DNA from: Sulfitobacter undariae
GTDB lineage: Bacteria; Pseudomonadota; Alphaproteobacteria; Rhodobacterales; Rhodobacteraceae
Length of the DNA: 64,000 nt
NCBI RefSeq assembly: GCF_014196805.1
Contig: NZ_JACIEI010000001.1
Coordinates: 372,001-436,000 of the forward strand
Reading direction: 5' to 3'
The notes beneath the pieces are model-generated. The model saw nothing but the letters and a program-made list of their open reading frames with translations, did no database searches and was not told where the DNA came from. Below are positions 1 through 64,000 of this stretch, piece by piece. A program made the position numbers and the translations under genes. Every line of letters starts with the position of its first letter. Within the stretch, counting starts at the first letter, position 1.

Positions 1-950
1 TTGAGGATGACCAGCGCAAACCAGATATCGCGGTGCAAGTTGCCGACAAAATGATCCAGTCCGAAAAAGTGGACGTGATGACGGGCCTCATCTTCTCCAA
101 TCTCGCGATGGCTGTTGTGCCTAGTGCGGTTGCACAGGGCAAATTCTATCTGTCAGTCAACGCTGGCCCTTCCGCGCTGGCAGGTAAAGGGTGCAACCCG
201 AATTACTTCAGCGTTGCCTATCAAAATGATAACCTGCACGAAGCTGCGGGTGCCTATGCAAAAGAGGCGGGATACAAAAAATCTTTCATCCTTGCGCCAA
301 ACTATCCTGCGGGAGTGGACAGTCTGACGGGGTACAAACGCTTCTATCAGGGCGACTTGGCGGGTGAGTTGCTGACCAAATTGGGTCAGACAGATTACGC
401 TTCCGAGATCGCGCAAATCCGTGCATCGGGCGCTGACAGCGTGTTCTTCTTCCTGCCCGGTGGCATGGGGATTTCCTTTCTCAAACAATATGCAGACAGT
501 GGCGTAGATATTCCTGTTGTGGGCCCTGCCTTCAGCTTTGATCAGGGCATCTTGCAAGCCGTTGGTGACGCGGCGCTGGGTGTGGTGAACACATCGCAAT
601 GGGGCAAAGACCTTGATAACGCCGCAAATGCTGCATTTGTTGAGACGTTTCAGGCCGAATATGACCGTCTGCCATCCCTATATGCGGCGCAGGGTTTTGA
701 CACGGCCAACCTACTGCTGAGTGCGATGGACAAAGCCAGTGTTACCGATGCGGATGCCTTCCGTGCTGCGCTGAAAGCGGCGGATTTCCCAAGTGTGCGG
801 GGCAAGTTCAAGTTCAACACAAACAACCATCCCATCCAGAACATCTATGTGCGCGAAGTGATCAAAGAAGGTGACGTCTACACCAACAAGATCATCGGAA
901 CCGCGCTGGAAGATCACGGCGACGCCTACGCCGCTGAATGTAAAATGTAA
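1..950 (+). CDS. livK: Branched-chain amino-acid type ABC transporter, periplasmic binding protein (5'-truncated)
   Basis: The frame is open at the left edge (first full codon at position 3) and ends at a TAA at 948-950, so the N-terminus and signal peptide lie outside the window. The 316 visible residues read as a type I periplasmic binding protein of the Leu/Ile/Val family (Peripla_BP_6). Features include a GADSVFFFLPG-like strand-loop, the late FDTANLLLSAM helix and a C-terminal NHPIQNIYVREV strand that is typical of this family. It is followed by permease and ATPase genes in the canonical livKHMGF order, so it should capture an amino acid or a related small amide in the periplasm. The exact ligand cannot be read from sequence; urea or short-chain amide binders share this fold. 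Confidence 0.9.
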   Translation, partial: EDDQRKPDIAVQVADKMIQSEKVDVMTGLIFSNLAMAVVPSAVAQGKFYLSVNAGPSALAGKGCNPNYFSVAYQNDNLHEAAGAYAKEAGYKKSFILAPNYPAGVDSLTGYKRFYQGDLAGELLTKLGQTDYASEIAQIRASGADSVFFFLPGGMGISFLKQYADSGVDIPVVGPAFSFDQGILQAVGDAALGVVNTSQWGKDLDNAANAAFVETFQAEYDRLPSLYAAQGFDTANLLLSAMDKASVTDADAFRAALKAADFPSVRGKFKFNTNNHPIQNIYVREVIKEGDVYTNKIIGTALEDHGDAYAAECKM

Positions 951-957
951 CCTACCT

Positions 958-980
958 CGGGGCGGCACTGCGCCGCCCCG
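958..980 (+). promoter_or_regulatory. Intercistronic hairpin after livK
   Basis: CGGGGCGGC (958-966) pairs perfectly with GCCGCCCCG (972-980) around a 5-nt loop. No T-run follows, so it is probably not a strong terminator. A hairpin directly after a binding-protein gene usually acts as a 3' stabiliser or partial attenuator that lets the binding protein be made in excess over the permease. A comparable hairpin follows the second binding-protein gene at 6063-6088. Confidence 0.6.
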
Positions 981-1002
981 ACCTCCTCTCGCTGGAGCTT
1001 TT

Positions 1003-1923
1003 ATGTCCCCCATCCTTCTCGCTGAACAAGTCCTGAACGGGCTGCAACTGGGCGTCATGCTGTTTGTCATGGCCGCTGGTCTGACATTGGTGTTCGGCGT
1101 CATGGGGTTGATTAACCTCGCCCATGGATCGTTGTTTATGGTCGGCGCCTTTGCGGCAGCGGCGGTTGCTGGGGCCACGGGCAGTTTCCTTCTGGCGCTG
1201 GTGGCGGCATTGGCTGCGGCGGCTGCGGCAGGGGCGTTGATCGAAGTTTTGGTGATAAGGCGGCTGTATGACCGTGATCATCTGGATCAGGTTTTAGCCA
1301 CCTTTGCGCTGATCCTGATCTTTTCCGAAGGCACGCGCTGGATTTTTGGCTCCTTCCCTTTGTACCTCAATGTACCTGACTATCTGTCTGGCCCAGTAAC
1401 TCTGCCGGGGGGGATACAATATCCGCTGTATCGCCTGACGCTGATTGCCATCGGGCTGGCGATTGCGGGGGGGCTGTTTGCGCTGATTTCTAAAACCCGT
1501 CTGGGCATTCAAATTCGTGCGGGCGAAAATGACCGTGAGATGATCGCGGCGCTGGGTGTGGATATATCAAAGTTATATACTATCGTCTTTGCGCTGGGGG
1601 CCGCTCTTGCGGGGCTTGCGGGCGCATTGGTGGGGGCGATCCAGTCTGTGCAGGTTGGCATGGGGGAACCTGTGTTGATTGTGGCCTTTGTGGTGATTGT
1701 GATTGGCGGCATCGGTTCGATCAAAGGCGCTCTGGTGGGGGCGATCCTTGTCGGGCTGACCGACACATTGGGCGGTGTGCTGCTGCCCGAGTTGTTCAAG
1801 CTGTTCATGGATAACAGCACGGCATCCTCGGCGGGATCGGCACTGGCGTCGATGTTAATCTACATCCTTATGGCGGGTGTTCTGATCTGGAAACCTACTG
1901 GCCTGTTCGGAGCAAGCACATGA
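1003..1923 (+). CDS. livH: Branched-chain amino-acid type ABC transporter permease (LivH family)
   Basis: This 306-aa integral membrane permease forms half of the inner-membrane channel of the livKHMGF system. I chose ATG 1003 because GGAG sits just upstream (994-997); the frame is open further upstream but carries no good start. The LivH signatures are visible: an N-terminal GVMGLINLAHGSLFMVGAF segment, the RAGENDREMIAALGVD cytoplasmic loop that contacts the ATPase, and VIVIGGIGSIKGALVGA near the C-terminus. The gene overlaps livM by 4 nt (ATGA), implying translational coupling. Confidence 0.92.
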   Translation: MSPILLAEQVLNGLQLGVMLFVMAAGLTLVFGVMGLINLAHGSLFMVGAFAAAAVAGATGSFLLALVAALAAAAAAGALIEVLVIRRLYDRDHLDQVLATFALILIFSEGTRWIFGSFPLYLNVPDYLSGPVTLPGGIQYPLYRLTLIAIGLAIAGGLFALISKTRLGIQIRAGENDREMIAALGVDISKLYTIVFALGAALAGLAGALVGAIQSVQVGMGEPVLIVAFVVIVIGGIGSIKGALVGAILVGLTDTLGGVLLPELFKLFMDNSTASSAGSALASMLIYILMAGVLIWKPTGLFGAST

Positions 1924-2903
1924 AGGCTGAGCGTATTGTGAACACCTCTGTGGTTGCGGCGCTGGTCCTCTTCCCGCTCTGGGCGTGGATGACGGACGCG
2001 CCGTTTTTGATCACACTTGCAACCAAGGCCGTGATCTTTGCATTGGCGGGTGTCGGGCTGAACATCGCGTTAGGGATTGGCGGATTGGTCAGCCTTGGCC
2101 ATGCGGCGTTCTTTGGTCTGGGCGGTTATGCCATGGGCATTTTGGCCAGCCATGCGCAGGCCTATGACCCGATCTTTAACGCTCCCTTTGTGCTGGAAGG
2201 CACCAAAAGCATGCCTGTGATCTGGCTTGTTGCCATTATCTCATCCGGCCTTGCGGCGTTGGCCATTGGTGCGCTGAGCCTGCGGACATCAGGTGTTTAT
2301 TTCATCATGATCACTTTGGCCTTTGGTCAGATGCTCTATTACTTCTCGATCAGTTGGCCTGCGTATGGCGGTGAAGACGGGCTGTCGATTTATGTGCGCA
2401 ATAGTTTTCCGGGAATGAACACGCTGGACCCGATCCAATACTATGTGATCTGCGTCGCCCTCCTGTTTGCGGTGCTGCTGTTCACCTCGCGCCTTGCCCG
2501 TGCGCCTTTTGGTCTGGCGCTGGGGGCCGCGCGGCAAAGCCCGCTGCGGGTCAAGACGGTTGGCATCTCGCCTTACAAGCTACAGTTAGTCGCCTTTACC
2601 ATTTCGGGCATGATCACCGGACTTGCCGGCGCATTGTTTGCGGACCTGAACCGCTTTGTTAGCCCGACGATGTTCAGTTGGCAGTTGAGCGGCGAAATCA
2701 TCGTGTTCATCTTGATCGGCGGCACCGCACGCCTGTTCGGTCCCGTTGTCGGCGCGATTGTCTTTGTGCTGCTGGAGCATCTACTGGGCGGGTTGTCGGA
2801 ATACTGGCACATCTATCTCGGCCTGCTTTTGCTGCTGATCGTCTTGTTTGCCCGCGGCGGTTTGATCGGCCTTTTGGCCGGAAAGGAGCGCAGCCATGAC
2901 TGA
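1920..2903 (+). CDS. livM: Branched-chain amino-acid type ABC transporter permease (LivM family)
   Basis: This is a 327-aa polytopic permease and the partner of LivH. Recognisable elements are GVGLNIALGIGGLVSLGHAA in the first third, the SLRTSGVYFIMITLAFGQM segment, the GAARQSPLRVKTVGISP coupling loop, and IGGTARLFGPVVGAIVF near the C-terminus. The start overlaps the livH stop and the 3' end overlaps livG by 8 nt, so the five genes form one tightly packed operon. The length is normal for LivM proteins that lack a fused ATPase. Confidence 0.92.
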   Translation: MKAERIVNTSVVAALVLFPLWAWMTDAPFLITLATKAVIFALAGVGLNIALGIGGLVSLGHAAFFGLGGYAMGILASHAQAYDPIFNAPFVLEGTKSMPVIWLVAIISSGLAALAIGALSLRTSGVYFIMITLAFGQMLYYFSISWPAYGGEDGLSIYVRNSFPGMNTLDPIQYYVICVALLFAVLLFTSRLARAPFGLALGAARQSPLRVKTVGISPYKLQLVAFTISGMITGLAGALFADLNRFVSPTMFSWQLSGEIIVFILIGGTARLFGPVVGAIVFVLLEHLLGGLSEYWHIYLGLLLLLIVLFARGGLIGLLAGKERSHD

Positions 2904-3645
2904 TGTCGTTCTGAGTGTGCATGACATCTGCAAGTCCTATGGCGGGTTGCAAGCGAGTAAGAACATTTCGCTAGATCTGCGAATGGGGGAAATTCATGCG
3001 TTGATCGGGCCAAATGGGGCGGGGAAATCGACGTTGATCAAACAGATTGCAGGCAGCGAGACACCGTGTTCAGGGCAGGTGCGTTTGGCAGGGAAAGATG
3101 TGACTGCATTGGATACCGTTGCACGTGCTAGACGCGGGCTGGGGCGCACGTTTCAGATATCCGAACTGGCGATGGAAGATACGGTTTTTCAAAACGTGAT
3201 CTTGGGCGCCTTGGGGGCAGGGGGATCGCCGATGCGGTTTTGGCGCAATGTGCTGGGCATGGACGATTTGCGCGGCGTTGCCGAAGCGGCATTAGAGCGG
3301 GTCGGGCTGGCAGCCAAAGCGGCTGTGCGGACCTCTGAATTGTCGCACGGCCAGCGCCGCCAATTGGAAGTTGCTGTGGCCCTCACCCTAAACCCCACAG
3401 CGTTTGTCATGGATGAACCGATGGCTGGGTTGGGCACCGCTGGCAGTAAAACCTTGACGGGGTTTCTGGATGGGCTGCGCACCCAAGCACCGATCCTGTT
3501 GGTTGAGCACGACATGGACGCGGTGTTTGCGCTTGCGGATCGTATCAGCGTGTTGGTTTACGGCGAAATCATCGCCTCTGGCACTGTGAACGAAATTCGC
3601 AGTGATGCTGCGGTACGTGCCGCCTATCTGGGGGATGAGGCATGA
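2896..3645 (+). CDS. livG: Branched-chain amino-acid type ABC transporter ATPase (LivG family)
   Basis: This 249-aa cytoplasmic ATPase energises the LivHM channel. The Walker A is GPNGAGKST near residue 38, the signature region reads LSHGQRR (a common LivG variant of LSGGQ), the Walker B is AFVMDEPMAGL, and the switch His is present in LLVEHDMDAVF. LivG-type phrases such as GRTFQISELAMEDTVFQNV support assignment to the LivG rather than LivF branch. It overlaps livF by 4 nt. Confidence 0.92.
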   Translation: MTDVVLSVHDICKSYGGLQASKNISLDLRMGEIHALIGPNGAGKSTLIKQIAGSETPCSGQVRLAGKDVTALDTVARARRGLGRTFQISELAMEDTVFQNVILGALGAGGSPMRFWRNVLGMDDLRGVAEAALERVGLAAKAAVRTSELSHGQRRQLEVAVALTLNPTAFVMDEPMAGLGTAGSKTLTGFLDGLRTQAPILLVEHDMDAVFALADRISVLVYGEIIASGTVNEIRSDAAVRAAYLGDEA

Positions 3646-4331
3646 GCCTGCTGGCCGTTGAAAACATCACCGCATCTTATGGGGCGTCACAGGCGCTATT
3701 TGGCGTATCGCTCCAGATTGCACAGGGCGAAGTACTGGCGCTTATGGGGCGCAACGGGATGGGGAAATCTACCACGGTGAAGGCGATCTGCAAGATGTTG
3801 CCGCTTACATCGGGGCGGATCACATTTGACGGCAAAGATTTGGCGCGTGTAGCGTCCTACAAGGCGGCGCGGATGGGGCTGGGTCTTGTCCCTGAAGGGC
3901 GGCGTTGCTTTACCAATTTGACAGTGTGGGAAAACCTGCACGCGGCGGCCACTGCGGGGCTATGGGATTTCGCCGCTGTCACCGCGCTGTTCCCTCGTCT
4001 GTCCGAGCGTCGCGATCAATCGGCGGCGTCTTTGTCGGGGGGTGAGCAGCAGATGCTTGCCATTGGCCGTGCTTTGATGACCAACCCCAGCCTGTTGATA
4101 CTGGACGAAGCGACCGAGGGGCTGGCCCCGATCGTGCGGCAGGAAATCTGGGCCGCGATTGCCAAGCTGAAGGCCAAAACCGGCATGTCCATTCTGGTGG
4201 TCGATAAATCGCTGCGCGAACTGGCGCAGGTTGCTGACCGTGCCGTTATCCTCGAACGGGGTGAAGATGTCTGGCAGGGGCAGATCGGCGATGTGTCGGA
4301 AGTTGTGACACAACAATATCTGGGCGTTTGA
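3642..4331 (+). CDS. livF: Branched-chain amino-acid type ABC transporter ATPase (LivF family)
   Basis: This is the 229-aa second ATPase of the importer. The Walker A is GRNGMGKST, the signature is LSGGEQQM, and the Walker B is LLILDEATEGLAP followed by the LivF hallmark IVRQEIWAAI. The segment where LivF proteins usually read VEQN reads VDKS here (VVDKSLRELAQVADRA), a non-standard switch region. The protein ends soon after QQYLGV, as expected for the family. It is the last gene of the operon; a 222-bp gap with a short palindrome follows. Confidence 0.9.
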   Translation: MSLLAVENITASYGASQALFGVSLQIAQGEVLALMGRNGMGKSTTVKAICKMLPLTSGRITFDGKDLARVASYKAARMGLGLVPEGRRCFTNLTVWENLHAAATAGLWDFAAVTALFPRLSERRDQSAASLSGGEQQMLAIGRALMTNPSLLILDEATEGLAPIVRQEIWAAIAKLKAKTGMSILVVDKSLRELAQVADRAVILERGEDVWQGQIGDVSEVVTQQYLGV

Positions 4332-4340
4332 CGCGACGCT

Positions 4341-4357
4341 GCATAGCGCCGTTATGC
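4341..4357. repeat. Short palindrome after livF
   Basis: GCATA (4341-4345) is inverted as TATGC (4353-4357) around seven bases, shortly after the livF stop. It may be a weak terminator or an operator; no clear T-run follows, so the role is undecided. Confidence 0.3.
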
Positions 4358-4438
4358 AAGTGTTATTCCCTATAGTTATGGATTTCGATTCGGCTCGCTC
4401 TGCTGGAAACTCCCAATTTATGAGCATTTAAACACATG

Positions 4439-4456
4439 TTTTAACTACTGTTAAAA
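4439..4456. promoter_or_regulatory. 18-bp perfect palindrome upstream of the peptide-transporter operon
   Basis: TTTTAAC (4439-4445) and GTTAAAA (4450-4456) form a perfect inverted repeat with a 4-bp spacer, inside an AT-rich stretch about 100 bp before the binding-protein gene. Size and symmetry fit a dimeric repressor site. The RpiR-family regulator encoded at the end of the same operon (9447-10376) is the obvious candidate ligand-responsive regulator, but this is inferred from position only. Confidence 0.45.
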
Positions 4457-4553
4457 TTATGCTGTGTAGATTTCGAGATTTTTGTATCATCTTTATATCT
4501 CGGTGTTAGTATTTCAACATACGCCCACTTCCAGCCCATGAGAAGGATCTGAA

Positions 4554-6053
4554 ATGTTGAATTCAAGAAGACTAGCATGTGCAACGATTGTTGCAGCCAG
4601 CATCGCAAGCGGTGTGATGGCGCAAGATGTTGTTAGGATTGCATCGCCCAACAAGGTCACGGTACTTGATCCTATCGCCTCGGCTGCTGCGGGTAATATC
4701 GAAGCCTTTGGTCAGCTTTATGCACGCCTGTTGCGCAGGGACACCAGCGGGGCGTTGCAGCCTGCGCTGGCCGAAAGCTGGACCGTTTCAAAAGACGGGC
4801 TGACCTATACCTTTGAATTGCACGATGCCAAATTCTCGGATGGCACCGACATTACGGCGCAAGATGTGGCATTTAGCCTGAACCGCGTTGCCAAGGACGA
4901 AGCCTCTTCTTATCCAGCTGCTTTTGTGCCTGTTAAGGCATTTACCGCAATTGATGATGATACCGTTGAATTGACACTGGAATATCCAAGCGCGCCGATG
5001 CTGTCGTATATGGAAATTTTCAACGCGGGTATCGTCAGCATGGATGACGTGCAAGCGCGGGGCGATGAGGCGTTTTTGACCACACCTGTCAGCTCTGGCC
5101 CTTTTATGGTTGAGGTGTGGAAGCCGAACGACCGTCTGATCCTGAAGGCAAACCCATATTACTGGCGTGAAGGCTACCCCAAGGTTGCGGGCGCTGAATT
5201 GATTGAAATCTCGGATGATAACACACGCGGGTCGATGATCATGGCGGGTGAAATCGACGCCAATCGCGGTGTACCGTTTGCGCAAGTGGACGAAATGAAC
5301 GCAAATGACGGTGTGACTGTTCCGCTTGAACCGTCAACGTTGATTTACGAAATCATGCCAAACCATGCGGTTGCGCCGTTTGATAACATCAATGTGCGCA
5401 AAGCGGCTGCAATGGCTTTGCACCGTGAAGCGATGGTAAAGGCGATGACGTTGGGCAAAGCCGTGGTTGCAAACAGCACACTGCCAAATGCGCTGACCTA
5501 TTATGCCGCTGATGTGGCCGCCCCTTCTTATGATCCCGCGGCTGCGCGTGCGTTGTTAGAGGCAGAAGGGGCATTGGGGGCCGAGGTCACGTTGATGGTC
5601 ACACCCCAGTTTGAACAAGCCGCGACCCTTCTCAAAGCGCAATGGGATGCCGCAGGTTTTAAAACCTCGGTTGAGCGTGTGGACCCCGGCCTGTGGTGGG
5701 ACCGCCTGACAAAAGGTGAATATCAGGTCACAGTAAACTGGTGGTACAATGAAACCGAAGACCCAGATTTGGCGGTGCGTTGGGCCGTTTGCGGCACGTG
5801 CGGAAATAAATCCTACTACACAAACTACAACAACGAAGAAGTGAACGCGATGGTCGAAGCGGCCTTGCGTGAGCAGGATGATACCAAACGCAGTGCGATT
5901 TACGGCGAAATTCAACGCATCTCGACAGAAGAGCTGGCACAAATTCCGCTCTATTACCCGCCCTTCGCCAATGCTTACTCCACCCGTATCAAAGGTCTGA
6001 CCCTGACGCCGTCGCTTCAGTGGACTTTGGAAGAAGCCGAATTCGTTGAGTAA
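4554..6053 (+). CDS. Peptide/opine-type ABC transporter substrate-binding protein (SBP_bac_5 family)
   Basis: This is a 499-aa periplasmic binding protein with an N-terminal signal peptide (about 23 residues, cleavage after GVMA). The family 5 architecture is clear: LDPIASAAAGNIEAFGQLYA near the N-terminus, the LAESWTVSKDGLTYTFELHD block, a SDGTDITAQDVAFSLNRV block, and the late APFDNINVRKAAAMALHRE segment. AAGGA upstream fits ATG 4554. It is followed by two permeases, a fused ATPase, an RpiR regulator and a DmpA-type peptidase, so the ligand is probably a short or modified peptide. The family also includes nickel, opine and glutathione binders. Confidence 0.92.
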   Translation: MLNSRRLACATIVAASIASGVMAQDVVRIASPNKVTVLDPIASAAAGNIEAFGQLYARLLRRDTSGALQPALAESWTVSKDGLTYTFELHDAKFSDGTDITAQDVAFSLNRVAKDEASSYPAAFVPVKAFTAIDDDTVELTLEYPSAPMLSYMEIFNAGIVSMDDVQARGDEAFLTTPVSSGPFMVEVWKPNDRLILKANPYYWREGYPKVAGAELIEISDDNTRGSMIMAGEIDANRGVPFAQVDEMNANDGVTVPLEPSTLIYEIMPNHAVAPFDNINVRKAAAMALHREAMVKAMTLGKAVVANSTLPNALTYYAADVAAPSYDPAAARALLEAEGALGAEVTLMVTPQFEQAATLLKAQWDAAGFKTSVERVDPGLWWDRLTKGEYQVTVNWWYNETEDPDLAVRWAVCGTCGNKSYYTNYNNEEVNAMVEAALREQDDTKRSAIYGEIQRISTEELAQIPLYYPPFANAYSTRIKGLTLTPSLQWTLEEAEFVE

Positions 6054-6062
6054 TCCAACATT

Positions 6063-6088
6063 TCCGGCCCGACGCTAATCGGGCCGGA
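6063..6088 (+). promoter_or_regulatory. Intercistronic hairpin after the peptide-binding protein gene
   Basis: TCCGGCCC (6063-6070) pairs with GGGCCGGA (6081-6088) over a 10-nt loop, between the binding-protein stop and the first permease. Only a weak TTTCCTTT tail follows. The likely role is partial termination or protection of the upstream message, giving more binding protein than membrane components. Confidence 0.6.
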
Positions 6089-6110
6089 TTTCCTTTGGTG
6101 GAGTGACCCC

Positions 6111-7049
6111 TTGAAAAGCCTGCGTTTTATCGTCTCCAGAATGTTGCAGTCTGTGCCCGTTTTGTTTGGCGTCAGTATTGTGACTTTCCTTCTTATGATT
6201 GCCACGCCGGGTGATCCGATCCGCCTGCTGGTCGGTGTGCGCGCCTCAGAGGAAACGATTGCCTTGATCCGTGACCGCTATGGTCTGGATGATCCGATCT
6301 TGTCGCAGTATTTCACCTATCTGGGAAATCTGTTGCAGGGGGATCTGGGGGCATCGCTGCGCTTTAAGGTGCCTGTGTCTGATCTGGTCGGGCAGTTTTA
6401 CCCCGTCACGTTGTTTCTGGTGGTCTATTCTATCATTCTCATTTTGCCGCCTGTGGTTGTTTTGTCTGTTTGGTCAGCCAAACGGCCCAACGGTCTGGCT
6501 GATCAGGTGATCCGCGTTCTAGGGGTGATGGGGCTGGCGATTCCTGTGTTTTGGATGGCATTGCTGCTTGCACGTTTCTTTGGCGTGACGCTGGGGTGGT
6601 TCCCTGTCAGCGGCTTTGGCGATACATTTATCGAACATCTGCACCATTTGTTTTTGCCTGCACTCTCCACTGCGATCTGGGTGATCCCGATCCTGACCCG
6701 CAACCTACGTTCGGCGTTGTTGGATGAGATGAACCGCGATTACGTGCTGGCGGGCATGTCTAAAGGGTTGGGCGAGGCCCAAGTGTTTCGCACCCATGTT
6801 TTCCCCAATTCGGTTTTGCCAACACTGAACCTGTTTGCGGTGATTGTGGCCTATCTGCTGGGCGGTTCGGTGATTGTCGAAACCGTTTATGCCGTGCCCG
6901 GGATGGGCAAGCTGATGGTCGATAGCATTCTGGCCCGCGATTATTTTGTCGTCCAAGGTGCGACGCTGGTCTTTGCGCTGACCACGATTGTTGTGATGCT
7001 GGCCGTTGATCTGATTTCTGGCCTTATCGATCCGAGGATTAACACATGA
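6111..7049 (+). CDS. Peptide ABC transporter permease (DppB/OppB family)
   Basis: This is a 312-aa permease. The start appears to be TTG 6111, preceded by GGTGGAG at 6097-6103, because the sequence MKSLRFIVSRMLQSVPVLFG from this codon is the classic DppB N-terminus. Other family marks are the ATPGDP loop, the LGVMGLAIPVFWMALLL segment, the EMNRDYVLAGMSKGLGEAQV coupling loop with HVFPNS, and the C-terminal GGSVIVETVYAVPGMGKL block. It overlaps the next permease by 4 nt. Confidence 0.92.
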   Translation: MKSLRFIVSRMLQSVPVLFGVSIVTFLLMIATPGDPIRLLVGVRASEETIALIRDRYGLDDPILSQYFTYLGNLLQGDLGASLRFKVPVSDLVGQFYPVTLFLVVYSIILILPPVVVLSVWSAKRPNGLADQVIRVLGVMGLAIPVFWMALLLARFFGVTLGWFPVSGFGDTFIEHLHHLFLPALSTAIWVIPILTRNLRSALLDEMNRDYVLAGMSKGLGEAQVFRTHVFPNSVLPTLNLFAVIVAYLLGGSVIVETVYAVPGMGKLMVDSILARDYFVVQGATLVFALTTIVVMLAVDLISGLIDPRINT

Positions 7050-7849
7050 AGATGTCTCCTATGTTCCTGTGGGGTGCTGGTCTGGTTGCTCTATGGGGTG
7101 TGATTGCGCTGGCGGCTCCGATGCTTGCGACACATGATCCTTACGCAATTGATTTCGAGGCACTGTTGCAAGCGCCCAGTGCGCAGCATTTCTTTGGCAC
7201 CGATAACGTGGGCCGCGATACGTTTAGCCGTGTGATATATGGGGCGCGGCTGGCGCTTTATATCGGGATTTTGGGGGTTATTGCGCCCATGTTGATCGGC
7301 ATGGCAATTGGCCTGACCGCAGGATATTTTGGGGGCTGGGTGGATTCAATCGCCATGCGTGTGGTGGATGTGGCTGTGCCTTTCCCCTTCTTTGTCTTGG
7401 TTCTATCCATTGTCGCTGTCTTGGGGCCGGGGATTGAAAATTACTTCATCGCCTTGGCGCTTGTGGGGTGGGTTGGATATGCCCGGCTGGCCCGCGCCGA
7501 GGCTATTGTGCTGCGTAGTTCTGAATTTGTCATGGCGGCGCGTACTATGGGGTTTTCCCACCCCTATATCTTGTTCCGCCATGTGCTGCCCAATGCTTTG
7601 TCGCCTGTGGTGGTCTATATGATGACCGACGTCACACTGGTAATCCTGTTTGGGGCGGCGCTTGGGTTCTTGGGTATGGGTGTTGCGCCGCCTGCCGCTG
7701 AATGGGGTGTGATGATTTCCGAGGGGCAGATTTATATCTCAACCGCGTGGTGGATCAGTTTCTTCCCGGGGCTTGCCATGGTTCTGATTGGTGTCGGTTT
7801 TGCGCTGATGGGTGACGGATTGGCTAAAATGCTAAGGATTGAACGATGA
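7046..7849 (+). CDS. Peptide ABC transporter permease (DppC/OppC family)
   Basis: This is a 267-aa inner-membrane permease. It has the DppC features HFFGTDNVGRDTFSRVIYGA near residue 50, the VDVAVPFPFFVLVLSIVAVL membrane segment, the EFVMAARTMGFSHPYILFRH coupling loop and the PPAAEWGVMISEGQ block near the C-terminus. It overlaps the neighbouring genes by 4 nt on each side, so it is co-transcribed and translationally coupled with the DppB-like permease and the fused ATPase. Confidence 0.92.
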   Translation: MKMSPMFLWGAGLVALWGVIALAAPMLATHDPYAIDFEALLQAPSAQHFFGTDNVGRDTFSRVIYGARLALYIGILGVIAPMLIGMAIGLTAGYFGGWVDSIAMRVVDVAVPFPFFVLVLSIVAVLGPGIENYFIALALVGWVGYARLARAEAIVLRSSEFVMAARTMGFSHPYILFRHVLPNALSPVVVYMMTDVTLVILFGAALGFLGMGVAPPAAEWGVMISEGQIYISTAWWISFFPGLAMVLIGVGFALMGDGLAKMLRIER

Positions 7850-9450
7850 ACCCGCTGTTGAGTGTCCGCAACCTCACCGTGCGTTTTGGTGAAACAACTG
7901 CTGTTGATGACGTATCCTTTGATCTGCCACGCGGTGGTGCGCTGGGGATTGTCGGGGAGAGCGGGTCTGGCAAATCAGTGACCTGCCGTGCGTTGATGAA
8001 ACTGCTGCCATCAGTGGCCAAAATTGACGGAGCAATCACATTTGACGGCGATGATATCCTTGGCGCGTCCGAGGCCAAGCTGAACACCCTGCGCGGCAAA
8101 CGCATCGCGATGATATTCCAAAGCCCCGCCTCGCATTTGGACCCGTTGATGCGCATAGGGGATCAAGTGGCAGAAACCCTGCGTAAGCATACTGATCTAA
8201 AGGGCCGCGCCATTCAGGACGAAGTGCTGCGACTGCTGGATGTGGTGCGTATTCCTGACGTGCAACGCTGTGCACGGGCCTATCCGCATGAACTCTCTGG
8301 TGGGATGAAACAGCGCGCCATGATTGCGGGTGCGTTGGCGTGTAAACCCGATCTGTTGCTGGCGGATGAGCCGACAACGGCACTGGATGCCACCGTACAG
8401 AAAAGCGTTCTGGACTTACTGGCCGAGCTGCGGCGCACCCAAGGGCTGTCGATGATATTCGTCAGTCATGATCTGGGTGCTGTGGCGCGGGTTTGTGATG
8501 ATGTGCTGGTCATGCGTAAATCCAAGCTTGTTGAAACAGGCAAGATCAGAGACGTGATCGAAAACCCGCAGCATGAATATACACAAATGCTGATTGCCTC
8601 CCATCCGGATCGACTTAGGCTGCATAAACCGCAAGACGTGGCCCGCGCCGCGCCGTTGTTTGAGGTGAAAGGCGTCCAAATCAGGTATGGTGGCGGCAGT
8701 ATTCTGGACAGCTTGATGGGGCGTGAAGGCGGGTTTGTTGCTGTCAAAGGCGCAAGTTTTTCGGTTCAGCGCGGCGAGGCATTGGGCATTGTCGGTGAAA
8801 GCGGATCGGGCAAAACGACATTGGCGCGTTCGCTGGTGGGCTTGGTCAAAACCGCCAAAGGCGAAATCCTCTATGAGGGTAGCCCCGCAGAACCAACAGG
8901 CCGCAATCGGGCGGCTTATCTGCGTGACGTGCAACTGGTTTACCAACATCCTTATGAGGCGCTGTCGCCTCGTATCTGTATCCGTGATGCCATCGGTGAA
9001 CCGCTGCGGCGGCACAAGCTTTGTAGCCCGAAAGATATCCCTGCCAAAGTCGCCGATCTGATGCAGCAAGTCGATCTGGCTCCCGAGTTGGGCGACCGCC
9101 TGCCGGCGCAATTGTCAGGCGGGCAATGCCAACGCGTCGCAATTGCCCGCGCCCTTGCCATGGACCCGCGTGTTTTGATTGCGGATGAGGTGACATCGGC
9201 GCTGGACGTGACATTGCAAGCGCAGGTAATGGATTTGTTGATCCGTCTACAAAAGGAGCGCGGCCTAACCATGATTTTTATCAGTCACGATTTGGCGGTG
9301 ATCCGCAGGCTTTGCAATTCGGTGATCGTGATGCGGCAAGGTGAAATTGTTGAGGCGGGGCCAACGGCTGACGTCTTTGATAGTCCAACCCAAGATTACA
9401 CCCGCACGCTGATTGATGCGATCCCACGGTTGGATGCGGCGCCCGCATGA
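7846..9450 (+). CDS. Fused peptide ABC transporter ATPase (DppD-DppF type, two ABC domains)
   Basis: This 534-aa protein has two complete nucleotide-binding domains in tandem. Domain 1 has Walker A GESGSGKS (residues about 38-45), signature LSGGMKQR and Walker B LLLADEPTTALDATVQ. Domain 2 has GESGSGKTT (about 315), [15 protein letters not shown] and VLIADEVTSALDVTLQ. Domain 1 ends with the oligopeptide-type EYTQMLIASHP segment and domain 2 with DYTRTLIDAIP. One chain therefore supplies both ATPases of the importer. The domain-2 Walker B reads DEV rather than DEP, a frequent variant. It overlaps both neighbours by 4 nt. Confidence 0.93.
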   Translation: MNPLLSVRNLTVRFGETTAVDDVSFDLPRGGALGIVGESGSGKSVTCRALMKLLPSVAKIDGAITFDGDDILGASEAKLNTLRGKRIAMIFQSPASHLDPLMRIGDQVAETLRKHTDLKGRAIQDEVLRLLDVVRIPDVQRCARAYPHELSGGMKQRAMIAGALACKPDLLLADEPTTALDATVQKSVLDLLAELRRTQGLSMIFVSHDLGAVARVCDDVLVMRKSKLVETGKIRDVIENPQHEYTQMLIASHPDRLRLHKPQDVARAAPLFEVKGVQIRYGGGSILDSLMGREGGFVAVKGASFSVQRGEALGIVGESGSGKTTLARSLVGLVKTAKGEILYEGSPAEPTGRNRAAYLRDVQLVYQHPYEALSPRICIRDAIGEPLRRHKLCSPKDIPAKVADLMQQVDLAPELGDRLPAQLSGGQCQRVAIARALAMDPRVLIADEVTSALDVTLQAQVMDLLIRLQKERGLTMIFISHDLAVIRRLCNSVIVMRQGEIVEAGPTADVFDSPTQDYTRTLIDAIPRLDAAPA

Positions 9451-10376
9451 CCCAAGCAGGAAAACCAATCGAAGGCACCGTTTTGGAGCGGGTTGCACAG
9501 GCGCGGAACCTTTCCAAAAGTGAAAGCGCAGTGGCGATGTGGATTGAAGCAGAGCTGATGCAAGTGCCGTTTGATACGGCCGGGGAACTGGCCAAACACG
9601 CAAATGTTGGTGAAATGACGGTCACGCGATTTGTGAGGCAGTTGGGGTATAAGAATTTTAAAGAGTTCAAAGTCGCCATTAACTCGGACCTGAGAACCGC
9701 ACGTGAAAAAGACGATGATCTGCGCCAGTTGCGCATAGCGATCCCTGTCACAACCCAAGACGAATTGGCCCAGCAGCTGGAGTTAGAGCTCGCAGCGATT
9801 GTCGAGGTCTACCGCCTTGCGACAACCGATCAGTGGCACGCCGCCATTGATGTTGTGATGCAGGCGCGTCACATCAAAGTGTGCGGCTTTCAGGGCTCTA
9901 TGGGTTTGGCTATGGATTTTGCGACACGGCTAAAATACGCACGCTCCGGTGTGCGCTACACATCGGGGATCAGCGGGAACTGGTCAGAAATTTTTGCCGA
10001 TGACGTGGAGGATAGCTGCGTCATTCTTGTGGATACGGTGCCCTATGCTGCAGCCTCTGTGCGAATTGCGCAACTGTGTCTGGATCGTGGTATCCCCTTG
10101 ATCACCGTCACGGACCGTTATGACCCATGGCCCCGCCAATACACACCACATGCGCTATCGGTCAGCACCGTGACCAAGACGTTTTTGGATAGCACGGCAG
10201 GATTGTCGGCTTTGCTGAACCTCATATTGAATGGCGTTACCGCACGTTCAGGTGATGGTGCTGTGACCCGTGTGAAGGAAATGAGCACGCTTGGTCAACA
10301 TTTTGAAGCTTATACATTTGATCCGGGTACACAAAGCCGCCCGACGACACGCACCAAAAGGAAATCCCGTTCATGA
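9447..10376 (+). CDS. RpiR/MurR-family transcriptional regulator (HTH + SIS domain)
   Basis: This is a 309-aa regulator. The N-terminal part (about 1-80) is an RpiR-type helix-turn-helix with GELAKHANVGEMTVTRFVRQ followed by LGYKNFKEFKVAI. The C-terminal half (about 120-280) is a SIS domain with HIKVCGFQGSMGLAMDFATR and a later VDTVPYAAASVRIAQL strand-helix; SIS domains usually sense phosphosugars. It is the fifth gene of the peptide-importer operon and probably controls it; the palindrome at 4439-4456 is a plausible site. Association of this regulator class with peptide import and a DmpA peptidase suggests the sensed ligand may not be a sugar. It overlaps both neighbours by 4 nt. Confidence 0.88.
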   Translation: MTQAGKPIEGTVLERVAQARNLSKSESAVAMWIEAELMQVPFDTAGELAKHANVGEMTVTRFVRQLGYKNFKEFKVAINSDLRTAREKDDDLRQLRIAIPVTTQDELAQQLELELAAIVEVYRLATTDQWHAAIDVVMQARHIKVCGFQGSMGLAMDFATRLKYARSGVRYTSGISGNWSEIFADDVEDSCVILVDTVPYAAASVRIAQLCLDRGIPLITVTDRYDPWPRQYTPHALSVSTVTKTFLDSTAGLSALLNLILNGVTARSGDGAVTRVKEMSTLGQHFEAYTFDPGTQSRPTTRTKRKSRS

Positions 10377-11473
10377 CTGTCAAACCCCGCGCCCGTGACA
10401 TTGGTCTCACCTTCTCTGGAGTGACTGGTCCCCATAACGCGATCACTGATGTGCCCGGACTGACAGTGGGGTACAGCACGATCATCGAAGAAGCGGTTGA
10501 AGGTAGGCACAAAGGCCTGTGCACAGGGGTGACAGCGATCATCCCTCGTGGCGGATCGGGCAGCATCCAGCCTGTTTGGGCGGGCCTGAATTCGTTCAAC
10601 GGGAATGGAGAACTGACAGGCGGCCATTTGATCAACGATCTAGGCTGGTTCTTGGGGCCGGTTATGATCACCAATTCCCACGGCGTAGGGATGACCAGCC
10701 ATGCGACAGTCGGCTGGATGGTTGAGCGTTATCAAGAGATTTTCGAGAAGGATCACATGTGGTGCCTGCCCGTTGTGGGGGAAACATATGATGGATCACT
10801 AAACGATATCAATGCACGCGGGGTGCAGGAACATCACGTGCTTGAGGCGCTCAATTCTGCAGTTAGCGGGCCGATTGCCGAAGGCAATGTGGGCGGTGGC
10901 ACGGGGATGATCGCCTATGAATTCAAAGGCGGCACAGGGACTGCGTCGCGTAAGGTTACCGTGGCGGGTGTGGAATATACCCTTGGCGTTTTACTGCAGG
11001 CCAATCACGGCATCCGTAACTGGTTCGAAGTGTCGGGTGTACCCGTAGGCCAACACATGCGCGATGATCTGCTGTTTGAAAAAGAGCAGGGTTCTATCAT
11101 TGTAGTGATCGCCACTGATGCGCCATTGTTGCCGCATCAATTGAACCGTTTGGCGCGGCGCGGTTCCATTGGGATTGGCCGAAATGGCACCAAAGGCGGA
11201 CACAGCAGCGGTGATATCTTTATGGCGTTTAGCACCGCTAACGGTCAGGATAATCCGTGGCATACTCCAGACGTGATGACATTGAGCGCGTTAAGCGACA
11301 CCCATCTTGATCTGTTTTATGAGGCCGTTGTGCAGGCAACAGAAGAAGCCGTGCTGAATGCGATGATCGCCGCTGAAACCCGTACTGCCGTAAAACCCGC
11401 TGGTAAAACCGTGCGTGCGATTGATCATGCAAAACTGGTTGCGCTTGTACAGAACGGCACCAAGTCACTGTAA
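10373..11473 (+). CDS. P1 (S58) family peptidase, DmpA/BapA-like aminopeptidase
   Basis: This is a 366-aa Ntn-hydrolase-like peptidase. DmpA-family enzymes self-cleave before a serine that becomes the new N-terminal nucleophile. Here the likely site is Gly264-Ser265 in LARRGSIGIGRNGTKGGHSS. Upstream blocks are GPHNAITDVPGLTVGY and the GEGNVGGGTGM-like segment, seen as AEGNVGGGTGMIAYEFKGGT. Known relatives release N-terminal D-amino acids or beta-amino acids from amides and short peptides. No signal peptide is evident, so it should act in the cytoplasm on what the upstream transporter imports. Its 3' end runs 9 nt into the convergent LysR gene. Confidence 0.9.
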   Translation: MTVKPRARDIGLTFSGVTGPHNAITDVPGLTVGYSTIIEEAVEGRHKGLCTGVTAIIPRGGSGSIQPVWAGLNSFNGNGELTGGHLINDLGWFLGPVMITNSHGVGMTSHATVGWMVERYQEIFEKDHMWCLPVVGETYDGSLNDINARGVQEHHVLEALNSAVSGPIAEGNVGGGTGMIAYEFKGGTGTASRKVTVAGVEYTLGVLLQANHGIRNWFEVSGVPVGQHMRDDLLFEKEQGSIIVVIATDAPLLPHQLNRLARRGSIGIGRNGTKGGHSSGDIFMAFSTANGQDNPWHTPDVMTLSALSDTHLDLFYEAVVQATEEAVLNAMIAAETRTAVKPAGKTVRAIDHAKLVALVQNGTKSL

Positions 11474-12355
11474 CGATTGGGTGGTGCGTTCCAGCAGGTC
11501 TTTGAGGGCTGCGATACGGGCAAAGCTGGATCGTCGTTGGCGGGCGATCAGCCATAGGTCATGAAAACGTCTTTTGGGGAGTGGGACAATGGCAAGGTCT
11601 TGTTGCCGTGCAAAGGCATCGACGCCTGATTTCGGTAGAATAGTATAGCCCAACCCCTCTGCAACAGGGGCTGGGATTTGGCCTATCTGGTTGATAAATG
11701 TCCGCACTCTCAGGAAATCAGCGCCTTTGTAGGTGTCACCAAAATTCAGCGATAGCAGATCATCCGCATAGGAAAACCCGTCGGGATGCGCCACAAAACC
11801 AAGGGTGTTTAACCGATCGAGGCTTAGGTTCGTCGCGTCAAAGCGGGCTGGCAGCACAAGGCATAGCTCTTCGCGGGCCAATGGGGTGGCGTGTAGGCGG
11901 GGGTGGTCGGATTTCTCGGATATGATCCCCAGATCTAACGCGTCTTTCAGAACACCCGCAACAATGCTTGCCTGTGGTGCTGCCGTCAGATGGATGCATA
12001 GGTCAGGTGCGTGTTTCATATGTGCCAAAAGATGCGGATAGGTCCAAAGCGCCATACTGCCCGAACACCCGATACGGACATCCCCGACGTTTGGATCATC
12101 CACTTCGATGCTTTCGCGCAACGCGCGTTCTTGCGTGCGGCGTGCTTTGCCCACCTCCAGCACAGCACTGCCAGCGGATGTGAGGGTAAAGGATTTACCC
12201 TCTTGCAGGATCAGCGGCTTGCCCACCTGCGTCTCTAGCTTGCGCAGATGTTGGGACACGCCGGGTTGTGTCATGCCCAAACGGTCAGCCGTTTTGGTGA
12301 AATGGCCAATTTGGCAAAGTGTGGTGAAGGTTTCGAGCCACGTGGCGTTCAGCAT
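11465..12355 (-). CDS. LysR-family transcriptional regulator
   Basis: This is a 296-aa regulator. The N-terminal winged helix is typical (LETFTTLCQIGHFTKTADRL then MTQPGVSQHLRKLE), followed by the effector-binding fold with DVRIGCSGSMALW at the start of the second domain. It is divergent from the VOC protein gene, and the 99-bp gap between them holds an inverted repeat (12380-12395), the usual LysR arrangement. The likely target is therefore the VOC gene and its own promoter. The ATG at 12355 has no clear Shine-Dalgarno sequence. Confidence 0.92.
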   Translation of the reverse strand: MLNATWLETFTTLCQIGHFTKTADRLGMTQPGVSQHLRKLETQVGKPLILQEGKSFTLTSAGSAVLEVGKARRTQERALRESIEVDDPNVGDVRIGCSGSMALWTYPHLLAHMKHAPDLCIHLTAAPQASIVAGVLKDALDLGIISEKSDHPRLHATPLAREELCLVLPARFDATNLSLDRLNTLGFVAHPDGFSYADDLLSLNFGDTYKGADFLRVRTFINQIGQIPAPVAEGLGYTILPKSGVDAFARQQDLAIVPLPKRRFHDLWLIARQRRSSFARIAALKDLLERTTQSLQ

Positions 12356-12379
12356 GATTATATCATTTTGTTATTAAGT

Positions 12380-12395
12380 TTATCAGTAATGATAA
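12380..12395. promoter_or_regulatory. Candidate LysR operator
   Basis: TTATCA (12380-12385) and TGATAA (12390-12395) are inverted around GTAA in the divergent LysR/VOC promoter region. The AT-rich interrupted dyad fits the general T-N11-A style of LysR sites. This is an inference from symmetry and position. Confidence 0.4.
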
Positions 12396-12454
12396 TTTTT
12401 AATGGCGTCGCGGTCCAGCTATATCGGAAGCAGACCGTTACAAAGGAAAAACAG

Positions 12455-12952
12455 ATGACACCCACTCCACGCTCTTTCTCGCATATCGGCTTGTCCGTTC
12501 CTGATCTGGATAAGGCGATTGAATTTTACAGCGACATTCTTGGCTTTTATGTGATCATGGAAGCCACCAAGATCATTGAGGATGACAGTGACATCGGCCA
12601 GATGTGTACGGATGTTTTTGGTGCGGGGTGGGGCAGTTTGCGCATTGCGCACCTCGCCACTGCTGACCGCATCGGGTTCGAACTGTTTGAGTTTGAAGGT
12701 AATTCAGAGCCAGAGCAAAACCTCGATTTCCGCAAACACGGTACATTCCACTTTGCGATCCAAGACCCGAACCTGGAAGATTTACTGGCCAAAATCGTGG
12801 CGGCCGGGGGCAAGCAGCGCATGCCTGTTCGCACTTATTTCCCTGACGAAAAACCCTACCGCATGGTCTATGTCGAAGACCCTTTTGGCATCGTGTTTGA
12901 ACTGTATAGCCACAGTTATGAGTTGACCTATTCGGCAGGCGCTTACGCCTAA
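12455..12952 (+). CDS. VOC-family (glyoxalase/dioxygenase fold) protein
   Basis: This is a 165-aa protein from ATG 12455, chosen because AAAGGA precedes it at a good distance and the product starts with the standard SFSHIGLSVPDLDKAIEFYS block. It has two beta-alpha-beta-beta-beta modules: the first has metal-ligand candidates His in FSHIGLSV and Glu in IGFELFEF, the second has His in GTFHFAIQDP and Glu in GIVFELYSHSYE. Members include glyoxalase I, extradiol dioxygenases, epimerases and resistance proteins, so the reaction is not known. Its divergent LysR neighbour suggests it is induced by a small aromatic or keto compound. Confidence 0.85.
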   Translation: MTPTPRSFSHIGLSVPDLDKAIEFYSDILGFYVIMEATKIIEDDSDIGQMCTDVFGAGWGSLRIAHLATADRIGFELFEFEGNSEPEQNLDFRKHGTFHFAIQDPNLEDLLAKIVAAGGKQRMPVRTYFPDEKPYRMVYVEDPFGIVFELYSHSYELTYSAGAYA

Positions 12953-13092
12953 TGCACTGGTCCAGCGCATTCACTATGCGTCACGCAGCGTAGATTTCAT
13001 CGGCAACAGGCAGGGCGTCTATATTTGGCGCGTTGGAAACTGCCGATGATCTGACCGCCAGTTCTGGTTGACAAAGCTCCATGCATCTATAA

Positions 13093-13108
13093 ATCCAGAT
13101 ATATGGAT
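13093..13108. promoter_or_regulatory. Imperfect palindrome overlapping the arsR start codon
   Basis: ATCCA (13093-13097) and TGGAT (13104-13108) are inverted around GATATA and cover the ATG at 13103. TTGACA lies at 13068-13073 and TATAAA at 13088-13093 (spacing only 14), so the message may be almost leaderless. A dimeric ArsR sitting here would block its own transcription, but the site is only a symmetry-based guess. Confidence 0.35.
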
Positions 13109-13435
13109 AAAGAAAACGCTCTTGATGCCTTCGCGGCGCTTAGTCAGTCCACGCGCCTTGATGTGTTTCGCCTGCTGATCAAAGCGGGCGAGGCTGGTAT
13201 GCTGGCAGGGGCGGTTAGTGATGCGCTTGATGTCCGGCAAAATACCATGTCGGCGAACCTTGCGATTCTGGCGCGTGCAGGGCTGATCCGAAGCCAGCGT
13301 GAAGGGCGTAGCATTCGATATTTTGCAGATATGGGGGGCCTGCGTGGGCTTCTTTCCTTCTTGATGGAAGAGTGTTGCGGGGGAAACCCGCAGATGTGCC
13401 AACCCATTCTGGATGAGCTCTCTTGTGCATGTTGA
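13103..13435 (+). CDS. arsR: ArsR-family arsenic-responsive repressor
   Basis: This is a 110-aa winged-helix repressor. The core reads ALSQSTRLDVFRLLIKAG, then VRQNTMSANLAILARAGLI with the recognition helix and REGRSIRYFAD for the wing. The C-terminal tail carries a Cys pair (C91, C92) and C99, plus two more Cys at the end. This resembles the C-terminal As(III)/Sb(III) site of the Acidithiobacillus type rather than the ELCVCDL site of plasmid R773 ArsR. It lies 35 bp before an ACR3 efflux gene, so it almost certainly represses that gene until arsenite binds. Confidence 0.9.
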   Translation: MDKENALDAFAALSQSTRLDVFRLLIKAGEAGMLAGAVSDALDVRQNTMSANLAILARAGLIRSQREGRSIRYFADMGGLRGLLSFLMEECCGGNPQMCQPILDELSCAC

Positions 13436-13470
13436 TTTGCTCTCCCTTTACTCATTACTGAAAGCCTAAC

Positions 13471-14529
13471 ATGACCGATACATCACCACAGGCCGCCGCA
13501 GGGCTGGGCACTTTTGAACGCTGGCTCTCGGTCTGGGTGGCCCTTGCCATCGGCGCTGGGCTGCTGTTCGGCAACCTGTTTCCCGAAGCGTTTTTGTTTC
13601 TTGCGTCACTTGAGGTCGCATCCGTCAATTTACCGGTGGCAGTGCTGATTTGGGCGATGGTCTATCCGATGATGGTTGGCGTTGATTTTTCTACCTTGCG
13701 ACAAGTGGGGGATAAGCCGAAGGGATTGGTTATCACACTGGTCGTCAATTGGTTGATCAAACCTTTTACCATGGCCGCGCTGGGTGTGTTGTTCTTTGAA
13801 TATGTGTTTGCGGGACTGATCCCGCCCGACGATGCATCAGCCTATCTGGCGGGGGTGATCCTGTTGGGCGCGGCCCCCTGTACGGCGATGGTCTTCGTCT
13901 GGTCAAACCTGACGCGCGGCGATGCAACCTATACGCTGGTGCAGGTCAGCGTGAATGATGTGATCATGGTGTTCGCCTTTGCCCCGATTGTGGCGTTTTT
14001 GCTGGGGGTCACGGATATTGTGGTGCCGTGGGGCACGCTGATGATATCTGTTGGCTTGTATGTCTTGCTGCCGTTGCTGGCGGGCTATCTGACCCGCAAG
14101 GGTCTTGTAGCTAACGGGGGCGAAGCGGCGGTTGATGCCTTTAAATCGCGTGTGCAGCCGTTCTCGATCTTTGGTCTGTTGGTGACGGTTGTGCTGTTGT
14201 TTGGGTTTCAGGGCGAAGTGATCCTTGATCGCCCCTTGGTCATTGTACTGATTGCCATACCGCTGTTGATCCAGTCCTATGGTATTTTCTTTATCGCTTA
14301 TGGGGCGGCACGGGCGTGGGGTGTTCCGTTCAATGTCGCGGCCCCCTGCGCGATGATCGGCACCTCGAATTTCTTTGAGTTGGCAGTCGCCGTGGCGATC
14401 AGCCTGTTTGGCCTCGGCTCAGGCGCGGCGCTGGCGACGGTTGTGGGTGTGTTGGTCGAAGTGCCAGTGATGCTGTCGCTTGTCGCCTTTGCCAATCGGA
14501 CACAGCATTGGTTCCCACCTGCGAAGTAA
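13471..14529 (+). CDS. acr3: ACR3-family arsenite efflux transporter
   Basis: This is a 352-aa inner-membrane carrier with about ten hydrophobic segments. Family marks are [20 protein letters not shown], the essential Cys region [17 protein letters not shown] (about residue 135), [20 protein letters not shown], and the late [20 protein letters not shown]. It expels As(OH)3 driven by the proton gradient. It is preceded by arsR; no arsenate reductase (arsC) is adjacent, so arsenate resistance would need a reductase elsewhere. Confidence 0.93.
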
Positions 14530-14561
14530 GCAGTGAGCGTCGCGGGCAGATCAAACATGGA

Positions 14562-15317
14562 TCATGCTGTTTTTGCCAACATCTTATAAAGCGCCGCGAC
14601 CGAGGCAGCGTTATCCGCAAAAGGTTGGCCTTGCTCGTCTAACAGGTTGTTCTCAAACCCCACACGCAGTGTCCCGCCGCGCCGTGCGGCTTGAGTGAGG
14701 CATTGATGTTCTTGTTGGCCGAAGGCGCAAACCATCCAAGACGCCGCGCTGTGCCACTGCTTCAGAAAGGGTGCCAGATCGCTGGGGCTGGATCTCTGGC
14801 CTTGCGTATAGCGGCCCAGCACAAAGATCACCTCACTTTGATCGGGCCGCACGATGCCTTGAGCCTGCCAATCGGCGAGCAGAGCAATGTCGTCTGTGTT
14901 GTAGATAATATGCTGCACTCTGGTGCAATTTTCAGCACACGCGCCATAGAGGTGATCGGCGAGTTCGGGAGAGCGGGCGATTTCACGTATAGAGACAGAG
15001 GCCCAGCGTGGCTTAACATCTTGCAAACACCTCATTTGCGTTGCGACGTCAAAAACCCCTGCGGCCTCTGTTGTGATCTGGACGGGCATGTCAGGTAGTG
15101 CAGAGGTCAGTGCGGCCAGCGTTTCCAGATAGCGGCCTGCATCCAGCGAATGCGCGCCCTGTTCGTCACGCACATGCAAGTGTAAAGCATCGGCGCCAGC
15201 ACTGTGACAGGCCGTTGCTGTCGCGACAATGTCGTCTATTGTGATAGGCAGGGCAGGGTGATCCGCTTTGCCGCGCCTTGCGCCGTTTGGGGCCACCATG
15301 ATGAAAGGTTTTTGCAC
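14562..15317 (-). CDS. BKACE-family (DUF849) beta-keto acid cleavage enzyme-like protein
   Basis: This is a 251-aa TIM-barrel-like protein. The opening IMVAPNGARRGKADHPALPI, the GADALHLHVRDEQGAHS block with His residues for the metal, VQITTEAAG and GTLRVGFENNLL near the C-terminus are hallmarks of the BKACE family, which condenses a beta-keto acid with acetyl-CoA. At 251 aa it is shorter than the usual 270-310. The start is GTG 15317 with AAGGG upstream. It is divergent from an EamA exporter. The substrate is unknown; characterised members act on 3-keto-5-aminohexanoate, dehydrocarnitine and similar compounds. Confidence 0.85.
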   Translation of the reverse strand: MQKPFIMVAPNGARRGKADHPALPITIDDIVATATACHSAGADALHLHVRDEQGAHSLDAGRYLETLAALTSALPDMPVQITTEAAGVFDVATQMRCLQDVKPRWASVSIREIARSPELADHLYGACAENCTRVQHIIYNTDDIALLADWQAQGIVRPDQSEVIFVLGRYTQGQRSSPSDLAPFLKQWHSAASWMVCAFGQQEHQCLTQAARRGGTLRVGFENNLLDEQGQPFADNAASVAALYKMLAKTA

Positions 15318-15466
15318 GTGATATTGCCCTTATGGCTGCAATGGGTCTGTCCTGCAATCTGGGTGAACGACCGGTACTGTCAATAGGCAGATACCTCATG
15401 TAACGATAACCTCTGGAATTGACAGGGTCGCGCGCGGTTCTGGCTTGTTGGGTGGAGTAAGGGACT

Positions 15467-15505
15467 ATGATCTACCAGAAACCTATGCGCAAAGCGGTGC
15501 GCTGA
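15467..15505 (+). CDS. Possible 12-codon leader ORF overlapping the EamA start
   Basis: ATG 15467 is preceded by GGTGGAG at ideal distance (GGAG at 15454-15457) and encodes MIYQKPMRKAVR before a TGA at 15503-15505. That TGA shares its last base with the ATG of the EamA gene (TGATG). The good Shine-Dalgarno site belongs to this short frame, not to the transporter. It may be a leader that couples translation, or chance. Confidence 0.3.
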   Translation: MIYQKPMRKAVR

Positions 15506-16398
15506 TGATGCCGCATAGTTTAGGTGTGGCTGGCGTGCTTTTTGCGGCATTGGTTTGGGGCACAACGGGTGTCGCCGCCACGTTCGCGCCCGATGTCAGC
15601 GCGGTTGCGATTGGCGCCGCAGCGATGGGGATTGGGGGGCTGTTGCAGTGTCTCTATGCCGCCCAAGGTATCCGCCGCAATATGGCCAAGCTGCGGATGC
15701 AGTGGCGCTATCTGCTGTTGGGTGGCATCGCAGTTGCGATTTACCCCTTGGCTTTTTACGGGGCGATGCGGCTTGCGGGCGTTACCATTGGCAATGTTGT
15801 GACCATTGGCTCCGCGCCGCTAATTGCCGCTGTAATTGAGTTGGCCTTTGATAAAGCGAAATTATCGACGCGCTGGATGATCGGTGCTGCAATCGGATTG
15901 GTCGGGATTGTGTTGATCAGCATGGCGAAAGGTCACGATCTGGGCGGCGGGGCGCAGGATACAGTCTTTCAGGGCGTCCTCTTGGGCCTGATCGGCGGGG
16001 CGACCTATGCGCTTTATTCGTGGACCGCGCGGCGTGTGATGTTGAGCGGCGTGCGGTCAGATATCGCCATGGGCGCGACATTTGGCATCGGCAGCTTGCT
16101 GCTGCTGCCTGTGCTGTTGGCCACTGGCGCACCCTTGCTGGCGTCATGGGGGAATGCTTTTGTCGGGCTTTATCTGGCGGTTATTCCGATGTTCTTGGGG
16201 TATCTTAGTTTTGGCTATGGTCTGGCGCGTGTATCGGCCAGCACGGCTACAACCACATCCCTGTTCGAGCCTGTCGTGGCTGCCTGCCTTGCCGTTCTGA
16301 TTGTCGCAGAGCGCCTGTCGGTTACAGGATGGATCGGTGTGGCGTTGGTTGTGACTTCGCTCTGTGTGATCACAGTGAAACGCAAGCCGCTGATATAG
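15505..16398 (+). CDS. EamA/DMT-family drug/metabolite exporter
   Basis: This is a 297-aa inner-membrane protein with ten predicted transmembrane segments in two EamA repeats: first half from GVLFAALVWGTTGVAATFAP, second half from GVLLGLIGGATYALYSWTARR. It ends with the typical YGLARVSASTATTTSLFEP and AVLIVAERLSVTGWIGVALV. The family exports amino acids, purines or other metabolites. ATG 15505 or 15508 is the likely start, but its own ribosome site is poor; the frame is open upstream to TTG 15445. It is divergent from the BKACE-like gene, with TTGACA at 15419-15424. Confidence 0.85.
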   Translation: MMPHSLGVAGVLFAALVWGTTGVAATFAPDVSAVAIGAAAMGIGGLLQCLYAAQGIRRNMAKLRMQWRYLLLGGIAVAIYPLAFYGAMRLAGVTIGNVVTIGSAPLIAAVIELAFDKAKLSTRWMIGAAIGLVGIVLISMAKGHDLGGGAQDTVFQGVLLGLIGGATYALYSWTARRVMLSGVRSDIAMGATFGIGSLLLLPVLLATGAPLLASWGNAFVGLYLAVIPMFLGYLSFGYGLARVSASTATTTSLFEPVVAACLAVLIVAERLSVTGWIGVALVVTSLCVITVKRKPLI

Positions 16399-16414
16399 GT
16401 GGTCTCAACGCTGC

Positions 16415-17395
16415 TTAGGAATGGGTCTTTTCGCGTTTGAATTGGCCCGGCGAAACCCCGAATTCACGCCGGAACGCGCGCGTGAAATGGGATTGATCCT
16501 TGAAGCCAAAGTCCAGCGCAAGCCCCGCCAAATTCTCGGACGCGCCAGTTTTGCTTTCCAGTATCTTGCGACAGGTATGCAGGCGCACGGTACGGATATA
16601 GGCCGCTGGCGTTGATCCGATACCCGCAAAGCTGTTGTAGAGGCTGCGCCGCGAAATTCCGAATTCTTGGGCCAATTTGTCAGGGGTTAGATCGGGATCA
16701 GATTGCAAGTTCAGGATTTTTTTATGCCATGAGGGGGGCAGTTCACCCGCGTCCATTTCCATTTTGAAAGGAAGCTCCAAAGGCGCGCTGCGTTCTGTCA
16801 GGAGGCGGCTGGCAAGCTGGCTGGCGCAGCTCATGATATGGCCGCCTTCGTCATCTGTTTCCGGATCAGTGAGCAGCGTCATCAACATGGATTTCAATGC
16901 GTTCATCCCCGTTGAAGGCAGGTTGTGCCTGTCTGCGTCTCGGATCAGCACGCGATCCGAAAATGCATGGGAAGAGCGCGAAAAGCCAAGGATGAGTAGT
17001 TTAAAATCGCCACTAACGCGGAATTTATATGGGGTTGAGATGTCATAGAGACCGATGTCACCGGTTTGGAGCGTCACTGAACGGCCCGCTTGCTCGATGT
17101 CGCTGCGGCCGCCGATTTGCCAGACCAGTTTGCAAATATCTTCACCCGTTCTACCCTCAACCATCTCGCTCGTGCGTTCGGCGGTTAGGGGGGTGGCTGA
17201 CAGAAGGGCTGTTGATGCGGATTGCCCACGGCATGCATTCATCCGTCCGGTAAATGCCCCTGACTTTGATGTAATGTCCAAACGCGCCAAGCTCGTTTCG
17301 AGTTCGCGTGCGAAGATGTCTGCATCGTTGGTTGCGATGCGTGAAATTGACGATCCGCAGTTGGCGACTGGATAATTTGCTTGTTCTAAACCCAT
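16415..17395 (-). CDS. AraC-family transcriptional regulator
   Basis: This is a 326-aa protein from ATG 17395, chosen because GGGGAGGAG lies just upstream. The C-terminal AraC domain (about 225-322) has DLTPDKLAQEFGISRRSLYN as the first helix-turn-helix and LALDFGFKDQSHFTRAFRRE as the second. The N-terminal half resembles the AraC_binding_2 type (quorum/alcohol-responsive regulators), with YDISTPYKFRVSGDFKLLIL. It is divergent from the GMC/ligase/aldehyde dehydrogenase operon. The gap holds a 21-bp-period direct repeat (17485-17515) typical of AraC sites, so it most likely activates that operon in response to an alcohol or its oxidation product. Confidence 0.92.
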   Translation of the reverse strand: MGLEQANYPVANCGSSISRIATNDADIFARELETSLARLDITSKSGAFTGRMNACRGQSASTALLSATPLTAERTSEMVEGRTGEDICKLVWQIGGRSDIEQAGRSVTLQTGDIGLYDISTPYKFRVSGDFKLLILGFSRSSHAFSDRVLIRDADRHNLPSTGMNALKSMLMTLLTDPETDDEGGHIMSCASQLASRLLTERSAPLELPFKMEMDAGELPPSWHKKILNLQSDPDLTPDKLAQEFGISRRSLYNSFAGIGSTPAAYIRTVRLHTCRKILESKTGASENLAGLALDFGFKDQSHFTRAFRREFGVSPGQFKREKTHS

Positions 17396-17484
17396 AATAC
17401 TCCTCCCCTCAGCAATGCTAGGGGAATTCAATCCAGCAAGCAAGAATGCATGATGAGCGCCTGACAAAGGCATTTTAGCCGCTT

Positions 17485-17515
17485 TATGCACGCAATGGCC
17501 AAAAATATGCACGCA
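17485..17515. repeat. 10-bp direct repeat with 21-bp period, candidate AraC binding site
   Basis: TATGCACGCA occurs at 17485-17494 and again, identically, at 17506-17515. The 21-bp start-to-start distance (two helical turns) is the spacing of half-sites bound by AraC dimers. The site lies about 90 bp from both the AraC and the GMC start codons. Confidence 0.6.
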
Positions 17516-17606
17516 GCGTCAATACAGCCCCGCATCCGCCTCGTCAGAGTAGAACATCTAGTTTTTGCTGGGGAATTGGCGGCAAAAACACCAAAGGGAG
17601 GAAGAC

Positions 17607-19325
17607 ATGAAGAATTCTAACAAGGACCAACTGTACCGTGATTTCAACGCAGGAAAACTGTCGCGTCGTGGATTTATCAGCCGTGCAGCCGCACTGGGCG
17701 TTGCAGCACAAGCTCCGTTTTTCCTAAGCGCTGCACATGCGGAGACGACAACGGCAGAAGAATATGACTACATCGTTATCGGCGCAGGGTCCGCAGGCTG
17801 TGCAGTAGCTGCGCGCCTGTCCGAAGACCCCGCCAATAAGGTTCTGGTATTGGAAGCTGGCCCGTCAGATACCAACCAATACATCCACATCCCCGCGACA
17901 TTCCCGTTTTTGTTCAAAACCGAACTGGACTGGGATTATGTGTCCGAGCCACAAGACAAGCTGGATGGCGGCACGCTTTACATGCCACGGGGTAAGGTGA
18001 TCGGCGGCTGTTCCTCCATCAATGCGATGATTTATCAACGCGGCCATGCTTCTACCTATGACGCATGGGGGCAGAGCAACGCGGGCTGGAGCTATGCCGA
18101 TCTGCTGCCGTTGTTCATGAAATCCGAGTCAAACTCACGGGGCGCATCCGAAACACATGGCGCTGATGGGCCGCTGAGCGTGACCGACCTGAATGACCCG
18201 AACCCGATTTCACTTGCGATGGTTCAAGGCGCTGGCGAAGCGGGTTTCGCGCTTAACGATGACTTCAATGACGGGGATCAAACCGGATTTGGCTTGTATC
18301 AGGTCACGCAAAAAGGCGGTTACCGCGCCTCGGCTGCGGTCAGCTATTTGCATCCTGCAATTGATGCAGGCCGTGTGACGGCGCAAGCCGAAGCAATGGT
18401 TACGCGGATTGAAACTGCGCAGGGTCGCGCAACAGGCGTGACCTTTATGGCGGATGGCAAAGAGCACACCGTGCGCGCCCGCAAAGAGATCATCCTTTCA
18501 GGTGGGTCGTTCAACTCGCCGCATTTGTTGATGATGTCGGGCATTGGGCCCAAGGCGCATTTGGAAGAACACGGCATCACCGTTGTGCATGATTTGCCGG
18601 GTGTTGGGCAAAACCTGCAAGAGCATTACATGATGCCTGTGGTTTACACCTGCACTCAAAAGGTCAGCCTGTCCCAAGCAGGAACAGAAGAACAAGGAGC
18701 GTTGTTTGCCGAAGGCAAAGGTTTGCTCACCTCCAACATCGGTGAAGCAGGCGGTTTCCTGACAGTGAACGAAGGTGCCGCTGCGCCTGATCTTCAGTTC
18801 CACTTTGCGCCTGGGTATTTCATTCAGGATGGCGCGGGTAACCCGACTGACGGTTCTGATGGGATGACAATCATGCCGTCTCTGGTGCAGAGCAAGGGCA
18901 CAGGCTCGGTCACGCTGGTGTCGGCTGACCCTATGGTTAAACCCAAGGTGAACCCGAATGTGTTCCAGAACGAAGAGGATTATAAAATCCTGATCGAAGG
19001 CGTCAAAGTCGCGCGGGCAATCTTTGCCAGCTCTGCCATGGATGATCTGCGGGGAGAAGAGTTCTTGCCCGGAGCAGATGTGCAATCGGATGAAGACCTG
19101 AAGGCCTATATCAACAAATACATCCAAACCATCTATCACCCTGTGGGCACCTGCAAAATGGGCGATGATGACATGGCCGTTGTCGACAATGAATTACGCG
19201 TGCACGGCATCGACGGGCTACGGGTTGCGGATGCATCGATCATGCCAACGATCATCAACGCAAATACCAACGCGCCTACGATTGTAATCGGTGAGAAATG
19301 TGCCGAGCTGATCCGCTCGGCCTGA
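17607..19325 (+). CDS. GMC-family alcohol dehydrogenase, Tat-exported
   Basis: This is a 572-aa FAD-dependent alcohol/choline dehydrogenase-like enzyme. AAGGGAGG precedes ATG 17607. A twin-arginine signal is present (SRRGFI at residues 19-24, hydrophobic core, AHA cleavage), so the enzyme should fold in the cytoplasm and work in the periplasm. The FAD motif is IVIGAGSAGCAVAARL (about 54-69), then the GMC signatures PRGKVIGGCSSINAMIYQRG and GSFNSPHLLMMSGIGP. The C-terminal catalytic His lies in IYHPVGTCKMG, with NTNAPTIVIGEKCAELI at the end. It should oxidise a primary alcohol to aldehyde and pass electrons to the respiratory chain. It is the first gene of a three-gene operon. Confidence 0.92.
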   Translation: MKNSNKDQLYRDFNAGKLSRRGFISRAAALGVAAQAPFFLSAAHAETTTAEEYDYIVIGAGSAGCAVAARLSEDPANKVLVLEAGPSDTNQYIHIPATFPFLFKTELDWDYVSEPQDKLDGGTLYMPRGKVIGGCSSINAMIYQRGHASTYDAWGQSNAGWSYADLLPLFMKSESNSRGASETHGADGPLSVTDLNDPNPISLAMVQGAGEAGFALNDDFNDGDQTGFGLYQVTQKGGYRASAAVSYLHPAIDAGRVTAQAEAMVTRIETAQGRATGVTFMADGKEHTVRARKEIILSGGSFNSPHLLMMSGIGPKAHLEEHGITVVHDLPGVGQNLQEHYMMPVVYTCTQKVSLSQAGTEEQGALFAEGKGLLTSNIGEAGGFLTVNEGAAAPDLQFHFAPGYFIQDGAGNPTDGSDGMTIMPSLVQSKGTGSVTLVSADPMVKPKVNPNVFQNEEDYKILIEGVKVARAIFASSAMDDLRGEEFLPGADVQSDEDLKAYINKYIQTIYHPVGTCKMGDDDMAVVDNELRVHGIDGLRVADASIMPTIINANTNAPTIVIGEKCAELIRSA

Positions 19326-19339
19326 TCACAGCATTAACC

Positions 19340-19367
19340 ATGGCCGCGCCCGAAACGGTGCGGCCAT
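19340..19367 (+). promoter_or_regulatory. Intercistronic hairpin after the GMC gene
   Basis: ATGGCCGC (19340-19347) pairs with GCGGCCAT (19360-19367). No T-run follows, so it is more likely an mRNA-processing or stabilising stem inside the operon than a terminator. Confidence 0.45.
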
Positions 19368-19430
19368 ATCGCGACGATAAGGGGCGGATTTATCATGCCC
19401 CAACGATACAGAAGAAAAAGGAGTGCCTTG

Positions 19431-21065
19431 ATGCAAGGACAAATGATGGAGATGCCACTGACCATTGGCAGTCTCATTACGCATGCAGAACGTTATCACG
19501 CAAAAACCGAGATCATCTCGGTTGAGACATCGGGCGAACGGACCACAACCGATTGGGGGAGTGTGGGCGCCAATGCACGCAGGCTGGCATCGGCGCTACG
19601 CAAACTGGGTGTAACAGACGGCGAACGCTGCGCGACGATGGCATGGAACAACCGCCGCCACCTTGAAATTTATTTTGGCGTCTCTGGCGGCGGCATGGTG
19701 TGCCATACAATCAATCCACGCCTTGCGTCCGAGCAACTGGTGTTTGTCGCGGGCGACGCGCAGGATCAGGTACTGTTCTTTGAAGTTACTTTTCTGCCGT
19801 TGATTGCGGAAATCCAATCCCAGCTTGAAACAGTCAAGCATTTCGTCCTGATGGGCCCGCGCGATGATGCGGCGGCAGGTCAGGTAGAGGGGCTGATGTT
19901 CTATGATGAGCTGGTTGCGACAGGGGATGCCGATGCGCAGTGGCCTGAAGTGGACGAACGCGCAGCCTCCAGTCTGTGCTATACCTCTGGTACGACGGGC
20001 AACCCCAAAGGTGTTCTGTACTCCCACCGTTCCACAGTGATGCATACGCTGGTTGCAAACCAGCCCGATGGCCTTGCGATTTCGGCGCAAGACACGGTTT
20101 TGCCTGTGGTGCCGATGTTCCATGTTAACGCATGGGGCGTGCCTTACGTTGCGGCGGCGAACGGGTGTAAATTGGTTTTACCGGGGCCGAATCTTGGCGG
20201 TGAAGCTATTTTGAAGCTTATTGATGATACAGAAACCACGCTGGCCTTGGGTGTTCCTACAATCTGGATGAACCTGCTGGCCGCTCTGGAAGCATCAGAT
20301 TCAAAATTGCCCAGCCTGACCCGCACAATGGTTGGCGGTGCGCCTTTGCCACCCTCCATCATCCCGAAATTTGCGGCCTACGGGGTCGAGTTGCTACATG
20401 CGTGGGGCATGACCGAAACCTCGCCTGTGGCCACATTGAACCAATTCTTACAACGTCACAGCGTGCTGTCGGACGATGAAAAGACCGAGCTGCGCACAGG
20501 GCAGGGCCGCCCTCTGTATGGAGTTGATTTGCGGTTGCTGGATGAAAACGGCGGGGTGATCCCGCATGACGGTAAAACCCAAGGTGATCTGCAAGTACGC
20601 GGTCATTGGGTTGTGAAAAGCTACTTTGGCAAGGACAGTGATGCGCTGACCGAAGATGGCTGGTTTGACACGGGCGATGTCTCAACCATTGATGAAGATG
20701 GCTATATGATCATCCGTGACCGCTCCAAAGATATCATAAAATCAGGGGGCGAATGGATTTCGACGGTAGAGTTGGAAAACATCGCCATTTCTCACCCACA
20801 AATCGCCAATGCCGCCGCCATCGCCGCCCGTCACGAGACATGGGACGAGCGCCCGATAGTAATTGCCGTCAAGACCGCCGCTGCCACTGTGGAAGAGGCA
20901 GAATTGCTGGCGTTCTACAAAGGAAAAGTTCCGTCATGGCAAGCGCCAGATGCGGTGATCTTTGTGGATGCGCTGCCGATGGGCGCGACAGGAAAAGTAC
21001 AAAAGAACGAGCTGCGTAAACAATTCGGCAGCCATTTAATCGAAGGAGGAGACACCAATGCTTAG
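19431..21065 (+). CDS. AMP-forming acyl-CoA synthetase (fatty-acyl-CoA ligase type)
   Basis: This is a 544-aa adenylate-forming enzyme. ATG 19431 has AAAAGGAG 8 bp upstream. Core motifs are the phosphate loop YTSGTTGNPKGVLYSHRS, HAWGMTETSPVATLN, FDTGDVSTIDEDGYMIIRDR with SKDIIKSGGEWIS for the hinge, and the late catalytic lysine in GATGKVQKNEL. It activates a carboxylic acid to its CoA thioester. Between an alcohol dehydrogenase and an aldehyde dehydrogenase it would capture the acid product of the pathway. The sequence looks closest to medium/long-chain ligases; the chain-length range is unknown. It overlaps the next gene by 8 nt. Confidence 0.92.
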   Translation: MQGQMMEMPLTIGSLITHAERYHAKTEIISVETSGERTTTDWGSVGANARRLASALRKLGVTDGERCATMAWNNRRHLEIYFGVSGGGMVCHTINPRLASEQLVFVAGDAQDQVLFFEVTFLPLIAEIQSQLETVKHFVLMGPRDDAAAGQVEGLMFYDELVATGDADAQWPEVDERAASSLCYTSGTTGNPKGVLYSHRSTVMHTLVANQPDGLAISAQDTVLPVVPMFHVNAWGVPYVAAANGCKLVLPGPNLGGEAILKLIDDTETTLALGVPTIWMNLLAALEASDSKLPSLTRTMVGGAPLPPSIIPKFAAYGVELLHAWGMTETSPVATLNQFLQRHSVLSDDEKTELRTGQGRPLYGVDLRLLDENGGVIPHDGKTQGDLQVRGHWVVKSYFGKDSDALTEDGWFDTGDVSTIDEDGYMIIRDRSKDIIKSGGEWISTVELENIAISHPQIANAAAIAARHETWDERPIVIAVKTAAATVEEAELLAFYKGKVPSWQAPDAVIFVDALPMGATGKVQKNELRKQFGSHLIEGGDTNA

Positions 21066-22797
21066 TCCGAAAACCGAAGGCGTTAACCCTGCGTTTGCCG
21101 AAATGGATCAGGCGGTGGCAGAGTTGACAGCCGCCAAAGACACATGGGCAAAAACCACCAACGCCCAGCGGATTACCGTCCTTTCCGAGATCAAAGACCG
21201 TCTTATGCCTGTTGCGCAAGATTGGGCCGAAACCGCAGCGCGCAAAAAGGGTATCCCCGAGGGGTCTGCACTGGTGGGAGAGGAATGGATTTCCGGCCCT
21301 TATACCGTGATGTCAGCCTGCAATGGCCTGCTGCAAACCCTGTCGCATATGGAGGGCAAAACCTTCCTGAATTCGCTCAAAAAGCGTCAGACGGTTGGCG
21401 GCCAAACGGCAGTGCGGGTGCTGCCCCATTCGATCTGGGATCACTTGCTACTGTCGGGTGTCTCCGCCGAAGTCTGGATGCAAAGAGGTGTCACGCCCGA
21501 GAATTTGGCGGCTAACACAGCCTCCAGCTATGACGCCCCTGTGGACAGCCGTACAGGCAAAGTGACGCTGGTATTGGGCGCGGGTAACATCGCGGCGATT
21601 GCGCCTTTGGATGTGTTGGACAAACTGTTCAACGAACATCACGTTGTGATTCTCAAGATGAATCCCGTGAATGACTATCTGGCAGAATTCCTGACAGCGG
21701 CGTTAAAGCCGCTGATTGATATGGATGCCTTGCGGATCGTCAAAGGCGGCGCTGATGTGGGCGGCTATCTGTGTGAGCACGCCAATGTAGATGACATCCA
21801 CATCACCGGCTCTGGTGCCTCGCATGATGCAATCGTTTGGGGTGTTGGCGAAGAGGGTATCCGTAATAAAACGGCTGGAACGCCCAAGCTGAACAAACCG
21901 ATCACCTCTGAGTTGGGCGCAGTCTGCCCGACCATCGTTGTGCCCGGCCCATGGACCGCAGCAGATTTGCAGTTTCAGGCCGAGAACATCGCCACGCAAA
22001 AGATGCACAACTCTGGCTTTAACTGTGTGGCCTGTCAGATGCTTGTCCTGCCCAAGAATTGGGAGAAAAAGGACAAGCTGATCAGCACAATTGAAAAAGT
22101 TATCAGCGGCATGGACCCGCGCCAGCCCTATTATCCGGGTGCGGCGGACCGATTGGCCAAGTTTGAAAAAAATGCAGACAATGTGGTGAAATTTGATCGC
22201 GGTCCGGTGCCTGCTTGTTTGGTTGGTTCAGATACTGATCAATCCAGTGATATGTACCGCAATGAAGAAGTCTTTGCGCCAGCGATGACCATTCATGAAA
22301 TTAACGCAACTGACCCCGCAACCTATCTGCGTGCTGCCGTGAAATACGCCGATGACAATCTGTACGGCACGTTGGGCAGTAACATCGTCATTCATCCCAA
22401 GACGGTTCAGCAGATCGGCAAAGCCCAGTTTGAGGAAATCATTACCGAATTGCGTTATGGTACAATCGCCATCAACACGTGGAGCGGTCTTGGCTTCTTG
22501 ACGCCCGCCTGTCCGTGGGGTGCATTCCCCGGTCACACGTTGCAAGACGTGCAAAGTGGCATTGGTTTTGCGCATAACACCTATATGTTCGACAAGCCCG
22601 AGCGCGTGATCGTGCGTGCGCCATGGCGTCCTTTTCCGCGCAACCTATTGTCGGGTGATTTGACCTTGCTGCCCAAGCCACCGTGGTTTGTGACCAACAA
22701 AAAGCAGCATAAAGTCGGCATGTTGCTGACCCGTTTTCAGCATACGCCCAGCTTTCTAAAGCTGCCGCGCATCTTTCTGAACGCGCTTCTAGGCTAA
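21058..22797 (+). CDS. Aldehyde dehydrogenase family protein (long variant)
   Basis: This 579-aa NAD(P)-dependent aldehyde dehydrogenase is longer than the usual 480-510. The nucleotide region reads TLVLGAGNIAAIAPLDVLDK and ITGSGASHDAIVWG, the general base is probably Glu285 in TSELGAVCP, and the nucleophile is Cys323 or Cys326 in NSGFNCVACQ. The C-terminal extension contains PWRPFPRNLLSGD and a basic tail with LTRFQHTPSFLKLPRIFLNA that could touch a membrane. It is divergent from textbook ALDHs but has the full fold. It would oxidise the aldehyde made by the GMC enzyme. A strong terminator follows directly. Confidence 0.85.
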   Translation: MLSPKTEGVNPAFAEMDQAVAELTAAKDTWAKTTNAQRITVLSEIKDRLMPVAQDWAETAARKKGIPEGSALVGEEWISGPYTVMSACNGLLQTLSHMEGKTFLNSLKKRQTVGGQTAVRVLPHSIWDHLLLSGVSAEVWMQRGVTPENLAANTASSYDAPVDSRTGKVTLVLGAGNIAAIAPLDVLDKLFNEHHVVILKMNPVNDYLAEFLTAALKPLIDMDALRIVKGGADVGGYLCEHANVDDIHITGSGASHDAIVWGVGEEGIRNKTAGTPKLNKPITSELGAVCPTIVVPGPWTAADLQFQAENIATQKMHNSGFNCVACQMLVLPKNWEKKDKLISTIEKVISGMDPRQPYYPGAADRLAKFEKNADNVVKFDRGPVPACLVGSDTDQSSDMYRNEEVFAPAMTIHEINATDPATYLRAAVKYADDNLYGTLGSNIVIHPKTVQQIGKAQFEEIITELRYGTIAINTWSGLGFLTPACPWGAFPGHTLQDVQSGIGFAHNTYMFDKPERVIVRAPWRPFPRNLLSGDLTLLPKPPWFVTNKKQHKVGMLLTRFQHTPSFLKLPRIFLNALLG

Positions 22798-22805
22798 GCT
22801 GATTT

Positions 22806-22839
22806 GCGCCCTTGCCCCAGTGGGGTGAGGGCGCTTTTT
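22806..22839 (+). terminator. Rho-independent terminator of the GMC/ligase/ALDH operon
   Basis: GCGCCCT (22806-22812) pairs with AGGGCGC (22828-22834), with an inner CCCC/GGGG stem, followed by TTTTT (22835-22839). It ends the + strand operon just before the convergent DUF1513 gene. Confidence 0.9.
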
Positions 22840-22840
22840 G

Positions 22841-23914
22841 CTACAGGGCAACCAGATGATTGTCCCATTGATGCTGTGGATCGGCATTCAGTTGTTGGCG
22901 CTTGCCCAAAAGATACCCCATGTCCCCGCTGCCTGCGGTCAGGGCAAAGCCTTGGGGGCGCGGGGCGATACCGCAGACATCTCGCAGGTCTGATACATCG
23001 CGCAATGTCATCTTTTGCGCATCATAAGTATGCACCTTGCCTCCGCGCGGCGATGTTACCGCAATTGTTTTGCCGTCCGCAGCATAGGCGATGCTGCCGA
23101 TATAGCCTTCCATATCCCGCAGGGCGTTTTCTGGCGTTTGGGCAAAGACGACATCACCGCCCAGTTGGTGCTGTCCGACCAAGGCAGTGGGGTGTCCATC
23201 GCCTTGCCACTGCATGCCAAAGGCCACGCTGCCTGCCGCACTGACTGCGATGTGGCGGATGGAGTTTTTGTGCATATCTTGGGGAATGGTGGCGGTCTCA
23301 ACGATCTCACCCTCTTTGAAATAGGCAAGGTTGGGTCGCATCGTGGGGATGTTCAACTTGGTCCGGCCTGAATCTGGATGTGTGTCGATGCCGCCGTTGG
23401 CAACCACAAATGTATCCGAGGCGGGCAAACGTTTGATCTCATGCGGGCCGATGCCGCCGCTGTCGAATTCGCCGACACGTTTATAGTTTTGCGCAGCATC
23501 CCAGACCCCGATACGGCCACGGCCTGCCTCATAATCGTTCTCGGTGGTCAGCAGCCAGTTGCCGTCTTGGGAAAATGCGCCATGGCCGTAAAAATGGCGC
23601 CCCTCAGGGCTGTGCAGCTGCGCTTTGATTTGGCCGCTGACACAATCAATGACCAAGGCAAAGGTGCCGGGCCTACGGGCAAAGGCAACCGCTTCGGGGC
23701 GTATGGGGTGGGCGGCGGCAGCATGGCCGCGTGCGGGCAGGGGTAGTTCAAAGACGATGTTGAAATCATCCCCGATGCCGCACAGCACATATGATCCGTC
23801 TGGGGTGGCTGCTGCCGCCAAATAGGCAGGCGCACCTGCATCCGCCCAAGTGGGTTTGGGGATCAGCCCCGCGGCCAGCACCCCGCCAAGGAACGACCGA
23901 CGCCCGTTTTGCAT
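22841..23914 (-). CDS. DUF1513 family protein, Tat-exported beta-propeller
   Basis: This 357-aa protein begins at ATG 23914 with a Tat-like leader (GRRSFLGGVLAAGL, ending near TWADA), so it should be periplasmic. The body contains WD/YVTN-like repeats, for example RRPGTFALVIDCVSG, HFYGHGAFSQDGNWLLTTEN and GSIAYAADGKTIAVTSPRGG, consistent with a beta-propeller. DUF1513 genes are usually found at the end of imelysin/di-haem clusters, as here (1 nt after the imelysin stop). A role in periplasmic iron handling is inferred from context only. Confidence 0.85.
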   Translation of the reverse strand: MQNGRRSFLGGVLAAGLIPKPTWADAGAPAYLAAAATPDGSYVLCGIGDDFNIVFELPLPARGHAAAAHPIRPEAVAFARRPGTFALVIDCVSGQIKAQLHSPEGRHFYGHGAFSQDGNWLLTTENDYEAGRGRIGVWDAAQNYKRVGEFDSGGIGPHEIKRLPASDTFVVANGGIDTHPDSGRTKLNIPTMRPNLAYFKEGEIVETATIPQDMHKNSIRHIAVSAAGSVAFGMQWQGDGHPTALVGQHQLGGDVVFAQTPENALRDMEGYIGSIAYAADGKTIAVTSPRGGKVHTYDAQKMTLRDVSDLRDVCGIAPRPQGFALTAGSGDMGYLLGKRQQLNADPQHQWDNHLVAL

Positions 23915-23915
23915 A

Positions 23916-24932
23916 TCAGTCTCCGTCCAGCGCGTTAAAGCCCGAGGCCACGCCCAGCTTTGGCCCGATTTCTTGCAGTGCAAGCGTGCGGATGGCTTCG
24001 ACAGATTGTTGGATCACTTCCAGCTTCAGGCGGCTGGCGGGGGTGTCCACGCCTGAAAAGTCAGGATCATCCAATTCGGCCAGTTGGGCCAGAGCGGTAT
24101 CAAATTCATGTGCGGCGCGCTGTGCCAATGCGGTATCAGAGCCTGCCAAATGGATCGCCATATCTTTGGTGGACTGCAGGCTGAGGATCACGTGACGTTC
24201 AGAGCGCCCTGCGCGCCGCGCCTCGGCACGTGTGGCGCGGGGGCGGTCGTAGGTGCCAAGAGGGCGGCCCAGCCGTGTTTCCGCTGTAAACTGAAGACCC
24301 GCCGTGAGGGATTTGAATAGCTCTTGCCGGACTTCGTCTTTGCTGCGGTAAGTGTCCGAGGTATCGGCGTCCATCATGCGTCCTGCATAGTCGGTTTGCC
24401 AATCTTGCAGGATGGCAGCACTGGTTGCCGCGATGTCGGCGGTGACGGTTTTGACCAAGGTGCAGTGATAGGCGGCATCGCCTGCGGTGTTCAGATCGTC
24501 ATCATACAACAAAAACTCAAGTGCATAGAAACCGCGCGCCGCGATTGTGACTTGGCTGTATTCCTGAGCATCCAGAGCAATCGGGTCTTGGGCTTGGATC
24601 AACGCGCTTAGGGATTTAGGCGTGGCACCACGGCTGTCAGGCCAAAAGGCCAGCGCAAAGGCACGGTCCTCAACTTCGGTCGGTCCAAAGCGCAAATGGC
24701 TGGCCGCAACCCAAGCATCGAAGGCATCGGAGTAGGCAGCCCGAAGTGGCGCGGAGGAGGCTGCACAGTCTGTTTGCGCGGTTGCCGCAAGGGTTTGGGA
24801 CGTGTCGGCCAATGTTTTGAACCGTGGCAGGATGTGCTGCTCAACGGTGTCGGTGATCACGTGATCGTCCGCTTGCGCAATCGCGAGGGCAGGCAAACAG
24901 GTAAGTGCAGCGGCGAATAGGAAATGTCTCAT
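23916..24932 (-). CDS. Imelysin-family protein with altered GxHxxE motif
   Basis: This 338-aa secreted protein has a signal peptide cleaved near AIAQA. Imelysins are helical-bundle periplasmic proteins linked to iron uptake and normally carry a GxHxxE motif proposed to bind metal. Here the matching site reads G134-F-Y136-A-L-E139 (ARGFYALEFLLYDDD), with Tyr in place of His. The second imelysin in this locus (27713-28975) keeps the His. Other landmarks are AYSDAFDAWVAASHLRFGP and the late ETRLGRPLGTYDRPR. The gene overlaps the di-haem gene by 4 nt and is followed by the DUF1513 gene. Confidence 0.9.
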   Translation of the reverse strand: MRHFLFAAALTCLPALAIAQADDHVITDTVEQHILPRFKTLADTSQTLAATAQTDCAASSAPLRAAYSDAFDAWVAASHLRFGPTEVEDRAFALAFWPDSRGATPKSLSALIQAQDPIALDAQEYSQVTIAARGFYALEFLLYDDDLNTAGDAAYHCTLVKTVTADIAATSAAILQDWQTDYAGRMMDADTSDTYRSKDEVRQELFKSLTAGLQFTAETRLGRPLGTYDRPRATRAEARRAGRSERHVILSLQSTKDMAIHLAGSDTALAQRAAHEFDTALAQLAELDDPDFSGVDTPASRLKLEVIQQSVEAIRTLALQEIGPKLGVASGFNALDGD

Positions 24933-26479
24933 AAGCTCTCCAGATATGCGATCAGGGCTTCGCGTTCTTTGGTGGGAAGGTCGATGACTTTGTCACGTTG
25001 GTCTTGCGCTTCGCCGCCGTGCCATAGCACGGCCTCAAGCAAGGAGCGCGCCCGCCCGTCATGTAGGAAATAGGTGTGACCGCTGACTTGTTCGGTCAGG
25101 CCGATCCCCCAGAGCGGTGGTGTCCGCCATTCGCGCCCTGTAGCGCGGGCTTCGGGGCGGTTATCGGCAAGGTCTGGACCCATGTCATGCAGCAACATGT
25201 CCGTATAGGGCCAGATCAGCTGAAAGCTTTGCTCGGGTTGATCATTCAGGCGGTTGGTGACGAAATTCGGGGTGTGGCAGGCGGTGCATCCGGTTTCATA
25301 GAACACCTTTTTGCCCTGTAAAACCTTTGGATCATCCACGCCTCTGCGGGCGGGCACGCCTAGATTGCGGCTGTAGAAGGCCACCAGATCAAGACCAACT
25401 GCGTCGATCTCAAATTCGCGAGCGTCGCCATCACCGTGGATGGCTGCCTGACAATCGGCTTGCAGATCGGTACATTCGCCTGCTCCGGCGGTAAAGATCG
25501 GGTTGGAAATGCCGATATCGCCAACAAAAGCAGCGGCGGATTGTTCGAGCACGGTTGGGTTTCCTGCCTTCAATCCGAAACGGCCCAGCATGGGTTTGTC
25601 CAGCACGGTGGACCAAACGATGTTGGCACGGCCCGAGATACCATCCCCATCGGCATCTTCAGGATCAGCACCCGCCAGAATGTCAGCGGCGGGAATTGCT
25701 TCTAGCAGACCCATGCCAATCATCTGAGGGGCGACACGCGGGCTGAGCATCGCGTCGGGGTGCAGGGGGCCATAGCCCAGATCATCAGCGGAATAAGTAG
25801 GGTGGCGCAGGGAGACTTCTGTACCATCTGCCAATTGGACCACTTCTTCGCGGTAGGTGATGCCCAGCTTGTATTCAGCGGGGTAGCCTTGGATGGCAAA
25901 ATCTTGCAATTGCGTGCCGTAGGTCGGATCAGGCAGGGTGGCCAGATAGTCTTCGATCTGGGGAATTGCATCCTGCGTTGTACCGGGGATCGATATGCGC
26001 AAGAACATCGAGATCGCTTTGTCGTCGGCGTTTTCGGGCGGATGTCCGCGCCCGTCTTTGATGTGACAGCGCTGGCAGGACCGCGCATTAAACAGCGGCC
26101 CTAATCCGTCTGAAGCAAGAGTGGAAGACGGCGCCGAAACCCAGATTTTGCGAAACAGGCCGTTGCCGACCTTGAAATTCAACTCATCCTCAAAAGTGAT
26201 GTTTCCAGAGGATTGCGAAAAGGCATCCGCATCGTCGCGCGCGCGGACTGTCGCCGCGCCAGCGGGTTTGTCCTCAAACCTTTGCGGTTTGGAAAAATCT
26301 GTTGTTGGGGCTGTGATGGCCGCAATCCGCGCAGCTTCCTCGGCAGTTCTGGGAATGACATCCAGATGTGAGTCATCCAGCGGGACTGACTGGGCTTGCA
26401 GCGTAACAGGTGACAACGACACTGCGATCAACGCTGCACTGCATTTTATTGCCAATGACTTTGGTAGTTTGAGTGGCAT
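24929..26479 (-). CDS. Di-haem oxidoreductase-like protein (thiol oxidoreductase/DHOR family)
   Basis: This is a 516-aa periplasmic c-type cytochrome. ATG 26479 is chosen for GGAGGT upstream and the hydrophobic leader ending near LQAQS. Two haem-binding motifs are visible: C135QRCH in LFNARSCQRCHIKDGRGHP and CTACH in YETGCTACHTPNF. A third block with GLTEQVSGHTYFLHDGRARS is characteristic of the family. In other proteobacteria this gene lies between two imelysin genes, the arrangement seen here apart from the inserted porin. It may change iron redox state during uptake, but its biochemistry is unproven. Confidence 0.9.
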   Translation of the reverse strand: MPLKLPKSLAIKCSAALIAVSLSPVTLQAQSVPLDDSHLDVIPRTAEEAARIAAITAPTTDFSKPQRFEDKPAGAATVRARDDADAFSQSSGNITFEDELNFKVGNGLFRKIWVSAPSSTLASDGLGPLFNARSCQRCHIKDGRGHPPENADDKAISMFLRISIPGTTQDAIPQIEDYLATLPDPTYGTQLQDFAIQGYPAEYKLGITYREEVVQLADGTEVSLRHPTYSADDLGYGPLHPDAMLSPRVAPQMIGMGLLEAIPAADILAGADPEDADGDGISGRANIVWSTVLDKPMLGRFGLKAGNPTVLEQSAAAFVGDIGISNPIFTAGAGECTDLQADCQAAIHGDGDAREFEIDAVGLDLVAFYSRNLGVPARRGVDDPKVLQGKKVFYETGCTACHTPNFVTNRLNDQPEQSFQLIWPYTDMLLHDMGPDLADNRPEARATGREWRTPPLWGIGLTEQVSGHTYFLHDGRARSLLEAVLWHGGEAQDQRDKVIDLPTKEREALIAYLESL

Positions 26480-26572
26480 GATGTTGACCTCCAATCCGTG
26501 TGATGGTCTCATATCTTGCGAAGTGCAATATGGCGATTTTGGGTTTGGGGCAATTGCCTTTCCCCCGAAAAA

Positions 26573-26614
26573 TATGCGGCACACCTTTTTTGATTGAATG
26601 AGCCGTGCCGCATA
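26573..26614 (-). terminator. Rho-independent terminator after the porin gene
   Basis: On the - strand TATGCGGCAC and GTGCCGCATA form a perfect 10-bp stem (26605-26614 and 26573-26582), followed by TTTTT (complement of 26568-26572). It sits between the porin and the di-haem gene, so the locus is either split in two transcripts or attenuated here. Confidence 0.85.
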
Positions 26615-26624
26615 AAATGGTGTT

Positions 26625-27632
26625 TTAGAAAGAAAGCACTGCGGCTAGACCGACGGCGGTAGATTTTTCACCACCAACATCAAAGCGGGCCACACCGAAG
26701 TTGACTTCAACCGCATCTGTGATGGCGCGGTCTACACCCAGAGCGATCATGCTGTCGGTTGTGGTTTCAGTATCAATGACAGTTGCCACTGCTGAGAAAG
26801 TCCAATCATCCATCGCATAAGCACCGCCCAAAGTGGCATAGGTGGCGTTTTCATCTGTGCCGCCTGCGCCGTTGAAATGCGCGACTTCAAAGATGGCGTC
26901 AAAGCCGTTTCCGAAATCATGTGAGGCGCCAACAACAACGCCTGTTTCATCGGACACATCGTCTTTGCCAGCAGAGAGGTGGCGTGCACCGACCCATGCA
27001 GTGGTTTCGCCAAACTCTTGGGTGTATTGCACTGAGAAGTTGTTCAGCTTGCCTGTGTTGCCAACGCCGCCCGCAGCAACGGAATTGCGGCCCCGTTTTT
27101 CGCCCACACTGTCACTGAGGAATGTATCATCTGCGTAGAAGGCTGCGAAGGACAGCGTGCCACCAGCCGCGGCAACGGGTGTGTCAACGATCAAACCGAT
27201 CATCTCGGACAATTCATAATCGCCTGACAGGGATGTGCCATAAAAACCCGGCGCATCATCCCATGCCACCGCAAAAACAGGGCTGAGTTTACCAACGGAA
27301 ACCACGGTATCGCCAAAGGCAAACCGCAGGCCAAGTTCGCTGACATAGAGGCCCATGTCCTCAAATGCGCGGTCGTCATCAGCATCTGTGACGGTCTCAA
27401 GCGTCAGCCCACCGAAGGCGCTGATACGGTCAGAAATCTGCGCCTCAAACGCGGCTTCGAGGGTGAGGTAACCATCGGAGAATTCTGCATCTTTGTCATC
27501 GGAGCTGACCGTGCTGTCGACGCCAACCTCAAGGCTGCCTTCCCAAGTGAAGCCAGTGTCTTGAGCAAATGCCATTGTGCCATAGGTCATCGCGAGGCCG
27601 AAAAGCCCGAGTGTTTTTAATGTGTGGTTCAT
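26625..27632 (-). CDS. Outer-membrane porin (Rhodobacter type)
   Basis: This is a 335-aa protein with a signal peptide (cleavage near AFAQD), many alternating amphipathic strands, and a C-terminal Phe (AVGLAAVLSF), all typical of a trimeric beta-barrel porin. Phrases such as TWEGSLEVGVDSTVSSDDK, DRISAFGGLTLETVTDADDD and LYVSELGLRFAFGDTVVSVG match alphaproteobacterial porins. It lies inside an iron locus between an imelysin and the di-haem gene, so it may be iron-regulated and pass an iron complex. A terminator follows and a weak stem precedes it (27658-27684). Confidence 0.88.
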   Translation of the reverse strand: MNHTLKTLGLFGLAMTYGTMAFAQDTGFTWEGSLEVGVDSTVSSDDKDAEFSDGYLTLEAAFEAQISDRISAFGGLTLETVTDADDDRAFEDMGLYVSELGLRFAFGDTVVSVGKLSPVFAVAWDDAPGFYGTSLSGDYELSEMIGLIVDTPVAAAGGTLSFAAFYADDTFLSDSVGEKRGRNSVAAGGVGNTGKLNNFSVQYTQEFGETTAWVGARHLSAGKDDVSDETGVVVGASHDFGNGFDAIFEVAHFNGAGGTDENATYATLGGAYAMDDWTFSAVATVIDTETTTDSMIALGVDRAITDAVEVNFGVARFDVGGEKSTAVGLAAVLSF

Positions 27633-27657
27633 GTTGTCGTCCTGACGGGAGAAAAGA

Positions 27658-27684
27658 AGCGCGCCAGCAAAATGCCGACGCGCT
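27658..27684 (-). promoter_or_regulatory. Weak hairpin between imelysin and porin genes
   Basis: On the - strand AGCGCG and CGCGCT form a 6-bp stem (27679-27684 and 27658-27663), followed by TCTTTTC. It could be an attenuator that reduces read-through from imelysin into porin. Confidence 0.4.
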
Positions 27685-27712
27685 GGATGTGGTTTTGAAA
27701 CCTGTTAACTAA

Positions 27713-28975
27713 TTATTGAAAAACGGCGTTTGGATCGTCGAGGCTGTCTGATCCTTCAAAGGCGATTTGGTCTAGGCCGAGGGTGGTCACGACACGCTCA
27801 ATAGAACGTGTTTGATCGATCAAGCCGTTCACGCCGCCCATAACCAGTGCTTCTCCGCCTGCGTTGCCGCGCTCCAGCATCTGATCGTAGGCAAAACCCG
27901 CTTCTGCGGCGGTTTTGATCCGGCCCAGTGCCATCATTGTGGCGCTGAGCTTGGCCTGCATTTCCTGATCCAAGGCGGGATCAGTATCAGCAACCATATC
28001 AGAGAGGGAGGCACCGGAAACCAACGTGCCATCTACGCGGACATATTCACCCAGATAGGCGCTCTGGATGCCAAGGCCATCATAATAGTGGCTGTTGTGG
28101 GTGTTGTCAGAGAAGCAGTCATGCTCTTCTTCTGAATCGTTGAGCATGAGGCCAAGGCGCATCCGCTCGCCTGCTTGCTCGCCGTAGGAGAGGGAGCCCA
28201 TGCCGGTGAGGATCGCGGCAAGGCCTGCATCTGTGTCTGCTGTCAGCTCAACCCGCGCGGCACCATCGTCAGCCCATTGTGCGGCCATGAACTCAAGGTC
28301 AGAGACCAGCAGGTCGGTGACGGCTTGCAAATAGTCACCGCGACGGTCGCAATTGTCATTGGTGCAGGTCGCATCGGCTGCGTAATCTGTCCATGGACGG
28401 TTGCCTGCACCTGGGTTGTGGCCGTTCAGGTCCTGCCCCCACAGCAGAAATTCAATCGCGTGATAGCCGGTTGCCACGTTTGCTTCGACACCGTCTGCTT
28501 CGTGCAGGGTCTCGGAGAGGAACTCTGGCGTGATTTTAGTTGCGTCGATTTCGGTGCCCGACAGGGTGAATGTCTTGTTGGCAACAACGTTCAGCGCGGC
28601 GAATTCGTTTTCATCAGATGGGCCGCCATAAGACGCATCAACATAGTCGATCAGGCCTTCGTCCAGCGGCCAAGCGTTAACTTTGCCTTCCCAGTCATCT
28701 ACAATCGGGTTGCCGAAACGGTAAACTTCGGACTGTTGATAAGGGACCCGTGCCGCGATCCATGCGTGACGTGCTGCGGTCAGGTTCTCGGCGGAGGGTG
28801 TTGCCACCAGAGCTGCCACAGCAGTTTGCAGGCGCTGTGCGGTGATCACGCTGTCTTCGTATTTGGCGGCCGCGATGTTGGCGTAATTTGCCAGAACGTC
28901 CGTTTTCTCAACGGCAAAGGCCGGCGAGGCGAAAGCCACCGCCGCTACGGTCGTCAAAAGCTGAAGCTGTTTCAT
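27713..28975 (-). CDS. Imelysin-family periplasmic iron-uptake protein (IcmP-like)
   Basis: This is a 420-aa protein from ATG 28975 (AAGGAT upstream) with a signal peptide ending near PAFAVEK. It carries the canonical motif G170-Y-H172-A-I-E175 in ATGYHAIEFLLWGQD. Other imelysin blocks are HAWIAARVPYQQSEVYRFGN, DDWEGKVNAWPLDEGLIDYV, the Cys-containing DATCTNDNCDRRGDYL, and SYGEQAGERMRLGLMLNDSE. Pseudomonas relatives are iron-starvation induced and peptidase-like in name (insulin-cleaving), but a transport/binding role is now favoured. It lies 14 nt downstream of the Cys-rich 159-aa gene. Confidence 0.93.
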   Translation of the reverse strand: MKQLQLLTTVAAVAFASPAFAVEKTDVLANYANIAAAKYEDSVITAQRLQTAVAALVATPSAENLTAARHAWIAARVPYQQSEVYRFGNPIVDDWEGKVNAWPLDEGLIDYVDASYGGPSDENEFAALNVVANKTFTLSGTEIDATKITPEFLSETLHEADGVEANVATGYHAIEFLLWGQDLNGHNPGAGNRPWTDYAADATCTNDNCDRRGDYLQAVTDLLVSDLEFMAAQWADDGAARVELTADTDAGLAAILTGMGSLSYGEQAGERMRLGLMLNDSEEEHDCFSDNTHNSHYYDGLGIQSAYLGEYVRVDGTLVSGASLSDMVADTDPALDQEMQAKLSATMMALGRIKTAAEAGFAYDQMLERGNAGGEALVMGGVNGLIDQTRSIERVVTTLGLDQIAFEGSDSLDDPNAVFQ

Positions 28976-28989
28976 GGGGTGGTAATCCT

Positions 28990-29469
28990 TTAGTGTAGTG
29001 TTGGGTGTTGGGTGTTCAGTGACATCAGATCTCGCGGCGCGGCGAGATGCATCCGCTTGAGGGCCAGACCAAAGTCGGCAGCACAAGAGGCAATAAGGGG
29101 GGCGATATCTGCGCGCACCAGCAAAGTGGCGATCAGCATCGCGTCTTCGCGGGCGCCTTCAGCGGCGGCTGAGATGAAATTGGCAAAGCAGGATTCATCA
29201 GCGCCAAGACAACTGCATTGTACAGAATGGCGCATTAACGGTCTGCGGCCATGGTTGGCGCATAGGCTGCACAATTGTTCAAACGCACGTAGCGCCTTGC
29301 GTCCTTGCTCGGCTCCGAGGGTGCCCGCAAAATCGCGGAAAACCTGCTGTTTGGCTGCTGCGTCACCTGACCACATGCGCAGGTAGACAACGGCGGCGGC
29401 CTCTATGCTATCAAGGTCTGTGATATGCCCGACGGGCGCTGCGCCGCGCTTTTGTGCTGAACAGCTCAT
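28990..29469 (-). CDS. Unknown 159-aa Cys-rich protein of the HemP/imelysin locus
   Basis: I do not recognise this family. It is a mostly helical, soluble protein without an obvious signal peptide. Its Cys residues cluster at C67, C70, C85, C87 and C94 (pattern CxxC-x14-CxC-x6-C, in FEQLCSLCANHGRRP and RHSVQCSCLGADESC), with further Cys at 3 and 129, which suggests a zinc or Fe-S site. Its start overlaps the hemP stop by 4 nt, and the imelysin gene follows 14 nt later. Co-translation with HemP and imelysin suggests a role in iron/haem handling, possibly as a sensor or chaperone. Confidence 0.75.
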   Translation of the reverse strand: MSCSAQKRGAAPVGHITDLDSIEAAAVVYLRMWSGDAAAKQQVFRDFAGTLGAEQGRKALRAFEQLCSLCANHGRRPLMRHSVQCSCLGADESCFANFISAAAEGAREDAMLIATLLVRADIAPLIASCAADFGLALKRMHLAAPRDLMSLNTQHPTLH

Positions 29470-29630
29470 TTCGTCAGGATCAATTTGCCAGCCCGCGTGA
29501 TCCGCAGGGTGTAGGTTTGATCATCCAGTACAATTTGCGCCAGATCGCCGCCCTCTGTCAGGTCACGGGCGGAATAAATTGGCAGTTTTTCAATTGCGGT
29601 GTGTTTCGGGGGGGCAGAATGAAATGTCAT
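29466..29630 (-). CDS. hemP: Hemin uptake protein HemP
   Basis: This is a 54-aa protein from ATG 29630. The C-terminal half is the HemP family core: LPIYSARDLTEGGDLAQIVL followed by YTLRITRAGKLILTK, ending exactly at the family's usual C-terminus. HemP proteins are small, widespread in iron-regulated haem-uptake operons, and needed for or activating haem-receptor expression in some beta- and alphaproteobacteria. The start overlaps the stop of the upstream 55-aa frame (ATGA), and the 3' end overlaps the Cys-rich gene. No TonB haem receptor is present in the window. Confidence 0.9.
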   Translation of the reverse strand: MTFHSAPPKHTAIEKLPIYSARDLTEGGDLAQIVLDDQTYTLRITRAGKLILTK

Positions 29631-29794
29631 ACCGATGCACCTGTAAAAGTGTTGGAATACTCGACGGCCCATTCAGGCAACGGCTGCCCGTTCGTGAGAT
29701 CAATGCTGAGCAATTCTATGGAGCTGACTGGCATAGGCGTGGATCGTTTCTGAGTGGGCGCACTCGGTTTAAAATGGGTCTCGGGTCTTTGCAT
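29627..29794 (-). CDS. Small unknown 55-aa protein coupled to hemP
   Basis: ATG 29794 is preceded by GAGGAT six bases upstream, a good ribosome site. The frame encodes a polar 55-residue product (core SSIELLSIDLTNGQPLPEWA, end EYSNTFTGASV) and stops with TGA overlapping the hemP ATG. The coupling geometry and the good initiation signal argue that it is translated. I do not recognise the family and see no signal peptide or membrane segment. It would be the first gene of the iron operon. Confidence 0.55.
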   Translation of the reverse strand: MQRPETHFKPSAPTQKRSTPMPVSSIELLSIDLTNGQPLPEWAVEYSNTFTGASV

Positions 29795-29888
29795 TGGGCA
29801 ATCCTCACATTTTAACTGTGTCGGGCTTGCCCTGCATGGATTCGGGGTGGCTTGACTGCGTCTATACCTGAGTGAATCGGTCAGTGTT

Positions 29889-29911
29889 GTCAATCCGACT
29901 CTTTTAGTCGG
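29889..29911. promoter_or_regulatory. Palindrome next to a TTGACA box upstream of the iron operon
   Basis: CCGACT (29895-29900) and AGTCGG (29906-29911) are inverted around CTTTT. On the - strand this dyad directly precedes TTGACA (complement of 29889-29894), about 100 bp before the 55-aa/hemP operon. It is a plausible operator for an iron-responsive regulator. I cannot match it to a named box with confidence, and the matching -10 is unclear. Confidence 0.4.
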
Positions 29912-30070
29912 GTATGATTGGCGTGGAAAGGTGTGAGGCCGCTGACCTGATCGGGGTCGAAGCATATTGCTGCGATTATACCTTCCAACCTGAAATAATT
30001 TGCAGCGCCGCGCAAATTCTATCACGGTGAGGGGCGCATATTCGCTTTCCAAGTTTCAAGGACCAAACCA

Positions 30071-31237
30071 ATGACTGATGGCATTTCCCCTTTTTCCTTC
30101 GACACTCCGGGCTCTACTCTTGTGGAGTGGGGTGGTGCAAAACGGATGGGGGAGCTTTTGTCCGAGTGGTTTCCAGAGCGTAAGTTGTTGATCGTGACAG
30201 ATAAATTTCTGCACGAAAACGGCCTGCTAGACCCTGCAATTGCTTCACTTAAAGAACACGGTTTCGCTGTGACTGTATTTGATGATGTGGTGGCTGACCC
30301 GCCAGAGGCTGTTTTAATGTCGTGCGTCGCAAGCGCAAAGGAAGCGCAGGCGGATATCGTCTTGGGGCTCGGTGGTGGGTCCTCGATGGATATTGCCAAG
30401 CTTGTCGCCGTGATGCTGGTCTCTGAACAGCCGCTGGCTGAGCTTTATGGAATTGGCAATGTGAAAGGGAAACGTACGCCATTGGTGCAAGTTCCGACTA
30501 CTGCGGGGACGGGATCGGAAGTGACCAACATCACGATTTTGACCACAGGCGAGACAACCAAAATGGGGATTGTATCGCATCAACTTTATGCTGACCGTGT
30601 CCTACTGGATGCTGAACTGACGGTTGGGTTGCCTGCTGTGCAAACTGCGGCCACGGGCATTGACGCCATGGTGCATGCGATCGAAGCTTTTACCAGCCAG
30701 CATAAAAAGAACATGCTGTCTGATGTTTTTGCCAAAGAGGCATTGCGCCTGATCGCGGCAAATCTGGTGACGGCCTGCGAAGATGGCTGCAACCGTGCTG
30801 CACGCGAAGCTATGCTTTTGGGGGCGAACCTTGCTGGTCAGGCGTTCTCGAATAGCCCTGTTGGTGCGGTTCATGCATTGGCGTATCCGTTGGGCGGACA
30901 TTATCACTTGCCACATGGGCTTACCAATGCGCTCATGCTTGGGCCTGTTTTGCGCTATAACATGCGTGAGGCCGCGCCGCTTTATGCAGAGCTGGCAGAT
31001 GTGGTGATGGGGCCTACAGAAGAGGGCGCACAGGCGCGATCAGTGAATTTTGTGACGTTCATGGAAGATTTGATGGATCGTTCTGCCGCGCCGCGCCGTT
31101 TGCGCGACTGCAAGGTGACACAAGAAAGCCTGCCAAGGCTGGCCAAAGATGCGATGCTTCAATCCCGCCTATTGATCAACAATCCCGTTGAGGTGACCGA
31201 AGCGGATGCACTGGCGCTTTATCGCGAAGCGTTTTGA
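30071..31237 (+). CDS. Iron-containing (group III) alcohol dehydrogenase
   Basis: This is a 388-aa Fe-ADH family oxidoreductase. The NAD-binding N-domain shows ADIVLGLGGGSSMDIAKLVA and PLVQVPTTAGTGSEVTNITI. The metal ligands are expected in TAATGIDAMVHAIEAFTSQ (Asp and first His) and VGAVHALAYPLGGHYHLPHG (further His residues). The family interconverts alcohols or lactaldehyde-like compounds and aldehydes using NAD(P)H. It stands alone, divergent from the iron operon, so substrate and regulation cannot be inferred. Confidence 0.92.
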   Translation: MTDGISPFSFDTPGSTLVEWGGAKRMGELLSEWFPERKLLIVTDKFLHENGLLDPAIASLKEHGFAVTVFDDVVADPPEAVLMSCVASAKEAQADIVLGLGGGSSMDIAKLVAVMLVSEQPLAELYGIGNVKGKRTPLVQVPTTAGTGSEVTNITILTTGETTKMGIVSHQLYADRVLLDAELTVGLPAVQTAATGIDAMVHAIEAFTSQHKKNMLSDVFAKEALRLIAANLVTACEDGCNRAAREAMLLGANLAGQAFSNSPVGAVHALAYPLGGHYHLPHGLTNALMLGPVLRYNMREAAPLYAELADVVMGPTEEGAQARSVNFVTFMEDLMDRSAAPRRLRDCKVTQESLPRLAKDAMLQSRLLINNPVEVTEADALALYREAF

Positions 31238-31303
31238 CGACACAAGTCAGCTTTGAAATGGACCTCGCGCGCTGGTTTGCGGGCGGGGCTGCTTGTATGA
31301 GGC

Positions 31304-32734
31304 TTATAAAATGGGTCCAACCGTGGCGACGACATTGTTCCAGATGCGTGTGCGATAAGGCCAGGCCAACACGGCCTCCAAAGTGATAGGGGTCGAGCGC
31401 GAGATGTAGTCTTGCTGTCGGTTACGCACGGTCTGTGTGGTGGTTTTGTCTTGCAATAATATGTTGTTTTCATAGTTCAAGTCGAAGCTGCGCAAGTCTA
31501 GATTTGAGGAGCCAATCAGGCATATTTTGCCGTCAACTGTCAGTGTTTTTGCATGCAGTAGGCCGCCTTCAAATTCGTAGATTTTACATTGTGCCTCTAA
31601 AAGCTGGCGGTAATAACTGCGGCTGGCAGCCGCGACAATGCGGCTGTCGTTTGCCATGGGAAAGATCAAGGTGACGGCGACGCCACGATGTGCTGCGGCG
31701 CAGAGCGCCTCTAGGACCGTTGCATCGGGGACGAAATAGGGCGTCGAAATTGTGAGATCAGTTTGTGCATTTGCGATGAGGGTTGCAAAAAGCTGTGGGG
31801 TTGCGCCGCGCCGTTCAGTTGGACCATCACCCATTACTTGGGCGGCAAACCCGCCGTCAAACGTGTCAGATGTGAGCATGAATTGATCCAGCGCCTCGCC
31901 GGTGGCTTGCATCCAGTCACTGGCGAAAAGCAGTTGGTTCTGCGCTACTACCGGTCCCTGAAACCGCAGCATGATATCGACCCAAGGCGCGAATTTTGGT
32001 TTCGGGCGAAACTCGGGATCAGCGGAGTTTCGGCTGCCGCAATAGGTAATCGTGCCGTCGATCACTGTGATTTTGCGGTGATTGCGCAGATCAAGCCGAC
32101 TGCGCAGCATGGTCCAAATCGGATTTTTCAGGGGCAAGGCGATTGCCAAATGCACGCCGGCGTCTTGCATGCTCTGCCACAGCTTACCCCCTATCAGGCC
32201 ACGTGAGCCCAGCCCGTCAGCCATAGCGCGACAGGTGACGCCGCGATTGGCCGCGCGGATCAAAGCCTTGGCCAGATCGGTGCCCATTTTATCATCCAGC
32301 CAGATGTAATAAAGGACATGAATGTGGTCCGTCGCGGCATCAATATCTGCCACCAGACGCCGCCGCGTTTCATCACCGTCCGCCATCAGCTCCGCTTGGT
32401 TGCCGTCCACAGGATAGAATCCGTTGATTGAGGCCGCATAGCTGAAGGCAGGCCGATAGAGTGGATCAATGAGCATCGCAACATTTTCTTTAGCGCCCAT
32501 ATGCGCCACCGCTTTTTCGCGGATATCGTCGTGGATTTTTTGGTTCAAGGCGTTTGCTTTGCGGCCCAGATTGATTTCGCCAAACAAGAAATAGACCATG
32601 CAGCCTGCATAGGGCAGCGCGTTGAGGACGATAAACCACGCCAAACGGGTTGGCGGAATTAGGTCATCACGCAAGAGAATGCGCAGGGTGAAAGAAATGA
32701 CCAGAAAACCATGCAGGATAAGAAGTAACGTCAT
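31304..32734 (-). CDS. cls: Cardiolipin synthase / phospholipase D family protein
   Basis: This is a 476-aa membrane-anchored PLD enzyme. Two N-terminal transmembrane helices (about residues 1-20 and 30-50) are followed by a YYIWLDDKMGTDLAKALI block and two HKD motifs: HRKITVIDG...GSRNSADPEF (about residue 220) and HAKTLTVDGKICLIGSSNLD (about 405). The reaction joins two phosphatidyl units into cardiolipin. Its start overlaps the stop of the EEP-family gene, the same pairing as E. coli clsB (ybhO) with ybhP. Confidence 0.88.
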   Translation of the reverse strand: MTLLLILHGFLVISFTLRILLRDDLIPPTRLAWFIVLNALPYAGCMVYFLFGEINLGRKANALNQKIHDDIREKAVAHMGAKENVAMLIDPLYRPAFSYAASINGFYPVDGNQAELMADGDETRRRLVADIDAATDHIHVLYYIWLDDKMGTDLAKALIRAANRGVTCRAMADGLGSRGLIGGKLWQSMQDAGVHLAIALPLKNPIWTMLRSRLDLRNHRKITVIDGTITYCGSRNSADPEFRPKPKFAPWVDIMLRFQGPVVAQNQLLFASDWMQATGEALDQFMLTSDTFDGGFAAQVMGDGPTERRGATPQLFATLIANAQTDLTISTPYFVPDATVLEALCAAAHRGVAVTLIFPMANDSRIVAAASRSYYRQLLEAQCKIYEFEGGLLHAKTLTVDGKICLIGSSNLDLRSFDLNYENNILLQDKTTTQTVRNRQQDYISRSTPITLEAVLAWPYRTRIWNNVVATVGPIL

Positions 32735-33405
32735 TGCGGGAATTCCATATCAAGTACGATGGGCAAATGGTCGGAAGCGCGACGCGATAGAGGGCTTGTG
32801 TGCACATGAGATGTCACATGTTGCACGGCCCCAAATAGCGCAAAACGGTCAAAGGCCAACCGAGGACGCGCAGCGTGAAAACTGGGGCCGGGCGTAAATA
32901 CACGTGCAGTCGGGCCAAGAAGCTGGGTATGCACTTTGCGTTCATTAAAGTCTCCGGCAATGATGACGGGGTGCTGCCGACTTTCCACATAGGCCGCCAA
33001 AACCTGCAATTGCTGCTGCCGCATACCAGGGGTGAGGCCAAGGTGAACGCCGACAACTTCGAAAAACGGTTCTGCAAATTGCACTGAAATTGCCCCGCGG
33101 GGCTCTAATGTGGGCAAGTCAATGCGTTGGGTTTTGGTGGGTTTCAGGGAGGATTTGAAAAGGATCGCATTGCCATGCCAGCCATGACTGGCGGGGCGCA
33201 AAGCCAAATCCGCCAGCACATATCCCTGCGTATCTTTCAGATGTTGTAACGGTAGAACGCCCGATCTTGTACCAAGCCGTTTATCCGCTTCTTGCAGAAC
33301 GACGATATCGGCGTCGATCTCGCTCAGGATATTCCCAATCCGCTGGGGATCACGCCGCCAATCCAGCCCGACTGCTTTGCGGATATTGTAACTGGCAATA
33401 CGCAT
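32731..33405 (-). CDS. Endonuclease/exonuclease/phosphatase (EEP) family protein, YbhP-like
   Basis: This is a 224-aa cytoplasmic enzyme of the EEP superfamily. Conserved pieces are MRIASYNIRKAVG at the N-terminus, DADIVVLQEADKRL with the metal-binding Glu, HPVIIAGDFNERK for the catalytic Asp-Asn, and the final SRRASDHLPIVLDM with Asp-His. Members cleave phosphodiester bonds in nucleic acids or lipids. Translational coupling to a cardiolipin synthase, as in the E. coli ybhP-clsB pair, suggests a role in phospholipid metabolism. Confidence 0.88.
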   Translation of the reverse strand: MRIASYNIRKAVGLDWRRDPQRIGNILSEIDADIVVLQEADKRLGTRSGVLPLQHLKDTQGYVLADLALRPASHGWHGNAILFKSSLKPTKTQRIDLPTLEPRGAISVQFAEPFFEVVGVHLGLTPGMRQQQLQVLAAYVESRQHPVIIAGDFNERKVHTQLLGPTARVFTPGPSFHAARPRLAFDRFALFGAVQHVTSHVHTSPLSRRASDHLPIVLDMEFPQ

Positions 33406-33783
33406 CTAGCGGCCAGATGTTTCTGTGAAATCGAGGGATTGTTGGCATGAAAATGCGCGGAAGGGGTGGAACTTATGGGGGGGGCAAGCCGTGCACAGGA
33501 GGGCGGAGTTAAACAAATTCATCGGTAACCTTTTCGGTATGGCTCACTTAGCATAACGCTCTATTGTGAGAACCTCAAAGCTGGTTTTGGGACTTGCATG
33601 AATTGGACCAGAGGGGGCGCGGTTGAGCGCAACTGCTGCACGGCGAAAGGTTCGCTGGAAATCAGCGTGGGCCAAAAAGGTAAGGGTGAAGAGGCCACAC
33701 TCAATCATGACAGGCGCTTTACACACCACTTGCATAACAAAGCCGCAGCAGGTTTTTCTGGCGTTTGGTTTTAAACCTAAAAG
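33406..33783. other. Intergenic stretch without a supported gene
   Basis: Short frames exist on both strands, but none has a ribosome site or recognisable content. It holds the promoter region of the EEP/cls pair (- strand). No EcfG-type promoter was found here, unlike the neighbouring gaps. Confidence 0.5.
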
Positions 33784-33810
33784 CGCTCCGGCCCTTTCGA
33801 TGCCGGAGCG
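33784..33810 (-). terminator. Rho-independent terminator of the OmpA-family gene
   Basis: CGCTCCGGC (33784-33792) pairs with GCCGGAGCG (33802-33810), a 9-bp stem. On the - strand it is followed by CTTTTAGG, and it lies 25 bp beyond the OmpA stop. Confidence 0.8.
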
Positions 33811-33834
33811 TTATTGTTCAATAGATTTAGCGAC

Positions 33835-35640
33835 TTAGTTGGAGGTTGAACGCAGTAGGTTTGTGATGTTGCGCACAACTGCGCGGCGATTGGCTTGCTC
33901 CGCAGAGGTTGTTTGAACTTTCAACGCGCTTTCGCCGTAACCCTGCGTGACCAAATTTTCTGGGGGTACATCAAAGTACTCGGTCAGCGCCAAAGCAACT
34001 GTTTCTGCACGGCGGTCAGACAATGCAAGATTGTAGGTCGCATCACCCACCGCGTCTGTGTGCCCCTCGATCAGGAATACGGTGCGCGGGTCGTCGGCGA
34101 TCAAATCGCGCAATGTGTTGCCTACACGCGCCAGACTACGCGCTTGTTCGGGTGCGATAGCGGCAGATCCTGTGGCAAAGCGGGCTGCATCCAGTTCGAT
34201 CGGGGCAGCAAGAGCACGGACTTCGCTGATTTCACGCACTTGGCGTAAAGAAAAGCTGCGCGCCTGATCGCGGTCTTGCTCGGCAATCAACGCTGCGCGC
34301 AACTCTGCTTCGCTGCGTTCCTGAGCCGCAAAAGAGCGTTCGACTACGGGCGGTAATTCCGTGACCACAACTTCGCGCTCTTCCGCAAGGTCATCAAACA
34401 GGATTGTTTCGTCGCCATTTGCGTTTACGCTGATCCGGCGCAGCACGGTGCCGTCGCTGCCCTGAACGGTAATGATCCGGCTGCCGTTATTTTTTTCTAC
34501 CGTTTGACGGGTTGAGCCATCGCTGAAGCGTTCGGTTTTCACCGCGTCCCCCGGGCGACGTAAAAGGGCTTCGTCGTCTTTCAGAACGCGCAGGTCGCCG
34601 CCTTCGTCTTGCACGACAATGCGGTCACCAGAATTGCTGACGACTTTGTCACCGTTTTTCAAAACAGTACCCACGACTGCGGCGCCGAGGCCTAACAATA
34701 GGGCTTTTTCCAGATTACTCAGGCCATCGTCATCCTTTGCTTTGGCGTCACCGATGACCGAGGTCGCAAAGTCTTCATCAGACTTGCGGGTGTCCTCGGC
34801 TGTAACTTCTTCCGTGATCACTTCACCCGCGGGCTCTTGCTCCATCGCTTCGCGGGCGGCCTCGCGCTCTGCTTGTCGTTCGGCGCGGCGTGCCTCTTGG
34901 CGCTCGGCCTTGCGCTTTGCGGCGGCTTCTTCGTCAACTGGGGCATCAGCGGCTTTGTCATTGGCGGGCGGGGTGACAGATGCAGTCGGGGCTGTTTGTG
35001 TGGCGGGCGCAGTTTGGGCCTCGGCGGGGGTGTTGTCACCTTCCACAGAAGGGGCCTGAGCCTCAGCAGAAGGCTCGGGCTGCGCCTCTTTTTCTGCTTT
35101 ATTGGTCTGCAATTCCTTCAGCTGCTTTTCGAGTTCCGCCGCATCGGTCGGAAGCTCTGCGTCAGGTTCCGCAGGGGCTGGGTTCTGATCTGAGGTGCCT
35201 TGTTTTTCTTCCTTGGCAGGCTCCGCAGGGGCGGGGGCAGTTTCTGGCTGTTCTTTGTCCGTGTCTTTCTCTTGCGCCTGTGTTTCAGGCGTGTCGGATG
35301 CGCTTTGCTCAGTTACTTGTTTTTCGTCTTGCACCGGTTCGGCTTGAGCGGGCTCAGTTTGTGCCTCTTGTGCCAAATTTTCGAGATTTTTTTCGGTGGC
35401 GGTTGCAGCCTCTTCTACTGCTTCGCTCACCGGATCACGCGCCTCTACCGCTTGCAATTCTTGCGCATTTTGAATCAGGACGCCGCCCTCTAGGGTACAA
35501 GGGAAGGTTTCTTGCTCACCTGTGGCGGCGCAGGCGGCGGCTTCGGCGGATTGGGCCTGTGCGAAGGCGGGAGTCATGCCGGGCGCGACAAGGGCCATGC
35601 AAAGAGTGAGTGATGTGGTGGATTGAAGGAGGCTTTTCAT
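33835..35640 (-). CDS. OmpA-family protein with long disordered acidic/Ala-Pro region
   Basis: This is a 601-aa secreted protein: a signal peptide (about 27 residues, PAFAQA), then a low-complexity Glu/Ala/Pro/Gln-rich region (about 60-240), and a highly charged helical stretch rich in Ala/Glu/Arg (about 240-265). A short hydrophobic segment LEKALLLGLGAAVVGTVL follows, then a beta-repeat region (about 320-400) and a C-terminal OmpA domain (about 480-595). The OmpA peptidoglycan-binding motif is VFLIEGHTDAVGDATYNLAL with LSDRRAETVALALTEYF. It probably links the envelope to peptidoglycan. An EcfG-like promoter lies about 50 bp upstream (35689-35714), suggesting stress control. Confidence 0.88.
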   Translation of the reverse strand: MKSLLQSTTSLTLCMALVAPGMTPAFAQAQSAEAAACAATGEQETFPCTLEGGVLIQNAQELQAVEARDPVSEAVEEAATATEKNLENLAQEAQTEPAQAEPVQDEKQVTEQSASDTPETQAQEKDTDKEQPETAPAPAEPAKEEKQGTSDQNPAPAEPDAELPTDAAELEKQLKELQTNKAEKEAQPEPSAEAQAPSVEGDNTPAEAQTAPATQTAPTASVTPPANDKAADAPVDEEAAAKRKAERQEARRAERQAEREAAREAMEQEPAGEVITEEVTAEDTRKSDEDFATSVIGDAKAKDDDGLSNLEKALLLGLGAAVVGTVLKNGDKVVSNSGDRIVVQDEGGDLRVLKDDEALLRRPGDAVKTERFSDGSTRQTVEKNNGSRIITVQGSDGTVLRRISVNANGDETILFDDLAEEREVVVTELPPVVERSFAAQERSEAELRAALIAEQDRDQARSFSLRQVREISEVRALAAPIELDAARFATGSAAIAPEQARSLARVGNTLRDLIADDPRTVFLIEGHTDAVGDATYNLALSDRRAETVALALTEYFDVPPENLVTQGYGESALKVQTTSAEQANRRAVVRNITNLLRSTSN

Positions 35641-35688
35641 CGAAAAATTCCAATCTGTTTTATTCCGTGTGAAACGTGTTGAAACAGT

Positions 35689-35714
35689 AACGCTAAGTTC
35701 GCCAGGTTGGTTCC
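35689..35714 (-). promoter_or_regulatory. EcfG-type general-stress promoter upstream of the OmpA gene
   Basis: On the - strand the site reads GGAAC (35714-35710), 17 bases, CGTT (35692-35689), matching the alphaproteobacterial general-stress sigma consensus GGAAC-N16/17-CGTT. It is about 50 bp from the OmpA start codon. Confidence 0.7.
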
Positions 35715-35787
35715 GCTATCTAAAGCCAGATTGGTAAGACCAGCCGATCTTTGCCGATTAGCGGTGGTGGAGGGGCGATACGCCAAA

Positions 35788-35810
35788 GCCGCCCCCGATG
35801 CGGGAGCGGC
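35788..35810 (-). terminator. Probable terminator after the 23-aa peptide gene
   Basis: GCCGCCCCC (35788-35796) pairs with GGGAGCGGC (35802-35810; one G-T pair) over a 5-nt loop. On the - strand it is followed by TTTGG. It lies about 30 bp past the small-peptide stop and separates that operon from the OmpA promoter. Confidence 0.6.
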
Positions 35811-35839
35811 CATTATTTGTTGCTATCTTTTGCGGGGCT

Positions 35840-35911
35840 TTAGGTCAGTAGGGCCAAAAGGATGATGATCCAGATTGGTACGCCAATTAGCCAAAGTAAA
35901 ATTGATCCCAT
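35840..35911 (-). CDS. Tiny 23-aa single-span membrane peptide
   Basis: ATG 35911 has a perfect AAGGAGG ribosome site seven bases upstream. The frame encodes MGSILLWLIGVPIWIIILL plus ALLT and stops at TAA. The product is one hydrophobic helix with a GVP kink and no charged residues, typical of the small stress-related membrane peptides that automatic gene callers miss. It is 12 bp downstream of the 223-aa membrane protein gene and probably in the same operon, downstream of the EcfG-like promoter at 36761-36785. Function unknown. Confidence 0.75.
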   Translation of the reverse strand: MGSILLWLIGVPIWIIILLALLT

Positions 35912-35923
35912 CGGTTTTCCTCC

Positions 35924-36595
35924 TTATGTCCAACGGCCAAAGCGGTTAAATACGCGGCCTTCGTCACGGTGTTGACCACCCACACCTGCTGCCCAATATG
36001 CGCCTGCTCCGGCAATCATAAGGGATGCGGCGAGCACAAAAGCGGCAACAACAGAGAGCTTGCGAGCGGCTTCGGCGGCGGCTTTCGCTTCGGCTTCGGT
36101 CACATTTGCAGCCGTGGCGTTCGCTGCTTCGGTGCCCGTAGCTTGATCCGCGACGGTTGCCACAGCAGAGACCGTTTCAGTGGTGGCTTGAACAGCGGTG
36201 TCAGCGCCTGCGCCGAATATGAAAACGCCCAGCAGGATCGCAGCGCCCCAGACGGCAAGGCCGTGGATACCATCGCGAATGGCGACTTCGTCAGCCGTGG
36301 CAGCGTCAATGCGCCGCCGCATACGGCCTGCAATATAGCCCCCTGCCATGAAGCTGGAGATGGTCGTCCACAGCATCCATGTGCCGACTGCAATCAATGC
36401 GGCCATTGCAGACCCATCGCCTTCATAGGGTGAGGCAAGTGAAAGGCCGATTGCTGCGCCAAATGTAGTGAAAACAAATGCAATAGCTGAGGCGACAACT
36501 GCACCGGCAAGGATGGCCGACCAGTCAACATAGCTTCCCTCATGTGCTAGCGCGGGGGCGGACTTTTGGGTTAGAGTTTCTGTTCGTTCGGACAT
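35924..36595 (-). CDS. Conserved alphaproteobacterial membrane protein, unknown function
   Basis: This is a 223-aa protein with about four transmembrane segments (SYVDWSAILAGAVVASAIAF; ALIAVGTWMLWTTISSFMAG; GLAVWGAAILLGVFIFGAGA; LSVVAAFVLAASLMIAGAGA). A Gly-rich loop and the RMRRRIDAATADEVAIRDGI cytoplasmic stretch separate the second and third. An Ala/Glu-rich segment (about 140-175) precedes the last helix. Similar roseobacter and rhizobial proteins are annotated only as hypothetical or PhnA-like, and I would not assign a function. It is flanked by two tiny membrane peptide genes and lies downstream of an EcfG-like promoter, which suggests a role in envelope stress. Confidence 0.8.
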   Translation of the reverse strand: MSERTETLTQKSAPALAHEGSYVDWSAILAGAVVASAIAFVFTTFGAAIGLSLASPYEGDGSAMAALIAVGTWMLWTTISSFMAGGYIAGRMRRRIDAATADEVAIRDGIHGLAVWGAAILLGVFIFGAGADTAVQATTETVSAVATVADQATGTEAANATAANVTEAEAKAAAEAARKLSVVAAFVLAASLMIAGAGAYWAAGVGGQHRDEGRVFNRFGRWT

Positions 36596-36628
36596 TCGTT
36601 TTTCCTTTCTTAAGAAATGAGAGAGGGC

Positions 36629-36703
36629 TCAGCCAAGGCCGATGAGGGACAATACTGCCATGACAACAACAACGAGTCCGACGAGGTAGATTATTCCGTG
36701 CAT
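36629..36703 (-). CDS. Tiny 24-aa single-span membrane peptide
   Basis: ATG 36703 is preceded by CAGGAG at good spacing. The frame encodes MHGIIYLVGLVVVVMAVLSL plus IGLG, and ends with TGA. The peptide is a single hydrophobic helix. It lies about 57 bp downstream of a perfect EcfG-type promoter and is the first gene before the 223-aa membrane protein. Function unknown. Confidence 0.75.
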   Translation of the reverse strand: MHGIIYLVGLVVVVMAVLSLIGLG

Positions 36704-36760
36704 GCTTGTTCTCCTGAATTTGGGTGTCACTTTGAGTAACGTTTCTGTGTCTGGGAAAAG

Positions 36761-36785
36761 AACGCAGGACATGCCGAAAGGTTCC
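36761..36785 (-). promoter_or_regulatory. Perfect EcfG-type general-stress promoter upstream of the 24-aa peptide operon
   Basis: On the - strand the site reads GGAAC (36785-36781), 16 bases, CGTT (36764-36761), an exact match to GGAAC-N16/17-CGTT. The distance to the 24-aa peptide ATG is about 57 bp. Confidence 0.75.
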
Positions 36786-37017
36786 GCAAAACGGAATTGA
36801 CAGAGCATCTGGGGGTGGGTCAGGTCAGGAGTATTGAGCAGAGTGGTCGGGCAGCCCGATGATCCGTGATCAAAAGGTCAACAAGAGTCTCAGATGCAGT
36901 ATTAACTCTCATTTATTCCTAAGTTACGGATAAAATGCACACCACGCAGCACTTGCTTTTTGTTTCCTGTGTTTGATGCGGGTGGCGGAAAATACGGCTC
37001 ACCGACACCCCATGTTG

Positions 37018-37043
37018 GGAACCAATCAGGTGGCACAGGGGTT
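37018..37043 (+). promoter_or_regulatory. EcfG-like promoter upstream of the PLD-domain gene
   Basis: GGAAC (37018-37022), 17 bases, then GGTT (37040-37043). The -35 is perfect and the -10 differs at one base from CGTT. It is about 36 bp from the start codon. The surrounding gap (36786-37079) has no supported gene. Confidence 0.5.
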
Positions 37044-37079
37044 TTGGTGCATAAACGGTAAAGACAGGATGGGTTAGCA

Positions 37080-38618
37080 ATGAATGTGACAAGTGATACA
37101 ACCGTGCCAAAGGCGGATTTTTTTAAACCTGATGTGAATTGCTGGCGGGTGGAAACAGCCGATAAATTCTCTTTTATCATCGACGGGGCTGACTATTTCG
37201 CCAGCCTGCGCAAAATCATTTCCAACTGTGAAAAACAGTTGATGCTGATTGGTTGGGATTTTGATCTCGAAATAGAAATGCTGCCGGGTGAAAGTGATGA
37301 AAACGGCTGTGTCGCGGACGGGCTTCCCAACAAATTGGGTCCATTTCTTGAGGCCGTTGTCGCGCGGTCGCCCCAGTTGCAGGTGTATCTGCTCAAGTGG
37401 AACGGTGCCGTTGTGGTCGCGCCGGGCAGGATTGTTCCGTCCGTTGCGCTGAGCATGTTTGGCAGTGATCGCATCCATTTTGCGTTGGACGGACACCATC
37501 CATTTGGTGCTTGCCACCACCAGAAAATCGTTGTTGCGGACGACACTTTTGCATTTTGCGGTGGGATTGATGCGACCGAAAACAGGTGGGATACATCGGA
37601 ACATCTGCCAGATGATCCGCGGCGTGTTTGCAAAGATGGATCACTGGCGCAACCTTGGCACGATGCCACCTCTGCTATGACTGGGCCTGCTGCATCTGCA
37701 TTGTCAGAGCTGTCGCGCTTGCGGTGGCAACGTGCGACGGGTGAAACACTGGAACGGCCCTCAACGGCTGGAACGGCCCTATGGCCCGAGGAACTGGAGG
37801 TGCAAGCGCATGATGTAAAGATCGCAATCGCACGGACTGAACCGCCGTATGATGGAGCGCCGCTGATCAACGAGATCGAGCGCCTCTACCTAGACAGTAT
37901 CGAAGCCGCAAACGATGTGATCTATCTGGAATCCCAATACTTCACGGCGCAAACCATTTGTGACGCTTTGCAAAAACGGTTGGAGGAGGAAAACGGGCCG
38001 GAGGTTGTCATCATTAATCCAAAGTCGGCACAATCGGATTTCGAAGACGACGCGATGCATGTATTGCGCAACCGAATGATCGAGCAGTTGCGCGAGGTCG
38101 ATCATGAGAACAGGTTCCGCATTTATTATCCCGTGAATACAGCCGAAGAGCCTATTTATGTGCACGCCAAAATCATGATAGTGGACACATCCATCATACG
38201 TTTGGGATCAAGCAATCTAAACGACCGCTCCATGGGTTTTGACACGGAGTGTGATGTTGCGTTGACCGACGCGGATAGTCTTATCGCGGAAACCCGCGCA
38301 AAGCTGGTATCCGAACATCTCGGTGTCACACCTCAGGTTTTTTCGGAAACGTTTGCGCGCGAGCGGTCTTTGATTGCGACGATTAGCGCATTGAGCACTG
38401 GTAAGATGCGGGGATTACGCAAATTGCGGCGCCGTCGTGAGAACTGGAGAGGGTTGTTACTGGCCAGAACGCGCTTGATGGACAAAAGGTATCGTCATGA
38501 TGACGACACATCCGCAGGCAATGGCATCCGACCGCGCCATTTGGCAGTGATCGGGGCTGGCGCAATGATCGGGTATATTGGTTTCATGGCTTGGCGTTGG
38601 TTCGAGGGCAATCACTGA
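37080..38618 (+). CDS. Phospholipase D-domain protein with C-terminal membrane anchor
   Basis: This 512-aa PLD-superfamily enzyme has two HKD motifs: HHQKIVVADDTFAFCGGIDA (about residue 142) and HAKIMIVDTSIIRLGSSNLN (about 362). There is no N-terminal transmembrane pair as in cardiolipin synthases. Instead a single hydrophobic helix lies at the extreme C-terminus (HLAVIGAGAMIGYIGFMAWR), preceded by a basic region (KLRRRRENWRGLL). It may act on membrane phospholipids or transphosphatidylate alcohols. The EcfG-like promoter and neighbouring stress genes suggest membrane remodelling under stress. Confidence 0.88.
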   Translation: MNVTSDTTVPKADFFKPDVNCWRVETADKFSFIIDGADYFASLRKIISNCEKQLMLIGWDFDLEIEMLPGESDENGCVADGLPNKLGPFLEAVVARSPQLQVYLLKWNGAVVVAPGRIVPSVALSMFGSDRIHFALDGHHPFGACHHQKIVVADDTFAFCGGIDATENRWDTSEHLPDDPRRVCKDGSLAQPWHDATSAMTGPAASALSELSRLRWQRATGETLERPSTAGTALWPEELEVQAHDVKIAIARTEPPYDGAPLINEIERLYLDSIEAANDVIYLESQYFTAQTICDALQKRLEEENGPEVVIINPKSAQSDFEDDAMHVLRNRMIEQLREVDHENRFRIYYPVNTAEEPIYVHAKIMIVDTSIIRLGSSNLNDRSMGFDTECDVALTDADSLIAETRAKLVSEHLGVTPQVFSETFARERSLIATISALSTGKMRGLRKLRRRRENWRGLLLARTRLMDKRYRHDDDTSAGNGIRPRHLAVIGAGAMIGYIGFMAWRWFEGNH

Positions 38619-38777
38619 GGCTAACGTGTTTGTGGCTATGAGGGCAGGGGAACTCTACGGTTCTCTGCCGTCTGCTTGGATAGGTTCGACATCATGCCCG
38701 TTCCAGTGTGCTTCAACTCGCGCTTAGCGACCAATCCGAAAACGCCCGAGTCTTCCCATCCTTTGGAGTGGCGTAAA

Positions 38778-38802
38778 GGAACGAAATACGGGTTTGAGTG
38801 TT
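38778..38802 (+). promoter_or_regulatory. EcfG-like promoter in the gap before the ExoD-like gene
   Basis: GGAAC (38778-38782) is followed after 17 bases by GTT (38800-38802; TGTT with N16). It lies 28 bp before a possible small frame (38831) and about 170 bp before the ExoD-like gene. The 351-bp gap 38619-38969 has no other supported gene. Confidence 0.5.
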
Positions 38803-38830
38803 GATAAAAAGCTATAATTTGAGGTTTTAA

Positions 38831-38908
38831 ATGAACAGGGCAGCTTGGGTGATGAGAATTGCCCTCATAGGTGCTGTTGACGTAGCTTCTTTTCAGGGTG
38901 AAATGTGA
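38831..38908 (+). CDS. Possible 25-aa small protein
   Basis: ATG 38831 follows GAGG at 38821-38824 and encodes MNRAAWVMRIALIGAVDVAS plus FQGEM, with a hydrophobic centre. It starts 28 bp after the EcfG-like site. There is no homology evidence; it may be chance. Confidence 0.25.
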   Translation: MNRAAWVMRIALIGAVDVASFQGEM

Positions 38909-38969
38909 AAAAATAAAGCGACAGGCGCATTTCACCAAACGTCTGTAGAATTGGCGCAGGAGGCTTGAG

Positions 38970-39560
38970 ATGAGCACTGATCGGACACACGCTTTGAGCG
39001 AAGTGCTCAATCAACTAGAAACCGCCGCCGATGGCGATCACATCAAGGTTAAGGAATTGATCGAGTGCTTGGGACATAACTCATTTGGGTCAATCATGTT
39101 AGTGTTCTCGTTAATCTGCACATCACCCGCAAGCGCAATCCCCGGTGTCACTACACTGGTTGCGGTCATCGTATTTATGTTGACGCTGCAAATGATCATG
39201 GGGCGTGATGCATTGTGGCTTCCGGCCATTGTGACCGACCGCAATTTATCCAGCGCCAAGCTCCAACAGGGGATTAACTGGCTGCGTAAACCAGTGAGGT
39301 TTGTTGAAAGGTTTTTGAAAGTACGCCTAACGTTCGTCTTTCACCGCCCCCTTTTTTGGGTGCCCCTTTTCTTGATCTTGTTTTTAACATTGTTCATGCC
39401 GTTTATGGAAGTTGTGCCAGCATCGGGCTCTATCGCCTCTGCTCTGATTGCGACCTTCGCCGCAGGGCTGCTAACACGCGACGGCGCGTTGGTCTTGTTG
39501 TCAATGGCCGCGCTTGTGAGCGTACCGTTTGCGATCTGGCAATTGGGATTTGGTGGATGA
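38970..39560 (+). CDS. exoD: ExoD-family exopolysaccharide-synthesis membrane protein
   Basis: This is a 196-aa membrane protein from ATG 38970 (GGAGG upstream). The N-terminus reads LSEVLNQLETAADGDHIKVK then LIECLGHNSFGSIMLVFSL, the ExoD signature, followed by hydrophobic segments TSPASAIPGVTTLVAVIVFM, LFWVPLFLILFLTLFMPFME and GALVLLSMAALVSVPFAIWQ. The loop ITAN-like phrase is ITVTDRN-type, here AIVTDRNLSSAKLQQGINWL. ExoD was described as needed for exopolysaccharide production and alkaline tolerance in Sinorhizobium, but its mechanism is unknown. Its location among EcfG-like promoters fits a stress role. Confidence 0.85.
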   Translation: MSTDRTHALSEVLNQLETAADGDHIKVKELIECLGHNSFGSIMLVFSLICTSPASAIPGVTTLVAVIVFMLTLQMIMGRDALWLPAIVTDRNLSSAKLQQGINWLRKPVRFVERFLKVRLTFVFHRPLFWVPLFLILFLTLFMPFMEVVPASGSIASALIATFAAGLLTRDGALVLLSMAALVSVPFAIWQLGFGG

Positions 39561-39889
39561 TCCCAATCACTTAGGTTTGTCCGCTGCCCGACAGTGCATT
39601 GAAAAGCAATGGCACGAGAGGGGCGCTCGGCATCTAACTGGCGCGACGTGTATTTGGCATCAAACAGATGGCACTGCTACAGCGCTGTTGAGGCATCCAA
39701 TTGTGCGGCACTTCTGTCTTGTGACTCCAGAGTGCTGTTCTCTGCATCCAGTGCAGATGAGTTCAAGCAGCTCTAGAGCTGATGCTCTGCTTGGAAAGTA
39801 AACAGGAAACCGGGCAGCCAAGCGGCCCCAACCCAGCGAACTGTTGATCAGTGTTTGTGCCAAACCGCCCGAGAACGGGTTTCTATTAT
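39561..39889. other. Gap without a supported gene between ExoD and the IS remnant
   Basis: No frame has a ribosome site or recognisable content. The stretch next to the transposase remnant shows no further transposase similarity after its NTD motif, so the element appears cut off by recombination here. Confidence 0.5.
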
Positions 39890-40240
39890 ATGACTATCCG
39901 TGTTCACCATTTCTGGCTTCCCATATTTGGCAATCGTTTCCTCCAGCTCCTCAACATAGAAACTGGCATCTAGCGTATTTGAAAGCCGTCAGGACAGCAC
40001 CTTGCGGGTGGCCCAACCCATAATTACCGCCAAGTAAAGGAAGCCGTTTTTGACAGGTATGTAGGTAATGCCGCAACATCCACTGCTCGGCAGGGTCATA
40101 CGTAGTATGATCTCGAGAAGGGAACCTGATTGGGGCGCGCGATCGCCAGCTTTCTCAACAGAAAGGGATAGATCCGATGTTGAGGGTGCTTTTTGATGGT
40201 GTTGGGATACTCCTTAGTACGCTGTAGCACGCTGTCCAAA
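39890..40240 (-). pseudogene. Decayed IS3-family transposase OrfB fragment
   Basis: Reading the - strand gives typical IS3 OrfB text in pieces: KKHPQHRIYPFLLRKLAIAR then PNQV (about 40200-40123), a roughly 40-bp foreign insert with a stop, then ITYIPVKNGFLYLAVIMGWA and TRKVLS. A TGA follows where Trp is expected, then RLSNTLDAS, FYVEELEETIAKYGKPE and NTD (about 39895). The frame changes across the insert and the text is lost after NTD. Both a frameshift and an in-frame stop make it non-functional. It lies directly upstream of the reductive dehalogenase gene. Confidence 0.85.
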
Positions 40241-40429
40241 TTTGTCGGACCGCCTCCCTTGGGTCATGGTGCATGGCAATCTGCTTTTTCGGGTGACCTA
40301 CAGGGGGGAGTGTACTAGCTTTGCGGAGGTCCAAAACAATGGGTGGCATGCGTGAAAGTCTTTTCAAATAAAAATAGGCGACTGCATTTGGGGAGCTATC
40401 CCTGCGAGTTGCTGGCACGTCAAAGCAGC

Positions 40430-43400
40430 ATGCCTGACCTGTCGGGGGTGCCCAAATTCACACCTCTGGAATTTGATCGCCCACAAGACCCGCGTAGCAT
40501 CGTGAATGCGATGGGGGAATACCACGCGATGTTGGATGCGATCCGCCATGGGCGGGTAAACGGGACGCTGGCCGCCTGTCCTGATGACCCCGTCGCGCGG
40601 GCCGAGCATTTGAAATCATTCGGCTATTTTGCAGATGCAGCCGTGGTCGGCACGTGCCTTTTGCCTGCCTCGGCGGTGCTTGCAACGCCACAGCGGAATC
40701 CCGCGTTAGAGCGGTTGGCCGATGCGCTTCAGACCCGTCAGACCAAGACTTTGGCGGCGGGCATTGATATGATCATGGCTGATCTGAAGGATTCCATAAA
40801 AACACCTCCTGCTGCGATTGATGACCATACACATGCCATTGTGTTTATGTATGAAAATCCGCGCACGCCAGATGCTGATGAGGTGGGTACAGACTGGCTT
40901 CGTGATGCGCAGGATCATCGTGCGGGGCTTTTGGCGGCGGAAACGGCTGTGGTCTTGGCCGAATATATCCGTCTGTTGGGCTATGATGCGCGTGCGCATA
41001 CGGGGGCCGACGCGGATGTTGATCTGAACCAGCTGGCTGTCGTGGCGGGGCTGGCGACAGTTGAGAAGGGGGGGCTGAGCCATCCCTATATCGGCACGCG
41101 ATTTGGGCTGGCGGCAATCACAACCCGTTTTGAAATTGCACCTGATCAACCGCTTGTGCCGATGCAGCAGCAACCGACCTCGGCTTTCGGGTTGAGGTGG
41201 CAGATTGGCGGCGGCTATGCGCGTAACGCCAGTAATGCGGTGCCTTTTGCCAAACGCCGATTTGTCGATGGGGCGCATCCGTTTGAAACGCTCAAACGGG
41301 TGGATAACCCGACCACCTATATTGACGCGCCGCGTGTGGCACGGGTGCCAAAACGTGCGGATCTGTTTGCGCGGGCGCAATTCGGGGATATGGGCAAACC
41401 TTTGCAAAAGGGCGCTGCGGGGGGACATTATGCCCGCAAGGCGGCCCCGTCGATGGCACAACGCCGTGCGCTGGGGGCGTTTGTGCTATTGCAAGACGGT
41501 GCGGCAGCGGACACGCGGGTACAACTGCCGCCGCAAGAGGCTGCTGATCTGGTCAAAGCGACATCCTATTGGTTGGGCTGTGATGCGGTGGGCATTTCGG
41601 CCTGTCCTGATTGGACGTGGTACAGCCATGATGCCCGCGGTGATGTGATTGATCCGCCCCATGATCAGGCGATCAGCATCATCATCGACCAAGGTTTTGA
41701 GACAATGGAGGGCGCCAGCGGCGATGATTGGATCAGCGTTGCGCAATCCATGCGCGCTTATCTGCGGTTTTCGTTGCTGGGCGGTGTGATCGCGCAGCAA
41801 ATCCGAAATCTGGGTTATAGCGCCAAAGCGCATACGGTGATGGATGGCGAAGTGCTGCAACCACCGTTGTTGCTGTTGGCTGGTTTGGGCGAGGTCAGCC
41901 GTATTGGCGAAGTGATCCTTAACCCTTTCCTTGGCCCGCGTCTGAAATCCGGGGTGGTGACCACTGATCTACCCATGACCCACGACAAGCCGATTGATTT
42001 CGGACTGCAAAAATTCTGCGAAGCCTGCAATAAATGCGCCCGTGAATGCCCCTCGGGGGCGATCACGGCGGGGCCGAAGCTGATGTTCAACGGCTATGAA
42101 ATTTGGAAATCCGACAGCCAAAAATGCGCGACTTACCGTATCACCACCGAGGGCGGGGCGATGTGTGGACGTTGCATGAAGACTTGCCCGTGGAACCTTG
42201 AAGGGCTGTTCGCCGAAAAACCGTTCCGTTGGGCGGCGATGAACATTCCCGCAGCGGCCCCTGTATTGGCCAAGCTGGATGATGCTTTGGGCAAAGGCAG
42301 TCTGAACCCCGTCAAAAAATGGTGGTGGGATTTGGAGTTGGATGAAAACGGCGGCTATCTCCCGGCCAAAGCGCCAGTGAATGCGCGGTCTTTGCAAAAA
42401 GACCTTGATCTGAAATATGAGGATCAGACACTGGCCGTTTATCCTGCCAATCTCGCACCGCATCCTTACCCTTATCCTTTCCCGATGGACCGCGAGGCAG
42501 GAATCGAGGCGTATCAGGCGATGATCACCGCCGATGAATACAAGCTGCATGTGAAAAACGGCACGGTGGATAGTGTTGCGCATGTCTATGCGGGGGCGAA
42601 GGACAGCCCTGTGATACAGGCCCAAGTCAGTAAGGTCGAAGTGATGGCAGATGGCATCACCAAATATGAATTCAGCGCGCTGGATGGCAGTGAGCTGCCT
42701 GAATGGCAAGCGGGCGCGCATCTGGATATCGTGGTCGCGCCTGAGTTTTTGCGCCAGTATTCCATGTCGGGTAATCCCGCTGATCGGAGCACTTATCAGA
42801 TCGCAGTTCTGCGTGAGGACGCAGGGCGGGGTGGGTCCAAGTTGATGCACCGGATATTTGCACAGGGACGGCGGGTGTTTATCTCAAAGCCGATCAACCA
42901 CTTCCCGTTGGATACACAGGCTACCCACTCCGTTCTGATGGGCGGCGGTATCGGGATCACGCCGATGATCGCCATGGCGCATGAATTACACGCCCAATCG
43001 CGCAGTTTTGAGCTGCATTATTCGGGCCGTTCGCGTGCGACCATGGGGTTCTTGGAGGAAATGGCATCTTTTGACTGGGCGCAGCATGTTACGTTGCACA
43101 TCACAGATGAAGGCACACGTGCTGACATGGCTGCGATCTTTGCGGGTCAGGCCGAGGGCACGCATATGTATACCTGCGGGGCCGAGTCCTACATGAACGC
43201 GGTGATGCAAGCCGCCAGTGCCGCAGGCCTGCCTGACGAGGCATTGCATCTGGAGTATTTCTCGGTTCCCGAGGTGCCGGATTACGTAAACCATGACTTC
43301 ACGCTGCGTCTGAAACGCTCTGGCCGTGATGTGTTCGTGCCTGCGGACCGCGTTGCAACGGATGTGCTGGCTGAAAACGGTGTGCATCTGGATGTGAAAT

Positions 43401-43558
43401 GCGCGGATGGGTTATGCGGCGTATGTAAATGCGGGCTGGTCGCAGGAGAGGTGGAGCACCGCGATTTTGTCTTGTCAAAAGCGCAGCGCGAAACCACGGT
43501 GATCTTGTGCCAATCACGTGCCGCACAAGAGGGCGGCGTGATCGAGGTTGATCTTTAA
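40430..43558 (+). CDS. Self-sufficient reductive dehalogenase (RdhA fused to FMN/NAD reductase and 2Fe-2S ferredoxin), BhbA-like
   Basis: This is a 1042-aa multidomain enzyme. Residues 1 to about 520 form the corrinoid-binding reductive-dehalogenase region and contain two similar halves (compare GLATVEKGGLSHPYIGTRFG with GLGEVSRIGEVILNPFLGPR), as described for NpRdhA, where one half is a B12-less duplicate. Two [4Fe-4S] sites follow: C530-x2-C533-x2-C536-x3-C540 and C566, C579, C582, C586. Then come an FMN domain (R775-Q-Y-S), an NAD motif GGGIGITP (838-845) and a plant-type [2Fe-2S] site (C991, C996, C999, C1027). There is no Tat signal and no RdhB anchor, so it is cytosolic and catabolic rather than respiratory. 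The start is uncertain: ATG 40430 fits the family N-terminus, but the frame is open to GTG 40343. Confidence 0.92.
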   Translation: MPDLSGVPKFTPLEFDRPQDPRSIVNAMGEYHAMLDAIRHGRVNGTLAACPDDPVARAEHLKSFGYFADAAVVGTCLLPASAVLATPQRNPALERLADALQTRQTKTLAAGIDMIMADLKDSIKTPPAAIDDHTHAIVFMYENPRTPDADEVGTDWLRDAQDHRAGLLAAETAVVLAEYIRLLGYDARAHTGADADVDLNQLAVVAGLATVEKGGLSHPYIGTRFGLAAITTRFEIAPDQPLVPMQQQPTSAFGLRWQIGGGYARNASNAVPFAKRRFVDGAHPFETLKRVDNPTTYIDAPRVARVPKRADLFARAQFGDMGKPLQKGAAGGHYARKAAPSMAQRRALGAFVLLQDGAAADTRVQLPPQEAADLVKATSYWLGCDAVGISACPDWTWYSHDARGDVIDPPHDQAISIIIDQGFETMEGASGDDWISVAQSMRAYLRFSLLGGVIAQQIRNLGYSAKAHTVMDGEVLQPPLLLLAGLGEVSRIGEVILNPFLGPRLKSGVVTTDLPMTHDKPIDFGLQKFCEACNKCARECPSGAITAGPKLMFNGYEIWKSDSQKCATYRITTEGGAMCGRCMKTCPWNLEGLFAEKPFRWAAMNIPAAAPVLAKLDDALGKGSLNPVKKWWWDLELDENGGYLPAKAPVNARSLQKDLDLKYEDQTLAVYPANLAPHPYPYPFPMDREAGIEAYQAMITADEYKLHVKNGTVDSVAHVYAGAKDSPVIQAQVSKVEVMADGITKYEFSALDGSELPEWQAGAHLDIVVAPEFLRQYSMSGNPADRSTYQIAVLREDAGRGGSKLMHRIFAQGRRVFISKPINHFPLDTQATHSVLMGGGIGITPMIAMAHELHAQSRSFELHYSGRSRATMGFLEEMASFDWAQHVTLHITDEGTRADMAAIFAGQAEGTHMYTCGAESYMNAVMQAASAAGLPDEALHLEYFSVPEVPDYVNHDFTLRLKRSGRDVFVPADRVATDVLAENGVHLDVKCADGLCGVCKCGLVAGEVEHRDFVLSKAQRETTVILCQSRAAQEGGVIEVDL

Positions 43559-43561
43559 CGG

Positions 43562-44614
43562 CTAGTCATAGCCCGTCATCTCTAGATATCCCACGCCTGT
43601 GCGGTTGCCACTGATCTGCACAGGCCCTTCCCAGTACGGGATAGACATGTCCATCCACGCTTGCGGGTTCAGGGCCTCGACGGTGATATCCACATCGTAA
43701 TCCGGCACGCGCACTTGCCAACGTGTCGGCACGTCACGCCCGCCCACATCTGATACCTCCAACACGGTGGCGTCAAAGCTGCCATCTGGCAGGGCGGTTG
43801 TATCACCTTCGGCGGTGATCCATGTGCCAGAGGTGTAATAGCTGTCATCGGCTTGGCGCAGGCGAAACCCCATCAGTTTTTCGCCCCCGTCAAACGAGAT
43901 TGAAAACCAGTCCCAGCCCGTCTGATCAGACGCCAAAGGCTGTGATGACCATTCGCGGTCCAGCCATGCGGAGCCTGTTACAGCAACCTCACCTTGCGGC
44001 AAGGTTAACGTACCGCTTAGCGCGTATGAGGGTTGGGAATAGTAATAGCTGGCCTGTCCCTGTTGGGATTTGACGGAATACCCATCCTGTCCATGAAGGA
44101 TCAGCGGGCCTTGGGCCTCTAGGGTCACATCATAGGAAAATTGGGTCCCTGCCGCACGCAATTGCAGCGTATCAACCGTATCGCCGCGCATGTGCCATTC
44201 ATCTATCCACGCTTCAAACGGTGCAGCAATGACGCCTGCTTGGCCTGTGCCGCCTCGCGCCAACCGTTCAGAGGTGTAATGCGCTTCAGGTGTTGTCACA
44301 GCGGCATTGCCCAGCCAGATTTGCGGACTATCCCAGCCTTGGGTCGCGAAAGGCGCCAGCGCCGAGCGGAACAGCGTCCATTGCAATCCGTAAGCTGTGC
44401 CATCTGGTCCGGTCATATTGGCGGTCACATACCACCATTCAATCCGGTAGTCAGGGTGCGGCCCATGATCAGCGGGGAAGCTAAGCGGGGTGCCAAGGCT
44501 GGGGGTCGCAAAACCTTGGGCCTCGCTGCCCATACCAGCAAAGCCTTGGGCCAAGGCGACGACAGGCGCGGTCAGAGAGAGCGCAAGGGCGAACAGAAAC
44601 GATTTAACGGCCAT
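43562..44614 (-). CDS. AttH/CrtC-like lipocalin-fold protein (secreted)
   Basis: This is a 350-aa protein with a signal peptide (VALAQ). The family signature is DYRIEWWYVTANM (about residue 55), with GTAYGLQWTLFRSAL and the later SAWLDREWSSQPLASDQTGW and WFSISFDGGEKLMGFRLRQ. The fold is that of hydroxyneurosporene synthase/AttH. Despite the name, members outside carotenoid clusters are thought to bind lipids or hydrophobic compounds. It overlaps the FtsX-like permease gene by 11 nt, forming an AttEFGH-type operon. It converges on the reductive dehalogenase with a 3-bp gap. Confidence 0.88.
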   Translation of the reverse strand: MAVKSFLFALALSLTAPVVALAQGFAGMGSEAQGFATPSLGTPLSFPADHGPHPDYRIEWWYVTANMTGPDGTAYGLQWTLFRSALAPFATQGWDSPQIWLGNAAVTTPEAHYTSERLARGGTGQAGVIAAPFEAWIDEWHMRGDTVDTLQLRAAGTQFSYDVTLEAQGPLILHGQDGYSVKSQQGQASYYYSQPSYALSGTLTLPQGEVAVTGSAWLDREWSSQPLASDQTGWDWFSISFDGGEKLMGFRLRQADDSYYTSGTWITAEGDTTALPDGSFDATVLEVSDVGGRDVPTRWQVRVPDYDVDITVEALNPQAWMDMSIPYWEGPVQISGNRTGVGYLEMTGYD

Positions 44615-46988
44615 TGGCGAACACCTTTAACAAGTCCGCAGGCGGCGTATGTGCCAGCCTGCGGGCGGGCCATGCGGCAGCCAAAACAGCGGCGACCAGC
44701 GCAAACAGCCCCAACACCGCATAGTCACGCGGAAACACATACATCGGTAGACGCCAGCCAAAGGCTTCAACGTTGACCACCGCCAGCAACACCCAGGCCA
44801 AGGCCAAACCCAGCGGCAGGGCCAGAAGCGCGGTGAGCACCGCCAGCACAACCGCACGGATCAGCTCCAATTGTCCCAACCGCCGCCGTGTCAGCCCCAA
44901 GGCCCACGCAGGGGCCAGTTGCGGCACCCGCATGGCGGCAAGGGTGAGCAGGCTCATAAATATCGCGAACCCCGCGACGCTGAGCGTGAGGATATTCAGT
45001 GCTGCAGTCACGGTAAACGTGCGCTCAAACACAGATAGGGAAAAGGCCTTGATCTGCGCCTGATCGGTGATGCTCTGGTCAGATAGGCCAAAATCACGGA
45101 TTAGCGCATCGCGTAGACCTTGGGGGTCATCCGTGCGCAGACCAAACTGTGTGGATTGCGCCGTGGGATGAAGGGCATTGAACAGGTCTTCTGAAACCAT
45201 CGCCTGTCCCATTGGGTTGCCATAATCGCCAAACACGCCTGCAATCGGCAGGACAACATCCGTCGCAAGGGCCAGATCATCGCCTACCCATAGCCCTGCG
45301 CGCCGCGCCAATTGTTCGTTGACCAGCACAGCCTCACCCGCCGCGACACGGTCCCAAACCTGCGGCGCCTCTGCCAAAAACTGCCAGTTCTCGCGGTAGG
45401 TGCGCCCGATGCGTGCGCTGTAAATCTCGGCTGGCAGGCCTGCCAACTCGGTCTCAACATAAAGACGCGGTAAGATTTCGGAAGTGCGCGGGGCGACAAA
45501 CTCTTCCAACGCGGTAGCCTGCGCAGCGTTTTCAGTGCTGACATAAAGCTCGGATGCTAACCGTTGATCCAGAAAACCCGTGAAGGTCAGGCGGAAACTG
45601 GACACCATCGTGGACACCCCCACATTCGCCGCCATCGCCAGCAACAACGCCATCAAGGCAAGGCTGAGGCCCGGAAGCTGTTGGCGTGTATCGGCCCAGA
45701 ACCACTGCGCGGTGACGCCTTTGGCAAAACGCTGTGCCATGCGGAGGGTAACATCCAATACCAAAGGCAGCGCCAGCGCGGCACCGATCAAAAGACAGGC
45801 TAATAGGCCAAAGCCCATGATCAGGCCTTCACCAAAAACAGCCAGCAGCCCAGCAATCAGCAGTAAGCCCAGACTAACCATAACCTGTATGCGTCGCGCA
45901 TTGCCACGTGCGGTGGCCCACGCGCGGGGCTGGGCGCTGGCCAGCAGCGGCATCCGCGCCACCGACAGCAGCGCGCCAGTGGCCGCGATACCGGTGCCCA
46001 GAACCGAGATCCCCATGCCAGACAGCCACCAAGACGGGCGCAACTGCAATGTGCCTGATACCTGTGCGCCATAGAGCCCTTTGAGGGTCGCGGCCACATC
46101 TGGCAGCAGGCTGGCAGCAACCAGATACCCCAGACAGACACCGATTAACCCGCCAATCAGGGCAAAGACCATTAGTTCGGACGCCATCAGCATAACCAAA
46201 CGGCGCAGGGGCATTCCCAAGGCACGCAAAGTGCGGATCATCGTGCGCCGCTGTTCAAAGGCAAGGCCGATGGCCCCATGTACGATGAAAATCCCCACAG
46301 CAAAGCTAAGCAATCCAAAGGCGGTAAGGTTGAGGTGAAAACTGTCGGTCAGGCGCCCCACGTCTGATCCGCCCTGCGCTGCGCGGCGGGTGAGGTCAGG
46401 GGCGATCTGCGCCAGAGGCGGCTGACCTAAAGGTTGATCAGGCGACACGATCAAGCGGCTGAGTTGCCCTTGGCCGTTCAGCAGGCGCTGGGCTACAAAA
46501 ATGTCGGTAATGGCCGTGTCTGGCGCGGTGGCAGGCGCGATCACGATAGGGGCGTCGATCAAGGTTTGCAGTTTGGCTGCGGTGGCCGCATTGGCAAAAA
46601 CAGGTTGCTCGGCCAAAAATTGCGGCAGGTCCATACCGCCATTACCCACTGGCCCCAAGCCCCCGGGTGCAGTGAGCGGATCAATCCCCACCAAACGCAC
46701 GCCAGCGATTTGGCCCTCAACGACAGGGCCCACTATCCATCCAGCACGGCGCAGGGCGATGAAGGTTCCCTCGGGAATGGTGTCACCTGCGGTGGGCAAC
46801 AGTTGGTCATACTGGCCTTCGCCCAATGTTGCGGCGGCTGTGTCATAGCTTGCACGGGCCTCGGAATTTACGGCCTGAACCCCAGACCAAAGCGCCGTCG
46901 CCAAAGCAAGGCCAGCGATCAATGTGAACAGTTGCAACGGGTTTCGCCGCCAATGTGACCAGAGTGCCGCCAGTGTTGCGGCAGTCAT
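44604..46988 (-). CDS. FtsX-family ABC transporter permease (AttFG-like, 794 aa)
   Basis: This is a large permease with two FtsX-type halves: an N-terminal transmembrane helix (LFTLIAGLALATALWSGVQA), a periplasmic domain, then TM groups around GLLSFAVGIFIVHGAIGLAF with EQRRTMIRTLRALGMPLRRL and, in the second half, FAIFMSLLTLAAMRVPQLAP with ALGLTRRRLGQLELIRAVVL. The topology fits MacB/Lol-type exporters that move lipids or extract proteins from the inner membrane. In Agrobacterium the corresponding permease is encoded by two genes (attF, attG). The start overlaps the ATPase stop by 4 nt. Confidence 0.88.
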   Translation of the reverse strand: MTAATLAALWSHWRRNPLQLFTLIAGLALATALWSGVQAVNSEARASYDTAAATLGEGQYDQLLPTAGDTIPEGTFIALRRAGWIVGPVVEGQIAGVRLVGIDPLTAPGGLGPVGNGGMDLPQFLAEQPVFANAATAAKLQTLIDAPIVIAPATAPDTAITDIFVAQRLLNGQGQLSRLIVSPDQPLGQPPLAQIAPDLTRRAAQGGSDVGRLTDSFHLNLTAFGLLSFAVGIFIVHGAIGLAFEQRRTMIRTLRALGMPLRRLVMLMASELMVFALIGGLIGVCLGYLVAASLLPDVAATLKGLYGAQVSGTLQLRPSWWLSGMGISVLGTGIAATGALLSVARMPLLASAQPRAWATARGNARRIQVMVSLGLLLIAGLLAVFGEGLIMGFGLLACLLIGAALALPLVLDVTLRMAQRFAKGVTAQWFWADTRQQLPGLSLALMALLLAMAANVGVSTMVSSFRLTFTGFLDQRLASELYVSTENAAQATALEEFVAPRTSEILPRLYVETELAGLPAEIYSARIGRTYRENWQFLAEAPQVWDRVAAGEAVLVNEQLARRAGLWVGDDLALATDVVLPIAGVFGDYGNPMGQAMVSEDLFNALHPTAQSTQFGLRTDDPQGLRDALIRDFGLSDQSITDQAQIKAFSLSVFERTFTVTAALNILTLSVAGFAIFMSLLTLAAMRVPQLAPAWALGLTRRRLGQLELIRAVVLAVLTALLALPLGLALAWVLLAVVNVEAFGWRLPMYVFPRDYAVLGLFALVAAVLAAAWPARRLAHTPPADLLKVFANGR

Positions 46989-47641
46989 GCCAGTTGGCCT
47001 TGACGCAAGTGCAGTTGCCGCCCCATCTGTCCGGCCAGACGTGGAGAATGGGTGACCATCACCAATGCAGATCCCGTTTGACTGACCAATGACAGCATCT
47101 GTGCCATGACCTCGGCGGCGGTTTCTTCGTCCAGATTTCCTGTGGGTTCATCCGCAAGGATCAACCGTGGTTTGGCGGCAAGCGCGCGGGCAATGGCAAC
47201 CCGTTGCTGTTGCCCACCAGAGAGCTGTTCAGGATATTTATGCAGGTGATCTGCCAGCCCCAAAGAGGTCGCCAATGCGGTGGCCTCCTGCCGATCATAG
47301 ACACCCGCAAGCCGCGCTTGGAACGCGATGTTGGCCGTGACATCCAGAGACGGGATCAGGTTGAACTGTTGAAAAATGATCCCGACACTCGCGCGCCGAA
47401 CAGCGGCCCGACCCGCATCATCCATCTGTGCGATGTCGTGCCCGTCCAGAAAAATTGTGCCAGCATCCGCTGTATCCAACCCGCCGATCAAGTGCAAAAG
47501 CGTGCTTTTGCCAGAGCCACTTTCACCGGTCAGCGCCAGCGTTTCACCCGTGGCGACATCCATGTCTATGCCGCGTAAAACAGGCACAGAACCTTCAGCG
47601 CCAGCATAAGATTTCTCAAGGGACTTAACGCTTAACAACAT
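46985..47641 (-). CDS. LolD/MacB-type ABC transporter ATPase
   Basis: This is a 218-aa ATPase from ATG 47641 (GGAG six bases upstream). The Walker A is [18 protein letters not shown], the Q-loop [20 protein letters not shown], the signature [15 protein letters not shown], the Walker [15 protein letters not shown], and the H-loop [11 protein letters not shown]. All are LolD-type. It is the first gene of the ATPase/permease/lipocalin operon; an AT-rich 270-bp gap upstream presumably holds the promoter. Confidence 0.92.
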
Positions 47642-47864
47642 ACTCTTCTCCGTGGCTGATTGCAAAATAGCGCAGAATACTGCGGAGAGCAGTAGCTATT
47701 GTGGAGTAAAGGCTAAATGTCGCGGCGTTGATGTGAAGGTAGTTGTTAATCTTTTGTTATCAGCTCACTAAGGGGTGTTGTTTGTGTTTTGAGGTCATGT
47801 GGATGTTTTGGGTTAGATTTGGCGTTTAATGTGTTGAAATTATTATTTAAAGGATAATTTTTTT

Positions 47865-47895
47865 GGGTCTATCCACATCCTGTGCAAATAGACCC
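47865..47895. repeat. Hairpin-forming inverted repeat after the uronate dehydrogenase gene
   Basis: GGGTCTAT (47865-47872) and ATAGACCC (47888-47895) form an 8-bp perfect stem with a 15-nt loop. A T-run precedes it on the + strand, so as a - strand structure it is followed by A residues and is not a classic terminator. Confidence 0.4.
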
Positions 47896-47914
47896 CTGAT
47901 GTCTTAAAACTAGG

Positions 47915-48763
47915 TCAGCTCTTTTTCGTATCATCCACCACGTTCATGCCCGCCAGCCCAGAATTGCCAAGCTCAACCCCTGCGAAAGGTCCACCATGGC
48001 GTGCGTGGTTGGGGTCTTGTGGGTCCATTGGCGGCTCCGCTGCCAGAACTTCCTCGGCGAATTGTTCTGCGTTATCTTTGGGGCGGTAACCGATGAAGCT
48101 GGCCTTGGCGTTGTCCACAGGTGCGCGGTCATTATTGCTGACGCCATAGATGATGGCAAAGCCGGTCACAGGCGTTTCAATGCAGCGGGTGACAAGCTGG
48201 ATCAGATCATCATAGCTGAGCCACGATCCAAGGGCGCGGGCATTATTGACTTGGGCGCAAGACAGGATACGCATATGCACGCTTTCCAAACCGCGCTTTT
48301 CCCAATACATCCGACCCAAATCTTCGGTGAAACACTTGGCGAGGCCATAGAATGTATCGGGGCGGTGGGCGACGTCTGTGCCGATGAATTCATTTTTCGG
48401 GTACATGCCGACAGCGTGAATAGATGATCCATAAACAACGCGCCGCACACCGTGCCGCGATGCAGCCTCCCAGACATTGTAGGAACCGACGAAATTTGGC
48501 CCAAGCAGTTGTTCAAACGGGCCTTCGTCCACAAAAGCCCCCATATGCACAACCATCTCTGCGCCTTCAATCACGGCATTCATCGCGTCGAAATCTGCCA
48601 AATCGGCCTGCACATAGCTCTCACCTGCATAAAGCGTTCCAGGTTGCTCTTTGATATCGGTTGAGACCAATTCATCGCATAACGCTGCAAGCGGTTCGCG
48701 CAAATAGGAGCCTAGACGGCCAGCGGCACCTGTGAGGACGATTTTTGATAGCGTTTTGGGCAT
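47915..48763 (-). CDS. udh: NAD-dependent uronate dehydrogenase-like epimerase/dehydratase
   Basis: This is a 282-aa extended SDR. The NAD motif is LTGAAGRLGSYLREPL (GxxGxxG) and the catalytic Ser and Tyr-x3-Lys lie in VVYGSSIHAVGMYP and DTFYGLAKCFTEDL. The text SWLSYDDLIQLVTRCIETP and IIYGVSNNDRAPVDNAKASF is typical of hexuronate (galacturonate/glucuronate) dehydrogenases, which make the aldaric lactone. No other uronate genes are adjacent; the hydantoinase cluster upstream is on the same strand 131 bp away. Confidence 0.8.
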   Translation of the reverse strand: MPKTLSKIVLTGAAGRLGSYLREPLAALCDELVSTDIKEQPGTLYAGESYVQADLADFDAMNAVIEGAEMVVHMGAFVDEGPFEQLLGPNFVGSYNVWEAASRHGVRRVVYGSSIHAVGMYPKNEFIGTDVAHRPDTFYGLAKCFTEDLGRMYWEKRGLESVHMRILSCAQVNNARALGSWLSYDDLIQLVTRCIETPVTGFAIIYGVSNNDRAPVDNAKASFIGYRPKDNAEQFAEEVLAAEPPMDPQDPNHARHGGPFAGVELGNSGLAGMNVVDDTKKS

Positions 48764-48894
48764 GTTGTAGGCCTTTCTTTAGTTTGCTGGGTACAGCTTG
48801 GTCATCTTCTTACGGGTATCTGAAGCAGGCACAGGGCGCGATACGTCAGCTTGAAATTCGGGGTTTCGACCTGATTAAATGGTCTTGTATTACC

Positions 48895-50598
48895 TCATTT
48901 ATCGGTGCCGGCCATTATTTCGGATTCTACTTTTTCAACGTCATCTACGCTTAGTTCATATTCTGTGATTGCTGATGTTGTGGTTATGTAACCTTTTTCC
49001 AAATCGCGCTTGATTTCGGTAGTGTCGCGTTCGGATACGGGGCCATATCCTGCACCACCCGGAAAGGCCATCTTCACGCGCTGCCCTTTAGGGATGCTCT
49101 GGCGGCCTTTGCCTTGCATGGGGGTGCCATCCTCGCGGGTAATGCGTGTAGGCGCACCATCGCCTCCGCCACGGCGCCCCCGTGCGGGATAATGCACGCG
49201 GTCCAACATGGCCGAGATGTCATACTCATAGCCGTCACGTGCGCCGATCTCCATGTATTGGCCCAACCCGCCCCGTTGCTTGCCGACACCGCCTGAATCG
49301 GCGCGCAGTTCTTTGCGCCAGATGATCACGGGGCCAGCATGTTCTGTCGCCTCTACAGGCATTGTCATTACGCCGGACGGGAAGGCGGTGGCATTCAGGC
49401 CGTCTATCAAAGGCCGCGCGCCTGCACCGCCAGAGTTGAAGGTGAGCACTTCTGCACGCCGCGCGCCCTTGGGGGCGTCGGCGGTGGGGCGCAGCGAGAT
49501 TTGAAAATTGCACAGGCATCCCGCGCCTTCGGCTGGCACGACATCGGGCAGGATTTTGTCCAGCGCGTCATAGACTGTGTCAGGGACAAAGTGGCCAACG
49601 ATGTGACGCAGGGCAACGGGGGCCGGATGCAGCGCGTTGACGATTGTGTTTTCAGGGGCGATGACTTCGAAGGGCGCAAGCGAGGCCGCGTTATTAGGGA
49701 TTTCGGGCGCGATGGCGCATTTGAGCGCGTAGCAGGCGTAGGCTTTGGCATAGACCAAGGGGCAGTTGATGCCTTTTGGATCAAGACCTGAGGTCCCTGC
49801 AAAGTCAGTCAGGATGCGGTTTCCCTCAATGGTGAGTTTGACGCGCAGGGTGATCGGTGCGGCAAACCCGTCTACCGTCATTTCGCCAGTGGCTGAGGTC
49901 CGTGGCAGGGTTGCGATGCGCTCCAATGTGGCACGGCGGGAGTTGTCAAAGATGAAGTCGGCGATGCCCGTCAGATCCGTGAGGTTGAACTCGCCCATCA
50001 TCTCGATCAGGCGGCGGTGGCCGATGTCATTGCAGGTGGCTAATGCATAGAGATCACCAACCAGTTGATCAGGTTCGCGCACATTTCCGCGCACAATCCG
50101 CAGTAGGGTTTCATCGACGGTGCCACGATCCGCAAAACGCATGATCGGCAGATACAGCCCTTCTTCGTAGATCGAGTTCGCGTCAGCTCCAAAGCCGCGC
50201 CCGCCAATATCAACCACATGGGCGGTACAGGCAAAGAACCCGACCAAGGTGCCATTGTGGAAAGAGGGGGTAACCATGGTGATGTCGTGCAAGTGGCCTG
50301 TGCCTTCCCATGGGTCGTTGGTCAGATAGACATCGCCCTGCGCCATGGTTTCACGCCCGATGCGGCGGATGAAATGGGCCACAGCATCGGCCATGGCATT
50401 CACATGCCCCGGCGTTCCTGTCACGGCCTGTGCCAGCATCAGCCCTTGGGCATCATAGACCCCTGCGGATAGATCACCCGCTTCGCGCACAGAGGTGGAG
50501 AAGGCGGTACGGACCAAGGCTTGCGCCTGTTCCTCAACGATAGAGATCAGGCGGTTCCACATGACTTGATAGGCGACAGTTGTAGGTTGCTTGCTCAT
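48895..50598 (-). CDS. hyuB: Hydantoinase B/oxoprolinase family protein (HyuB-like)
   Basis: This is the 567-aa beta-type subunit of an ATP-dependent hydantoinase/oxoprolinase. The N-terminus reads YQVMWNRLISIVEEQAQALV, followed by the conserved ISTSVREAGDLSAGVYDAQG region, VYLTNDPWEGTGHLHDITMV and VVDIGGRGFGADANSIYEEG. The C-terminal block GARPLIDGLNATAFPSGVMT then RGRRGGGDGAPTRI is also typical. It works as a heteromer with HyuA, encoded 4 bp upstream. The substrate could be a hydantoin, 5-oxoproline, N-methylhydantoin or related cyclic amide. Confidence 0.92.
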   Translation of the reverse strand: MSKQPTTVAYQVMWNRLISIVEEQAQALVRTAFSTSVREAGDLSAGVYDAQGLMLAQAVTGTPGHVNAMADAVAHFIRRIGRETMAQGDVYLTNDPWEGTGHLHDITMVTPSFHNGTLVGFFACTAHVVDIGGRGFGADANSIYEEGLYLPIMRFADRGTVDETLLRIVRGNVREPDQLVGDLYALATCNDIGHRRLIEMMGEFNLTDLTGIADFIFDNSRRATLERIATLPRTSATGEMTVDGFAAPITLRVKLTIEGNRILTDFAGTSGLDPKGINCPLVYAKAYACYALKCAIAPEIPNNAASLAPFEVIAPENTIVNALHPAPVALRHIVGHFVPDTVYDALDKILPDVVPAEGAGCLCNFQISLRPTADAPKGARRAEVLTFNSGGAGARPLIDGLNATAFPSGVMTMPVEATEHAGPVIIWRKELRADSGGVGKQRGGLGQYMEIGARDGYEYDISAMLDRVHYPARGRRGGGDGAPTRITREDGTPMQGKGRQSIPKGQRVKMAFPGGAGYGPVSERDTTEIKRDLEKGYITTTSAITEYELSVDDVEKVESEIMAGTDK

Positions 50599-50602
50599 GG
50601 TC

Positions 50603-52687
50603 CTATCCTTTGTTCTTTAGGGTGACATCGATGCAACCATCCGGTTGCCGATGCGCCCTGCGGCTGCTGGGGATGATGATGGTTGTTTCATCTTCGGTGA
50701 TGCACGCGGGGCCCGATATTTCAGTGCCGGTCACCAACCTGTGGCGTCGATACAGGTATCCGTGAACGTTTTCGCCCTTGGCCGCGTCAAAGAAGCTGCA
50801 CTTGCCATTCACCACGGCGACTTTGCCACGGGTTTGCTGAACTGCGCGATTGACAGGCTGCGGTGGGGTGGTGGCGTTGACCGACCAGACGGTGATCTCA
50901 ATATCCATGCCCACGACTGCGCGGCCAAATAGGCGCGTGTAATCGGCGGTAAAGCGTTCTTCGAATACTGCCGGATCAGGATTTTGCACTTGCTCGGCGG
51001 TTAGCGAAACAGGAATCTCCCATCCTTGCCCCTTGTAGCGCATGTAGACTTTGTATTCCGCGATGATCTCGCCCTTGGGGGCGCAGGTGCGCACAAATGA
51101 GGTCGCCTCAGCGCGTAGTTCGGCCAGTAAATCAGTCACCGTGGGCCTGTCGAACCGCGCCAGCGTCATGTAAACTGAGCGCGTAGCCTCAAAGCTGAAG
51201 GGCGCACGCAAGAAACCGATGGCCGAGCCGACACCCGCCCCTTCAGGGATCAGCAGCCGCGTGATGCCCAGCTTTTCGCACAGGCGCCCCGCATGCAGGG
51301 GGGCCGCGCCGCCAAAGGCGATCATGGTGTATTCCGACAGGTCTTCGCCATTCTCAACCGCATGCACGCGGGCGGCATTGGCCATGTTTTCATCGACAAC
51401 CTCAACCAGTCCCGAGGCGGCGGTTTTTACATCAAGGTCCAGCGGATCACCCAAGTCAGCCAGCACCGCAGCGCGAGCGGCGTTTTCATCCAGTGTCATG
51501 GTGCCGCCTGCAAATTTCTTGGCATCCAGCTTGCCAACCACCAGATTGGCGTCGGTGACAGTGGGGCGTGTACCACCACGGCCATAGCAGGCAGGGCCGG
51601 GTTCGGAGCCTGCGCTTTCTGGCCCGACACGGATCTGGCGCAGGGCATCCACATGCGCGATCGAGCCGCCGCCCGCGCCGATTTCTACCATATCAATCAC
51701 GGGGATCGAAATTGGCATGCCTGACCCCTTTTTAAAGCGGTAGCTACGGGCAACTTCAAACACGCGTGAAGTTTTGGGGGTTTGGTTCTGGATCAGGCAA
51801 ATCTTGGCGGTGGTGCCACCCATGTCAAAGCTGAGCACCTTATCCAGCCCGTAGCGCGCTGCGATATGGGCAGCAAAAACAGCCCCACCAGCGGGGCCGC
51901 TTTCAACCAGTCGTACGGGGAATTCGGCGGCATTTGTGATAGAGATAATGCCCCCGCCCGAGTGCATCAGGAAAATGGCGCAATTTACACCCTCATTGCG
52001 CAACCGTCCCTCCAGCCGCCCCAGATAGGATTTCATCAGCGGTTTGATATAGGCGTTGGCGACTGTCGTGTTGAACCGTTCATATTCGCGCATCTGCGGG
52101 GAGACTTCGCAGCTGAGCGAGATCATCACATCGGGCAGGCGGGCGGCCAGCACATCCCGCACAAGGCGTTCATGTGTGGGGTTGAGATAGCTGTGTAGCA
52201 ATCCGATGGCGACGCTTTCATACCCTGCGATGGCGATGGCTTCGACGACAGGTTCGATATCGGCGGCAGTAAGGGGCAATAGTTCGCCTCCAGAGGCATC
52301 AATGCGGCCCGGCACCGTGTAACGCCGTTGGCGCGGCAGCAGAGGTTCTGGCAGTTTCAGGTTCAGGTCATATTGTTCAAACCGCGACTCGGTGCGCATT
52401 TCGATGACATCGCGGAATCCTTCGGTGGTGATCAACGCAGTTTTAGCACCGCGGCGTTCAATCAACGCGTTGGTGGCCAAGGTAGTACCATGGATGATCT
52501 GGGTGATGTCACGTGGCTTCAGCCCCGCCTTTTCACAAACGATGTGCATGCCGTCGATGATCGCCTGTTCGGGCGCGGTATAGGTGGTCAGTACTTTGGT
52601 GGAGAAGCTGTCGCCGCCCGTCTCAAGCACAACATCTGTAAACGTGCCGCCAATATCTACGCCAAGACGTGCATCTTGTCTGTCCAT
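50603..52687 (-). CDS. hyuA: Hydantoinase A/oxoprolinase family protein (HyuA-like)
   Basis: This is a 694-aa subunit with an actin-like ATPase fold. The phosphate motif LGVDIGGTFTDVVLETGGDS is at the N-terminus, followed by IIHGTTLATNALIERRGAKT. The second phosphate region is KVLSFDMGGTTAKICLIQ, and the later SGPAGGAVFAAHIAARYGLD and MIAFGGAAPLHAGRLCEKLG complete the fold. It forms the ATP-dependent hydrolase with HyuB. It is transcribed between the GNAT gene (30 bp upstream) and hyuB. Confidence 0.93.
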   Translation of the reverse strand: MDRQDARLGVDIGGTFTDVVLETGGDSFSTKVLTTYTAPEQAIIDGMHIVCEKAGLKPRDITQIIHGTTLATNALIERRGAKTALITTEGFRDVIEMRTESRFEQYDLNLKLPEPLLPRQRRYTVPGRIDASGGELLPLTAADIEPVVEAIAIAGYESVAIGLLHSYLNPTHERLVRDVLAARLPDVMISLSCEVSPQMREYERFNTTVANAYIKPLMKSYLGRLEGRLRNEGVNCAIFLMHSGGGIISITNAAEFPVRLVESGPAGGAVFAAHIAARYGLDKVLSFDMGGTTAKICLIQNQTPKTSRVFEVARSYRFKKGSGMPISIPVIDMVEIGAGGGSIAHVDALRQIRVGPESAGSEPGPACYGRGGTRPTVTDANLVVGKLDAKKFAGGTMTLDENAARAAVLADLGDPLDLDVKTAASGLVEVVDENMANAARVHAVENGEDLSEYTMIAFGGAAPLHAGRLCEKLGITRLLIPEGAGVGSAIGFLRAPFSFEATRSVYMTLARFDRPTVTDLLAELRAEATSFVRTCAPKGEIIAEYKVYMRYKGQGWEIPVSLTAEQVQNPDPAVFEERFTADYTRLFGRAVVGMDIEITVWSVNATTPPQPVNRAVQQTRGKVAVVNGKCSFFDAAKGENVHGYLYRRHRLVTGTEISGPACITEDETTIIIPSSRRAHRQPDGCIDVTLKNKG

Positions 52688-52717
52688 CTCAATATTCCAG
52701 TCTTTTGGTTCGGTCTT

Positions 52718-53161
52718 TTAAAGCTTGATGTCGTAGGTGACCCAAGGCGTGCGCGTGGCGACGCGGTCATATACACCGCGAGCGCGGTAGTTGTCCTCGG
52801 CGGTGATCCAGCGGATCAGGCCCCAACCGTTTTCGCGTCCTTTGTCAGCCACAGCTTCAATCAGCGCTTGGGCAGCCCCTGATCCGCGTGTGTCGGGATC
52901 GACAAACAAGTCGTCTAGAAACCCGTTGGTCGCTGCCCGTAGGTTTGAGGTGAACGGGCGGTAATGGGTAAAGCCGATGATGGTATCGTCCAGCACGGCG
53001 ACAATGCAGTTTGATCCGTGTGCAGGATCATGAAGCCAGCCCCAGACCGTATCGCGCATGGCTTGAGTCTGCTCAACCTTGTAAAATGTTGCATAGCCCT
53101 GAAATAGCACCTCCCATTCGGCGTGATCGGTTTGGGCTAGGGGGCGGGTAGTAAGGGACAT
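52718..53161 (-). CDS. GNAT-family N-acetyltransferase
   Basis: This is a 147-aa acetyltransferase. The acetyl-CoA loop is VDPDTRGSGAAQALIEAVAD (Q/R-x2-G-x-G/A type), preceded by GFTHYRPFTSNLRAATNGFL and followed by IRWITAEDNYRARGVYDRVA. It sits in the hydantoinase cluster, 17 bp after the FAD oxidoreductase gene, so it may acetylate an amino acid or amine released in that pathway; this is inference. Confidence 0.88.
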   Translation of the reverse strand: MSLTTRPLAQTDHAEWEVLFQGYATFYKVEQTQAMRDTVWGWLHDPAHGSNCIVAVLDDTIIGFTHYRPFTSNLRAATNGFLDDLFVDPDTRGSGAAQALIEAVADKGRENGWGLIRWITAEDNYRARGVYDRVATRTPWVTYDIKL

Positions 53162-53178
53162 AAGTTTTCCAGTTTGGT

Positions 53179-54375
53179 TTAGATGATAGCAGTCTCAAGA
53201 AAGCTCTCGTTGCGGTGGGTACGGTTTACGTCAAATGCGCTGAGGTCAAGACTGCGGTAAGTGCCATAGGTGATCAATTCGGCGATGCCGCGGCCAATGG
53301 CGGGGGCTTGTTGCAGCCCATGACCCGAAAATCCGTTGACGAAGATAAAGTTCGGGCAGCTCTGTGCGCGGCCCAGCAAAGCGTTTTGATCCAGCGTGTT
53401 ATAGGCGTAATGGCCAACCCATTCGTTGATGACTTTGACCGCTTCGAATTGCGGGATGCGGGTGGCGATGGCGGGCCAGACTTTATTTTCCCACAGGCTG
53501 TGATCAAAATCAAAATCATCATAGGCGGCATCATAATCGTCTTCGGGCGGGCAACCAGCCATGTAATATTTGCCATCTGACCTGACATGCACGCCTGAGG
53601 GATCAATGGTGAGCGGTAAATCAATGTCCAGCGGCTGTGCCGCATCAAAAACAAAGGTATAGCGTTTTCGCGGAACAACAGGAATTTCCAGCCCTGCCAT
53701 CTGCGCAGTGGCCGCGGCACGCGGGCCAGAGGCATTTACAACCGTACCGCAGGCGATGTCGGTGCCATCTGATAAGGTCACGCTGTTCACCCTATCGCCT
53801 TTACGGGTGATCGCCGTCACTTCGGCATGCACAAACTCTATCCCTGCCGCACGGGCGCTGCGTTTGAACCAGTCAAACATGGTGCCGCCGTCAAAATAGC
53901 CCTCGTCTACCAGATTGTGATTGCCTGCCAGAATGTCATCAAGCTGATAAAACGGATAAGCCTGCGCAATCTCATCGCGGCTCATGTGGCGAGTGGCGGT
54001 GCCAAGGGCGCTTTGCACCGCCTGTGAGCGCTGCAAGGATTGTGTGAATTCTGGCGTATCGGCCAGATAGAGATAGCCAAAGCTTTGCAGCGTCAGGTTT
54101 GGCACATCGGGATTGTCGCCCATGAAGCTGCGAAAATTGCGGATGAATTGAGCGCCGAACTGGCTGACCTGAATGTTGGTTGCATTGCTGAATTGCTGGC
54201 GGATGCAGCTGTTGGTGTGGGACGTGGAGGCAAATGTATAGGTCGGGTCACGCTCAACCACCAAAACAGTGCCGTCAAACCCCGCCATTTGCGTCAGCCA
54301 CCACGCCACGGAGGAGCCATAGATCGCTCCTCCGATAATCACCACATCATAGCTGGAGCGGGTAGGGGTGCGCAT
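53179..54375 (-). CDS. FAD-dependent amino-acid oxidase (DAO family)
   Basis: This is a 398-aa DAO-fold flavoprotein from ATG 54375. The FAD motif is VVIIGGAIYGSSVAWWLTQM, in which the third glycine of GxGxxG is Ala, a variant common among roseobacter DAO proteins. Other blocks are HTNSCIRQQFSNATNIQVSQ, GTVVNASGPRAAATAQMAGL, and the substrate-end NEWVGHYAYNTLDQNALLGR then GFSGHGLQQAPAIGRGIAEL. It likely oxidises a D-, N-methyl or imino acid produced by the hydantoinase. The hydrophobic N-terminus is the dinucleotide fold, not a signal peptide. Confidence 0.9.
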   Translation of the reverse strand: MRTPTRSSYDVVIIGGAIYGSSVAWWLTQMAGFDGTVLVVERDPTYTFASTSHTNSCIRQQFSNATNIQVSQFGAQFIRNFRSFMGDNPDVPNLTLQSFGYLYLADTPEFTQSLQRSQAVQSALGTATRHMSRDEIAQAYPFYQLDDILAGNHNLVDEGYFDGGTMFDWFKRSARAAGIEFVHAEVTAITRKGDRVNSVTLSDGTDIACGTVVNASGPRAAATAQMAGLEIPVVPRKRYTFVFDAAQPLDIDLPLTIDPSGVHVRSDGKYYMAGCPPEDDYDAAYDDFDFDHSLWENKVWPAIATRIPQFEAVKVINEWVGHYAYNTLDQNALLGRAQSCPNFIFVNGFSGHGLQQAPAIGRGIAELITYGTYRSLDLSAFDVNRTHRNESFLETAII

Positions 54376-54457
54376 GGGCAGGCTTTCTTCTGTGAGTTGC
54401 AAGGAGCCGATTTAACAAAGCCTAATCATGGCTGGAAGATATTGCCCAGAGCGATTT

Positions 54458-55063
54458 TCAGGGATCAAAGGGCTGCTTGATCGCACGGGCGACCAATTCA
54501 AGGCGATCTTGCCCGTAAAACATATCTCCGCCTACAAAATATGTGGGCGAACCAAAGACACTGCGTGCAATCGCTTCTTTCGTATTGGCTGAAAACTGCT
54601 CACTTACGGCGGTGCTACGGGCCATTTTCAGCAAAGCCTGAGCGTCTTCGCCGCACTCCTGCGCGATTTGCAAAAGGGTATCAGCATCCGCAATATCCGC
54701 ATCATCACGCCAATGGGCCTGTAAAATGGCAAAGCCGACGCGGTCTGGATCAGTGGCCGCAATGATCATGCCGCTGGCAAGGGCGAGTGGATTATCATGA
54801 TGGGTCGGGCGACGGGAGATCATTGGCAAATCGCGCCATTGCGACCAACGGCGTAATTCGCGGCCAAAGAAATACTCGATATGCGCCACGGTACGGCCTT
54901 GGATCACGTGTGGGCTGGCTGCTTGCACAACAGGGAGATAGTCAAAGGGGCGGTGCACCACCCGCCACCCACTGTCTTGCGCGATCTGCGCCAGCGCCTT
55001 TGTCCCCAGATAGGCATAGGCGGAATGGGCGGCGTAAAAATACTCAATAGTGTTAGCGGTCAC
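54458..55063 (-). CDS. 2-hydroxychromene-2-carboxylate isomerase-like protein (DsbA/GST-kappa fold)
   Basis: This is a 201-aa thioredoxin-fold protein of the HCCA isomerase family. The N-terminus reads EYFYAAHSAYAYLGTKALAQ (Ser in the S/A-Y active region where GST-kappa uses Ser), and the C-terminal loop is ARSVFGSPTYFVGGDMFYGQ followed by DRLELVARAIK. Members isomerise or conjugate with glutathione. It is the first gene of the hydantoinase cluster as transcribed, separated by 82 bp from the DAO gene; a direct link to hydantoin chemistry is uncertain. Confidence 0.88.
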   Translation of the reverse strand: MTANTIEYFYAAHSAYAYLGTKALAQIAQDSGWRVVHRPFDYLPVVQAASPHVIQGRTVAHIEYFFGRELRRWSQWRDLPMISRRPTHHDNPLALASGMIIAATDPDRVGFAILQAHWRDDADIADADTLLQIAQECGEDAQALLKMARSTAVSEQFSANTKEAIARSVFGSPTYFVGGDMFYGQDRLELVARAIKQPFDP

Positions 55064-55152
55064 GGCGGTCTCCGGTAAAAAATCTCATTGTTCATTTGAC
55101 TTTAGCCGCGATCGCTCCATTGTCACGGGGGAAGTAGGGCAAGGGCTGTTTG

Positions 55153-55698
55153 ATGGACCGCGGACAGATAGAAACGTTGATCAGCCGTGTGGCGTTGAAT
55201 GATCGGGCGGCGTTTACAGGACTTTATGATGCGACCTCGGCGAAACTTTTCGGCGTGTGCCTGCGTGTGTTGAATGATCGGGCCGCAGCAGAGGACGCCA
55301 TGCAAGATAGTTTTGTGAAAGTATGGAAACACGCATCGCGCTATCAGGCCAATGGGCTGAGCCCGATGACATGGCTGATCACAATTGCGCGGAACACTGC
55401 GATCGATCGGCTGCGTGCAACCCGTAAAGGACATGTTGATATAGATACGCCGGGGCTTGAACTGGCTGCTTCGGGCGCTGGACCAGAACAAATGGCGGTG
55501 GCCTCTGGCGAGGCGCGCAGGCTGGTAGGGTGTCTGGATGAACTCTCCGAGGATCGCGGCGTGGCGGTGCGGGGGGCGTATTTGGACGGGCAAAGCTATC
55601 AGGAATTGGCGGATGCATTTTCTGTGCCGCTTAATACAATGCGCACATGGTTGCGTCGTGGGTTAATGTCGTTACGTGAATGTATGAGTCGTGAGTGA
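55153..55698 (+). CDS. ECF-type sigma-70 factor
   Basis: This is a 181-aa sigma factor with only regions 2 and 4. Region 2 has NDRAAFTGLYDATSAKLFGV, VLNDRAAAEDAMQDSFVKVW and SPMTWLITIARNTAIDRLRA; region 4 has VRGAYLDGQSYQELADAFSV and PLNTMRTWLRRGLMSLREC. It resembles the SigK/RskA pairing, since the next gene encodes an RskA-type anti-sigma factor. ATG 55153 is preferred; a TTG lies one codon earlier. Target promoters are unknown, and it is a different ECF type from the EcfG-like sites of region 4. Confidence 0.92.
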   Translation: MDRGQIETLISRVALNDRAAFTGLYDATSAKLFGVCLRVLNDRAAAEDAMQDSFVKVWKHASRYQANGLSPMTWLITIARNTAIDRLRATRKGHVDIDTPGLELAASGAGPEQMAVASGEARRLVGCLDELSEDRGVAVRGAYLDGQSYQELADAFSVPLNTMRTWLRRGLMSLRECMSRE

Positions 55699-55708
55699 GG
55701 GGGACGAA

Positions 55709-56395
55709 ATGACCGATGATGTGGCACCCCAGGGCGATGATCTTTTGGCAGCAGAACTGGCGCTGGGCCTGCTGGAAGGCGATGAGCTGAGCCAAGCAAA
55801 CGCACGTGCGCTGCGTGACCCCGCCTTTGCAGTACTGCTGGTTGCATGGCAGGAACGGCTGGTCGCGATGACAGATGAGATCGCGCCAGTGACCCCGCCA
55901 AAACATGTCAAAAAGCGTCTGTTAAGTACATTGTTCGTCACTGCACCCGTGCCCGTGTTGCAGCGGCTGTGGATATGGAAAGGGCTAAGCTTTGCCGCAT
56001 TGGCGCTTGCCGCCTTTTTGGGCGTTCAGCAGTTGGGACCAGAAACACCACCAGCGGCAGGGCCGCTATATGCCACACAGTTGATGGGTGATGGGGTGCC
56101 GTTGCAAGTCTTGGCGGTTCTGGATGCGCGACAAGGGGACGTCGCGCTGAGCCGTGTTGCAGGGCGCGAGGCCGAGGGCCGATCGTTTGAGCTTTGGGCG
56201 ATTGTGCCGGATACGCCGCCGATATCGTTGGGTATTATGCAAGAGGGTGCGACCATGCGGGTGGCCTTGCCAGAGAATTTGCGTAGCCGTGGTGCCGAAA
56301 TCACGCTGGCCATTACAGATGAACCCGCAGGTGGATCGCCCAACGGCGTGCCCACAGGTGACGTGTTGGCGGCCTCCGCATTGGTCGCTATTTAG
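55709..56395 (+). CDS. RskA-type anti-sigma factor
   Basis: This is a 228-aa single-span membrane protein. The N-terminal sigma-binding region is short (DDLLAAELALGLLEGDELSQ), followed by a transmembrane helix KGLSFAALALAAFLGVQQLG and a periplasmic RskA domain (PLQVLAVLDARQGDVALSRV; FELWAIVPDTPPISLGIMQE; ITLAITDEPAGGSPNGVPTG). ATG 55709 with GAGGGGG upstream is preferred; GTG 55691 is possible and would overlap the sigma gene by 8 nt. It should sequester the adjacent sigma factor until a periplasmic signal releases it. Confidence 0.9.
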   Translation: MTDDVAPQGDDLLAAELALGLLEGDELSQANARALRDPAFAVLLVAWQERLVAMTDEIAPVTPPKHVKKRLLSTLFVTAPVPVLQRLWIWKGLSFAALALAAFLGVQQLGPETPPAAGPLYATQLMGDGVPLQVLAVLDARQGDVALSRVAGREAEGRSFELWAIVPDTPPISLGIMQEGATMRVALPENLRSRGAEITLAITDEPAGGSPNGVPTGDVLAASALVAI

Positions 56396-56434
56396 CGCGG
56401 CCAGCGCGTAGAGTGAGTTCGATGCGTCGGGTGA

Positions 56435-57202
56435 TCAGGAAAATGGCATTTCTGGATAGCTAACGCCAGCCAGATATAGCCCATGGGGCGGGCAGACTGG
56501 GCCGCATGCGGCGCGGTCGCGGGCCTCGAGGGCGGCGGTCACGTCATCGGGCGTCATCTGCCCGCTGCCGACCCGCTCCAACGTGCCAACAAAGCTGCGT
56601 ACTTGGTTGTGCAGAAATGACCGCGCACGCACGTCAAAATGAACTTCTGTGCCCTGTAGGGTTTCGACCTGAGTGATGTCCAAACGGCTCATTGTCTTGA
56701 TCGGGCTGAGCGACTGACAGATGGTGGAACGGAACGTGGTGAAGTCGTGTTCGCCGAGCAGCCTGTTGGCCGCTTCTTGCATGGTTGCGATGTCCAATTT
56801 GTTCTTAATCTGCCAAACCAACCCTTTTTGGTGGGTCGCAGGGGCGCGGCGGCACAAAATGCGAAAGAAATACTGTCGCTCTTGCGCAGAAAACCTTGCG
56901 TGAAACGTATCGGGCACAGGCACGCAATTCACAATCGCCACAGGCGCGGGTTTCAGGTGGTAATTGACGGCTTCTGACAAGCGGAAGGGGGTCCAGTCGC
57001 GTTCCATATCACAATGGGCAACCTGTCCCAACGCATGCACACCTTTATCCGTGCGCCCTGCGGCGGCGATATTATGGGTGCGCGGCTCCAGCTTGGCCAA
57101 GGCATCTTCAATGGCACCCTGAACCGAAGCAAGGGTCTTTTGGCGCTGCCAACCGTGGAAGGGCGCGCCATTATATTCAATCTGAAGGGCATAACGTGGC
57201 AT
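56435..57202 (-). CDS. truA: tRNA pseudouridine synthase A
   Basis: This is a 255-aa enzyme that isomerises U38-40 in the anticodon stem of many tRNAs. The opening [18 protein letters not shown], the catalytic Asp in [19 protein letters not shown] (about residue 53), [19 protein letters not shown] and the C-terminal [20 protein letters not shown] are all standard. It is convergent with the anti-sigma gene and divergent from ycjX. Confidence 0.96.
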
Positions 57203-57287
57203 AAAGGGGCTTTATCGCGGGGGGTGCCCTGTGGCAATCCCTACACAACACGCCTATGTAAGAGGTTGTTAAAAGGGCAGGGTTTTC

Positions 57288-58703
57288 GTGGTCATATCTC
57301 AAATTGCTGATGGCATCTGGCGGCAAGTCGAATCTGTGCAAGACACGGTTTCTGAAACATTCTTTGAGCCGGTGATCCGGCTTGGGGTGACGGGTCTTGC
57401 GCGTTCGGGTAAAACTGTCTTTATCACGTCGCTTGTGGCCAACCTGATGGACCGTGGCCGCATGCCCGGTTTGGTGGCCGCTGGCGAAGGGCGGATTGAG
57501 GCGGCATTTTTGCAACCCCAGCCCAATGATACCATCCCGCGGTTTGAGTATGAGACACATATGGCGGCGCTTACCACGCCGACGCCCAGTTGGCCTGACA
57601 GCACCCGTGCCGTATCCGAGTTGCGGCTGAGCTTGCGCGTGCGGCCCAAAGGGTTGCTCTCGGGGTTACAAGGGCCGCGCACGGTGCATCTGGATATTGT
57701 CGATTATCCGGGGGAATGGCTGTTGGATTTGGGGCTGCTGGACATCAGCTATGATGACTGGTGTGCGCAAACGCTGGCGCGCATTGCGCCGCGTGCGCAG
57801 GCGCGTGAATATCTGGCGCTGGCGGCGGGGATTGATCCGCAGGCCCCGTTGGAAGAACCGATCGCGAAAGAACTAGCGCAGGCCTATGCCAGCTATCTTA
57901 CGCAGGCACGTGCGGACGGGTTTTCAGATTGCACGCCGGGGCGGTTTTTGCTGCCCGGTGATCTGGCGGGGTCTCCGGTGCTGACATTCGCACCGCTGCC
58001 TGCGGCACAGGGCGATGCCCGCAAAAGCCTGCGCCGTGAAATGGCCCGCCGCTTTGAGGCGTATAAACGTCAGGTGGTTAAGCCATTTTTCCGCGATCAC
58101 TTCTCTCGCATCGACCGTCAAGTTGTGCTGGTGGATGCGTTGGGCGCAATCAATGCTGGTCCGCCAGCCGTAGAAGACTTGCGCGCTGCGATGAGCGAAA
58201 CACTCGGCGCGTTTCGCCCGGGCCGCAATAGTTTCCTGACAGGGCTGTTAGGGGGTAGGCGGGTTGAGAAAATTCTCTTTGCGGCGACCAAAGCGGATCA
58301 TCTGCACCACAGCCAGCACGCGCAATTGACTGCGATCATGGAGGCCTTGACGCGCGAGGCCCGTGAACGTGCGCGGTTCGCAGGGGCAAAAACCCAAGCA
58401 CTGGCCATCGCGTCGTTGCGTGCCACCACCGAAGATACGATGACCTATGAGGGTACAAAACTGGACGTGGTGCGCGGCACCTTGTTGGATACAGGCAAAC
58501 AAGCGGCGTTTTACCCCGGCGCATTGCCCCAAGACCCGGCGCATCTGCTCAGCCCTGCCAAGGCAGGGGCGGAGAAATGGCTGGACGCGGATTACCAAAT
58601 TATGCGTTTCGCGCCAGCGCCTCTGACCCTGCGGTCAGGCGACGGGCCACCCCATATCCGTCTGGACCGTGCGGCAGAATTCCTGATTGGAGACAGGCTG
58701 TGA
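57288..58703 (+). CDS. ycjX: YcjX-family P-loop protein
   Basis: This is a 471-aa GTPase-like protein. The P-loop is VTGLARSGKTVFITSLVANL (about residues 33-52), with further family blocks VHLDIVDYPGEWLLDLGLLD, RPGRNSFLTGLLGGRRVEKI and FAATKADHLHHSQHAQLTA. The start is GTG 57288 with AGGG upstream. It is co-transcribed with a GNAT gene and a YcjF-like gene (overlaps of 4 and 1 nt). The ycjX-ycjF pair in enterobacteria is part of the phage-shock regulon; here a GNAT gene is inserted between them. Confidence 0.9.
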   Translation: MVISQIADGIWRQVESVQDTVSETFFEPVIRLGVTGLARSGKTVFITSLVANLMDRGRMPGLVAAGEGRIEAAFLQPQPNDTIPRFEYETHMAALTTPTPSWPDSTRAVSELRLSLRVRPKGLLSGLQGPRTVHLDIVDYPGEWLLDLGLLDISYDDWCAQTLARIAPRAQAREYLALAAGIDPQAPLEEPIAKELAQAYASYLTQARADGFSDCTPGRFLLPGDLAGSPVLTFAPLPAAQGDARKSLRREMARRFEAYKRQVVKPFFRDHFSRIDRQVVLVDALGAINAGPPAVEDLRAAMSETLGAFRPGRNSFLTGLLGGRRVEKILFAATKADHLHHSQHAQLTAIMEALTREARERARFAGAKTQALAIASLRATTEDTMTYEGTKLDVVRGTLLDTGKQAAFYPGALPQDPAHLLSPAKAGAEKWLDADYQIMRFAPAPLTLRSGDGPPHIRLDRAAEFLIGDRL

Positions 58704-59149
58704 GCGCGGTGATGATCCGTCCCGCGCGGGTTCTGGATGCGGGCAAGCTGGGGGATATTCTTGCGGCCGCGAACAGGCAGTTGGCGTGGTTGCCGCCGCT
58801 TTATACCTCTGCCGAGGAGATCATGCTGATCGGCGATATGATCGATGCGGGGTGGGTGCGTACGGCCTATGTGGATGACGGGTTGGTGGGCTTCATTGCG
58901 CGCAAGGGTACAGAGGTGCACGCGCTGGCTGTAGTCCCGCACATGGAAGGGCAGGGTGTTGGCAGGGCCATGATGCGCGATGCGCAACGCAAAGCCAAAA
59001 AGCTGGGATTATGGAGCTATCAAGCCAATGACCGTGCCACTTATTTTTATGAGCGTGCTGGATTCGTGGAAATCCTGCGCACGGATGGCGCTGGCAATGA
59101 GGCACATCTGCCGGATATTCGTTATGAATGGCAAAGGGAGGCCGAGTGA
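58700..59149 (+). CDS. GNAT-family N-acetyltransferase within the ycjX-ycjF pair
   Basis: This is a 149-aa acetyltransferase. GTG 58700, with GGAGA six bases upstream, overlaps the ycjX stop (GTGA); ATG 58712 is a second possibility. The acetyl-CoA site is VVPHMEGQGVGRAMMRDAQR, and the family end reads YQANDRATYFYERAGFVEIL. Its substrate is unknown. It overlaps the next start by 1 nt (TGATG), so the three genes are translationally coupled. Confidence 0.88.
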   Translation: MSAVMIRPARVLDAGKLGDILAAANRQLAWLPPLYTSAEEIMLIGDMIDAGWVRTAYVDDGLVGFIARKGTEVHALAVVPHMEGQGVGRAMMRDAQRKAKKLGLWSYQANDRATYFYERAGFVEILRTDGAGNEAHLPDIRYEWQREAE

Positions 59150-60162
59150 TGGCTAAAGGTCCCGTATTATTTGACCTGGAAGGCGACACTTCTGAACGCC
59201 CGTCGGTGGCTGATGCGCCTGCGGTTCAGGATTTGCCCCAAGGCGATGCCCCACAAGGGCAAGCGATGCAGATTGCCGCAAGGCTGGCGGCACGCAAGCC
59301 TTCGCTTTTGACGCGGTTGTTCTGGGGCTTGGCGGGGGCTGTGTTGGCCGCGCTTGTATCGCTTGCGGCGTGGCGTTTCATTACTGATCTGATGACGCGT
59401 TATCCCCTGTTGGGCATGGCGATGACTGTGTTGATGTCGGCGTTTTTACTGGTCTGTGCTTTGGTGGCGCTGCGTGAATTGGCCGCCTTCGGGCGGCTTG
59501 GCCGTTTGGATGGATTGCGCCACAGCGCAACTGTGACACTGGCCAGTGGGGATTTGAAAGCGGCCCGTGATGTGACCGACCGTTTGGTGGGCCTCTATAA
59601 AGGGCGTGAAGATACCCGTTGGGGGCGCGAGCGTCTGGCAGAGTTGCGCGGGGATCAGTTGGATGCGGCGGGTTTGCTGGCTTTGGCCGAAACTGAATTG
59701 TTGTCGCCGTTGGATAACGCGGCCCAACGTGAAGTCGAGGCCGCAGCGCGTCAGGTGGCAACGGTGACAGCGCTGGTGCCTTTGGCGTTGGCAGATGTTG
59801 TGGCCGCGCTCACCTCTAACCTGCGCATGATCCGCCGCATCGCCGAGATTTACGGCGGGCGCTCAGGGTTTTTCGGCAGCTGGCGTTTGACCCGTGCAGT
59901 GCTATCACATCTGGTGGCGACAGGGGCTGTGGCTGTGGGGGATGATATGTTGGAACCGATCTTGGGCGGTTCACTTCTGGGCAAACTCAGTCGCCGTTTT
60001 GGCGAGGGCATGGTGAATGGGGCTCTGACCGCACGCGTGGGGGTCGCCGCGATAGAGGTCTGCCGCCCGCTGCCCTTTACGGCTGTGAAACGCCCCAAAG
60101 TGCGCAGTATCATCGCCCAAAGCCTTGGTGGCTTGTTCAGTAAGGCCAACGCAAAAGGTTAA
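59149..60162 (+). CDS. ycjF: YcjF-family membrane protein (TIGR01620/DUF697-like)
   Basis: This is a 337-aa inner-membrane protein with two N-terminal hydrophobic segments (LTRLFWGLAGAVLAALVSLA and PLLGMAMTVLMSAFLLVCAL), a helical cytoplasmic middle region, and a C-terminal DUF697-like part (LPLALADV-type segment, SWRLTRAVLSHLVATGAVAV, GEGMVNGALTARVGVAAIEV). It acts with YcjX in a poorly understood envelope-stress module. Start ATG 59149 overlaps the GNAT stop. Confidence 0.87.
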   Translation: MAKGPVLFDLEGDTSERPSVADAPAVQDLPQGDAPQGQAMQIAARLAARKPSLLTRLFWGLAGAVLAALVSLAAWRFITDLMTRYPLLGMAMTVLMSAFLLVCALVALRELAAFGRLGRLDGLRHSATVTLASGDLKAARDVTDRLVGLYKGREDTRWGRERLAELRGDQLDAAGLLALAETELLSPLDNAAQREVEAAARQVATVTALVPLALADVVAALTSNLRMIRRIAEIYGGRSGFFGSWRLTRAVLSHLVATGAVAVGDDMLEPILGGSLLGKLSRRFGEGMVNGALTARVGVAAIEVCRPLPFTAVKRPKVRSIIAQSLGGLFSKANAKG

Positions 60163-60239
60163 GGTTTTCCTTACTGTTTGACGTGGGCGTGTTTGTTTAA
60201 AATAGTGTAAACTGCGATTTTGAGACGGGAAGAATACGT

Positions 60240-63146
60240 ATGGATGGCCTTTTGTTGATTGCGGCACTGGTTGTGCTGGCCATCCCTGTGACGTTGATTG
60301 CATTGATTATTGGGCAATCTGGCCTGCGCACGCGTCTGCACGATGCCGAAAACAAGATCACAGCCTTGCAAAAAACCATAGATGCGATGGGCAACGGTAA
60401 AGTTGAAAAGCCTCAAAACGCGCTCGAGCCGTGGAAAACTGTAAGCGCCCAGCCTGCATCGGTTTCGGATACGCCAGCGGTGCAGACTGCGCCTGTCTCA
60501 GAAGCCAAAGCGCCTGAAGCAAAAGAAATTGTCTGGCCCCGGTCGCAATCCACGCCGCCGCCGATCACTCAAAAACCGCCAGTTCTTCCGGCGGAGCCGA
60601 CCAAACTGGTCGCACCACGTCCCCCGTCACCAATTGCACAGGCACTGGCCGATTTTGGCCCGTGGTTGCAGCAAAACTGGTTCTACGCTGTGTCCGCTGC
60701 TTCGCTGGCGCTGGCGGGGGTTTTCCTTGTGCAATACGGCATGGAAAACGGTCTGTTGCCGCCCCGTGCGCGGGTTGCTGCGGCCTTGGCCTTTGGTGCA
60801 GCGCTGATCGGTGTGGGCGAGTTTATTCGCCGCCGCTTTGGCGATGGGCCACAATCGGCCACGGCCTATTTGCCCTCGGTCTTTTCGGGGGCGGGTATCG
60901 TGACGTTGTTTGGCGCGATCCTGTCTGCGCGGATGATGTATGATCTGATCGGTGGTGGGTCGGCTATGGTCGGCATGGTTGCTGTCGCGCTGATTGCGGT
61001 TGTGTTGGGCTGGATGCACGGGCCGCTGCTGGTGGCTGTGGGTGTCATCGGTGCGTATGGCGCGCCGCTGGTGCTGGGAGACTCCTCGGCTGACGCGAGT
61101 CCGTTGTTTGGTTATTTTGCCGTGATCGCGTTGCTGGGGCTAGGTGTGGATACGGTGCGCCGCTGGGGTTGGATTTCTGCGCTGACACTGACGCTGGCAT
61201 ATCTGATGGGCTTTGCCATCGTGCTGGGCGGGGGCGGCGCAACAGCGTGGACAGGGCAGTTGTATTTCGCTGTTTTGCCTTTGCTGGCTATTTTGATCCC
61301 TGCGCGCAGCTTTGTGCCTGACCATGCAGGCCCGCCTGCGTTGTTGGGGGTGCTGGGGCGGATGACACTTGGCGCGAAAGAGCGCGGCGCGACATGGCCT
61401 TCTTTCCCGACATTGCTAGCCTTTGCCAGTGTCGCCGCAAGCTGTTTCATCCTGCTCACCATCTGGAAACCGGGTGAGGCGGAAATCTGGTTGAGCGTTG
61501 GCCTGATGACAGTGTTGGGCGCTGTGTTGATCCTTTGGTCGCGCCGCGCTCCTGCGCTGCAAGACGCGGCTTTGCTGCCGATGGGCACGCTGCTGCTGTC
61601 GGTTTTTGCACAGGGCGAAAACCGCCGCGTTACCTATCGCCAGTTCATTGATACCTATAGCGAAAGCCCCGAGGCGGCGTTTCCTTGGGTCGTGACGCTC
61701 TTGCTGGTGCTGGCGGTGGGTCTGTCGGTGCTGGCCCTTTGGCGGGCGATGCGGGGCGGGCAGTTTGGTGTGATCTGGGCTGTTATCGCCGCTGTATATG
61801 CACCTGCAATGGCGATTGTGCTGGAAATGGTCTGGAACCCTGCGGCGGTTATCGGAGCCTATCCTTGGGCCTTGCATGCGGCGGGGCTGGCGGTGCTGAT
61901 GGCGCTGTTTGCTGAACGGCTTGCACGGCAAGACGGGGCCGAGCGTTTGCGGGTCAGTTTTGCGGTGATGTCGATGCTTGCCTGTTTGGCTTTCGCCTTT
62001 GTTATCGTCCTCAGTTCGGTCGCTTTGACCGTGGCGTTGTCTGTGACGGTTGTTGCTGCCGCTGCACTGGATCGCATGTGGCGTTTGCCTGCGCTGTCGT
62101 GGTTCATTGCGGTTGGCGTGGTCACCGTGGGCTTCCGCCTCGTTGCTGATCCGGGGCTGGTTTACGGGGCCGAGGGACCGCTTGCGGGTGTGTTGCTGGC
62201 CTATGGCGGGGCGCTGGCTGCGTTTATTGCTGCATTGTGGTTGTTGCGTCCGCTGGAGCGGCAGACCGCCAAGGTTATGCTTGATTCCGCTGCGTGGTCC
62301 ACGGGCGGGCTGACGCTGAGCCTGTTGGTTCTGCGCTGGATCGAGAGCAAAGTGGGCATTGGCTATGTCGAGAGCCATTGGAGCCTTGGCCTGAATGCCG
62401 CGATCTGGATCGGATTGGCGTTGGCTCAGGTACAGCGCAGCGAAGGGCGTTCGGCTGGCGTGTTGGACAAAATGCGGTGGGCATTGGCCGCGCTGTTTGG
62501 CCTGATCGGTGGGGTAGCGTTGCTTGGCGCATTGACCGAAGCAAATCCCGTGTTCGAGGCGGGAAAATCGGCGGATGTCTATGGCCCGATTGTTATCAAT
62601 ACATTGGCAGCGGCCTATCTGGTGCCCGCATTGGTGCTGCTGGCAGGGGCGTGGCGTTTGGGGCAGATTGATCTGCGGTTGCGCAAAGGCCTGGCCATTA
62701 CAAGTGGCGCTTTGACGGTGATTTGGGCGCTGACTGTGATCCGCCACTTCTGGCAAGGCGGGTCTATGATGCCGCTCAGCTTGGGCATCTCGCAACCAGA
62801 GCAATACACCTATACGCTCATCTTGCTGGTTACGGGGGCAGGGCTGTTTTATCAGTCTCTTGCACGCCGATCAGATGAGCTACGCAAGGCGGGGCTGGTG
62901 GTGATTGGCATGGCTGTGGCCAAGGTTTTCCTGATTGATGTGACCGATCTGGATGGGCTGACGCGGGTGTTCTCGCTCTTGGTGCTGGGGCTGGCTTTGG
63001 CTGCGCTGGCGTGGTTGAACCGCTGGGCGCAGGACCGCGACCTTGCCGAGGCGGCGCACCCCGTGCCGCCTGCTGTGCCGCCCTCATTGCCGTCAAGCGA
63101 CGCTGCGTCAGAGGATGATCGCGAAACGACAGAGGATAAAGAGTAA
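60240..63146 (+). CDS. DUF2339 family large polytopic membrane protein
   Basis: This is a 968-aa membrane protein. Residues 1-25 form one helix, followed by a coiled-coil-like stretch (TRLHDAENKITALQKTIDAM), a Pro/Ala-rich linker (about 60-130), and then more than twenty hydrophobic segments to about residue 935. The C-terminal tail is polar and acidic. The block AQALADFGPWLQQNWFYAVS then AASLALAGVFLVQYGMENGL (about 130-170) is the DUF2339 signature, as is MAVAKVFLIDVTDLDGLTRV near the end. Function unknown. It follows the ycjF-like gene by 77 bp with its own possible promoter. Confidence 0.9.
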   Translation: MDGLLLIAALVVLAIPVTLIALIIGQSGLRTRLHDAENKITALQKTIDAMGNGKVEKPQNALEPWKTVSAQPASVSDTPAVQTAPVSEAKAPEAKEIVWPRSQSTPPPITQKPPVLPAEPTKLVAPRPPSPIAQALADFGPWLQQNWFYAVSAASLALAGVFLVQYGMENGLLPPRARVAAALAFGAALIGVGEFIRRRFGDGPQSATAYLPSVFSGAGIVTLFGAILSARMMYDLIGGGSAMVGMVAVALIAVVLGWMHGPLLVAVGVIGAYGAPLVLGDSSADASPLFGYFAVIALLGLGVDTVRRWGWISALTLTLAYLMGFAIVLGGGGATAWTGQLYFAVLPLLAILIPARSFVPDHAGPPALLGVLGRMTLGAKERGATWPSFPTLLAFASVAASCFILLTIWKPGEAEIWLSVGLMTVLGAVLILWSRRAPALQDAALLPMGTLLLSVFAQGENRRVTYRQFIDTYSESPEAAFPWVVTLLLVLAVGLSVLALWRAMRGGQFGVIWAVIAAVYAPAMAIVLEMVWNPAAVIGAYPWALHAAGLAVLMALFAERLARQDGAERLRVSFAVMSMLACLAFAFVIVLSSVALTVALSVTVVAAAALDRMWRLPALSWFIAVGVVTVGFRLVADPGLVYGAEGPLAGVLLAYGGALAAFIAALWLLRPLERQTAKVMLDSAAWSTGGLTLSLLVLRWIESKVGIGYVESHWSLGLNAAIWIGLALAQVQRSEGRSAGVLDKMRWALAALFGLIGGVALLGALTEANPVFEAGKSADVYGPIVINTLAAAYLVPALVLLAGAWRLGQIDLRLRKGLAITSGALTVIWALTVIRHFWQGGSMMPLSLGISQPEQYTYTLILLVTGAGLFYQSLARRSDELRKAGLVVIGMAVAKVFLIDVTDLDGLTRVFSLLVLGLALAALAWLNRWAQDRDLAEAAHPVPPAVPPSLPSSDAASEDDRETTEDKE

Positions 63147-63155
63147 GACGCGCTT

Positions 63156-63171
63156 GCTCCCTAGCGGGAGC
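63156..63171 (+). terminator. Possible terminator stem after the DUF2339 gene
   Basis: GCTCCC (63156-63161) and GGGAGC (63166-63171) form a 6-bp stem with a 4-nt loop just after the stop. No T-run follows, so it may be Rho-dependent or only structural. Confidence 0.4.
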
Positions 63172-63325
63172 GGGCCTATAAGCGCCTCAACATGACAGAG
63201 CATCTGATCATACAGCGAATTACATCCCCGGCGCTCGGCCAGTCCTGAGCCGCCGGGCAAAGGTGTTTGAGCCGCTCGCACCGACCCCATTTTTATATAT
63301 TTGACGATGATAAAGGACGCCCCAC

Positions 63326-64000
63326 ATGTGCGCCGAGACCCCAGACTATAAATCTACTTTGAACCTGCCAAAAACCGATTTCCCAATGCGTGCGGGATTG
63401 CCCAAACGTGAGCCAATGTGGCTGGAACAGTGGAATGAAATCGGCATCTATGACCGCCTGCGCGAAAAGGCCAAGACCGAGACACGCGAACCGTTCACCC
63501 TGCATGATGGCCCCCCCTATGCCAACGGGCATTTGCACATCGGTCACGCGCTGAACAAAACCATCAAAGACATGATCGTGCGCAGCCACCAGATGATGGG
63601 CCGCGATGCGCGTTACATCCCGGGCTGGGATTGCCATGGTCTGCCGATCGAATGGAAGATCGAAGAACAGTACCGTAAAAAAGGCCGCGACAAGGACCAA
63701 GTGCCGATCAATGAATTCCGTGGTGAATGCCGCGAGTTTGCCAAAGGCTGGGTGGACATCCAGCGTGAGGAATTCAAACGCCTTGGGGTTCAGGGAAACT
63801 GGGATAAGCCATACCTGACAATGGATTTCCACGCCGAGCGCGTGATCGCCGAAGAATTCATGAAATTCTTGATGAACGGCACGCTGTACCAAGGCTCTAA
63901 ACCTGTGATGTGGTCGCCTGTTGAGCAGACCGCATTGGCCGAGGCCGAGGTTGAGTATCACGACAAAGACAGTTTCACGATCTGGGTGAAGTTTAAAGTT
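63326..64000 (+). CDS. ileS: Isoleucyl-tRNA synthetase, N-terminal part (continues past the window)
   Basis: The frame from ATG 63326 (AAAGGA upstream) is open to the right edge, 225 codons. It contains the class I synthetase signature HIGH in [20 protein letters not shown] (about residue 74), preceded by TLHDGPPYA, and the IleS blocks [40 protein letters not shown] and [15 protein letters not shown]. It charges tRNA-Ile. The catalytic KMSKS and the C-terminal part lie outside the window. No T-box or other leader is evident in the 180 bp upstream. Confidence 0.95.

Follow-up and report, generated by a model that had tools for sequence, protein, structure and literature searches.

A predicted self-sufficient catabolic reductive dehalogenase in Sulfitobacter undariae, a further member of a described enzyme type

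The window analysed, a stretch of 64,000 nucleotides from Sulfitobacter undariae, contains a plus-strand gene whose product is, with a probability of about 90 %, a catabolic reductive dehalogenase that belongs with BhbA and JtRdhA and acts in the cytoplasm as a single chain, so that electrons from NADPH would be carried within one protein to a corrinoid that removes halogen from a phenolic substrate. The gene (an rdhA-PDOR fusion, 40352..43558) is sound but not of a new kind, since the dehalogenase type has already been described and characterized in the laboratory.

The frame at 40430–43558 is open and intact (1042 codons plus stop in the ORF reading of the window), and a sequence-only reading had placed the start of the protein at its first ATG. 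This start is 26–29 codons too late, as a conserved N-terminal leader (40352..40429, plus strand; letters VKVFSNKNRRLHLGSYPCELLARQSS), absent from the earlier frame, precedes that ATG. Comparison by eye revealed a leader of the type 'FSDKNRPVHMGPYPxERLAR' before ATG 40430 in all 31 sequences inspected, a chosen set made up of the window, 27 of the best 80 genome loci, BhbA, Nitratireductor OM-1 and Jannaschia M317. The annotated starts of these last three plasmid records lie 27–28 codons 5' of the tblastn match, and the cloning primer of NpRdhA encodes an N-terminus resembling the window leader (PMC7565698). The leader, the annotated starts and the primer indicate that translation likely begins at GTG 40352 (1068 aa) or at GTG 40343 (1071 aa), to which the frame is open upstream, and that ATG 40430 is probably an internal codon. 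A GGAGG at 40325–40329 is closer to GTG 40343 than to GTG 40352, and both codons are kept as candidate starts. Residues are numbered below from ATG 40430.

The NCBIfam reductive dehalogenase model TIGR02486 matched the frame protein with 193 bits (cut-off 160), and the best PDB sequence match of the front part, over residues 132 to 707, was NpRdhA (4ras/6zxu, E about 1e-149). All domains lie on the plus strand. The catalytic corrinoid-binding RdhA core, which includes S440, M441, Y444, K506 and R570, is predicted at 41648..42292, downstream of a vestigial first copy of the core (40586..41152), which matched TIGR02486 model positions 5–198 with 28 bits, below the cut-off, and was also seen as an alignment to the first half of NpRdhA. 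Two 4Fe-4S sites (42017..42187; C530, C533, C536, C540, C566, C579, C582 and C586) fall within Pfam Fer4_16/Fer4_7 matches at residues 530–589. For the back part, the best PDB sequence matches were 6kbh, a P450-reductase fusion, and 2pia, which is phthalate dioxygenase reductase (E 3e-54 across residues 729–1034). This part comprises an FMN/NAD(P)H reductase module of the phthalate dioxygenase reductase type (42614..43264; RQYSM at 775, GGGIGITPM at 838), presumed to hold FMN as JtRdhA does, and a plant-type 2Fe-2S domain (43310..43555; C991, C996, C999 and C1027), with a Fer2 match at residues 967–1031 (Pfam, 30.7 bits, cut-off 21). The TIGR02486, NpRdhA, 2pia and Fer2 matches together bear out the earlier proposal that a single frame carries a corrinoid dehalogenase region, two 4Fe-4S sites, a reductase and a plant-type 2Fe-2S ferredoxin. 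The classical dehalogenase domain PF13486 gave no match at E ≤ 1 in the frame protein, and none in its own genome or in any of 14 control genomes; TIGR02486 was therefore taken as the detector, itself giving below-cut-off matches in 13 of the 14 controls.

The Tat motif RRxF[LM] was absent from the first 60 residues from ATG 40430, which also contained no hydrophobic stretch (best 19-residue mean 0.29), and no Tat-like start was seen by eye in the leader added from GTG 40343. The downstream neighbour is encoded on the minus strand and its gene ends 4 bp from the dehalogenase gene, which leaves no room for rdhB directly downstream; small upstream frames near the gene were inspected by eye for the same question. 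The lack of a Tat signal proposed in the sequence-only reading was thus upheld, in the leader as judged by eye, and the lack of RdhB was upheld for the position directly downstream.

The residues named as key in NpRdhA (F291, S422, M423, Y426, K488 and R552; PMC10463259) aligned with F313, S440, M441, Y444, K506 and R570 of the window protein, all six being kept; the anchor of the alignment was the residue that differs between 6zxu (K) and the K488Q structure 6zy0 (Q). The eight 4Fe-4S cysteines likewise aligned with those of NpRdhA. These six residues and eight cysteines were invariant in all 124 rows of a wider alignment of chosen sequences (the window, the best 80 genome loci, BhbA, OM-1, Jannaschia M317 and 40 further genome stretches), in which at least three records are present twice (L003/L139, L028/L149 and L075/L148) and which excludes 13 of the 51 genus copies described below, among them every partial or stop-bearing copy. 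The 2Fe-2S cysteines were absent solely from the short-type L174 and, for C1027 alone, from the end-cut L057. Loss of the catalytic Tyr/Lys pair, which had been named beforehand as evidence against the assignment, was not seen in alignment with NpRdhA and BhbA, the pair being present as Y444 and K506.

The substrate pocket was less conserved. The residues named for NpRdhA are F290, F310, P311, A419 and N452 (PMC7565698), and the window protein has L312 for F290 (L in 16 of the 124 rows, M in 102), Y334 for F310 (Y in 104, at a gapped part of the alignment where the position is less sure), A335 for P311, V437 for A419 (V in 116, S in BhbA) and V470 for N452 (V in 118, A in BhbA). The BhbA residues at NpRdhA positions 419, 452, 310 and 290 all differ from those of the window protein. 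Because these pocket positions differ, the substrate ranges of NpRdhA and BhbA are not transferable to the window protein. The A419M exchange in NpRdhA shifts relative activity toward mono-bromo substrates (PMC7565698). V437 might point to such a preference, but this is not claimed here, as the JtRdhA residue at that position lay outside the comparison.

An AlphaFold model of the chain was of moderate quality (mean pLDDT 70, pTM 0.66, Fe-S region under 50). Its best Foldseek match was NpRdhA 6zxx_C (E 1.8e-47, TM-score 0.75 by target length, rmsd 7.0 Å), followed by 6kbh and then 2pia (E 2.8e-27), and overlays with NpRdhA had rmsd values near 7 Å. The model, weak in the Fe-S region, contributes little beyond the sequence evidence.

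Among characterized enzymes, JtRdhA from Jhaorihella thermophila, a marine member of the Rhodobacterales, was purified in 2023 as a self-sufficient catabolic reductive dehalogenase and contained 0.4 cobalamin, 0.53 FMN and 9.4 irons per protein (PMC10463259). It catalysed NADPH-dependent turnover of brominated and iodinated, but not chlorinated, phenols, also in air; the best substrate was 3,5-dibromo-4-hydroxybenzoate, and rates on 3,5-diiodo-4-hydroxybenzoate, 2-iodophenol and 2,4,6-triiodophenol were 66–84 % of the best (PMC10463259). By its published description, rather than by sequence, JtRdhA resembles the window protein in domain order, lack of a Tat signal, the named active-site residues and a marine Rhodobacterales host, with debromination demonstrated for JtRdhA and predicted for the window protein. 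In the same paper, Ruegeria, Tropicibacter and Pseudovibrio are already named as sources of RdhA proteins in a figure legend (Figure 1 of PMC10463259).

BhbA (WP_015585978), from plasmid pBHB of Comamonas sp. 7D-2, is a full-length fusion like the window protein, with 50 % identity over 1037 aligned positions and the same active site and clusters. This identity over the full length, with Y444, K506 and R570 kept, supports the earlier assignment to the catabolic BhbA type rather than to respiratory proteins. The setting of the two genes differs, as the bhbA plasmid is typed as conjugative and has ligA, extradiol dioxygenase, transporter and porin genes nearby, unlike the window gene. NpRdhA of Nitratireductor pacificus (PDB 4ras, 6zxu and 6zy0) was 44 % identical to the window protein over 567 aligned positions and, as described in PMC10463259, lacks the reductase domain that the window protein possesses. 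Ros_A3X954 from Roseobacter sp. MED193, a 2,6-dibromophenol debrominase of a marine roseobacter, also has no Tat signal, but its Fe-S motifs at 283-345 (CDICTKCADACP) are unlike those of the window protein and its description mentions no fused reductase (PMC13101508), so that it is apparently of a shorter type. Strain MED193 also has a relative of full length (71 %) of the window gene, and putative bhbA homologues are reported as widespread in the Roseobacter clade (PMC13101508).

A search of genome contigs gave at least 593 pattern matches, and 579 of the 593 listed encode a relative. The best 80 genome loci among the matches listed had 69–86 % identity to the window protein, well beyond chance. 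In genomes drawn from the family, 81 of 198 had a match at E ≤ 1e-100, a count that includes a short-type relative (G033, 43 %, residues 132–711), one genome in which residues 755–1042 alone match (G160), one match cut at 786 (G102) and one in two pieces (G099). Fifty-one of the 58 genomes drawn from Sulfitobacter had one match each, four of these being partial: G224 (137–1042, with one internal stop), G234 (143–1042), G241 (247–1042) and G222 (10–960, at a contig start). No match was found in the other seven, one of which is 64 % complete. The host genome itself encodes no second dehalogenase above the TIGR02486 cut-off. These counts suggest a trait that is commonplace among such marine bacteria, and the gene would be expected in this genus by a specialist. 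The rarity implied in the sequence-only reading is therefore contradicted, both by the genus count and by the 2023 assay of JtRdhA, an enzyme of this type whose source is likewise a marine alphaproteobacterium.

The surroundings of the gene were variable. Upstream in the window lie a phospholipase-D-like gene, an ExoD gene and then 780 bp without a recognized gene; downstream lie a convergent gene for a CrtC-like lipocalin and an FtsX/ABC set. IS3-family transposase-like debris on the minus strand (about 39896–40206, some 145–455 bp 5' of GTG 40352) was 66 % identical to a transposase of Sulfitobacter indolifex that is annotated as IS3, and annotated IS3 transposases in five further listed Sulfitobacter/Pseudosulfitobacter records matched parts of the debris at 69–72 %. 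No aromatic breakdown genes were seen by Pfam in 20 frames from 30071 to 60159, and the window contained no tRNA and no cobalamin riboswitch or other Rfam family at gathering score. The CrtC-like gene was found in 22 genomes of the genus and was adjacent to the dehalogenase gene in six, including the present one. No dehalogenase gene was present within a 1.5 kb flank in the other 16, or within about 9–10 kb on that side in the seven of these that were read so far, and several of the genomes with a dehalogenase-free CrtC-like locus carry the dehalogenase gene elsewhere.

Relatives of the gene had 59 distinct upstream neighbour clusters (77 relatives) and 66 downstream (78 relatives), counts that are based on mechanical frames of at least 80 aa and may include spurious neighbours; no neighbour was common to more than a minority. 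Among the best 80 loci, the gene of one PobA-type cluster directly adjoined the dehalogenase gene in five, and the two such neighbours tested (L062 and L074) were above the PobA cut-off. A TRAP-transporter gene, of which one representative was tested, was directly upstream in six, and an oxoprolinase-type set (carboxyltransferase and LamB/YcsF families) was upstream in seven to nine. MarR-type regulators also recurred as neighbours, with matches below equivalog cut-offs at L017 and L033 and an annotated one in Jannaschia M317, as did a sulfatase-type gene in L045 and L069. BhbA and the OM-1 relative are encoded near annotated protocatechuate or extradiol dioxygenase genes, the latter also near pobA.

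Elsewhere, the host genome encodes CobN and four cobalamin riboswitches, together with PobA and, about 0.5 kb away on the same contig, the protocatechuate 3,4-dioxygenase beta subunit, from which it follows that the host is probably able to synthesize cobalamin and to use 4-hydroxybenzoate. SoxY, also present above its cut-off, has no bearing on the dehalogenase. Given these co-encoded genes and the precedents of JtRdhA and NpRdhA, the enzyme most likely acts in the cell interior on a phenolic acid, which it would debrominate in the ortho position or deiodinate at the expense of NADPH. On the model of the same two enzymes, from which the electron path, cofactor binding, oxygen tolerance and bromo/iodo preference are all projected, FMN of the C-terminal reductase module would accept a hydride from NADPH, and single electrons would reach base-off cobalamin by way of the attached 2Fe-2S domain and both 4Fe-4S clusters. 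K506, R570 and S440 would hold a phenol hydroxyl so that the cobalt attacks the bromine (or iodine) in the ortho position, with Y444 as the putative proton donor. The substrate would be a bromo- or iodophenol-like compound, a bromophenol being an inference here as in the sequence-only reading. Once the halogen is removed, a 4-hydroxyaryl product such as 4-hydroxybenzoate could be processed further by PobA and protocatechuate 3,4-dioxygenase, whose genes lie elsewhere in the genome.

The alternatives to this assignment concern the identity, the origin and the role of the enzyme. Respiratory RdhA and other corrinoid Fe-S reductases such as epoxyqueuosine reductase (QueG) share the class III cobalamin core, and the frame protein did give a weak match to the QueG model TIGR00276. 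This match, at 25 bits, is far under the cut-off of 200, whereas TIGR02486 is above its own; the protein also has a fused reductase and no Tat-like start, and a 342-aa frame on contig 4, a separate and weaker dehalogenase match, is likely the QueG of this genome. Identity as either a respiratory RdhA or QueG is hardly credible on this evidence and was rejected. Recent acquisition on a mobile element under pollutant pressure, as with bhbA on its herbicide plasmid, would fit the IS3-like debris, the differing neighbours and a FastTree topology in which, of 32 other genus copies included (L139–L170), 18 form a separate sequence group (with H at position 334 in 15) and 14 fall in a large roseobacter group. 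It appears improbable, however, given the frequency of the gene in genus and family, its GC content of 0.573 against 0.560 for the window, its shared site beside the CrtC-like gene in six genomes, and the single branch that it shares with L001 and L002 inside the large roseobacter group.

The role of the predicted dehalogenase is a closer question. The same chemistry could serve deiodination, of iodophenols or iodotyrosine-like compounds, or detoxification, rather than carbon gain from algal bromophenols. The high rates of JtRdhA on three iodinated substrates and the lack of a catabolic neighbour in the frames searched around the window gene are consistent with such a role, but the best JtRdhA substrate is a dibrominated hydroxybenzoate, and the direct pairing of several relatives with a PobA-type gene fits use of the product as a carbon source. 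A deiodinating or detoxifying role is accordingly regarded as possible, though on balance doubtful.

The enzyme type bears on the cycling of bromine and iodine in the sea and on the clean-up of brominated phenols; enzymes that are self-contained and driven by NADPH are also simpler to use than respiratory types. The window gene is one further member of the type, and its commonness makes testing in cultured strains easy. As a tentative broader suggestion, the ability to strip bromine or iodine from compounds in a B12-dependent, oxygen-tolerant manner may be near-standard in this common marine genus, provided by one self-powered single-gene module per genome that is kept despite changes of place and sequence group, and the roseobacter pocket variant, with valines at the NpRdhA A419 and N452 positions, may be tuned to some natural halophenol. 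The single copy per genome in the genus, the shifting neighbours and a pocket unlike those of NpRdhA and BhbA are mildly interesting features of the gene.

In five of the loci with relatives of the dehalogenase (L058, L062, L071, L073 and L074), the dehalogenase gene lies 0–10 bp from a gene for a PobA-type 4-hydroxybenzoate 3-monooxygenase, which links debromination to 4-hydroxybenzoate use at these loci; the family assignment was tested for L062 and L074, and rests on membership of the same neighbour-gene cluster for L058, L071 and L073. Sulfatase-type genes belonging to one cluster were found in two further loci (L045, 8191–9894; L069, 8235–9908), and the dehalogenase begins 6–11 bp past their ends. 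Sulfated bromophenols occur in algae, and these compounds would be a natural lead from a sulfatase-type gene placed before the dehalogenase.

Dehalogenase copies with internal stops were seen in two genomes: G193 (contig C12), which also carries an intact copy, and G224 (contig C4), where it was the only copy seen.

Upstream of the dehalogenase in the window, IS3-family transposase-like debris with several stops occupies 39800–40210 on the minus strand. The window also contains an oxoprolinase-type hydantoinase A/B gene pair (48895–52687), and its hydantoinase B gene has a counterpart (88 %) close to the dehalogenase in locus L001 too.
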